From positions 1 through 39,139 of the forward strand of contig JAPLNP010000447.1 in assembly GCA_026401055.1 (NCBI GenBank): 39,139 nt of DNA, given 5' to 3'. The position numbers and the translations under genes are program-made. Shown here piece by piece: positions 1 through 39,139 of this stretch; position 1 is the first letter of the stretch, and each line of letters begins with the position of its first letter. The stretch is from Planctomycetia bacterium (GTDB lineage: Bacteria; Planctomycetota; Planctomycetia; Pirellulales; Thermoguttaceae). The notes under the pieces were generated by a model, which searched no databases, was not told the origin of the DNA, and saw only the letters and a list, made by a program, of their open reading frames with translations.

Positions 1-3000
1 TCAAGAACCACGTCGAGGGTGCTCACGAGGCTGACCGCATAGTCGCCCGCCGGTAGCACGCCGCCCGTCTTGACGAAGCTCAGCGTGTTGGTGACCTCGT
101 CCCACACGAGCGATCCCTGGATCCGCTCTTCCGTCGGCTTGCCCTCGTCCTTGATCACTCTGACGTCGGCCAGGTCCAAACCATAGTCGTTCGTGGCGTA
201 GAGGTACAACACACCGAGATTGATCGGGCGCGACGTTGTTGACCGTCAGGTCAAGTTGCCCCGCGCCCATGTGCGCGACGGGATCCTCCCCCGGGGCCTG
301 CTCGATGAGCGTGACGGTGATCGGCCCCACGGGAGTGCCGCCATTGTAGACGTTGTCGTCGTAGTAGTGCTGCTTGGCGCCCGCCGTGGTGTAGTTGCTG
401 CTGCTTCCGTCGCCCCACAAGACCACGTACTCGATGATCGGATCAGCACCCGGATCGGTGACGGCCCCAAGAGTGAGCGTGTACCACGCGCCCTCGTTCG
501 TCTCGTCGTTGCCCAAGAGGGCAATCGTCGGCGCGACGTCCGTCACCTCGATCGTCGCGGTCACGGTGTCGTACCCGCCGTCGTCGTCGGTGACCGTCAT
601 GGTCACGATGTACTCGGCGTCATCGTCGGGAGTAAACGAGAACGTCGGGTCCGATCCCTCGGCGTAAAGCACGCCATCCTTCGTCACCTGCCAGATGTAC
701 TCGAACGTGTCGTAGATGCCCGGATCGACGATCGAACTGGTCAACTCGATCAGCGTTCCCTCGGGGCTGGTCGCCGGAGCGCCGAGAATCGAAGGCGTCG
801 GCGGGACGTTGTCGACCGTCATCGAGACGCTACCCGTGTCGGCGTCGCCGTCGTTGTCGCGCAGACGCACGTTGATGTTGAACGTGTCGGAGGTCCCCGT
901 CGGGTTGTCGTCGGCGTAGAGGTGCTCCACGCTGAAGCTGCCGCCGGTGACGGTGACCGTCTGGTCGTAATCGCCGTCGCCGTCCCAGTCGATGTCCAAC
1001 TCGTGGGTATCGACCGTTCCGGCATCCGAGTAGGTGCCGCTGAGCGTCGCGGACTGACCCTCGTCGACCGGCGTCGTGACCTCCAGCGTCTCGACCACTG
1101 GCGCGACATTGCCGTCGGTCACCTCGAACGTGATCGTATCCGAGCCGTCGTCGTCGTCCTCGACGGTCACCGTGACGGTGTAGATGCCCTCGTCGGCGTA
1201 GACGTGACTGCCGTCGAAGGAGCCCTCGGTCGCGACGCCCGGGGAACCGGCCACGTCGATCGTCGGGCTGTCCGTGTCCACCGGCGTCCCGTCGTCCCAG
1301 TTGATCGTGTAGGTAAACGTCTCTTCCGTCTCGCCGCCGGTGTTCAGCGGATTGTCGAAGCCCGGATCGGTGAAGACGCCGATATCCTCGATCGACAACT
1401 CCGCGCCCTCGTCGATCGTTTGATCGTCGACCTCGTCGAGCGTCGGCGCGACGTTGGTGACGGTTACCTCGAAGGTCCGCACGTCGCTGCCGCCGTCGTC
1501 GTCCGTGACGGTGACGGTAACGGTATAAGTTCCATCGTCGGCATAGACGTGGCTGCCGGAGAACGACCCGGAGGTCGGAACGCCCTCGCTGCCCATCGCG
1601 TCGATCGTGGCGGCGTCCTCGTCGGGATCCGTGCCGTCGCCCCAGTTGATGCTGTAGGTGAACGACACGGTGTTGCTAAGGGCAACGTCAACAAATTCGG
1701 GATCGGTGAACGAGAAATCGCGGGCATACGTGTCGCCTTCGGCGATGCTCGCCGCGGAGTACCCGCCGATCTCAAGCGTGGGCGCCACGTTGGCCACGAC
1801 CACCTCGAACGTCCGGGTTGGGCTGAAGCCGTCGTCGTCGTGCACGGTCACCGTCACGGTGTACGTGCCGTTGTCGGCGTAGACGTGGCTGGCGTCGATG
1901 GTGCCGGTGGTCGGCACGCCTTCACTCCCCTGCGTAACGCCGCTGACGTCCAAGCTCATCGCCCAGTGACCGTCGCCCCAATCGACGTCGTAGGTGAACG
2001 TCTCCTCGGTGCCCGCCGCGACGTTCGTGAAGCCCGGATCGCTGAACGTCATCGTCTCCATGTTGAAGACCGAGCCCTCGTCGACGTACTGCAGCGGCGT
2101 CGGCTCGTCGAGCGTCGGCTCGACGTTGAGGATCGTGACGGCCTCCTGCCGGGTGTCGATGCCGTCGTCTTCATCCGTGACCGTCAACGTGACCGTGTAC
2201 TGGTCGTCCGCGTCGTCGTCGGCATAGGTGTGGGTGACGTCGTCGCCGACGGCCGAGCTTCCGTCGCCAAAATCCCACGTGTACGTCAGCGTGTCGTCGC
2301 CCGGATCGGTCGCGGCGGCGCTGAAGCTCAACTCCTCGCCCTCGTTGCCGCTGGAAACGTTCATTTCCCTGATCGTCGGGTCCGCGTTGTAGGCGTTGAC
2401 GGTCACCTCGTCCACCGCGGTGTTGCCCGCAGCATCCGTGACGGTGTAAGAGAAAACGTACGTCCCCTGATCGACCGGCGTGAAGCTCAGCGTATCGCCG
2501 CTGGCGTCATCCACCGACTGCCCGTTGGTGCTGCTCTCGAGATGCCAGAGTTCGTCATAGGGGCTGTAGCAGGGAATGGGATCGTCGAACTCCCCGACCA
2601 AGGTGGTCTCTTCCCCTTCGTAGACGTCTTGATCGACGCCCGCGTCGGGCACGGGGGCCTCGGTGTCGACGTACACCGTCAACGTCCCGGACACGCTGGC
2701 ATTGCCGGATGGATCGGTTGCCCGGGCGACAAGGTCGTGCCGTCCGTCAACCAGATGCGTGCTGATGATGCTCCAGTCGCCCGAGGGATCGGCGTAGATG
2801 GTTCCCAGAACCGTGTCGCCCTCCATCAGGTCCACCGTCGCGCCCGCTTCGGCCTTGCCGGTGAACTCGGGCGTGTCGACGTTGGTGATGTTGTCGTCGT
2901 CGAGGTAGCCCGAGTCCGAATCATCCGCGAGATCCGGATCGGAGACGGTCGGTGAAGTCGAATCCAGATCGCCTGGCTGGAAGCCGGCGACCACGGGCAG

Positions 3001-6000
3001 GTAGTCGGGCGGCGTCGTGTAAGAATTGTGGTCCGTCCCGTCGGTCAGCCACGGGGCAACGATCACGCTACCTGCCACTGCGCCGCCCTTGGGCGTGCCG
3101 GCCCATGTATTCAACGGCGTATCGGGGCCGTTGTCGCTGCCCCACCAGTTGCCGGAGGCGTCGATCGGACCCAAACTGGGCGTGCCGATCACGTTGACCG
3201 CGTTGGCTCCGTTCGCCAAAACGCCGTCGCCGAAGTGGTTCTCGGAGATCTGGATGCCGGTAATGAAGTCCACGGGGTTTTCACGGACGCCGGGGGAGGG
3301 AGGATTGCCGGTGTAGTAAGACTCGTTCAAATCCACGCGAATGCCGTCCCACGGCTGATAGCCGTCGCCGAGGTCCCCGTTGTTCTGGATGAAATTGTTC
3401 GTAATGGCGATGTTCTTCGTCTTCGGGCCGATGTAGATGCCGTTCTTCTCGTTGCCGGTGATGGTGTTCCCGATAATCGTGATATCCTCGATCGACTGGG
3501 CCAACTCGCTGAGATCGCTCCCGTCGCGGATCAACGCGATGCCGTTGCCGTACTTGAGGTTGTCGGCGTCCGCACTGTTCTTGCCGCCGTTATCCGTGAT
3601 CAGGTTGTTGGAGATCGTGACGTCATGCACCTTTCCGGCGAATTCGATGCCCGAACGATGATTTCCGGTGATCTCGTTATTGCTGATCAGCGATCCCTCG
3701 AGATTTCCAGCCGAGACGACCGGCGGATACTGTTCGTTGTCCTCGGGCCCCCACAAAAACACGCCGTCGCCATTGCCCAAGGCGTCGAACACCTTGTTGT
3801 CTTCGATGTTGACCTTGGTCGCGTAATCGTGACCGCTGACATAGACTCCGAATCGACCCTTGGAGCCGTCCTGTGAGCCCATATTCGTGTTTGGTCCGAT
3901 GACGTTGTTCCGGATGTGCAAATCCGTTATCGTTTCGGCGGGCAGAACATAGACCAAGTGGGCGGTATTGAAACCGCCTGTTTCGAATGCCTTGAGGTTG
4001 GCAACGACAAAGCCGTCGAAGGTGACGTCGTTCGCCGAGATGGTGACTACGGAGGCGTTCTCCGATCCCGTCGGTTCGAGGATGATGGTCTCGGTCTCGT
4101 CGTCAAAATCATAACCGGAGGGAACTTCGTAGCCTTTCTTGCTCACGCCGGAGGACGCCCCGAGAAGAGTGAGAGCCCTATCGACAACGATACGCTCTTC
4201 GTAGGTCCCCTCCTCGACGTTGATGGTCCAGCCGCCCGAGGTGAGATTGATGGCGCGTTGGATGCCGTGGTCGGTCCCGCCCTCCGTGACGAAGAGCGTG
4301 TCGTCCACCCAAGTGATAAGGCCGGCGGCCGTGTTGTCGTCGTCGAGCAGGTGGTGCACCTTGTCTTCGATGCGGAAGTCGTCCGTTTCGTCGAAAGTAT
4401 TGCCGGTTCCCGCCAGATCGTAGCCCTCGCCGGACTGGTTGTCGATGAAGAACGTGTCGCCGGCGAAGTCGTTGCCGGCGCCGAGGGTCACCTCGCCGGC
4501 CGAACTGGCCAGCAACAGATCGGTGGCGTTGTCGTTGGCGCCGTCGCCGGGCGCGCCGTCGTCGAAGTCGTTGTCGGCCAGATCGGTGACGCTGCCGCCG
4601 TTTTGCAGGCGGATGCCGGCCGTGCTGTTGTCGTAAACGTGGTTGCCGGTGACCGCCGCGGTGCCGCCGTCGACGTCGATGCCGATGGCGTTGCCGTGGA
4701 TCGAGGCGGAGTTATCGGTAATGGTCGCGCTGGCGCCGCCGCCGCGGACGAGGATGCCGGTCCCGCCGCCGGATATCTCGTTGTCGCCGTCAATGGTCGC
4801 GTGGTTGGTGAACCCGGTCGTCGGATCGCTGTCGATCACAACGCCGTACGCCAGGCCCGTGATCGTGTTGCCGGTAATCGTCGTGTCCGTATCGTAGATT
4901 ATCTCGACGTTGGTGAGGTCCCAATCCGGTCGGTTGCTGATCGCGATGCCCACGCCCTCCGGAAACGCCGTGCTGGTGCTGCCGGTGGAGATGATCGTGT
5001 TGCCCGAGATCACGTTCGGCACCGGAACGCCGTCGACGCCGCGTCCCACGAGGATGCCCAGGTCGGCGCCGTCGAGGTAGATGTGGTTGTCGCTGATCGT
5101 CGTTCCCGCCGAGCCGGCGAGGAAGACGCCCATGTTGTCGGCGCCGCCGGTCTCGAAGTGCATCGTGTTGCCGGAGACCACGCTCGCGGCGTCGGTGTTG
5201 TAGAGGCGAAGCCCTCGCGCGGAGTCGCCGAAGTTGCTCATGGTGTTGCCGACGACGCTGACGGTTGCGTCCGTGTTCTGGTGATAGTGGTAGATACCCT
5301 CCGGGATCCACGCGTATCCCAGGTCGAGCGGTCCGTAGTACGAGTTCGCCGTTCCGGCGATATTCTCGATCGTGTTGTAGTTGATGGTGACGGGATCGGA
5401 ACCGGTGTACCACGCCACGTAGATTCCGCCCGAAGCGTTGCGGATCTCGTTATGGCTGTAGTCGCCGGTGCCCCTGCTGCGGATGGCGTTCTTGTAGACG
5501 ACGTTGTCGATGGTCGACCAGGTGACCTCGTGGCTGGCGCCGGAGTTCGACTCGAAGTTGATGCCGTACACGTAAGTGTTCAGGACGGACACGTGGTCCA
5601 CGTGCGTGTTGCCGCGCGATGGATTGTAGATGCCGACGCGGTAGTTGTTCTTTCCGGGGGTCAGGTCCAAGTTGCCTTGTCCGTCCAAGGTGACATTTTG
5701 CACGGTCACGTTGTCGCTTTGAATATGCAGGCCGTACTGTACGACTCCGCCCGTGGGCGATGGCAGGTTACCATCCTCTCCCGCCGGCACGATCTTCACG
5801 TCCTCTTGCGATTCGCCGTCGATGGTAAGGGCATGATCGATGACGATGTTGGATTCGCGGTACGTTCCCGACGCGACGTTGACGGTCCAGTTCTCCGCGG
5901 CGGCGTTCACCCCGCGCTGGATGCTCGGGGCGCCGGTGCCCATGAACGGGGAGTAGCTGCCGGGCGTGACGTACACGTTCTCGGCGACCAACAGCACCAA

Positions 6001-8331
6001 TCCGGCCGTGCCCGTGGCGCTGAGCGGCGCCGCGGTGAACGCCGGTCCGTCGATCTTGTGGAGGATCGCGTCTTCCAAGGTGAACTGGTCCGCCAGGTCC
6101 GGATCGTTCGTGGCGATGCCGTCGATCGTGTTCCCGACCGCGGCGGTCAAGTCCCAGGTATCCGCCCCGGCATGGGCGATGGCGGCCAGCCCGGAGCCGT
6201 CGATCGCGTTGCCCGAGAACTCCGTAAACAGCCCGGCGGCATCCTGCATCAGCAGCACGCCCACGCCGTTGCCGGAGACCGTGTTGCCGACGACGGTCAG
6301 ATCCGACGAGACCGGCCGGTTCGCCGCCGGAGCGAAGGCCAGTCCCACGCTGAACGCGTAGCCGCTGACCACGTTGGCTTTGAGAGGATCGATCTGGTGT
6401 TCTTCGTCGAAGCCGCCGATGGTGACGCCGACGAACTGCCCGCCGATGCCGGCGCCGTCGGAGCCGACGTAATCGCGCACCACGTTTCCGGCGATCTCGG
6501 AGTCGACCAGATAGCCCGTGTTGCCATACCTGGCATTGACGACCTCGTTGTCGCGGATCGCGGCCACGGTGGCGACGTCGTCGCCGGTCGATGCGGTCCC
6601 TCGGTCGTCGCCCGCGGTGATGCCGCTGGTGCCGACGCCGACAATGAGGTTCTGCTCGATCGTGCCGCTGGCGGCGCGCCAGAAGTTGATGCCGTCCGCC
6701 GCGGCGTTGACCACGTAGTTGTTGCGGACGACGACGTTCGCGGCGCCGTCCTCCTTGACAACGTGGATGGCCTTCGTGGTGTTGGCGAACTCGAAGCCGT
6801 CGATCGTCACGTTGTCGGCGGCGACGCGGAACGTCCCCTGGTCGCCGTCGCTAAAGCCCGGGCTAATGATGGTTTCGCCCGTCAGGGTATCGCGCGAGCG
6901 GGCATCCTGGCCCTGCTTGGCGCCCAGCAGGGTCACGCTCTTGTCGATGGTGACGACTTCCTCGTACGTGCCCGCCTTGACGTACACGGTGCTGCCGGAA
7001 ACAAGGTCGATGGCCTCCTGGATGCGGCCGACGTCGCCGGTTTGCGGGCTGTCGTCGTCGACGTTCAGGTAGGAGAAGTCGCCCTGGAAACCGTTGGTCG
7101 GATCCGCGCCGAGGTCCGTTCCCGAGTTCAGCCACGGGGTGAAGTCCACGCCGTCGCTGACGCCGGCCCCGCCGCCCGAGTAGACACCGCCGGGCCCGGA
7201 GGCGTCGCCCCACCAGTTGCCCGAGGCGTCGACCGTGACGGCGGTCTGGTTGTCCAGGCCCAGAGTGCTGTCGAGGCTGTTGTAGCGGACGGCCAGGCCG
7301 GTCGGCGCCGCGCCGCCGTCGTAGGTGCCCACTTGGACGGCGATCAGATTACCGTCCAGGAAGTTATTCTCGACGACGGCGTTGTCGGAGCCGTTGCCCA
7401 CCCACAGTCCCACGTCGCTGGCGGTGACGGTATTGCGGAGGAGTTCGTTGTCGGTGGAGCCGCCGTCCAGGGCGATGCCCCAGCCGTCGCCGTTGCCGGT
7501 CGTCACGCCGCTGACGCGGTTTTCGATCAAGTCGTTGTCCGCCGAGGCCCACAGATAGATGCCGTTGCTGGCGGCGCCGGAAATCGTGTTCCCGCGGACG
7601 GTGCTCTTCGAGGCGTTCTCCAGATCGATGGCATTCCAACCGGAGGTGGAGATGACGTTGTCCTCGATGGTGGCGTGGCTGGCGTTGTAGAGCTTGATGC
7701 CGGCGACGTTGCCGGTGATCTGGTTGCCCTCGTCGACGGTCACGTAGTCGGAGGAGCTGATCATCACGCCCATGTACCCGGCGCCGATCGTGTTGTGCGC
7801 GACGGTTCCGGTCGCGCCGAAGGCGACGACGATGCCGACCTCGTCGCCGTCGGCCTCTGAGGCATTGCGGTTCACCGTGTTGTCGCGGATCACCACGTCG
7901 GGATCGTTGCCCGCGCCGAGGTCCCCGTAGGCGGCGATGCCGTTGATGGTGTGGCTGACGACGTTGTTCTCGACGCTCAACAGGGAATCGCCCAGGATGC
8001 GCACGCCCGTGGCCGAGGGGTCGTCGCCGCTGAAGCCCTTGACCTCGCTGTCGAAAAGGCCGGCGTCGGCGGCGGTGGCGCCGCGGACGTTGCTCAACAG
8101 CACGCCCGTGTAACGGTCGTGTTGGTGGATCTGGCCGCCGGCATCGATGGTAAAGCCGCTGATGGAGACGCTGATGGGAGCGCCGGACGACGTCGCGGCG
8201 ACCACATAGTCGCTCACCCAAGGGGTCGATCCGGTGGCGCCGGCGGCGCCGAGGTGCGTGCCGATAGGAGCCTGGATGAACGTGTCGGCCTTGCCAGCGC
8301 CGAGCAACGTCAAGGACTCCTGGATCGTCAC
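1..8331 (-). CDS. Giant secreted beta-helix/PKD protein, C-terminal portion (continues from 8332-11955; frameshifted near its end)
   Basis: This frame continues the 8332-11955 frame after a single TAG; the GTG at 8331 is just the codon after that stop and has no ribosome site, so it is probably not a start. Order from N to C: the rest of beta-helix module 4; modules 5, 6 and 7, which open with entry motifs ending LTLLGA or LTIDGES near 6900, 5830 and 4150; SGNWWG caps near 7220 and 3150; one Ig-like domain (about 2660-2900); then about eight PKD domains (about 250-2660) with WGDG/FGDG and HVYAD motifs. The formal stop at 3..1 is probably not real. At the GGG of 226-228 the frame is lost, and the neighbouring frame (INLGVLYLYATNDYGLD, later FVKTGGVLPAGDY) stays open for about 75 codons to the window edge. 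FVKTGGVL-type segments are, from memory, typical of planctomycete giant exported proteins near their C-terminus. Likely an adhesin or matrix protein; no catalytic residues were recognised. Confidence 0.85.
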   Translation of the reverse strand: MTIQESLTLLGAGKADTFIQAPIGTHLGAAGATGSTPWVSDYVVAATSSGAPISVSISGFTIDAGGQIHQHDRYTGVLLSNVRGATAADAGLFDSEVKGFSGDDPSATGVRILGDSLLSVENNVVSHTINGIAAYGDLGAGNDPDVVIRDNTVNRNASEADGDEVGIVVAFGATGTVAHNTIGAGYMGVMISSSDYVTVDEGNQITGNVAGIKLYNASHATIEDNVISTSGWNAIDLENASKSTVRGNTISGAASNGIYLWASADNDLIENRVSGVTTGNGDGWGIALDGGSTDNELLRNTVTASDVGLWVGNGSDNAVVENNFLDGNLIAVQVGTYDGGAAPTGLAVRYNSLDSTLGLDNQTAVTVDASGNWWGDASGPGGVYSGGGAGVSDGVDFTPWLNSGTDLGADPTNGFQGDFSYLNVDDDSPQTGDVGRIQEAIDLVSGSTVYVKAGTYEEVVTIDKSVTLLGAKQGQDARSRDTLTGETIISPGFSDGDQGTFRVAADNVTIDGFEFANTTKAIHVVKEDGAANVVVRNNYVVNAAADGINFWRAASGTIEQNLIVGVGTSGITAGDDRGTASTGDDVATVAAIRDNEVVNARYGNTGYLVDSEIAGNVVRDYVGSDGAGIGGQFVGVTIGGFDEEHQIDPLKANVVSGYAFSVGLAFAPAANRPVSSDLTVVGNTVSGNGVGVLLMQDAAGLFTEFSGNAIDGSGLAAIAHAGADTWDLTAAVGNTIDGIATNDPDLADQFTLEDAILHKIDGPAFTAAPLSATGTAGLVLLVAENVYVTPGSYSPFMGTGAPSIQRGVNAAAENWTVNVASGTYRESNIVIDHALTIDGESQEDVKIVPAGEDGNLPSPTGGVVQYGLHIQSDNVTVQNVTLDGQGNLDLTPGKNNYRVGIYNPSRGNTHVDHVSVLNTYVYGINFESNSGASHEVTWSTIDNVVYKNAIRSRGTGDYSHNEIRNASGGIYVAWYTGSDPVTINYNTIENIAGTANSYYGPLDLGYAWIPEGIYHYHQNTDATVSVVGNTMSNFGDSARGLRLYNTDAASVVSGNTMHFETGGADNMGVFLAGSAGTTISDNHIYLDGADLGILVGRGVDGVPVPNVISGNTIISTGSTSTAFPEGVGIAISNRPDWDLTNVEIIYDTDTTITGNTITGLAYGVVIDSDPTTGFTNHATIDGDNEISGGGTGILVRGGGASATITDNSASIHGNAIGIDVDGGTAAVTGNHVYDNSTAGIRLQNGGSVTDLADNDFDDGAPGDGANDNATDLLLASSAGEVTLGAGNDFAGDTFFIDNQSGEGYDLAGTGNTFDETDDFRIEDKVHHLLDDDNTAAGLITWVDDTLFVTEGGTDHGIQRAINLTSGGWTINVEEGTYEERIVVDRALTLLGASSGVSKKGYEVPSGYDFDDETETIILEPTGSENASVVTISANDVTFDGFVVANLKAFETGGFNTAHLVYVLPAETITDLHIRNNVIGPNTNMGSQDGSKGRFGVYVSGHDYATKVNIEDNKVFDALGNGDGVFLWGPEDNEQYPPVVSAGNLEGSLISNNEITGNHRSGIEFAGKVHDVTISNNLITDNGGKNSADADNLKYGNGIALIRDGSDLSELAQSIEDITIIGNTITGNEKNGIYIGPKTKNIAITNNFIQNNGDLGDGYQPWDGIRVDLNESYYTGNPPSPGVRENPVDFITGIQISENHFGDGVLANGANAVNVIGTPSLGPIDASGNWWGSDNGPDTPLNTWAGTPKGGAVAGSVIVAPWLTDGTDHNSYTTPPDYLPVVAGFQPGDLDSTSPTVSDPDLADDSDSGYLDDDNITNVDTPEFTGKAEAGATVDLMEGDTVLGTIYADPSGDWSIISTHLVDGRHDLVARATDPSGNASVSGTLTVYVDTEAPVPDAGVDQDVYEGEETTLVGEFDDPIPCYSPYDELWHLESSTNGQSVDDASGDTLSFTPVDQGTYVFSYTVTDAAGNTAVDEVTVNAYNADPTIREMNVSSGNEGEELSFSAAATDPGDDTLTYTWDFGDGSSAVGDDVTHTYADDDADDQYTVTLTVTDEDDGIDTRQEAVTILNVEPTLDEPTPLQYVDEGSVFNMETMTFSDPGFTNVAAGTEETFTYDVDWGDGHWAMSLDVSGVTQGSEGVPTTGTIDASHVYADNGTYTVTVTVHDDDGFSPTRTFEVVVANVAPTLEIGGYSAASIAEGDTYARDFSFTDPEFVDVALSNTVSFTYSINWGDGTDPDEDAATIDAMGSEGVPTSGSFSGSHVYADDGTYTVTVTVTDDDGGSDVRTFEVTVTNVAPTLDEVDDQTIDEGAELSIEDIGVFTDPGFDNPLNTGGETEETFTYTINWDDGTPVDTDSPTIDVAGSPGVATEGSFDGSHVYADEGIYTVTVTVEDDDDGSDTITFEVTDGNVAPVVETLEVTTPVDEGQSATLSGTYSDAGTVDTHELDIDWDGDGDYDQTVTVTGGSFSVEHLYADDNPTGTSDTFNINVRLRDNDGDADTGSVSMTVDNVPPTPSILGAPATSPEGTLIELTSSIVDPGIYDTFEYIWQVTKDGVLYAEGSDPTFSFTPDDDAEYIVTMTVTDDDGGYDTVTATIEVTDVAPTIALLGNDETNEGAWYTLTLGAVTDPGADPIIEYVVLWGDGSSSNYTTAGAKQHYYDDNVYNGGTPVGPITVTLIEQAPGEDPVAHMGAGQLDLTVNNVAPDQSRCVVPLRHERLWFGPGRRQSDQGRGQADGRADPGIARVGRGHQHAELRQDGRRATGGRLCGQPREHPRRGS
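226..228 (-). other. Probable 1-nt frameshift at a C run (GGG on +)
   Basis: Up to this point the coding frame reads LTVNNVAP, a normal PKD-type boundary. Beyond it the annotated frame turns into Arg/Gly-rich nonsense (RHERLWFGPGRR). Removing one base of the three-base run restores a sensible frame, INLGVLYLYATND and onward, which stays open to base 1. Sequencing error or real mutation cannot be told apart here. Confidence 0.7.
3165..7233 (-). repeat. Intragenic repeat unit 2 (about 4.1 kb)
   Basis: This unit carries modules with openings ending GAKQGQDAR, DGESQEDV and LLGASSG, in the same order as unit 1, and is bounded by DASGNWWG caps at about 7203-7233 and 3134-3164. The boundary phrase GFQGD followed by QTG..GRIQE is also shared by both units. 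Confidence 0.65.
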
Positions 8332-11211
8332 CTACTCGACGTACGTGCCCGCCGCGACATTGACCGTGTCGCCGGCGGTGGCGGCGTCGACGCCGCCCTG
8401 GATCGTGCTGAAAATAGCGGGCACGGTGATGTCGGCGGGGTCAGCCGACGTGCCGACGGTCACCGCGCGGTCGAACGTGTTATCGGCGAGAATTCCGGCC
8501 GTCAGGTCCAGTGCGTACCCGTCGCCGTCGAACTGCTTATCCGAGTTGTCCGAGAAGATGTTATCGTCCACGTCCGCCGACGCGCCTTCGCCGCGGATTC
8601 GGAGGCCGGCCGTCGCGGCGCCCGAAATCCCGTTGAATTCGACGGTCGCGACGACGTTCTTCGTGCCGGTCTGCGCCAGATCGATCCCCACGTCGAAGCC
8701 GGCGACCACATTGCCGGTGATCGTAGCGTAGTCGGAGTCGTCGGCCACCGGGTTGTTGTTGCCGTCCAGGAAGAGGGCGCCGTCGTCCGACATGGAGATG
8801 CCCGTGGCGCCAGCCGCCGGGGACGTGTTTATCAGAATGTTGCTCGTGATCTGGGCGAGATGGTCGGCGTCGCCGTTGCCGAAGAGCACGATGCCGTCGG
8901 CGTCGCCGCCGGCGGTCACGCTGTTGTTCTCGACCGTGACGTCGCCCCGGGCGCTGCGGACCAGAATGCCGTAGCGGTCGGTGGCGGTTCCGACGAGCGT
9001 GACGTTGTTGGCCAACTCATCCGGCCCGCCGATAATGCTCCCGTCGGCCGGTCCGGCCAATTGGATGCCGTACTCGACGTTGGTCAACGTGTTGCCCTGG
9101 ACGATGGCCAACGGCGCCCCGGCGTAGTAGTAAATGACCTCGATCCCGGACACCGTATTGCTGACCTCTGATCCCGTGATGGTGACGTCGGCGTCAAAGA
9201 CGGCGATGCCGGGTCCCAGGGTGACGTCGTCCACCGCGCTGTTGGTGATGCTGTTGTCGCTGCCGACCCCGTCGGGCGAGTTGATTTGGATGCCGCGACG
9301 ATAAGTATGCTGGACCGTCACGTTCTCAACCGCGACGTCGTCGAACACGGCGACGGCGATGCCGTGATCGGTCATGATGCCGCCGCGGAAGCGGTGCTCG
9401 ACGGTCGGCGAGGTCGTCGGGTCGTCGCCGTCGATCGTCAGGTCGCGGATCGTCACGCCGCTCGCCTGGAGCAGGAAGCCGTAGGACACGATCGCCCCAT
9501 TGAAGGAGCTGTCGTCGTTGCTGTCGGCCACGTCGGAGTACAACACCACGTCCTCTCGGCTCTCGCCGTCGATGGTCATCGGCTTGGCAACGGCGATATT
9601 CGATTCAAAGTAATCGCCGCTGAAGACGTGGACCGTGCCGTCGGCCGCGACGGCGCTGACGCCGTCGGCAATCGTGGCGAAGGCGTCCACGCCCATGATG
9701 ACGTCCAACCCGACGCCCACGCCGTCCGGATCGACGCCCAGGGCGACCTCTGCCCAGTCGTCGTCCACGTACACCGTCGAAGCCGCCGCCACCCGGCCCT
9801 GCGCGTTGCCGAAGTCGATGGCGGTGCGGCTCGCGTCGTCGGTGTCGTCATAGAGGTAGTTCTCGATGACCGACGGGTCGACGTAGGCGCCGAAGATGTT
9901 GTTTCGGGCGCTGACGCCGACGCCCGTTCCGCCCGCGGCCACCGTCAAATTAAGGTTCTTGATGGCGTAGTTGCCCGCCACGACGCCGTCGGTGTAGCCG
10001 GTCAGGGTGTTGTTTCCGAGGCTTCCGAGCGAGCCCTCGCCGGCGTCGACCAGGGCGTTGCCCTGAACCAGCAGGCCGACGCCGTTGCCGGTCAGGTCGT
10101 TGTCCTCCAACTTGACCTCGACGATGCCGGCTGCTCCGTTGGCCGCGATGCCCACCGCGACGCCGTTGACGGTATTGTCTTCGACCGCGATGCGGAGTGA
10201 ATCGAGCGCGTGGTGCTCGATGACGATGCCGGTGGCGGCTGGGGAGTCGGTGATCTCGTTATCGGTGATGGCGATGTCCTGGCCCTTGACGCTGATGCCG
10301 GCCACGGCGCTGCCATCGATCACGTTGCCGGAGATATCGACGAAGCAAGTGCCGCCCCAGAGGCTCACGCCGCTCTTGTTGTTCGTGAAGGTGTTTTCGT
10401 GGATCGTCAACGGATGTGCGGCGTCGACGCCCCGGTTGTTGCTGCCGTTGAGGGCCCCGCCGACAAAGCCGGTGGCCGCGTTGTGCGAAACGTCGCCGCC
10501 CGTCACGCCCGTCAGGTAAATCGCCTGGGCATCGCTGGCTGGGGAAGTGCCGGGCAGAAAGCGGTTGCTGGTGATCGTGACGTTGCCGGCGGGAAGGGGC
10601 TGAACCGCCACGCCCGTCTTGTTGACGGTAAACGCATTGTGGTCCACCGTCAGGGTCTGCCCACCCTTGTAGATCAAACCGTACCGACCGCTGATGATGT
10701 TGTTGGCGACGGTCAGGCTGTTGCCCCACGCCCGGATCGCCGAGGTGTCCGCCGTGGGATTGGTCGGGTCGCCCGAAAGCGTGAAGCCGTCGATGGTGAC
10801 GCCGTTGACACCCAGCGGAACCTCGATCAGGACGTCCGGGTTCGGGGTGGCAAGGCCGACTTCGGTTACGACGGTCTCCGCGCCGGTCCGGCCGCGGGCG
10901 TCTTGCCCGGCCCGGGCCCCGAGCAGGGTCAGGCTCCTGTTGACGTTCAGCCGCTCGGCGTACGCGCCCGCCTCGACGTTCACCGTGCCGCCGATGGCGG
11001 CCAGATTCACGCCTTCCTGAATTCTGCCGATGCCGCCCGTCTGCTCGCCGGCTGCCGAGACGGTCAGACTGGAGCGGTCGCCCTGAAAGCCGTTGGCCGT
11101 GATGTCGTCGGAGTCGTCGCCGCTGTCGAGCCACGGCGTGTAGTCGATGTTGCCCGTGACCCGGGTTGCCGGATCCACGCCGTCGCCCCACCAGTTCCCC
11201 GAGGCGTCGAC
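7234..11211 (-). repeat. Intragenic repeat unit 1 (about 4.0 kb, cap plus three beta-helix modules)
   Basis: The unit runs from the end of one DASGNWWGD cap to the next cap. It holds modules whose openings end GARAGQDAR, DGESREDV and LLGAGK, in that order. The next unit repeats the same order. The duplication is old enough that the DNA has diverged; it was recognised at protein level. Confidence 0.65.
8332..8334 (-). other. In-frame TAG splitting the giant beta-helix gene
   Basis: The plus strand reads CTA, that is TAG on the coding strand. Upstream GTYVE and downstream VTIQESLTLLGA align without a gap to intact entry motifs of sister modules in the same protein (GTYEEVVTIDKSVTLLGA, GTYEERIVVDRALTLLGA). 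The stop occupies a position that is V, R or A elsewhere. It could be a real nonsense mutation or a base-call error. Confidence 0.8.
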
Positions 11212-11955
11212 GACGGCGGAGAGATCGTCGTTCGAAACGGCCTGGCCGACGTTGGTGGACAGATCGTTGTCGTGCAGCACGGCCGTCGTGCCGGCGTTGA
11301 CGAAAACTCCGACGTGGTTCGGGTCGGCGCTGGTCGCGCGGACCCAGCTATGGCCGACGTCAAGACTGCCACTGGCAAGACTGATCCCAAACGTACCGCC
11401 TTGGACTCTGGCCGCCTCGATGGTCAAGTCGTCCCCCACAAACGAAATGCCGCCCAACCCGACGTTGCTGACGGTCATGCCTTGCAGAGTCAAGTCGGCC
11501 GTGGGAGAGATCACCGACAGCGTATAACCGAACGGCTTGTTGGGATTCACGACCGTTGAGTCAACGCCGTCGCCGATAAGAGTGAGCGACCTGCTGATCG
11601 TCAGCGCCTCGGGGTACGTGCCCGGGGCAACGCTGACCGTGCCGCCGTCGCTGGTGTTCGCGATCGCCGGCTGAATGGTCTCAAACGCGCTATCGCCCCA
11701 GACGAGACCCGGGATCGGCGTGCTGGAGCCGTGCCAGGTGACTTCGTCGCCGGGGTCCAGAAAGTCGGGCGTTCCGTGATCCACCACCACTTCCCACTTG
11801 CCCGCGTACCCGTCGACGATCTCGTGGTTGCCGACAAGCTGGTCCACGTACGCCGCACTGACGCTCAGCAGCCGGCGATCCTCCAACTGTCGCGGGGCGA
11901 AAGCCGCGTGGACAGCCCGCCACCCAGCGCCAAGGCCGCCCGCCGGTCGCCACAC
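8332..11955 (-). CDS. Giant secreted beta-helix protein, N-terminal portion, ended by a TAG inside a conserved repeat
   Basis: The frame encodes 1,207 residues. Residues 24-31 read LEDRRLLS, the planctomycete exported-protein signature. After it come beta-helix modules, each opening with a phrase of the type TIQ..A..GGTV.V..GTY.E....LTL.G (near 11650, 10960 and 9600; a fourth near 8350). SGNWWGD at about 11181-11211 is a cap motif. The module bodies are runs of N.I.....GI.V repeats, as in NosD/pectate-lyase-like right-handed helices that bind polysaccharide or act as adhesins. The start chosen is GTG 11955, the only start codon upstream of LEDRRLLS in this frame before a TAG at 12027-12025; it lacks a clear Shine-Dalgarno sequence, so the true 5' end is uncertain. 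The last residues (GTYVE, stop, then VTIQESLTLLGA) match the entry motif of the other modules straight through the stop, so this and the next feature are one gene. Confidence 0.85.
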   Translation of the reverse strand: MWRPAGGLGAGWRAVHAAFAPRQLEDRRLLSVSAAYVDQLVGNHEIVDGYAGKWEVVVDHGTPDFLDPGDEVTWHGSSTPIPGLVWGDSAFETIQPAIANTSDGGTVSVAPGTYPEALTISRSLTLIGDGVDSTVVNPNKPFGYTLSVISPTADLTLQGMTVSNVGLGGISFVGDDLTIEAARVQGGTFGISLASGSLDVGHSWVRATSADPNHVGVFVNAGTTAVLHDNDLSTNVGQAVSNDDLSAVVDASGNWWGDGVDPATRVTGNIDYTPWLDSGDDSDDITANGFQGDRSSLTVSAAGEQTGGIGRIQEGVNLAAIGGTVNVEAGAYAERLNVNRSLTLLGARAGQDARGRTGAETVVTEVGLATPNPDVLIEVPLGVNGVTIDGFTLSGDPTNPTADTSAIRAWGNSLTVANNIISGRYGLIYKGGQTLTVDHNAFTVNKTGVAVQPLPAGNVTITSNRFLPGTSPASDAQAIYLTGVTGGDVSHNAATGFVGGALNGSNNRGVDAAHPLTIHENTFTNNKSGVSLWGGTCFVDISGNVIDGSAVAGISVKGQDIAITDNEITDSPAATGIVIEHHALDSLRIAVEDNTVNGVAVGIAANGAAGIVEVKLEDNDLTGNGVGLLVQGNALVDAGEGSLGSLGNNTLTGYTDGVVAGNYAIKNLNLTVAAGGTGVGVSARNNIFGAYVDPSVIENYLYDDTDDASRTAIDFGNAQGRVAAASTVYVDDDWAEVALGVDPDGVGVGLDVIMGVDAFATIADGVSAVAADGTVHVFSGDYFESNIAVAKPMTIDGESREDVVLYSDVADSNDDSSFNGAIVSYGFLLQASGVTIRDLTIDGDDPTTSPTVEHRFRGGIMTDHGIAVAVFDDVAVENVTVQHTYRRGIQINSPDGVGSDNSITNSAVDDVTLGPGIAVFDADVTITGSEVSNTVSGIEVIYYYAGAPLAIVQGNTLTNVEYGIQLAGPADGSIIGGPDELANNVTLVGTATDRYGILVRSARGDVTVENNSVTAGGDADGIVLFGNGDADHLAQITSNILINTSPAAGATGISMSDDGALFLDGNNNPVADDSDYATITGNVVAGFDVGIDLAQTGTKNVVATVEFNGISGAATAGLRIRGEGASADVDDNIFSDNSDKQFDGDGYALDLTAGILADNTFDRAVTVGTSADPADITVPAIFSTIQGGVDAATAGDTVNVAAGTYVE

Positions 11956-12312
11956 ACCGCGCGGCGGAAAGCGCTGACAAGTCCTGAGACAATCGAGGTC
12001 GACTGCTCTAAATAATCTGGGTGTCTAGGAGCAGGTCGTCGTGGTGGACACCCCATTTCCACACCTCGATGCCGTGGTACGACCTGCAACGCACTAGTAC
12101 CCCATACGGGGGATTCTGTCGTGGTCCCTCACGGGGTTCTCTCCGAAACTGATTTCATACTGGGGTATCTGCGGAGACTAATCTAATTGTTCCTTCTTTT
12201 CTCATTCTGATGAAAAAGTCGGGCGATACCACCTGTAAGTCGCGTATCGAAAAACCGGAGGGCTCAAAGTGTTCCGGTTAGGCAAACACCACTTACAGTA
12301 GGGGGGATCGTC
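11956..12312. other. Divergent intergenic region between the giant beta-helix gene and the beta-barrel gene
   Basis: No coding frame is convincing here and AT content is locally higher. It contains a 9-bp inverted repeat GCAGGTCGT (12031-12039) / ACGACCTGC (12079-12087), a small stem CTCCG/CGGAG (12141-12145 / 12172-12176), and the nested leader repeats described separately. No confident promoter hexamers were found for either gene. Confidence 0.5.
12233..12298 (+). promoter_or_regulatory. Nested inverted repeats in the leader of the beta-barrel gene
   Basis: The outer arms are CTGTAAGT (12233-12240) and ACTTACAG (12291-12298), an exact 8-bp inverted match. Inside lie AACCGGA (12253-12259) and TCCGGTT (12273-12279), an exact 7-bp match. 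The outer arm ends two bases before the purine-rich ribosome site AGGGGGGA (12300-12307), so a folded leader RNA could influence ribosome access. That role is inferred. Confidence 0.5.
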
Positions 12313-13515
12313 ATGAATACAGGGAAAGCAACCCTGGTCCTGCTTCTGGGCATGCTCCTTGTGGCAGCCTCGGAAATGGCGAGTCGCGGCGCGGCGCCGG
12401 AGACGGCTGCCACGCGGATACCGCTCAAAACGGATGTGAGTCCGAGCCGCGACTTGCGTGATTCGGGCGACGGCGCCGAGCAGTCGCTGCTGATGCGCGG
12501 CGAGGACGACGGGGCCGGCTTGGTCAACGACGCTTGTGGCGACAGTTGCGACAGTGGCACCAGTTGCGACAGTGGCACCAGTTGCGGCAGTTGCGGCAGT
12601 TGCGCCTGCGGCGGCACTTGTGTGCCGAGGGTGCGGTTGTTTGGCGACTTTCTCTACCTTCGGCCGCGCAACGCCGAAGTACCCTACGCCGTGCCCTACA
12701 ACGGGCCGATCACGCCGCCGCCCGCGATCCCGGTCCAGGTCGGCCGGATCGCGACGGTCGATCCCGACTACGAGCCGGGGTTTCGCGTCGGCATCGAGCG
12801 CTGTCTGAGCGAGTGCTCGAGCATCGGGGTGACCTACACGCAGCTTGACACCAGCACCTCCGACGCCATTTCCGTCGGCGAATCGTATGTCCTTCGGTCG
12901 ATGGTCATCCATCCGTCGACCTTCGACGCGGGCGAAGACGGGCTCGATGCGGCCGCCAGCTATGACATCGGTTACAAGCTAATCGACGTCGACTATCGCC
13001 GCATTTGGCTGTGCGGACCGCGGCACCGCCTGAGCTACGTGGCGGGAGCCCGTTATGGCCGCCTCGAACAGTCGTTCCGCTCGACGTTCGGTACCCTCGG
13101 CACGGAATCGGTCGACACGAACGTCGACTTCGACGGCGGGGGCATCCGCGTCGGCCTGGAGGGGGAACGCCAAGCCGCTTGTTCGGGCTTCCTGGTCTAC
13201 GGTCGGGCGGCCGCCAGCTTCGTCGCCGGCGAGTTTCGCGGTCGCTATTTCCAGGGCAGCAGCGAAGATACCGAGATCGTCAACACGTCTTGGAAGGCCG
13301 GGCGGATTGTGCCCATGCTGGACCTCGAACTGGGAGTCGGCTGGGCCACCCCGAGCGGACGTCTTCGCATGACTGCCGGATATATGGTCAGCGCGTGGTA
13401 CAACACCGTGAAGACCTCCGATTTCATCGGCGCGGTCCAGACCAACGATTTCGGCGGGTTGAGCGACACGCTGACGTTCGACGGCTTCGTGCTTCGAAGC
13501 GAACTCCGCTACTAG
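12313..13515 (+). CDS. Outer-membrane beta-barrel protein, Lpg1974/BBP7-like, with Cys-rich linker
   Basis: The protein has 400 residues. The ATG at 12313 follows a strong AGGGGGGAT ribosome site. The N-terminus (Lys5, then a TLVLLLGMLLVAA core) is a signal peptide. Residues about 77-104 are a Cys/Ser/Gly/Asp linker made of short tandem repeats. From about residue 107 (VRLFGDFLYLRPR) the chain alternates polar and hydrophobic residues in amphipathic strands and ends LRSELRY with a terminal aromatic residue, as expected for an outer-membrane barrel. The opening GDFLYLRPR resembles the Lpg1974-family pore-forming proteins and BBP7-like proteins that are numerous in planctomycetes, so a porin or surface barrel is likely. 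The substrate is unknown. The gene is monocistronic, closed by a strong terminator 36 bp downstream, and divergent from the giant beta-helix gene. Confidence 0.85.
   Translation: MNTGKATLVLLLGMLLVAASEMASRGAAPETAATRIPLKTDVSPSRDLRDSGDGAEQSLLMRGEDDGAGLVNDACGDSCDSGTSCDSGTSCGSCGSCACGGTCVPRVRLFGDFLYLRPRNAEVPYAVPYNGPITPPPAIPVQVGRIATVDPDYEPGFRVGIERCLSECSSIGVTYTQLDTSTSDAISVGESYVLRSMVIHPSTFDAGEDGLDAAASYDIGYKLIDVDYRRIWLCGPRHRLSYVAGARYGRLEQSFRSTFGTLGTESVDTNVDFDGGGIRVGLEGERQAACSGFLVYGRAAASFVAGEFRGRYFQGSSEDTEIVNTSWKAGRIVPMLDLELGVGWATPSGRLRMTAGYMVSAWYNTVKTSDFIGAVQTNDFGGLSDTLTFDGFVLRSELRY
12541..12603 (+). repeat. In-frame 9/18-bp tandem repeats encoding the Cys-rich linker
   Basis: GACAGTTGC (12541-12549) is followed by two exact copies of GACAGTGGCACCAGTTGC (12550-12567 and 12568-12585), then two exact copies of GGCAGTTGC (12586-12594 and 12595-12603). 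All units are multiples of three, so copy-number change would lengthen or shorten the linker without a frameshift. Encoded units are DSC, DSGTSC and GSC. Confidence 0.9.
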
Positions 13516-13550
13516 CGCGGCGGTTCGACTCATCCGGACAGACCTCGACG

Positions 13551-13583
13551 CCGAGTTTGGCGCACCCAAACTCGGTTTTTTTT
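13551..13583 (+). terminator. Rho-independent terminator of the beta-barrel gene
   Basis: A perfect 10-bp stem, CCGAGTTTGG (13551-13560) with CCAAACTCGG (13566-13575), has a 5-nt loop and is followed at once by eight T (13576-13583). Confidence 0.95.
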
Positions 13584-13854
13584 GCGCGCTCGAAACAGCG
13601 ACGCGAGGGGGACAGCCCCATTTTCACGGCGGAAACGCGTCGTTGGCGGCACAACGTCCGCCGCGTCGCCGGCGCGGGGACAGATCTCCGTGAACGGGCT
13701 GGGCCCGCGAGACTGTCCAGCGAAGAAGCCTCCACCCCGTTACTCTTTCCTCAGGCTACCCAACTTGCCTATTTTCCACTCAACTGGTGAGCGTCCGCGA
13801 AAAACTGTCCATTTCATTCGCCTTTTTCATCTTCCTTAAAGCGCGTGGGGCTCA
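13584..13854. other. Intergenic stretch with a GGGGACAG-type sequence
   Basis: No credible gene was found. GGGGGACAGCCCCATTTTC (about 13609-13627) and GGGGACAG followed by CTCCGTGAACGG (about 13676) sit close together and look like pieces of the GGGGACAG...CCATTTTC sequences that I recall being scattered through planctomycete intergenic DNA. A remnant dispersed repeat is possible but unproven. Confidence 0.3.
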
Positions 13855-13883
13855 TTGACGACCCATTCTACCCAACGTATACT
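13855..13883 (+). promoter_or_regulatory. Sigma-70 promoter for the 14039-20977 gene
   Basis: TTGACG (13855-13860), a 17-bp spacer, and TATACT (13878-13883). Each hexamer matches the consensus at five of six positions. The predicted transcript starts near 13890 and has a leader of about 150 nt before the ATG at 14039. Confidence 0.7.
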
Positions 13884-14025
13884 GCGGCCACACGCTTCAC
13901 GATGGCGGCCGTGTTGGGATGGACCCGCGCCGAGGGGCAAATTGTGGAGGCTCGTCATCGCGGCGTTTTCCGGTCGTGCTCGATCATCAGCCCGGGCAAC
14001 GCATTGGCCCACTGTCTCTTTTCTT

Positions 14026-14031
14026 GGGGAG
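14026..14031 (+). promoter_or_regulatory. Ribosome-binding site deciding the start at 14039
   Basis: GGGGAG lies seven bases before ATG 14039. The same frame is open upstream to 13919, but those codons (Arg/Gly-rich) have no ribosome site and would add 40 residues ahead of the export signature, so 14039 is preferred. Confidence 0.8.
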
Positions 14032-14038
14032 CCGAATC

Positions 14039-17000
14039 ATGAAGCCCGACAAGCATCTCCGGCCTTTTGGTAATGGAAAAAAGCTTTGGCGGCAATGGAC
14101 CCGTGGCGTGGCCAACCGCGGTTGGGGGCGCGAGCGGCGGCTGCGGTTGGAGCCGCTCGAACAGCGGCACCTTTTGTCGGTGACACTCAACAGCACGTTT
14201 GACGGAATGCTCGATACCGGTCTGCGTCCGCCCGACCCGATCACCGCTGCCGGTCCCGACAACCTGGTTGCCCTGGTCAACGCCAGCGTCGCGCTGTTCG
14301 ACAAGGGCGGCACTCAGCAGGAGTTGAATCCCCTGGCGACCTTCTTCGACACGGTCGCCGAGGATTTGAGTACGCCGTTCGATCCCTGGGCGGTCTACGA
14401 TCGCTATTCGGACCGGTTCTTCGTTTCGGCCGAGGAGGTCGAGAGCGGCGAGGGCGCCGACGAGGCGAACCTGCTGATCGGGGTTTCCACCTCGGACTTT
14501 CCGGACACCCTGAGTTCGGCCGACTGGCGCTGGCTCGCCGTCGACGGCACGTACGATTTCGGCGGCGACGAGGTCGAGAACCTGGCGTATATCAACTACG
14601 CCAAGATCGCCACCGACGCGGACAGCGTTTACATCGTGGGCAACTACTTCTACTTCGACGATTCTCCGAGCGAGGGATATGCCGGGGTTGTGATTACCCG
14701 ACTGGATAAGGCCGACGCGCTGGCGGGCACGGTGACGGTCACCGCGCAGGTCGACGTCCCCGCGGTCTTCCGGACCGACCCGATCGCGATCCTGCAGCCG
14801 GCGCAGAGCGTCGGCCGCGCCGCGGGCGAGCCGCAGCTTTTCGTCGGCGCCGATCCGGAAAACAACGGCATCGACGTGTACGAGTTCGACGATGCCAACA
14901 ACCTGACGCTGGTCGCCGACGACTTGTTCACTCCGTGGACCACGTTTACCGGCGGAGCCCCGCAGCAGGGCGCCGGCGACACGCTCGACACGCTCAGCGA
15001 CCGGCTCATGAACGCCGTGTGGCGAGACGACTCGCTCTGGACCACGCACACGATTGACGTCAACGGTGACGCCACCGTGCGCTGGTACGAGATCGACACC
15101 GCCGCCGGCTATGCCGAGATTCAGGCGGGCGACGTTAATCCGGGCGCCGGCATCCACACCTTCATGCCGGCCATCAACGTGAACGCCTCGGGCCAGATGG
15201 CGCTCACGTTTACCCAGAGTTCCGACGACCAGTTTGCCGACATGATGATCACGGGCCGGCAGCCGGGCCAGCCCGCCGGATTCACCGAAACGCCCGTGGT
15301 CGCCCGAAGCGGCTCGGCCGGCTACAATCCGTCGGGCGAGGGCGAGCAACGGTGGGGAGACTACGCGGGCTTGGCGTTGGATCCCCAGGACGACCACACG
15401 TTTTGGGCATTCGGTGAGACGGCCGCGACGACGGACGCATGGAGAACCACGTTTGCCCAGTTCGAGGTCGGCCCGATGACGCGGGACGAGCTCGAGTCGC
15501 CCACCAACAACTCCTTGTCGACGGCCACCGTGCTCGGCTCGTTGCCCAAGATCACGCTGCGCGACCTGACGATTGACGACGGCGACGACGTCGATTATTT
15601 CCAGATCACGGCGCAGGACACGGGCAAGCTGGCGATCAACATGTTCTTCCAGGACGCCTTGGGCGATCTCGACATGCGGGTCGAGGACGCGGACGGCAAC
15701 GTAGTCGGCATCGCGACCTCCGCCACCGACGACGAACTGCTGGTGATTCCGGTCGTCGGCCAACAGCGGTACTACCTGCGCGTCTACGGTTTTCTCGGCG
15801 CCACGAACGTTTGCGACCTGGAGATCGAGAACTTCGCCGCTCCGGTGCCCGACGCGGTGGTCCTCGATCCATTCCACGACACGGGAGCGAGCAATTCCGA
15901 TAACGTGACGTCTAACGAAATAGCGAGGATCTTTATCGAGGCCGACCTGGCTGACTTTGCCGCCGAGGGAATCAACATCCTCGGCCCGGCCGAAGTCACT
16001 GCCGGCGCCCCCGGCGCCGCCGTCGAGGTCTTCGTCAACGGCGTGTCGGTCGGCTATGCCACGCCCATGCCCGGCACGAACAGTACCCTCTTCCAGTTCG
16101 CGTTTGCCCCGGGTGACTTGAAGACCACGTTCATCCCGGTCGGCGGCGGAGGCGGGCTGAATTTCGTCAAGGGGGCCGTCCGGATCTTCGACGGGCAGCT
16201 CGTGCAACAAGACGGACGCAGCCAACTGTCCGCGCCCTTGTTGCTCACGCTCGACACGACCGCGCCGATTGCCAACGTGCCCGACCTGTTGCCCACCAGC
16301 GACAGCGGCACGAGCAACACCGACGACGTCACCGACATGACCCAGCCGGCTTTCGGCGGAACCGCCGAAGTCAACGCGAAGATCCGCGTTTACGCCAACG
16401 GCGTTCTGGTGGGCCAAGGCGTGGCGGGCTCGGACGCCACCGACGGCGTGATCGGCAACGGCCTGGGCGCCTGGGAAGTGACGGTCGAGCCGTTGGACTA
16501 CGGGGCCTATTCAATCCAGACCCGCGTGGAGGATTTGGCCGGCAACCTCAGCGGCCTTTCGGCTTCGTTGCCCATCGTGATCGATCCGTATGAACCCGAT
16601 GACACGATCGACACGGCCACCGTGCTGGGTTCCGAGGAGAAGGTCACGCTCCGCGATCTGTTGCTCGAGGATATCAGCGACGTGGATTTCTTCCAGATCA
16701 CGGCCCAGGACACCGGCAAGTTGATCTTCAACGTCTTCTTCGAGGACGCCCTGGGCGACGTGGACATCCAGATTCAGGACGCGCTGGGCAACGTGATCGC
16801 CAGTTCCTCCTCCGTCACCGATGACGAGCAAATCACGATTCCGGTCGTTTCCCAGGAGCGCTACTTCCTGCGGGTCGGTCTGTTCGACGATCCCGACGGC
16901 GAGGGAAATTACTATGACCTGGAGATCGAGAACTTCGCCGCGCCGCTGGTCGACAACGTGGACCTGCCGGCGAAGGATCAGTTCGACGTGCTCAACGACA

Positions 17001-20000
17001 CGGGCCTGAGCCAGTCCGACAACGTCACGTCGAGGACCACGCCGGAGATCATCCTCGAAGCCGACCTCGACGACTTCTTTTTCGAGGGCATCGGCATTCT
17101 CACGGCCGCCCAGGCCGAGGCGGGACTCACGCCCGGCGCCGCCGTCGAAGTCTTCGTCAACGGTAATTCGGTCGGTTTCGCCGAGCCGATCGCCGCCTCG
17201 GGCAACACGTTGTTCCGCTACACCTTCGAGCCCGGCGAGTTGCCCGTCACGGACCTTGATCCCGAGGCCAGTTTCATCGCCGACAGCGGCGGCTGGCTCC
17301 ACTACGTTAAGGGGGCCGTGCGGATCTTCGACGGACAAATGGACGACGCGGAGGTGCCGCAGCCCGATCCGGCCACCGGACGGACGCAGCTTTCCGAGCC
17401 GCTCGAACTCGTCGTCGACACGGTCGCCCCGGCGGCGTCGCTGCCGAACCTCTTGGCCTCCAGCGACAGCGGACGCTTCAACAGCGACAACGTGACCAAC
17501 ATCACCACGCCCGCCTTCGACGGCGCCGCCGAGCACAACGCCATCATCCGGGTGTTCGCGATCGACGTGACGGATCCGGGCAATCCGGGTCCGGCCGAGC
17601 TGGTCGGCCAGGGCCGCGTCGGAACCGACCTGACCGAGGACGGATTCAACCAGGTCGGCTCGTGGGAAGTGACCATCGAGCCGCTGGACGATCACAGCAA
17701 CGACCCCTCGCCGCTGACGCACTACGCGAGCTACCGGATCGTCACCGAGGTCGAGGACCTGGCCGGCAACATCACGCGGCTCGGCAGTGAAGAGTCGCTG
17801 CGGATCTGGATCGACGCGATCGCGCCGAACACACCCTATCTCGACCTGGTCGACGCGAGCGACTCGGGGCGGAGCAACTACGACGACGTCACCAACGTCA
17901 ACCAGCCGACCGTCACCGTGACGGCCGACGACACGCCGCTCGGGGATGGGAATCCCTTCCCCAATACGATCATCTACCGGATTTACGATCGGCCCGATCC
18001 GAGCCAGTTCGGCGGCGGAGCCAACAACGGCGAGGTGCTGCTGGTCGATTCGTTCGTCACCAACCCGAACTTCACGGCCAACGGCTTCTTCACCGAGGTC
18101 CTCCACACGCTGGCCGACGGCGTGACCCCCTACACGCTGTTGGACGGCGTACACAACCTCAAGCTCGAAGTCGAGGACCTGGCCGGCAACCTCAGCGAGG
18201 ACTTCCTCCTGACGGTCACGATCGACACGGTGGCCCCGCCGGTGAGCATCATCGGCATCGACCCGGCGGCCACCGACACGGGCATCGAGGACCAGCCCGG
18301 CACGTTCGTCGACCGGATCACCAGCGACACGGCCACTGGGTTCGTCGGCTGGGCCGAGGCCGACGCGATCGTGCGGCTCTACGCCGATCCGGCGAGCAAC
18401 AACGTCATCGACAATGCGGCCGAGTACAGCCTCACCGTGGCGCTGCCCGAGGACGGCAACCTGGCCTTCCCCGACGGCCAGTGGCGGACCGCGTTCATCC
18501 GCGACCTCAACGATCCGAACTTCTTCCCGCTCGACGGCGTCCGCGAGATACTCGTGACGGCCGAGGACGTGGCGGGCAACGTCAACACGGTCAGCGATGA
18601 GTTGGGCGACGCGGACCAGACGCTGGACATCTTCATCGACACTCGCGGGCCGCAGGTCGATGAGGTGTCGATCGCCGGCCATGAGGACTACGACCTGTTC
18701 GACCCCAAGCCCTCCGAAGACGGCCCCACGCCGCTGGTCTACAGTCTCGACATCGACCTCATCGACCGGCCAGTCCGCGTCGACGAGAGCGCCGGCGGCG
18801 GCCCGGTGTTCGTCTATCCTGCCGCGAACGAAATCCTGGCGACCACGGCCGGCAACTACGTGCTGGTTGGCGACGCCAACGGGATCGTCCCCATCGCGTC
18901 GATCGAATTCCTCGACTACACGGTGGCGGGCGACGTCGGACGGACCACTGTCCGGCTGAGCTTCTACGAGCCGCTGCCCGACGACCGCTTTACACTCACC
19001 GTCTCCGACCACGTCATGGACGACGCGGGCAACGCCCTGGACGGCGAGTCGGACGCGGCCGAGCCGCAAGAGGCCCCGCTGTTTCCCTCGGGCGACGGCG
19101 AGCCCGGCGGTGATTTCGTGGCCCGCTTCACCGTCGACAGCCGGCCGGAAATCGGCGTTTGGGCGGCGGGAAGCGTCTGGGTCGACACGAACGGGAATTT
19201 CTCGTTCGATCCCTACAATCTCGATTTCACCAACCGCGACATCACCTACGTCCTGGCCTTCACCAGCGACAACGTGTTCAACGGCAACTTCGCGGCCGCC
19301 GCGAATGGCGTGGCCGACGGCTTCGACAAGCTGGCCGCCTACGGCAGGGTCGGCGGCCAGTACCGCTGGCTGATCGACACCGACAACGACGGCGTGCCGA
19401 ACCTCGACGTTCTCGATCCGGCTCACGTCAACGGCTTGCCCGTCGCCGGCCGCTTCGATGGCTCGACGACCAACGGCGACGAAGTCGGCCTGTTCACCGG
19501 CACGACCTGGTACTTCGACACGAACCACGACTACCGGGTGGACAAGTCGCTGGTCAGCGATCTGCGGGGCTACGCGATCGTCGGCGACTTCGACGGCGAC
19601 GGCTTCGACGACCTGGCCACCTATGTGGACGATCACTTCGAGTTCGACCTGGCCAACGGCGTGTTGCGCGGCTGGGACGGCCACATCGACGCGGTGATCG
19701 ACTTCGGATTCATCGGCGTCCGAGAGCGACCGGTCGCCGCCGACATGAACCAAGACGGCATCGACGACATCGGCCTCTGGGTGCCCGACCGCGCCGGCGC
19801 CACGCCCGAGGAAATCTCCGAGTGGTACTTCCTCATTTCCGAGAGGGAGATCGACAACGGCGACGGCGAGGTGGCCCTCCAGGCCAACGGAAGTCTGGTG
19901 CCCGCGCTCGACCATCCCTTCACGCCGATCCCGTTCGGCAAGGACGTCTACGCCAAGTTCGGCGACGAATACGCCATGCCGCTGGTCGGCAATTTCGATC

Positions 20001-20977
20001 CGCCCGTGACGATCGACGAGAGCGTCGTGCCGATCGGCGCGGCCCGGTTGAGCGCGACTTTGGTCAAAACGCCCAGCACGGTGGGCGCCCGCGGCGAGGT
20101 CGACGCGCTGCCCGCAAGCGATGCGTCGATCGACGAGTGGGACACGCATTGGGTCGAGATTTGGGTCAATGCGGCCGACACGAACGGCGTCGGCGTCGCC
20201 TTGGCGATGGCCGACCTGGCGTACAACACCGATTGCTTCACGCCGACCGTGATCGAGTACGGCCCGGCGTTCACCGAGAACCAGATGGGCACGATCGACG
20301 ACGCGGCCGGGGTGATCCGCGGCCTGGGCGCCAGCACATCGGCGGCCGATCTGGGCGACGGCCAGTACGTTCTGCTGGCCCGAGTCCAGTTCGCTCCGGC
20401 AACGGACGACCCGGGCTTGCCGGTTTCCGCCGATGCCCGGGTCGAATCGCGCTCGTGCGACGTCGCGCTCGGCGAGACCCGCGTTGCGTTGGCCGACGAT
20501 CTGTCGGCGGCCGTGCGACTGGCTAATCCGCCGGCGACCGCACTGCGGCCGTTCGTCTACGACCTGGACGACGACGGCACGGTGGGCCTCGGCGACCTGT
20601 CGTACTTCGCGGCCGCGTACAAGCACGCGGTGGGCGCGTCGGGCGTCGGATACACGTATGCGTCCGACTTCGACGGCGACGGCGTGATCGGCCTGGGCGA
20701 CCTGAGTTACCTCGCCGCCGTCTATGGACGCGCCCGCGAGGGCGTCGTGCTCGCGGCAAGCGGCTCCGGCTCGCAAGCCGCGGCCTCCGTTCCCTCGGCG
20801 GCCTCGGCGGCCGTCGACACGGCCATGACCGAGCAAACCGAGGACGGGCAGACCGACAACAAGAGCCTGTTTGCAGCCTGGGCCCAGACGCCCACGCGGC
20901 GAACCCGTCTGGTGCAGCCCAGCGACAGACTCGCCAAGACGTTGGCCGTCGATTGGTACTTCACTGAGAATCGATGA
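14039..20977 (+). CDS. Giant secreted multidomain protein: N-terminal domain, PPC and Ig modules, cohesin-like domain, dockerin
   Basis: The protein has 2,312 residues. Residues 37-47 are LEPLEQRHLLS, the planctomycete export signature. Residues about 50-480 resemble the secreted domain that opens with a DPITAAGPDNLVALVN-type phrase, possibly a beta-propeller. Then PPC-type domains at about 500-600 and 850-965 (DVDYFQITAQDTGKL, ERYFLRV), each followed by Ig-like domains, form a duplicated block. More Ig-like domains run to about 1530. A calcium-type FG-GAP-like stretch follows (about 1700-1990; VGDFDGDGFDDLATY). A cohesin-like domain lies at about 2001-2160. A dockerin pair (LDDDGTVGLGDLSYFAA and FDGDGVIGLGDLSYLAA) spans about 2174-2234. 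A Cys-poor, Gln/Thr-rich tail follows. Probable role: surface scaffold or adhesin held through calcium-dependent dockerin contacts. No enzyme active site was recognised. The propeller and cohesin calls rest on pattern only. Confidence 0.88.
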   Translation: MKPDKHLRPFGNGKKLWRQWTRGVANRGWGRERRLRLEPLEQRHLLSVTLNSTFDGMLDTGLRPPDPITAAGPDNLVALVNASVALFDKGGTQQELNPLATFFDTVAEDLSTPFDPWAVYDRYSDRFFVSAEEVESGEGADEANLLIGVSTSDFPDTLSSADWRWLAVDGTYDFGGDEVENLAYINYAKIATDADSVYIVGNYFYFDDSPSEGYAGVVITRLDKADALAGTVTVTAQVDVPAVFRTDPIAILQPAQSVGRAAGEPQLFVGADPENNGIDVYEFDDANNLTLVADDLFTPWTTFTGGAPQQGAGDTLDTLSDRLMNAVWRDDSLWTTHTIDVNGDATVRWYEIDTAAGYAEIQAGDVNPGAGIHTFMPAINVNASGQMALTFTQSSDDQFADMMITGRQPGQPAGFTETPVVARSGSAGYNPSGEGEQRWGDYAGLALDPQDDHTFWAFGETAATTDAWRTTFAQFEVGPMTRDELESPTNNSLSTATVLGSLPKITLRDLTIDDGDDVDYFQITAQDTGKLAINMFFQDALGDLDMRVEDADGNVVGIATSATDDELLVIPVVGQQRYYLRVYGFLGATNVCDLEIENFAAPVPDAVVLDPFHDTGASNSDNVTSNEIARIFIEADLADFAAEGINILGPAEVTAGAPGAAVEVFVNGVSVGYATPMPGTNSTLFQFAFAPGDLKTTFIPVGGGGGLNFVKGAVRIFDGQLVQQDGRSQLSAPLLLTLDTTAPIANVPDLLPTSDSGTSNTDDVTDMTQPAFGGTAEVNAKIRVYANGVLVGQGVAGSDATDGVIGNGLGAWEVTVEPLDYGAYSIQTRVEDLAGNLSGLSASLPIVIDPYEPDDTIDTATVLGSEEKVTLRDLLLEDISDVDFFQITAQDTGKLIFNVFFEDALGDVDIQIQDALGNVIASSSSVTDDEQITIPVVSQERYFLRVGLFDDPDGEGNYYDLEIENFAAPLVDNVDLPAKDQFDVLNDTGLSQSDNVTSRTTPEIILEADLDDFFFEGIGILTAAQAEAGLTPGAAVEVFVNGNSVGFAEPIAASGNTLFRYTFEPGELPVTDLDPEASFIADSGGWLHYVKGAVRIFDGQMDDAEVPQPDPATGRTQLSEPLELVVDTVAPAASLPNLLASSDSGRFNSDNVTNITTPAFDGAAEHNAIIRVFAIDVTDPGNPGPAELVGQGRVGTDLTEDGFNQVGSWEVTIEPLDDHSNDPSPLTHYASYRIVTEVEDLAGNITRLGSEESLRIWIDAIAPNTPYLDLVDASDSGRSNYDDVTNVNQPTVTVTADDTPLGDGNPFPNTIIYRIYDRPDPSQFGGGANNGEVLLVDSFVTNPNFTANGFFTEVLHTLADGVTPYTLLDGVHNLKLEVEDLAGNLSEDFLLTVTIDTVAPPVSIIGIDPAATDTGIEDQPGTFVDRITSDTATGFVGWAEADAIVRLYADPASNNVIDNAAEYSLTVALPEDGNLAFPDGQWRTAFIRDLNDPNFFPLDGVREILVTAEDVAGNVNTVSDELGDADQTLDIFIDTRGPQVDEVSIAGHEDYDLFDPKPSEDGPTPLVYSLDIDLIDRPVRVDESAGGGPVFVYPAANEILATTAGNYVLVGDANGIVPIASIEFLDYTVAGDVGRTTVRLSFYEPLPDDRFTLTVSDHVMDDAGNALDGESDAAEPQEAPLFPSGDGEPGGDFVARFTVDSRPEIGVWAAGSVWVDTNGNFSFDPYNLDFTNRDITYVLAFTSDNVFNGNFAAAANGVADGFDKLAAYGRVGGQYRWLIDTDNDGVPNLDVLDPAHVNGLPVAGRFDGSTTNGDEVGLFTGTTWYFDTNHDYRVDKSLVSDLRGYAIVGDFDGDGFDDLATYVDDHFEFDLANGVLRGWDGHIDAVIDFGFIGVRERPVAADMNQDGIDDIGLWVPDRAGATPEEISEWYFLISEREIDNGDGEVALQANGSLVPALDHPFTPIPFGKDVYAKFGDEYAMPLVGNFDPPVTIDESVVPIGAARLSATLVKTPSTVGARGEVDALPASDASIDEWDTHWVEIWVNAADTNGVGVALAMADLAYNTDCFTPTVIEYGPAFTENQMGTIDDAAGVIRGLGASTSAADLGDGQYVLLARVQFAPATDDPGLPVSADARVESRSCDVALGETRVALADDLSAAVRLANPPATALRPFVYDLDDDGTVGLGDLSYFAAAYKHAVGASGVGYTYASDFDGDGVIGLGDLSYLAAVYGRAREGVVLAASGSGSQAAASVPSAASAAVDTAMTEQTEDGQTDNKSLFAAWAQTPTRRTRLVQPSDRLAKTLAVDWYFTENR

Positions 20978-20986
20978 TGGGTCCGT

Positions 20987-21023
20987 AGGGTGGGTCGAGG
21001 CCGCCGAAGCCCCGGCCCACCCT
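20987..21023 (+). repeat. Hairpin after the 14039-20977 gene
   Basis: AGGGTGGG (20987-20994) pairs exactly with CCCACCCT (21016-21023), and several further inner bases also pair. It begins 10 bp past the stop codon and has no T run, so it is a weak terminator at best. AGGGTGGG...CCCACCCT palindromes are, from memory, recurrent in planctomycete intergenic DNA. Confidence 0.5.
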
Positions 21024-21179
21024 TCACGTCAGTCACTCGTCGCCGTTGCCACGGCCGCGCGAATTCCGTTCACCCGGCGGCCGAGCCCCACCAGGATTCA
21101 CGGTTTCCGGCCGGACCGCGCCGCGTTCGATTCAACCCCCTCCGTGGAGACATTTCTTGCTCTATCGCTCCTGGGACTA

Positions 21180-21209
21180 TTGACACCCCCCCCTCGCACA
21201 CGGTATAAG
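21180..21209 (+). promoter_or_regulatory. Sigma-70 promoter for the propeller gene
   Basis: TTGACA (21180-21185, perfect -35), an 18-bp spacer, and TATAAG (21204-21209). The transcript should begin about 21216 and leave a leader of about 60 nt before ATG 21278. Confidence 0.8.
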
Positions 21210-21211
21210 TA

Positions 21212-21223
21212 GTACGATCGTAC
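21212..21223. promoter_or_regulatory. 12-bp perfect palindrome at the transcription start; candidate operator
   Basis: GTACGATCGTAC reads identically on both strands and covers the predicted +1 of the promoter just upstream. A dimeric repressor bound here would block initiation. No matching regulator was identified. Confidence 0.45.
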
Positions 21224-21277
21224 CGCAGGCCACCCACGGGTCGAGGCAAACGTCGCGAAGGTTAAAGGAGCCGCGTC

Positions 21278-24200
21278 ATGCACCGCATGTTCGGAGTGTC
21301 CCGTCGCGGGCGATCGGTCCGCCCAGCATCCCATCACGCCAGACACGGATCCAACCCTGCCGCAAGCCGCCTGCTCTACCATCGCCCGTTGCGGTTGGAG
21401 TACCTCGAGGACCGCTCGCTCTTGAGTCTCGCGCCGACCGGTGTGGATCTCCTGCCCGGCAGCGACTCAGGCATTCTCGACGACGACAACCTGACGAACC
21501 GCGACAACAGCTCGGCGGAAACGGCCCTCGACTTCGCCGTCTCCGGCACGATCCCCGGCGCGATCGTCACACTTTACGCCGACGGGATCGCCATCGGCAG
21601 TCAGATGGCCACCAACGCCGTGACCACCATCACCACCGACGGCGCCCAGGTCCTTGCTGACGGCACTCACGCAATCACCGCCCGGCAAACCGAGCCGGGC
21701 GATACGGAGTCGGGCAACTCACCGGGACCAATTGTGACGATTGATGCGGCCGGTCCGACGCAGGTTGAACCGCCTGTTGAACAGATCGCCAAGCTTCGGG
21801 CGGGCGATGGTGCCGCGGATGACAATTTTGGCTGCTCCGTTTCCATCAGCGGCAGCACGGCAATCATCGGCGCGTCGCGCGACGATGACCACGGCATCGA
21901 TTCCGGCTCAGCTTACGTTTTCGAAGATACTGGCTCGGGCCGGATCCGGGTTGCCAAGCTCAGTCCCGACGACGGTGAACCGGGGGACCATTTCGGCAAA
22001 TCCGTTTCGATCAGTGGAAGCACGGCGATTGTCGGGGCCGAAGGCGACGATGCCCTGGGCAGCTTCTCCGGTTCCGCCTACATCTTCCAAAGGAGCGCTT
22101 CGGGCTGGATCCAGGTTGCCAAGTTGACGGCCGACGACGGAGGGGCGGACAAGTACTTCGGCGGCTCTGTTGCGATCTGTGGCACGACGGCGATTGTCGG
22201 CGCGCACCGTGACGACGACTTCGGCAGCTCCACCGGTTCGGCCTATATCTTCGAGGACATCGGTTCCGGCTGGACCCAGACTGCCAAGCTAACGGCGACC
22301 GACGGCGCTGGCGGGGACTACTTCGGCTGGTCCGTTTCGGTCACCGACGGCAGGGCACTTGTCGGGGCGTATGGCGACGACGATCTCGGCAGCGTGTCCG
22401 GTTCGGCTTATGTCTTCGAGGATACCGGCTTGGGCTGGACCCAGATTGCCAAGCTGACAGCCGGGGACGGGGCGGCGAATGACGTAGTTGGCTGGTCCGT
22501 TTCGATCAGCGGCAGCAGCGCGATTGTTGGGGCGTATGGCGACGACGACCTCGGCAACTCCGCCGGATCGGCCTATATCTTCGAGGATGTCGGTTTGGGC
22601 TGGTTGCAGGTTGCCAAACTGACTGCCGACGACGCAGCTTCGAATGACAGGTTCGGCTGGAGCGTTTCGATCAGCGGCAGCAGGGCTATTGTTGGGGCAG
22701 TCTACGACGATGACCTTGGAAGCTCGTCCGGTTCGGCCTACATCTTTGAGAACATCGGGGCAGGCTGGATGCAGGTTGCCAAGCTGACCACCAGTGACGC
22801 AGCGGCGACTGATTACTTCGGAAGCGCCGTCTCAATCTGCGGCCGCACGGCGATCGGCGGAGCCACTGGGGACGATGCCCCCAGCAGCAATTCCGGTTCG
22901 GCATATCTCTTCGACGATGCGAGGCAGCTGGACGAAGATACCGGCGCCAGTGTTCACGACCGGGTGACGAATGACACCACGCCCGAGCTCGTATTCAGGT
23001 TTGCCGAGGCTGTCTACGGTGAGAATAGCGACGTGGTCGTGCTCGATCCGAATGGCGATCCGGTGACGCCGGACTCCGTTGCGGGCTGGGGGAGCAACGC
23101 TCTAACATTGACCTTCGCCACGCCTCTCACTGTCGATGGAGAGTACTCGGTGACGCTCCGCGGGGCGAGCACGATCACCGACACGGCCGGTAACCCGCTG
23201 AACGATGGTGTTGACGAACCCGTGACGTTCACGTTGGACACCGTGGCGCCGGCCGCCCCGACCGCACCCGATCTCGCGTCCCTGAGCGACACAGGCGTCA
23301 GCGATACTGACAATCTGACCAACCGTACCATGCCCAAGTTGGACATCACCGCGGCACCGTACTTTCGTGTGTATCGCGACGGCACTCAGATCAGCCTTGA
23401 TTACGAGAGTGGGACGAGATACGCGGACGCCGGCGTGGCAGACGGCACCTACGAATACACGGTTACCGCCATTGACGCGGCGGGCAACGAGTCTGGCGCG
23501 AGTGCCGTGCTGAACGTGACAATCGACACCCAGGCACCCACCGCATCGCCCGCCCTCGATCTGCAACCCGGCAGCGATAGTGGCATCGACGGAACGGACA
23601 GGATTACCAGTGACAGCACGCCTACGTTCGACGTTGATACCGCGTCCTACTTCCGCATCTACCGCGACGGCGTCCGCATCAGTGGCGATTTCGAGAGCGG
23701 CTCGATCTACACGCCGTTCAGCCAGCGCGACGGCACATCCGATTACACTGCCCGTGCCGTTGACACCGCGGGGAACGAGTCGCCTCCGGGCAAGGCGATT
23801 CGCGTGACGATCGATACGTTAGGACCCATGCAACTCCTGGAACAAATTGCCAAGCTGGTGGCCAGCGACGGCGCGGCGGCTGATTATTTTGGCTGTAGCG
23901 TTTCGATCAGCGGGACGAGGGCAATCATCGGGGCGGATCTCGACGATGACGGGGGAACGTCTTCCGGTTCGGCCTACATCTTCGAGAACACCGGCGACGG
24001 ATGGATCCAGGTCGCCAAGCTAACCGCCGACGATGACGCGGCAGACGACTACTTCGGCTGCAGCGTTTCGATCAGCGGGACGAGGGCGATCATCGGGGCG
24101 GATCTCGACGATGACGGGGGAACGTCTTCCGGTTCGGCCTACATCTTCGAGGACACCGGCGACGGATGGATCCAAGTCGCCAAGCTGACCGCCGACGATG

Positions 24201-26251
24201 GCGCGGCAGCCGACCACTTCGGCCATAGCGTTTCAATCAGCGGGAACACGGCCGTTGTCGGCGCGCACGGCGACGATGACGATGGCGACGACTCCGGTTC
24301 GGCCTACGTCTTTGAGGACACCGGCTCGGGCTGGACGCAGGTTGCCAAGCTGACGGCCAGCGATGGGACGGCGAGTGATTACTTCGGAGGCTCCGTCTCG
24401 ATCTGCGGCCATACGGCCGTCGTCAGTGCCTACGCCGATGATGACGATGGCGACGAGTCCGGTTCGGCCTATATCTTCGAGGACACCGGCGACGGATGGA
24501 TCCAAGTCGCCAAGCTGACCGCCGACGATGGCGCGGCAGGCGACTCCTTCGGCGACAGCGTCTCGATCAGTGGGACTACGGCCATTGTCGGCGCATGCTT
24601 CGACGATGACCATGGTCTCAGTTCCGGCTCGGCCTACGTCTTCGACGACACCGGCTCAGGTTGGAGCCAGGTTGCCAAGCTGATGGCCGACGATGGGGCG
24701 GCGGGCGATTACTTTGGCAGCTCGGTATCCATCAGCGGCGACACGGCGATCGTCGGCGCGTGCTTCGACGATGACTATGGCCTCGGTTCCGGCTCCACTT
24801 ATGTCTTCAAGGACACCGGCTCCGGTTGGACCCTCGCTGCGAAATGGACAGCTTCGGACGCAGCGCACGGTGACGTCTTCGGCGGCGCCGTCGCGATCAG
24901 CGGCAGCACCGCCATCGTTACGGCACGCGGCGACGGTGACCTCGGCGACGGTTCGGGGTCAGCGTATGCCTTCGACGTTGCACCGCGACTGAGTGACGAT
25001 ACCGGCGCTAATGATCAAGACCGAATGACGAGTGACGCGACGCCCGAATTGACTGTCATGTTCATCGAGTCGGTCTACGGCCAGGATAGTGACGTGGTGG
25101 TGTCAGATCCGAACGGGAATCCGGTGACGCCGGATGCGATTGCGGGCTGGGGAAGCGACGCTCTGACCGTCACGTTGGACACGCCGTTGACCGTCGACGG
25201 GGACTACACCGTGATACTCTGTGGGACGGGCACGCTGACGGACGCGGCGGGCAACCCGATCAATAATGGTGCTGACGAGATCGTGACCTTCATGCTGGAT
25301 ACCGTCGGACCGGCCGTTGAATCTGTCCTTGTCAAGGGAACCGCCTGGACGGACGAGTTCCTGGACTACTTGGACGCCGAGGGACTCGGACATCCCGATG
25401 TGGCGCGGCTGGGGTATCGCGTACCGATGGGCATCGGACAACTTGACGCGCTGCCCTTGGGCAACTTGGATCAGATTACGATCGTCTTCGACGAGGATGC
25501 CATGGTCGGCCAGGACGACGTCGGGGTTTCCGGCGTCAACGTGGCGGGATATGCCGTTGCGGATTTCAGCTATGACGCCGCCACGCACGCGGCCATGTGG
25601 ACGCTGGCGCAGCGGCTCGATACGGATAGGGTTTCGATCACGCTCGACGGCACGGTGGAGGACTGGGCGGGCAATACGCTCGGGGGCGGCGGGTTCGACT
25701 TTGCGATGAACGTTTTGCCCGGCGACGCGAATCACAGCGGCAGGGTGGATGACGCCGACGCGGCGATTCTGGCGGCGCATTGGTCGTCGTCGGGAGCAAC
25801 CCGTCACGGCGATTTCAACGGGGACGGACTGGTGGACGATCGGGACGCTTCGATTCTGGGAGCCCATTGGCGGGCGATGTTGCCGTCGCCGAGTGAAGGG
25901 GGTCGGCCGGATGTCCCGCCGCCGGTCGAGCCGGTTCCGCCGGGCGGGGCGCCGTTGATTGGTCCCGTCTTGCTCGGCACGCCCAACCCAAGCCGCCGGC
26001 GGATCGAGCCCGTTCCGGCGAGCCGTGCCGCGGGCGAAGCACGCTCCGAGGCCGCTCTGTCCGCGCAGGTCGCCGCCCGGGACGCCGTGTTCGCCGAGTC
26101 AGGCGACAGCGGCCCCGACGGCGAGACGGAGTTGTTGCGGCACCGGCTGGCGTGGTCCTACGAGCTTGCCCAAGTGCAAGGCCGAAAGCGTCACGCAAGC
26201 GTGAAATCCGGCAGCCTTTCGATCGCGCCGCCTTGGGTGGCGGACTGGTGA
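21278..26251 (+). CDS. Giant secreted protein with two seven-bladed FG-GAP propellers, Ig-like domains and dockerin
   Basis: The protein has 1,657 residues. ATG 21278 follows AAGGAG (21265-21270). Residues 40-50 are LEYLEDRSLLS. An Ig-like segment opens with LLPGSDSGILDDDNLTN. Propeller 1 (about 166-547) has seven blades of about 55 residues, each with a GSAY.F motif after an acidic DDD.G stretch, typical of FG-GAP repeats that bind calcium. Ig-like domains lie at about 548-848, propeller 2 at about 851-1237, again seven blades, and another Ig-like domain follows with the same DTGA....DR.T.D.TPEL opening as after propeller 1. A planctomycete C-terminal module (about 1347-1480) precedes a dockerin (GDANHSGRVDDADAAILAAHW and GDFNGDGLVDDRDASILGAHW, about 1481-1535). 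A Pro/Arg-rich tail ends the protein. The 3' end overlaps the convergent oxidoreductase gene by 61 bp. Likely a surface adhesin; the ligand is unknown. Confidence 0.9.
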   Translation: MHRMFGVSRRGRSVRPASHHARHGSNPAASRLLYHRPLRLEYLEDRSLLSLAPTGVDLLPGSDSGILDDDNLTNRDNSSAETALDFAVSGTIPGAIVTLYADGIAIGSQMATNAVTTITTDGAQVLADGTHAITARQTEPGDTESGNSPGPIVTIDAAGPTQVEPPVEQIAKLRAGDGAADDNFGCSVSISGSTAIIGASRDDDHGIDSGSAYVFEDTGSGRIRVAKLSPDDGEPGDHFGKSVSISGSTAIVGAEGDDALGSFSGSAYIFQRSASGWIQVAKLTADDGGADKYFGGSVAICGTTAIVGAHRDDDFGSSTGSAYIFEDIGSGWTQTAKLTATDGAGGDYFGWSVSVTDGRALVGAYGDDDLGSVSGSAYVFEDTGLGWTQIAKLTAGDGAANDVVGWSVSISGSSAIVGAYGDDDLGNSAGSAYIFEDVGLGWLQVAKLTADDAASNDRFGWSVSISGSRAIVGAVYDDDLGSSSGSAYIFENIGAGWMQVAKLTTSDAAATDYFGSAVSICGRTAIGGATGDDAPSSNSGSAYLFDDARQLDEDTGASVHDRVTNDTTPELVFRFAEAVYGENSDVVVLDPNGDPVTPDSVAGWGSNALTLTFATPLTVDGEYSVTLRGASTITDTAGNPLNDGVDEPVTFTLDTVAPAAPTAPDLASLSDTGVSDTDNLTNRTMPKLDITAAPYFRVYRDGTQISLDYESGTRYADAGVADGTYEYTVTAIDAAGNESGASAVLNVTIDTQAPTASPALDLQPGSDSGIDGTDRITSDSTPTFDVDTASYFRIYRDGVRISGDFESGSIYTPFSQRDGTSDYTARAVDTAGNESPPGKAIRVTIDTLGPMQLLEQIAKLVASDGAAADYFGCSVSISGTRAIIGADLDDDGGTSSGSAYIFENTGDGWIQVAKLTADDDAADDYFGCSVSISGTRAIIGADLDDDGGTSSGSAYIFEDTGDGWIQVAKLTADDGAAADHFGHSVSISGNTAVVGAHGDDDDGDDSGSAYVFEDTGSGWTQVAKLTASDGTASDYFGGSVSICGHTAVVSAYADDDDGDESGSAYIFEDTGDGWIQVAKLTADDGAAGDSFGDSVSISGTTAIVGACFDDDHGLSSGSAYVFDDTGSGWSQVAKLMADDGAAGDYFGSSVSISGDTAIVGACFDDDYGLGSGSTYVFKDTGSGWTLAAKWTASDAAHGDVFGGAVAISGSTAIVTARGDGDLGDGSGSAYAFDVAPRLSDDTGANDQDRMTSDATPELTVMFIESVYGQDSDVVVSDPNGNPVTPDAIAGWGSDALTVTLDTPLTVDGDYTVILCGTGTLTDAAGNPINNGADEIVTFMLDTVGPAVESVLVKGTAWTDEFLDYLDAEGLGHPDVARLGYRVPMGIGQLDALPLGNLDQITIVFDEDAMVGQDDVGVSGVNVAGYAVADFSYDAATHAAMWTLAQRLDTDRVSITLDGTVEDWAGNTLGGGGFDFAMNVLPGDANHSGRVDDADAAILAAHWSSSGATRHGDFNGDGLVDDRDASILGAHWRAMLPSPSEGGRPDVPPPVEPVPPGGAPLIGPVLLGTPNPSRRRIEPVPASRAAGEARSEAALSAQVAARDAVFAESGDSGPDGETELLRHRLAWSYELAQVQGRKRHASVKSGSLSIAPPWVADW
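23887..24220 (+). repeat. 165-bp near-identical tandem blade repeats
   Basis: Two adjacent blades are almost identical at DNA level with period 165 bp (GATCAGCGGGACGAGGGC at 23905 and at 24070, and a long matching stretch after each). A further block of about 60-70 bp starting near 24145 recurs at about 24475, which is 330 bp (two periods) downstream. Confidence 0.85.
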
Positions 26252-27306
26252 GCACAGATGCCGACGCAGGTCCAGTTGGCGCTCAAGGTGGCGTTGGGCC
26301 ACGGGTCGCGGTCGTCCACGAGGGCGCGGACGAACTCGTTGACCAGGTGCGGATGCGAACCGCCGTGGCCCGCCCCCTGGATGAACGAAAGGTGCTCGGC
26401 GTTCTGGATCGTTCCGGTGAACTCGCGGATTTCCTCGGGCAAGAGATGGGCGTAGTCGGGCACGGCGACCCGCTCGGGGATCTCCGGCTCGGACTTCTTC
26501 GCCGTGTGGACGACGTGCTCCTCGCCCTCCACCAGCGCCCACTCGAAGCTCTTCTTCGATCCGTAGACGTCGAAGCTCTCGCGGTACTGCCGGGCCGTGT
26601 CGAACAGGAATCGCCAGATGTGCGCGGCGACGTCCGAGTCCATGATCTTGATGTGGCACGACTCGACGGCGAAGCGGTTGCCGGACTTCTCGGCGAGCCG
26701 GTCGTCGATCGTGCCCGAGCCGAAACAGCTCACGTACTCGGCGCGGCCGCGGACCAGCCCCAGGACCGGGCTGACGACGTGCGTCGCGTAGTGCATCGGG
26801 ATCATCCGCTCCCAATACTCCGGCCAGCCTTGCATGTCCTGCGGGTGCGACGCCTGCATGTACTGGATCTTGCCGAGCTCGCCTCTTTCGTACATCTCTC
26901 GGATGAACTGGAACTCGCGGCTGTAGACGACCGTCTCGGCCATCATGTACTTGAGGCCCGTCTCGCGGACCAGCTCGCAGATCTGCCGGCACTCGTCGAT
27001 CGTGGTGGCCATGGGCACGGTACACATGACGTGCTTGCCGGCCCGCAGCGCCTGGATCGACATCCAGGCGTGGTCCGGGATGGGCGAATTGATGTGGACG
27101 AAATCCACGTCGGGGTCCGCCAGAACGTCTTCGTATTTCGCGTATCGCCTCTCGACGCCGAACGCATCGGCAATCCGGTTCATCTCCGCCTCGTTCCGCC
27201 GGCAGACGGCGAGCATGTTCGCGTCGGGGTGCCTCTGGTAGATGGGGATGAACTCGGCCCCGAAGCCAAGCCCGACGATCGCGACGTTGACCTTCTTGTC
27301 CGTCAT
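26191..27306 (-). CDS. Gfo/Idh/MocA-family NAD(P)-dependent oxidoreductase with altered active-site tripeptide
   Basis: The protein has 371 residues, a normal length for the family. ATG 27306 follows AAGGAG eight bases upstream. The N-terminal Rossmann fold opens with VAIVGLGFGAEF (residues 8-20), the nucleotide-binding glycine motif. Residues about 130-330 form the alpha/beta substrate domain, with a likely catalytic His in PMHYATHVV (His176). The family's usual EKP after GKHV is replaced by TVP (96-98, GKHVMCTVPMATT), so the lysine that normally takes part in hydride transfer is a valine. There is no signal peptide, so it is cytoplasmic. Substrate unknown; such proteins usually oxidise sugars, inositols or sugar acids. 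It has no operon partner: convergent with the propeller gene and divergent from the HDOD gene. Confidence 0.9.
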   Translation of the reverse strand: MTDKKVNVAIVGLGFGAEFIPIYQRHPDANMLAVCRRNEAEMNRIADAFGVERRYAKYEDVLADPDVDFVHINSPIPDHAWMSIQALRAGKHVMCTVPMATTIDECRQICELVRETGLKYMMAETVVYSREFQFIREMYERGELGKIQYMQASHPQDMQGWPEYWERMIPMHYATHVVSPVLGLVRGRAEYVSCFGSGTIDDRLAEKSGNRFAVESCHIKIMDSDVAAHIWRFLFDTARQYRESFDVYGSKKSFEWALVEGEEHVVHTAKKSEPEIPERVAVPDYAHLLPEEIREFTGTIQNAEHLSFIQGAGHGGSHPHLVNEFVRALVDDRDPWPNATLSANWTCVGICAHQSATQGGAIERLPDFTLA

Positions 27307-27408
27307 GGGAACATCTCCTTACTGGAACCGTGCGGAATGCCAAGAGGGCTCCTAAAATCGTTCCCCGCGTCCCTCCGGGGACGGGTTGGGGCGGAGGCGT
27401 ACGATCAG

Positions 27409-27435
27409 AGTATCCAGCCGAGCCGCGAGTGTCAA
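27409..27435 (-). promoter_or_regulatory. Weak candidate promoter for the oxidoreductase gene
   Basis: On the minus strand TTGACA (27435-27430) is followed after only 15 bp by GATACT (27414-27409). The -35 is perfect but the spacer is short and the -10 matches four of six. The rest of the 425-bp region 27307-27731 holds no convincing gene. Confidence 0.3.
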
Positions 27436-27439
27436 CCAG

Positions 27440-27560
27440 CCTGACGCCTGCCAGCGGGGATGCCACTGCCGGCTCGTCCGGCCGTGCCGAGGCGTCGGCT
27501 CCGCTTGCGGTGGCGCCATGCCTCGCCGACACACTGGTTGACAGGCAGCCGGTGGCGACC
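27440..27560. repeat. Imperfect palindromes in the oxidoreductase/HDOD intergenic region
   Basis: CCACTGCCGG...CCGGCCGTG (about 27463-27485) is an imperfect stem. It is followed by GGTGGCGCCATGC and GGTTGACAGGCAGCCGGTGG. These resemble the CACTGC/GCAGTG palindromic elements I recall as dispersed in planctomycete genomes. Copies elsewhere would be needed to confirm this. Confidence 0.3.
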
Positions 27561-27731
27561 GGTGTTGCCGGTTTCTCGGAAGACAACGGTTGATCCGCTT
27601 GGGTGTTCGGCTTGGGTTTGCCGAGAGTTCGGTTGTGAGCTAACCTTTCGCTGGTGGGGCACTCGTTTTGTTCGGGCCGCCGCGCCGGTGTTCGTTTCGT
27701 TCCCGCACGTTCGCCAGAAGGTGGCCGTCCC

Positions 27732-28667
27732 ATGAAAGCCGCGGAGTTTCCCTCGGTCGATCTGCGTGAAATCTTCCGGGCCGGCCAGTTGCCGGCGATG
27801 CCGCAAAGCGCGCTGAGGCTGTTGAACGTGTCCCGCGATCCCGACAGCGGGCCGGCCGAGTACGCCACGGTCATCGAAGTCGATCCCGGCTTGACCGTGC
27901 AGGTGTTGCGATTCGTCAATTCCTCGTACTTCGGCTTCCGCCACGAGGTCTCCAACGTCAAACAGGCCATCACCCTGGTCGGCGTGCGGACGATCAAGAA
28001 CTTCGCGCTTTACAGCGCGATCTTCAGCATGATCCCCAACCCCAAGTGCGGCGCGTTCGATCTCGCCAAACTCTGGCAAGACTCGCTCCGCCGCGGATTG
28101 TTTGCCCGGGCGATGGGCCGCATGCTGGGAATGCGGGATGCCGAAGAGCCGTTCGCCGCGGCCCTGTTGCAGGACATGGCCGTTCCCTTGCTGGCCAAGG
28201 AAGTCCCGGTAGCTTACGCCAAGCTGTTCGGAGCGCAAGGCAAGGCGGCGTACCAGGTCCGGCTCTCCCGGCTGGAGGAGCACGTCTTCGGGTGGACGCA
28301 CGCCGAGGCCGCCGGCATCATGGCCCGGCAATGGGATCTGCCCGAGGCCTTCGCCGTGCTGATCGAGGACCATCTGGACGTCGAGCGGTGGTCGGCGCAC
28401 GCGGACAGCGAGCCGGGCAAGCTGGCCGTTTCGCTTTCGGCCCTGCTGCCGATGACCCCCGATACGGCCTGGCCCGAGTATCGCGCGTTCGAAAAGTACT
28501 TCGACAAGGCGCGCCCGGCGAGGGGGCCGTCGATCGAGGAGTTGCTCGGCGAGGTGGACCGCCAATTCGCCGACTTCGCTCCGTTGCTGAAGATCGCGGC
28601 GCCCGGCAAGACGCTGGTCGACCGCTACCACGAGGCGGCCGGCCACGAAGCGGTCGAAAGCGTTTGA
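27732..28667 (+). CDS. HDOD-domain protein
   Basis: The protein has 311 residues. The ATG at 27732 is preceded by AGAAGG; the frame is open further upstream to 27654 but without a ribosome site. The HDOD domain fills about residues 10-210: LPAMPQSALRLLNVSRDPDS, then VIEVDPGLTVQVLRFVNSSYFG, VSNVKQAITLVGVRTIKNFAL and AALLQDMAVPLLA are the usual blocks. HDOD proteins are relatives of HD hydrolases that generally lack the metal-binding HD pair and act in signalling, chemotaxis, motility or stress adaptation. No receiver, GGDEF or EAL domain is attached, and there is no signal peptide. It is convergent with the NtrC-like gene, 42 bp away. Function within this cell unknown. Confidence 0.88.
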   Translation: MKAAEFPSVDLREIFRAGQLPAMPQSALRLLNVSRDPDSGPAEYATVIEVDPGLTVQVLRFVNSSYFGFRHEVSNVKQAITLVGVRTIKNFALYSAIFSMIPNPKCGAFDLAKLWQDSLRRGLFARAMGRMLGMRDAEEPFAAALLQDMAVPLLAKEVPVAYAKLFGAQGKAAYQVRLSRLEEHVFGWTHAEAAGIMARQWDLPEAFAVLIEDHLDVERWSAHADSEPGKLAVSLSALLPMTPDTAWPEYRAFEKYFDKARPARGPSIEELLGEVDRQFADFAPLLKIAAPGKTLVDRYHEAAGHEAVESV

Positions 28668-28715
28668 CGCCGGATGGCGCCCAGCGCGCTCGGTCGTGGC
28701 CGCCGGCGTTCAAAC
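28662..28715. repeat. Inverted repeat between convergent genes, containing both stop codons
   Basis: GTTTGACGCCGG (28662-28673) pairs with CCGGCGTTCAAAC (28703-28715) with one bulged base. The HDOD stop TGA (28665-28667) is in the left arm, and the complement of the other gene's stop (TCA, 28710-28712) is in the right arm. There is no T run, so any terminator role would be bidirectional and weak. Confidence 0.55.
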
Positions 28716-30230
28716 CACGTCGCGAAGATCGTACTGCTTGATCTTGTTGTAAATGGTCTTCTCGCTGACGCCGAGCTTCCTGGCGGTCTTGGCCTTGTTG
28801 CCGTCACACGCCTGCATCGTCTCGATAATCGCGTGGCGCTCGATCTGGGCCAGGGTGAACCCCGCCAACCCCATGCCGCACCCGTCGGCTTGCGGACGGT
28901 CGGCGGGCAGCCCACAAGGCCGGGCAAGGTTCTTCCGCGTGATCGTCGAACCGTGGCTGAGCGCAAACGCGCGGTCCAGGACGATTTCCAGTTCCCGGGC
29001 GTTGCCGGGCCAACTGTATTGCTGCAGGGCCTTGACGGCATCCGGGGTGAGATCCGGCGCGGGACATCCGCGTCGCCGGGCGATCCGCAGCAGGATCGCC
29101 GCCGCGATGTCCGGAATGTCCTCGATGTGGTCCTTCAACAGCGGCATCCGCAGCGAAAGCACGTCGAGCCGGAACAGCAGATCCTCGCGCAGCGTCCCTT
29201 GACGGCACAAGACCGCCGGGTCCTCGGTCGTCGTGGCGATCACGCGAACGTCCACTCGCGAGGAGACTCCCGTGTCCGCGCGACACGCCGTCCGGTCTCG
29301 CAGCAGGTGGAACAGCCGGACCTGGAGGTCCGCCGGCAGTTCGCCGATCTCCTCGAACAGAAGCGTCCCGCCGTCGGCCAGTTCGACGCGGCCGGGCCGT
29401 TCGAGCCCCGAGACGCCGAGGTTCCCTCGCGTCTGTCCGAACAACTCCGCCTCGATCGCGTCCCGGGGCATGACGCCGCAATGCAGCACGACGAACGGCT
29501 TTTCCGCGCGGGCGCCGTGGGCGTGGATCCAACGCGCGACGGTGGTCTTGCCGGTGCCGGCGGCCCCGGTCACCAGCGTGTTGGAATCCAGCCGGGCGAA
29601 CGTGTCGATCTGCTGTCGCAAGGCGTGCATGGCCGGCGACTTGCCCGTGACCGCAACGTCCTCCGTCGGACAACTGATCGCCCGGCGCAGCCCGCGATTC
29701 TCCTTCGCCAGACGCGCCAGCCGGGTAGCCTCGCGGACCCGCGCGAGCAACTGCTCGGGATGGCAGGATCGCGTGAAGCACTCGAAGGCGCCTTCCTTCA
29801 TGGCCGAGACGACCTCGGGAACGTCGCCCATCCTCGAAATCAGGATCACCGGCACGTCGGGATAATGGTTCTTGACGTGGCGGAGGCAATCGCGGCCGGA
29901 GAGCTCAGGCATGGCCAGGTTCGCGATCAGCAGGTCGACGTCGCTGGACATCGCCGCCAGCGCGGCGCGACCCGTCTCGGCTTCGATGACGCGGTAGCGG
30001 GCCGCTTCGAGAAGCCGGCGCAAGGTCTGTCTGGCCGCATTTCCCTCGCCGGCAACCAGCACGAGCGGCCCTTCGCCGGGCGCGCCGGCCGCGTGGGCGC
30101 TTGTGGGTCCGGAGAGCGCTTCGACTCCTAAGTCCGCCCGACGAACCTCGACTCGGCCTCGAATACCGCTCACTTGGGTGTCGGAAGAGACGGCCGTGGG
30201 CGCGTCGGCGCCCTGGCATAGACTTGCCAT
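28710..30230 (-). CDS. NtrC-like AAA+ regulator with degenerate receiver domain and no GAFTGA
   Basis: The protein has 506 residues from ATG 30230, chosen because AAGGGG lies eight bases upstream. The frame runs on to GTG 30416, which would add 62 low-complexity residues. The receiver (about 54-170) lacks the acidic pair (VAGEG where VDDE is usual), carries Asn104 at the phosphoacceptor position (IANLAMPELSG), and has Arg in place of the conserved Lys (FTRSCHP), so it should not be phosphorylated normally. The AAA+ domain has Walker A GAAGTGKT (222-229) and Walker B LFEEIGE, with Glu for the usual Asp at about 293. The sigma-54 contact loop GAFTGA reads GNLGVS (269-274). The C-terminus is a Fis-type helix-turn-helix (NKAKTARKLGVSEKTIYNKI). 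It probably regulates without activating sigma-54 holoenzyme. Targets unknown. Confidence 0.9.
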   Translation of the reverse strand: MASLCQGADAPTAVSSDTQVSGIRGRVEVRRADLGVEALSGPTSAHAAGAPGEGPLVLVAGEGNAARQTLRRLLEAARYRVIEAETGRAALAAMSSDVDLLIANLAMPELSGRDCLRHVKNHYPDVPVILISRMGDVPEVVSAMKEGAFECFTRSCHPEQLLARVREATRLARLAKENRGLRRAISCPTEDVAVTGKSPAMHALRQQIDTFARLDSNTLVTGAAGTGKTTVARWIHAHGARAEKPFVVLHCGVMPRDAIEAELFGQTRGNLGVSGLERPGRVELADGGTLLFEEIGELPADLQVRLFHLLRDRTACRADTGVSSRVDVRVIATTTEDPAVLCRQGTLREDLLFRLDVLSLRMPLLKDHIEDIPDIAAAILLRIARRRGCPAPDLTPDAVKALQQYSWPGNARELEIVLDRAFALSHGSTITRKNLARPCGLPADRPQADGCGMGLAGFTLAQIERHAIIETMQACDGNKAKTARKLGVSEKTIYNKIKQYDLRDVV

Positions 30231-30781
30231 GAGTTCTGCCCCTTGGGTTGTGTCTGCCGCGCGATTTCCAGCGGCGGCGATCCACGTGTCGCCCGAATCG
30301 AGGCACGCGAGCCACGGCGCGCGTGCTTGCCGTGCGAGTCGCTCTTTCGCGCGGGGGCCGACCAGCAGTGGTCGTGAGAGCATGGGCGGGCTGGCCGTGG
30401 CGCTACCGCCACGCACGCTTCCCGCCGACTGCCCCAGAGTCCATCCGTCCGGTGAATCAACGGATGTCCGTCTGCCCCGAAACCCGAAAGCGTGGACGCA
30501 CGCGATTCCAGGCCGCGCCGGGTCGGCAAGAATGACCCCGCCAACCGCAACGCTTCACTAATGCTCAATATCGGAATGTCGCGGCCCGCCCAACACCGCA
30601 ATCATAAACAGGGCAGTCTGTTCCGGTCGAAGCGATTGCGAGGACGAGACACCGGACGTTACCGCGGAGGCGAGAGTTGTCCCCAAGGGCGTTGCCCCAG
30701 GCGAAAAGGGCGCGGCGGACATCGGCGGCGACGCAGCCACGCCCTTTCAGCGATCTTCTTCGGGGCGTGCGATCCCGCGGG
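30231..30781. other. Intergenic region upstream of the NtrC-like gene and downstream of glmS
   Basis: No convincing gene was found. It contains a 7-bp stem CGTGGCG/CGCCACG with a 4-nt loop (30396-30413) and a 7-bp inverted repeat CACGCCC/GGGCGTG (30738-30744 / 30763-30769) just past the glmS stop, without a T run. If the NtrC-like protein starts at 30416, 30231-30416 is coding. Confidence 0.4.
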
Positions 30782-32483
30782 TCACTCGACGGTGACGCTT
30801 TTGGCCAGGTTTCGCGGCTTGTCGACGTCGCAGCCCCGGCAGACGGCGATGTGGTAGGCCAACAGTTGCAGCGGAATGATGCTGACGATCGGCTGCAGGA
30901 ACTCCTCGACCGCGGGAATCTCGATCACGTCGTCGGCCAAGTCGGCCGCCACGGTGTCGCCCTCGCCGACCACGGCGATCACCGGGCCGCCCCGGGCCTT
31001 GATCTCCTGAAGGTTCGCCATCACCTTGTCGTAAACCAGGCTGTGCGGCATCAGGAACACGCTGGGCGTGTTGCGGTCGACCAGCGCGATCGGTCCGTGC
31101 TTCATCTCCGCCGCCGGATAGCCTTCGGCGTGAATGTAGCTGATCTCCTTGAGCTTGAGCGCCCCTTCGAGCGCCGTCGGAAAATTGAACTGCCGGCCGA
31201 GGTACAGAAAGTTGTTGCACCGGGCGTACTTCTCGGCGATCCGCCGCACTGCATCGTTGGTGTCCAGCGCGGCGCGGACCTTGTCGGGCAGGTTCTGCAA
31301 CTGCTGGATCACGCGCATGCCGGCGTCGAAACTCAGGTGGTGCAGCCGCCCGAAATACAAGGCCAGCAGGCTGGTGACGACGCACTGCGACGTGAACGCC
31401 TTGGTCGACGCGACGCCGATTTCCGGACCGGCGTGCAGGTAGATCCCGCCGTCGGCCTCGTTGGCGATCGTGCTGCCCACGACGTTGCAGATCGACAGCG
31501 TCGGATGCCCCTTGCGCTTGATCTCGCGCAACGCCGCGAGCGTGTCGGCCGTTTCGCCGCTTTGGGTGATGAAGATGGCGGGGCGCCAGGTTCAACCCGC
31601 CCAGCTTCGCCGTGGCGGCGTCCAGGTCGAGCCGTCCCCGCATGGCGTTGGCGATCGACTCGGGCTGCTCGAAGATCTCTTTGAGCATGAAGTGATCGTA
31701 CCCGCCCGTGTCGACGTCGCCCGACTGAAGATCGAGCACCTTGACGCTGTGCTTGACGTGTCCCTGATCGCGGTGGATGACGCGCAGCGAGTTGGCGGTG
31801 ATGACGGCTAGTTCGTGGTCGGCCAGGAAAACGATCTTGTCGGTTCGGCCGGCAAGGGGCGACGTGTCGCTGGCGACGAAATGCTCGCCGGCGCCGACCC
31901 CGACAATCAGCGGACTTCCCCGCCGGGCCGCAATCATCACCTCCGGATAGTCGCGAAACAGGATCGCCAGGCCGAAAGTCCCTTGCAGTTGCGCCAGCGC
32001 CGCCTGCACCGCTTCGATCAGCGGCTCGTAGGTCCCGGCCGCCGAGCCGCGCGCCGGCGGCTGCTTGGCGAGACAACTGGCCACGAGATGGGCGATCACC
32101 TCGGTGTCGGTCGCCGAGGCGAAGTGGTATCCCTCGGCCTCCAGCCGGCACCGCAGCGACAGGAAGTTCTCGATCACGCCGTTATGGACCACGGCCAGCA
32201 CCCCGTCGCCGCCGAGGTGCGGATGGGCGTTCGCCACGGTAGGGGAGCCGTGCGTAGCCCAGCGGGTGTGGCCGATGCCGATTCGCCCCGGCGTGGGCGT
32301 TTCGGCTTCCTGCCGCACAAGTTCCTCGATTCGACCGACACTCTTGGCTAAAGCGAGATAACCCCCGGGCGTAATCGTTGCCACGCCCGCGCTGTCGTAT
32401 CCCCGGTACTCGAGCCGTCGCAGGCCGCCAATGAGGAAATCGACCGCCTCAGCCGCCCCGACGTATCCGACGATTCCACACAT
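30782..32483 (-). pseudogene. glmS: glmS, glutamine--fructose-6-phosphate aminotransferase, with internal deletion and frameshift
   Basis: GlmS makes glucosamine-6-phosphate from fructose-6-phosphate and glutamine, the first step to UDP-GlcNAc. The start ATG 32483 gives MCGIVGYVG with the catalytic Cys2; GGGGA lies upstream. The glutaminase domain is intact (RRLEYRGYDSAG, GHTRWATHG, HNGVIENF) through GGYDHFMLKEIFEQPES and AKLGGLNLAP (about codon 300). It should then read through the CGTS and ASEFRYR region of the first SIS domain. Instead it jumps, in another frame, to AIFITQSGETADTLAAL (from about 31579), and the second SIS domain is intact to NLAKSVTVE. About 55-60 codons are missing at 31577-31590. 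As written it cannot make the isomerase. It is either a broken copy or an assembly error in what is normally an essential gene. Confidence 0.85.
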
Positions 32484-32762
32484 GGCATTCCCCAAAAGAG
32501 TTATACTATTTTTTTCCAGGGATGGGATGTGAAAGTGTAGCATAACCGCGCAGCCGGGGGCGGCCGGGCCACATTGTCATTATGTCGCCAATCGGGCGGG
32601 ACTATCCTGGATTCTCATGGTTCGTGACACGGCGGAACACGACGATCCTCGGACCGCCGTTCGGCGTCTGGCAGCGGCGGCTTGGGGGAGGTAACCTATA
32701 TCGACTGCAACGGGCCGATCGGGCGCATCCCCCGGCACGGAATCCCACGCGAGGAAACACCC

Positions 32763-33899
32763 ATGAACGCACGGTTTCATCGACTCGGCCTGACCGCCAT
32801 CGCCTTGACGTTGCTTCTCTGTCCCGCGACCTTCGCCCGGGAGCGTTGGACGACGGAGCAAGCCAATGCCTGGTGGTCGAAGCAGCCCTGGCTGGTCGGC
32901 TGCAACTTCATTCCCAGCACGGCCATCAATCAACTGGAGATGTGGCAGGCCGAAACGTTCGACCCCGAGACGATTGATCGCGAACTCGGCTGGGCCGAGG
33001 GGCTTGGTTTCAACAGCGTCCGAGTGTTTCTGCACAATCTGCTCTGGCAGCAGGATCGCGAGGGGTTCCTCGCGCGGGTCGAGCAGTTCCTGGCGATTGC
33101 CGACAAGCATGGAATCGGCGTGGTGTTCGTGCCGTTGGACGGCGTGTGGGACCCGGAGCCCAAGCTCGGCCCTCAGCGCGAGCCCCGACCGCACGTCCAC
33201 AACAGCGGCTGGGTGCAGGCCCCCGGGGCGGCGATCTTGGGCGACCCGGCGCGTCACGACGAGTTGCGGCCCTACGTCCACGGTCTGGTCCGCCATTTCC
33301 GCGACGACCGGCGGGTTCAAGCCTGGGACCTCTTCAACGAGCCGGACAACTCCAACGAGAATTCCTATGGAGCGAGCGGTTCGCGCGCCGAGTTGTCGAA
33401 CAAGGCCGAGATGGCCACGGCGTTGCTCGGGAAGGTCTTTGTCTGGGCCCGCGAAGCGGACCCGTCGCAGCCGCTCACCGCCGGCGTTTGGATTCTGCGC
33501 CCGCCGGGAGAGAAGGCGCCGCCGATCGAGCGGGTGATGCTCGACGAGTCGGACATTCTGAGCTTCCACAGCTACGGCGAGTTGAAGGACGTGCGGGCAT
33601 TCGTCGAGCGGCTGCGGCCGTTGAACCGGCCGGTTCTGTGCACGGAGTACATGGCCCGGCCGGCGGGCAGCCGGTTCGATCCCATGCTGTCCTTCTTCAA
33701 GCAGGAGAAGATCGGCGCGTACAACTGGGGCTTCGTCGACGGCAAATCGCAGACGATCTATCCCTGGGACTCGTGGCAGAAGCCTTACACCGCCGAGCCC
33801 AAAGTGTGGTTCCACGACGTCTTCCGCAAGGACGGCACGCCGTACGACGCCGCCGAAGTGGACTACATTCGCTCGGTGACCGGCGCGAAGTTGCGATAA
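32763..33899 (+). CDS. Secreted glycoside hydrolase, GH5-like TIM barrel
   Basis: The protein has 378 residues. ATG 32763 follows GAGGA seven bases upstream; the frame is open to 32682 but without a site. A signal peptide occupies residues 1-25 (core LTAIALTLLL, cleavage after TFA). The rest fits a (beta/alpha)8 glycosidase: NSVRVFLHNLLW on an early strand, AWDLFNEPDN with Glu193 as the likely acid/base, ILSFHSYGEL, and VLCTEYMARP with Glu295 as the likely nucleophile, then YNWGFVDGKSQTIYPW. The NEP and TEY spacing matches clan GH-A, best GH5-like, so cellulase, mannanase or related endo-activity is possible; the substrate cannot be told. It is periplasmic or exported. Single gene, divergent from glmS. 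Confidence 0.85.
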   Translation: MNARFHRLGLTAIALTLLLCPATFARERWTTEQANAWWSKQPWLVGCNFIPSTAINQLEMWQAETFDPETIDRELGWAEGLGFNSVRVFLHNLLWQQDREGFLARVEQFLAIADKHGIGVVFVPLDGVWDPEPKLGPQREPRPHVHNSGWVQAPGAAILGDPARHDELRPYVHGLVRHFRDDRRVQAWDLFNEPDNSNENSYGASGSRAELSNKAEMATALLGKVFVWAREADPSQPLTAGVWILRPPGEKAPPIERVMLDESDILSFHSYGELKDVRAFVERLRPLNRPVLCTEYMARPAGSRFDPMLSFFKQEKIGAYNWGFVDGKSQTIYPWDSWQKPYTAEPKVWFHDVFRKDGTPYDAAEVDYIRSVTGAKLR

Positions 33900-34110
33900 G
33901 TGGCAAGAGACTATCTCAGAACGCCTACGCCGTGCTCAGGACGTCGTCTCGTGCCCGCGAATACCGTGGCAGACTTGGGATCCATGGCCAAATCCAGCCG
34001 ACTTGGCTAGTCCCGGGCAATCTGCATGGCATGACGCCGCCTGTCAGAAGAAAGCGGTAACACACGCCGCGGCACTACTGGGCAAGCCAACCGTGGCGCC
34101 CGATGCCACC

Positions 34111-34959
34111 CTACGCCTCTTTCGGCCCGTTGAGGCTCTCGCTGAGCTTGTTGAGGGCCTCGGTCTCGATCTGGCGGACTCGCTCGCGCGTCAGTCCCAG
34201 GGTTTCGCCGATCTCCTTGAGCGTGCGGGGCTCGTTGTCGGCCAGGCCGAAACGCATCCGCAGCACCGTGGCCTCGCGCTGGTCCATCGTGTCCAGACGC
34301 CGCAGGACGTGCCTGAGGTTGTCGTGCTCGATCAGATCGTCCTCGGGCGGTCGCGCGCGATCGTCCATGACCATTTCGCCCAGCGACCAGCCCGCCTCCG
34401 CCTGGTCCGTCTGCGGCGTGAGGTTGTAGATGCGGATGGCCTTCTTGATGATGGGGAGCTTTTTGCAGGGCAAGCCGAGGACGCGGGCAACTTCCTCGGG
34501 CGTGGGCGTGCGGCCGAGTTCCTCGGTCAGCCGGGTGCTCGCGCGGCGCCATTTCGAGAGCAACTCGACCATGTAGGCCGGGATGCGGATCGTCTTGGCC
34601 GTGTTGATCAACGCCCGCTTGATCGACTGCTTGATCCAGTAGCTCGCGTAGGTCGAGAACCGGGTACCCATGGCCGGATCGAACCCTTCGACTGCCCGCA
34701 GCAGTCCGAGATTGCCCTCTTCGATCAGGTCCTGTAAGCCCAGGCCCTTGCCCGTGTACCCGCGGGCGATATTGACCACGAGGCGCAGGTTGGCGCGGAC
34801 CATGCGATCGCGGGCTTGGGTGTTGCCCTGTCCGATGGCGATGGCCAGGTCCTGTTCGTCGCCGGCCGAGAGCAACTGCGTTTCGTTGATCTCCCTCAGG
34901 TACGTTTCCAACGGGGATTGGACGGACGAGAGGGAAGGTTTTCGTTGAGTCGTGGGCAT
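34111..34959 (-). CDS. RNA polymerase sigma factor, group-2 sigma-70 (RpoD/SigA-related)
   Basis: The protein has 282 residues from ATG 34959. The longer frame to 35085 adds 42 residues unlike the family and runs close to the rpsA terminator, so the shorter start is preferred even though no clear ribosome site is visible. Region 1.2 is at about 15-47 (SPLETYLREINET); region 2 at about 51-121 (NLRLVVNIARGY, DLIEEGNLGLLRAVEGFDP, FSTYASYWIKQSIKRAL); region 3 at about 130-205; region 4 at about 217-270 (RTLKEIGETLGLTRERVRQIE, the -35-binding helix-turn-helix). Region 1.1 is absent and the protein is short, so it is probably an alternative (non-essential-type) sigma rather than the main housekeeping one. 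It lies downstream of rpsA on the same strand but is separated by a strong terminator. Confidence 0.92.
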   Translation of the reverse strand: MPTTQRKPSLSSVQSPLETYLREINETQLLSAGDEQDLAIAIGQGNTQARDRMVRANLRLVVNIARGYTGKGLGLQDLIEEGNLGLLRAVEGFDPAMGTRFSTYASYWIKQSIKRALINTAKTIRIPAYMVELLSKWRRASTRLTEELGRTPTPEEVARVLGLPCKKLPIIKKAIRIYNLTPQTDQAEAGWSLGEMVMDDRARPPEDDLIEHDNLRHVLRRLDTMDQREATVLRMRFGLADNEPRTLKEIGETLGLTRERVRQIETEALNKLSESLNGPKEA

Positions 34960-35086
34960 GTGGAAGCGTACCGTCAGTGGTCCTGGGACATTCATCCAGA
35001 GTCCACTATCGACGCCGCCGGGAAGCTTTCTGCAACGAAGCGCGTGCGTGATGAGGTGGGGCGAATGTAAGCGAGTTTCGGGCAAT

Positions 35087-35126
35087 GCGGAAGAAAACGG
35101 CCCCGCCGGGATGGACCGGCGGGGCC
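35087..35126 (-). terminator. Rho-independent terminator of rpsA
   Basis: Read on the minus strand, GGCCCCGCCGG and CCGGCGGGGCC form a perfect 11-bp stem (35126-35116 / 35109-35099) with a 6-nt loop, followed by GTTTTCTTCC. It lies 37 bp past the rpsA stop and separates rpsA from the sigma-factor gene. Confidence 0.92.
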
Positions 35127-35163
35127 AGGATGGATCAGGTTTCGAGCGGGACCGGCCGAGCGC

Positions 35164-37068
35164 CTACTTGTCGGTTTCCTCGGCGGAGTCGCCGGACGGT
35201 TCTTCCGGTTCTGCCGACTCTGCTTCCGCGACGTCCTCGGCCGCTTGGTCCGTCTTGGCTGACTTTTCCGCTTTATGCCTGGGGATGGGCGCGATCAGCG
35301 GGCCGGAGCTGCTGCCGACGCCGCCTTTGAGGTCGACGTGCCTGACCGCCGGCGCGGACGAATCGGAAGCGCCCTTGGCTTCTTCCTTGGCCGCCTCGGC
35401 TTCGGCTTCCTCGGCCCATTCGACCCGTTTGCGCGACAGCCCGATCTTCCGCTCGTCCGGATCGACGCGGAGGACCTTCACCTCGATTTCCTCGCCGACC
35501 TTGACGATTTCTTCGGGGTCTTCGACCTTGTGATCGGCCAGTTCGGAGATGTGCAACAGGCCTTCCAGCCCGTCCTCGAGTCCGACGAAGACGCCGAAAT
35601 TCGTAATCTTGGTGACCGTGCCGCGGACGATCTGCCCGAGCGCGTACTTGCCCGGAATGTCGTTCGCCCACGGATCCTCGTTCAACTGCTTCAACCCCAG
35701 CGCGATGCGGCGTCGGTTCTGATCGACGGACAGGACCTTGCACTCGATTTGCTGGCCCTTCTCGACGACCTCGTTGGGATGGCTGATCTTTCGGGTCCAC
35801 GACATGTCGCTGACGTGCAGCAGGCCGTCGATGCCTTCCTCGATCTCGATGAACGCCCCGTAATTGGTCAGGTTGCGGACGGTGCCGGTGACGACGCTGT
35901 CCGGCGGATAGCGATGGGCGACCTGGTCCCAGGGATTCTCCTGGGTTTGCTTCATGCCCAGCGAGATCTCCTGTTTCTCCTTGTTGATGCCCAGCACGAC
36001 GACGTCGATGAGGTCTTCGATCTGCACCAGGTCGCTGGGATGGCCGATCCGTTTGGTCCAGGACATCTCGCTGATGTGGACCAGGCCCTCGATTCCCTCT
36101 TCCAGCTTGACGAAGGCGCCGTAGCTCATGACGTTGACGACGGTGCCCTTGATGTGGGAGCCGACGGGATACTTCTGTTCGACCTCTTCCCAGGGGCTGG
36201 CCATTTTCTGCTTCAGCCCCAGGGCGATCTTCTCCTTCTCGCGGTCGATGTGCAGGATCTGCACCTCGATTTCCTCGTCGATGGCGACCATTTCGGAGGG
36301 GTGATTGATGCGACCCCAACTCATGTCGGTGATGTGCAACAGCCCGTCGATCCCCCCGAGGTCCACGAACGCGCCGAATTCGGCGATGTTCTTGACGACG
36401 CCCTTGCGGACCTGCCCGATTGCCAGGTCTTCGAGCAATTGCGCTTTCTTTTCGGCCCGCTCGGCCTCGATCAGCGTTCGGCGGCTGACGACGATGTTTC
36501 GCCGGGCCTCGTCGATCTTCAGGACGATGCACTGGATGGTGCGGCCGATGTAGTCGCCGATGTCGGCGGGGCGGCGGATGTCGACCTGGCTGGCCGGCAG
36601 GAAGACGTTCACGCCGATGTCCACCAGCAGTCCGCCCTTGATCTTCCGCGTGACCTGGCCGGTGACGACGTCCCCTTCGTGGACGGTTTCCATCACCTTC
36701 ATCCAGGCCTCGATCTTCTCGGCCTTCCGCTTGCTGAGGCTGATCATGCCCCGCGACTCGTCCACCCGACCCAAGACGTCCTCGACGTCTTCGATCAGGA
36801 CTTTGATCATTTGGCCGGGCAAGGGCGGGGGCTCGTTCTCGTCCCACTCGTTGCGCAGGATGACGCCCTCGCTCTTGTAGCCGACGTCGACCAGCACGAA
36901 GTCGCCGTCGATCCGGAGCACCTTGCCCTGGACAATCTGATTGACGGCGATTTCCTGGCCGCCCCAATCGATGTCTTCCGGCGGAGCGCCCTCCAACGCC
37001 TGCGACAGCTCCGACTGCCATTCGTGTTCGCTAAGATCCAGACCTCGAATTAAGTTGCGGTTGACCAT
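35164..37068 (-). CDS. rpsA: 30S ribosomal protein S1, six S1 domains
   Basis: The protein has 634 residues from ATG 37068; the longer frame upstream (to 37335) is leader sequence spanning the promoter. It has six S1 RNA-binding domains at about 42-116, 130-198, 217-287, 302-374, 389-461 and 476-548. Domains 3-6 carry the full FGAFV...GL.H.S..SW pattern; domains 1 and 2 are divergent, as in the ribosome-docking half of S1. A long acidic, Ala/Glu-rich tail (about 549-634) follows. S1 binds mRNA leaders on the 30S subunit and assists initiation, which fits the weak Shine-Dalgarno sequence of several genes here. It is expressed from its own promoter with a long leader and closed by a strong terminator. 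Confidence 0.95.
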   Translation of the reverse strand: MVNRNLIRGLDLSEHEWQSELSQALEGAPPEDIDWGGQEIAVNQIVQGKVLRIDGDFVLVDVGYKSEGVILRNEWDENEPPPLPGQMIKVLIEDVEDVLGRVDESRGMISLSKRKAEKIEAWMKVMETVHEGDVVTGQVTRKIKGGLLVDIGVNVFLPASQVDIRRPADIGDYIGRTIQCIVLKIDEARRNIVVSRRTLIEAERAEKKAQLLEDLAIGQVRKGVVKNIAEFGAFVDLGGIDGLLHITDMSWGRINHPSEMVAIDEEIEVQILHIDREKEKIALGLKQKMASPWEEVEQKYPVGSHIKGTVVNVMSYGAFVKLEEGIEGLVHISEMSWTKRIGHPSDLVQIEDLIDVVVLGINKEKQEISLGMKQTQENPWDQVAHRYPPDSVVTGTVRNLTNYGAFIEIEEGIDGLLHVSDMSWTRKISHPNEVVEKGQQIECKVLSVDQNRRRIALGLKQLNEDPWANDIPGKYALGQIVRGTVTKITNFGVFVGLEDGLEGLLHISELADHKVEDPEEIVKVGEEIEVKVLRVDPDERKIGLSRKRVEWAEEAEAEAAKEEAKGASDSSAPAVRHVDLKGGVGSSSGPLIAPIPRHKAEKSAKTDQAAEDVAEAESAEPEEPSGDSAEETDK

Positions 37069-37226
37069 ATTTCGTGTGTTACGACCCCGGACGGTGAGAG
37101 CAAAGGGCGGCCACGGGAGCAGGCCCGGGACGCCGATCACGCCACCCCCAAAAGAAGGTAAGAAACTGTCTTCGTTCGTCTGGCCCCCCAACGCGAGGGG
37201 CAACCGCAGACGGGAACGAATCGTTA

Positions 37227-37255
37227 AGTATAGAGTACGCTCACGGTCCTGACAA
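37227..37255 (-). promoter_or_regulatory. Sigma-70 promoter of rpsA
   Basis: Minus strand: TTGTCA (37255-37250), a 17-bp spacer, TATACT (37232-37227). The predicted start near 37220 leaves a leader of about 150 nt before the ATG at 37068, long enough for control by S1 itself, which is known in other bacteria. That control is only inferred here. Confidence 0.7.
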
Positions 37256-37343
37256 TCGCAGCGAACGCGCCTTTTGTGCCGGGGTGTGGGCGTCTCCAAA
37301 GAACTACGCTGCTGTATTCCACCGTAAACGATCAAGGTGCGCT

Positions 37344-37356
37344 GTAGTATTACTAC
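37344..37356. promoter_or_regulatory. Palindrome upstream of the guaA promoter
   Basis: GTAGTA-T-TACTAC (37344-37356) is a perfect 6-bp inverted repeat with a 1-bp centre, lying 17 bp upstream of the guaA -35 element. It could bind a dimeric regulator; no specific candidate. Confidence 0.3.
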
Positions 37357-37372
37357 CCACCGATTCCCGCCC

Positions 37373-37402
37373 CTGGCACGTCTTAGCCGATCGCCCTATA
37401 AT
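37373..37402 (+). promoter_or_regulatory. Sigma-70 promoter of guaA
   Basis: CTGGCA (37373-37378), an 18-bp spacer, TATAAT (37397-37402, perfect -10). The start is expected near 37409, giving a leader of about 20 nt that contains only the ribosome site. Confidence 0.7.
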
Positions 37403-37416
37403 TCGGGGTTTCCCCC

Positions 37417-37423
37417 AAAGGAG
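37417..37423 (+). promoter_or_regulatory. Ribosome-binding site deciding the GTG start of guaA
   Basis: AAAGGAG lies six bases before GTG 37430. Upstream codons of the same frame overlap the promoter, so they cannot be translated from this transcript. Confidence 0.85.
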
Positions 37424-37429
37424 ACTCGC

Positions 37430-38980
37430 GTGCCCCGGCTTGCCGATGAGAAGGTTTTGGTGCTCGATTTCGGGTCGCAGTACGCCCAACTGATCGCCCG
37501 GCGGGTTCGGCAGCAACAGGTCTACTGCGAAATCGTCCGCCACGACATCTCGGCCGAGCGGGTCCGCGAGATCGGCCCCAAGGGCTTGATCCTCTCGGGC
37601 GGCCCTTCGAGCGTCTACGAGGCGGGGGCCCCCAAGTGCGACCCGGAGTTGTTTCGGCTCGGGCTGCCGGTGCTGGGGATCTGTTACGGGATGCAGTTGA
37701 TCGCGGACGCCTTGGGTTCCCGGGTCCAGAGCGCCCCGGCCCGGGAGTACGGGCGTGCCCAATGCCGCGTCACGGCCGCCGACGCCCTGTTCGAGGGCGT
37801 GCCCGAGACGATCGAGGTCTGGATGAGCCACGGCGACCAGGTTGCCCAGGTCTCGGAGGAGTTCCAGCCCTTGGCGGCGACCGCGACGTGTCCGGTGGCC
37901 GCCGTGAAGCATCGCCGGCTGCCGATCTACGGCTTGCAGTTCCATCCCGAGGTGACCCACACGCCCCACGGCTCGGAGTTGTTGCGCAATTTCCTGACCA
38001 AGGTCTGCGGATGCGCGGGCACGTGGAAGCTCGGCGATTTCGCCGACGAGACGATCCGGCGGATTCGTGCCGAGGTCGGCGAGAGCCGGGTGATTTGCGG
38101 GCTGTCCGGCGGGGTCGATTCCGCGGTCGTCGCGGCGCTCTTGGCCCGGGCGATCGGGCCGCGGCTCTCGTGCATACTGGTCGACAACGGGCTCTTGCGC
38201 AAGGCGGAGGCCGAATCGGTCATCAAGGAGTTCTCCGACCATTTCAAGACGGACCTGCACGTCGTTCAAGCCGAGGACCGCTTTCTCGCCGCGCTGGCGG
38301 GCGAAACGCGGCCGCAGGAGAAGCGTCGCAAGATCGGGCACGCCTTCATCGAGTGTTTCGCCGCCGAGGCCGCCAAGATCGAGAATGCCCGATTCCTCGC
38401 CCAAGGCACGCTCTACCCCGACGTGATCGAAAGCGGCGGAAGCAAGGACGGCCCCGCCGCCACCATCAAGCTGCACCACAACGTCGGCGGACTGCCCGAG
38501 GATCTGGTCTTCACGCTCATCGAGCCGCTGCGCGATCTGTTCAAGGACGAAGTCCGGCGGCTGGGGCTCCAGTTGGGACTGCCGGAGGACATCGTCTGGC
38601 GACATCCGTTTCCCGGCCCGGGGCTGGCGGTGCGCTGCCTCGGCGAGGTCACTCGGGAGCGTCTCGACACGATCCGCGAGGCGGACGCGATCGTGGTCGA
38701 GGAGATCAAGGCGGCGGGCCTGTACCGCGAGACGTCGCAGTCGTTTGCCGTGCTGTTGCCGATCCAGAGCGTCGGGGTGATGGGCGACGCCCGAACGTAC
38801 GAGGACGCCGTGGCGGTCCGCTCGATCCAGAGCGAAGACTTCATGACGGCCGACTGGAGCCATTTGCCCTACGACGTCTTGGCCCGAATTTCCACGCGGA
38901 TCATCAACGAGGTTCCCGGCGTCAACCGCGTCGTGTATGATATCAGCTCGAAGCCCCCGGCGACGATCGAGTGGGAGTAG
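37430..38980 (+). CDS. guaA: GMP synthase (glutamine-hydrolysing)
   Basis: The protein has 516 residues from GTG 37430. It converts XMP, ATP and glutamine to GMP in the cytoplasm. The class I glutamine amidotransferase domain (about 8-190) has [16 protein letters not shown], the nucleophile in GICYGMQ (Cys85), and the His/Glu pair in FHPEVTH (His172, Glu174). The ATP pyrophosphatase domain opens with the P-loop GLSGGVDS (224-231) and continues with LVDNGLLRK and [11 protein letters not shown]. The C-terminal dimerisation domain ends KPPATIEWE, the family's standard end. All key residues are present. It is divergent from rpsA, and a small membrane-protein gene follows 38 bp downstream, possibly cotranscribed. 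Confidence 0.97.
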
Positions 38981-39018
38981 CGGCGGTTGTCGGTTGCCAG
39001 CAGAAACCAGGTGGGACC

Positions 39019-39139
39019 ATGGCCAAACCGAGCGGAATGCTGCAAGCCGTGTGCATCTTTGCGATCCTCCTCGGTGTGCTTGGGGTCTGGATCGGCCTGT
39101 TCGGACTCGTCAACGTGGCCACGGGCGGGCGGGTCCAGG
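39019..39139 (+). CDS. Small membrane protein, N-terminal fragment cut by the window end
   Basis: ATG 39019 follows AGGTGGG. The visible 40 codons read MAKPSGMLQAVCIFAILLGV and continue as a hydrophobic stretch up to about residue 33 (GLFGLVNVA), so at least one membrane segment is present close to the N-terminus. It begins 38 bp after guaA on the same strand with no terminator between. Product not recognisable from this fragment. Confidence 0.6.
   Translation, partial: MAKPSGMLQAVCIFAILLGVLGVWIGLFGLVNVATGGRVQ

Follow-up and report, generated by a model that had tools for sequence, protein, structure and literature searches.

The protein encoded at positions 28710-30230 of the minus strand in contig JAPLNP010000447.1 of a Planctomycetia bacterium (the window, that is, the whole stretch of 39,139 nucleotides analysed here) has lost both the phosphate switch of its receiver and the sigma-54-contacting loop of its AAA+ domain. 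We think it probable that this protein is an orphan NtrC-family transcription factor, which descends from a kinase-controlled sigma-54 activator but is now independent of both. Judging from its sequence, it is NtrC-type by architecture, carries a pseudo-receiver by definition, and is a non-sigma-54-activator by motif.

The original prediction had delimited this open reading frame and recognized its NtrC-like domains correctly, as confirmed by Pfam and by comparison with homologues. The gene encodes 506 amino acids from an ATG at 30230. The enclosing open frame (28710-30416, minus strand) begins with a GTG at 30416, yet similarity to homologues sets in near the ATG, which, together with AGGGG-type sequences 8-9 nt upstream in both the window and the related genome G083, makes the ATG the likely start. 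Pfam domains follow in the order Response_reg (29733-30062; E-value 4.5e-18), Sigma54_activat (29151-29648; 6e-43), AAA_lid_14 (28920-29132), and HTH_8 (28731-28856; 5.5e-14), all on the minus strand, which is the NtrC-type architecture of receiver, AAA+ domain, lid, and Fis-type helix-turn-helix (HTH). The top NCBIfam model was NtrC, with a score of 283 bits where the curated cut-off is 559, and the protein fell below the cut-off of every equivalog shown by NCBIfam. The nearest solved structure by sequence was Aquifex NtrC1, and the nearest by fold were NtrX, NtrC1, FleQ, and VpsR. Group I NtrC-family bEBPs such as NtrC1 and NtrX thus provide the best sequence and fold matches, with the same domain order and a retained Walker A motif, but the phosphosite, acidic pair, and Lys are changed and GAFTGA is lost in the window protein.

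The receiver fold is recognised by Pfam and confidently predicted, with pLDDT mostly over 90 in the structure model, and alignment with canonical receivers gave G-E / N / S / R at the five catalytic positions, versus the canonical D-D / D / T / K. In VAGEG (30042-30056, minus strand), D12 is replaced by Gly (GGC) and D13 by Glu (GAG). In IANLAMP (29907-29927, minus strand), the phosphosite D54 is replaced by Asn (codon AAC at 29919-29921). T82 is Ser (TCG), an ordinary alternative at the Thr position, and K104 is Arg (CGA), followed by Ser in place of the conserved Pro, in CFTRSCH (29760-29780, minus strand), which lies within EGAFECFTRSCHPE. A pseudo-receiver is defined by the absence of at least one of the five conserved residues, and the aspartate-less kind by the absence of the phosphosite Asp (PMC12632262); as read from the alignment, the window receiver is of the aspartate-less kind. 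This definition is broad, and the receiver of the window differs from pseudo-receivers in general in sitting in an enhancer-binding-type protein without the sigma-54 loop.

A pseudo-receiver on a retained receiver fold, with Asn for the phosphoacceptor Asp, was what the original prediction had proposed, and both points stand. It had also reported the acidic pair and the Lys as lost, which is true of the first acid and of the Lys but not of the second acid, which survives as Glu. To describe all catalytic residues as substituted was slightly overstated, because the Glu is still an acid and the Ser is normal at its site; in addition, the alignment places the Lys position at the Arg of FTRSC, not at the Ser.

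The two closest relatives of the window protein are encoded in independent genomes. That of G261 (contig JAFGFF010000249), which is ~60% identical, has the receiver S-E / N / S / R, and that of G083, which is 60% identical, has G-E / D / S / R and so keeps the phosphosite Asp. The window receiver is 59-67% identical to the receivers of these two proteins, a level of conservation similar to that of the AAA+ domain. A sequencing error or a pseudogene as the source of the receiver changes was ruled out by the independent genomes and by dN/dS (see below).

The stretch EGAFECFTRSCHPE is identical in these three closest members and variable among sister receivers, and all 15 clade rows have a Cys two residues past the Lys/Arg position. 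Because Cys-based redox switching is known in the pseudo-receivers RitR and HP1021 (PMC12632262), these residues raise the idea that the pseudo-receiver senses redox state or a metal, and that in it the conserved Cys-x4-Cys-His of CFTRSCH takes the place of the phosphate switch. We consider this distinctly unlikely, since the His and the Cys-Cys-His combination are limited to three sequences, and the second Cys is found in canonical relatives too (KPC). It seems very unlikely that the clade exchanged phosphate for a Cys/His redox or metal switch in the receiver and that its AAA+ ring came to serve oligomerisation independently of sigma-54. We treat the cluster of Cys and His residues around beta5 as no more than a lead.

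The output side of the protein is also changed. The L1 loop of the AAA+ domain (29394-29438, minus strand) is of unchanged length, but its sigma-54-contacting GAFTGA motif reads GNLGVS (within 29406-29426), and the two closest relatives have GDPTRP and DDVTQH. Variants of GAFTGA are usually inactive with sigma-54. In the genome of the window, a GAFTGA-type motif was found in 13 of the 16 AAA+ proteins compared, and of the three without it only the window protein matches the receiver part of the model; the other two (L015 and L016, on contigs C34 and C161) are distant AAA+ proteins. Walker A and both arginines of RxDLxxR are retained in the window protein, and Walker B reads E-E through an Asp-to-Glu replacement that is shared with G261. 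As Walker A and the catalytic Glu are retained, ATP use may still matter in the window protein. Walker B reads D-H in members of the genera g40 and g43, and the Walker-B Glu is gone in g40, g43, and g42.

These observations bear on the possibility that the input alone was changed, in other words, that sigma-54 activation persists through an altered L1 loop while the pseudo-receiver, as in FleQ, is either locked in the on state or controlled by a partner. The intact Walker A, Walker-B Glu, and RxDLxxR arginines, the unchanged loop length, and the presence of rpoN and many canonical enhancer-binding proteins in the same genome would fit such a protein. However, neither the window protein nor G261 has the Phe and Thr at the centre of GAFTGA, the three closest members have loops wholly different from each other, as for a loop freed from selection for sigma-54 contact, and the remaining clade is also without GAFTGA, with the Walker-B Glu lost besides in the three genera named above. 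We therefore regard a change in the input alone as unlikely. The original prediction, which had missed the loss of GAFTGA, was right in its interpretation of a pseudo-receiver but dealt with the input side, and the output has changed too.

FleQ resembles the window protein in having an atypical receiver outside phosphate control, together with AAA+ and HTH domains, and it acts at different promoter types. It differs in keeping GAFTGA and in binding c-di-GMP. Of the c-di-GMP-contacting residues of FleQ, R144 in the linker aligns with Val and R185 with Arg in the window protein. The lack of conservation of R144 speaks against FleQ-like c-di-GMP binding, although the window protein may still bind c-di-GMP.

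Relatives were searched for in the relatives, order, family, and phylum sets and in GTDB contigs. Seventeen genomes, all from the Pirellulales family of the window itself, carry such a protein, and beyond this family all matches from a draw across the phylum were weaker, with up to 38% identity (compared by identity only). In a tree from which the receiver, L1, and Walker-B columns had been removed, the 10 distinct full-length family rows used grouped together, set apart by a single branch from a mostly canonical sister clade (bootstrap 97, SH-aLRT 91; 98% of 200 bootstrap trees). Two of the family loci, with an incomplete receiver end (L072 and L074), were excluded from both the tree and the residue table. 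None of the 15 clade rows in the residue table has an intact acidic pair or a GAFTGA motif, while Asn at the phosphosite occurs in only two of them (the window protein and G261), the other rows keeping Asp. Phylogeny had been suggested as a way to see whether the Asn form is a conserved trait of a clade; it is the loss of the acidic pair, not Asn, that is constant. The phosphosite Asp is still in place in G083 and in the majority of the clade, so that residual phosphorylation may occur in members other than the window protein.

In the sister set, drawn from families f16 and f6, 9/11 rows have the catalytic receiver residues, as do all canonical rows compared, a common D-N variant of the acidic pair aside. 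The two exceptions in the sister set, L073 (G179) and L081 (G023), have degenerate receivers whose residues were lost independently, with GALGGA and GAFTSA, respectively, in the L1 loop. Other sister rows show small L1 variants (GAFTDA in L060 and L061, GAFQGA in L062).

The window protein has lost several positions that are invariant elsewhere, and the g40, g43, and g42 proteins are further gone, as might be seen if the regulator had become dispensable and the domains of a decaying gene were eroding. The selection analysis contradicts decay, which we consider extremely unlikely: the frames are open throughout, dN/dS is below 1 in every domain, and the HTH is nearly frozen. Among the three closest members, dN/dS is 0.23-0.29 overall and 0.05-0.06 in the HTH, these values being rough because dS is near or above 1. 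Within genus g40, dN/dS is ~0.01, with no amino-acid change in the HTH in the pairs compared, and members of g40 and g43, although only 40-45% identical in the receiver, share an HTH that is 100% identical. The HTH is the best-conserved part of the protein and under the strongest purifying selection, indicating that DNA binding is the function that selection preserves most.

An HDOD gene (27654-28667, plus strand) is oriented convergently to the regulator gene, which lies downstream of the glmS locus. The original prediction had stated that no sensor kinase is nearby, and indeed no histidine-kinase domain was found in the open reading frames of the window that were scanned (the 2776-aa frame at 1-8331, minus strand, not among them), nor was a kinase gene found among the adjacent clade genes examined. 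No gene neighbourhood is conserved across the clade: the HDOD gene is not beside the relatives, a CheW-REC-Hpt gene is the neighbour in G261, and unrelated genes are found elsewhere. In the sister set, the gene adjoins a hybrid histidine kinase in G272 and an Hpt-domain protein in G384, which fits a kinase-coupled ancestor; the other sister members examined had no kinase among the neighbours scanned. Neither a target gene nor a binding site was found: in the upstream regions of eight lineages, palindromes and dyads such as would mark an autoregulatory operator were shared no more often than in shuffled sequence. Elsewhere in the window, the glmS locus (30782-32543, minus strand) is split into two frames, a glutamine amidotransferase part and then SIS domains, with a break near 31580, around which, by comparison with GlmS, a stretch seems to be missing; this is either an assembly error or a broken gene. 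The 1657-aa product of a gene at 21278-26251 (plus strand) combines 14 FG-GAP repeats and Big domains with a dockerin-type region at its C terminus.

The gene for sigma-54, rpoN, is present in the genome of the window and in 25/27 genomes tested, and the two genomes without it are 76% and 65% complete. Loss of sigma-54 therefore does not explain the change, and rpoN loss was rejected as its cause, although rpoN is lower-scoring in genus g40. In the g40 genomes (G131, G166, G285, G291, G334, G392, and G153), rpoN scored 140-149 bits, compared with 176-215 in other genera, and enhancer-binding-protein candidates were few, as if the sigma-54 system were relaxing there.

NtrC of Caulobacter and of Rhodobacter capsulatus, HupR, VpsR, TyrR, and DhaR likewise descend from sigma-54 activators and have a lost or defective GAFTGA (PMC10274813, PMC3162934). 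In the Caulobacter and R. capsulatus NtrC proteins the loop was lost by deletion, whereas in the window protein it was lost by substitution at constant length. Activation of the Caulobacter and R. capsulatus NtrC proteins reportedly depends on the phosphosite Asp, which the Vibrio protein is also reported to use (PMC10274813); in the window protein, unlike in these relatives, the receiver is disabled too. Published relatives without GAFTGA either activate or repress sigma-70 promoters (PMC10274813, PMC3162934). By analogy with HupR, Caulobacter NtrC, and VpsR, the window protein is most likely an orphan regulator independent of phosphorylation and sigma-54, acting as a repressor or in a sigma-70-type manner. 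No paper on planctomycete proteins like this regulator was found in our literature search.

The two losses, together with the preserved HTH, point to DNA binding that is free of phosphate control and to an absence of sigma-54 polymerase remodelling. In the orphan regulator that we propose, an ancestral kinase-controlled sigma-54 activator would have lost its dependence on both phosphate and sigma-54. The present protein would bind DNA at fixed sites, probably in a dimeric or oligomeric form that would be held together by the conserved alpha3-beta4 and beta5 regions of the pseudo-receiver and possibly by ATP. At the bound sites it would repress or activate sigma-70-type promoters. Its activity would be set by its abundance, its oligomer state, or a protein partner or ligand, instead of phosphate; a ligand or protein partner as the replacement signal, which the original prediction had favoured, is a plausible candidate.

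Separate NtrC relatives are known that have lost either phosphate control or the sigma-54 loop, and here the two losses are combined in one conserved lineage whose close relatives are still canonical. The clade and its sisters form a natural series from a kinase-driven sigma-54 activator to what is probably an independent regulator, in which it may be followed which domain functions survive. For members of this clade, the automatic label "sigma-54-dependent response regulator" would probably mislead.
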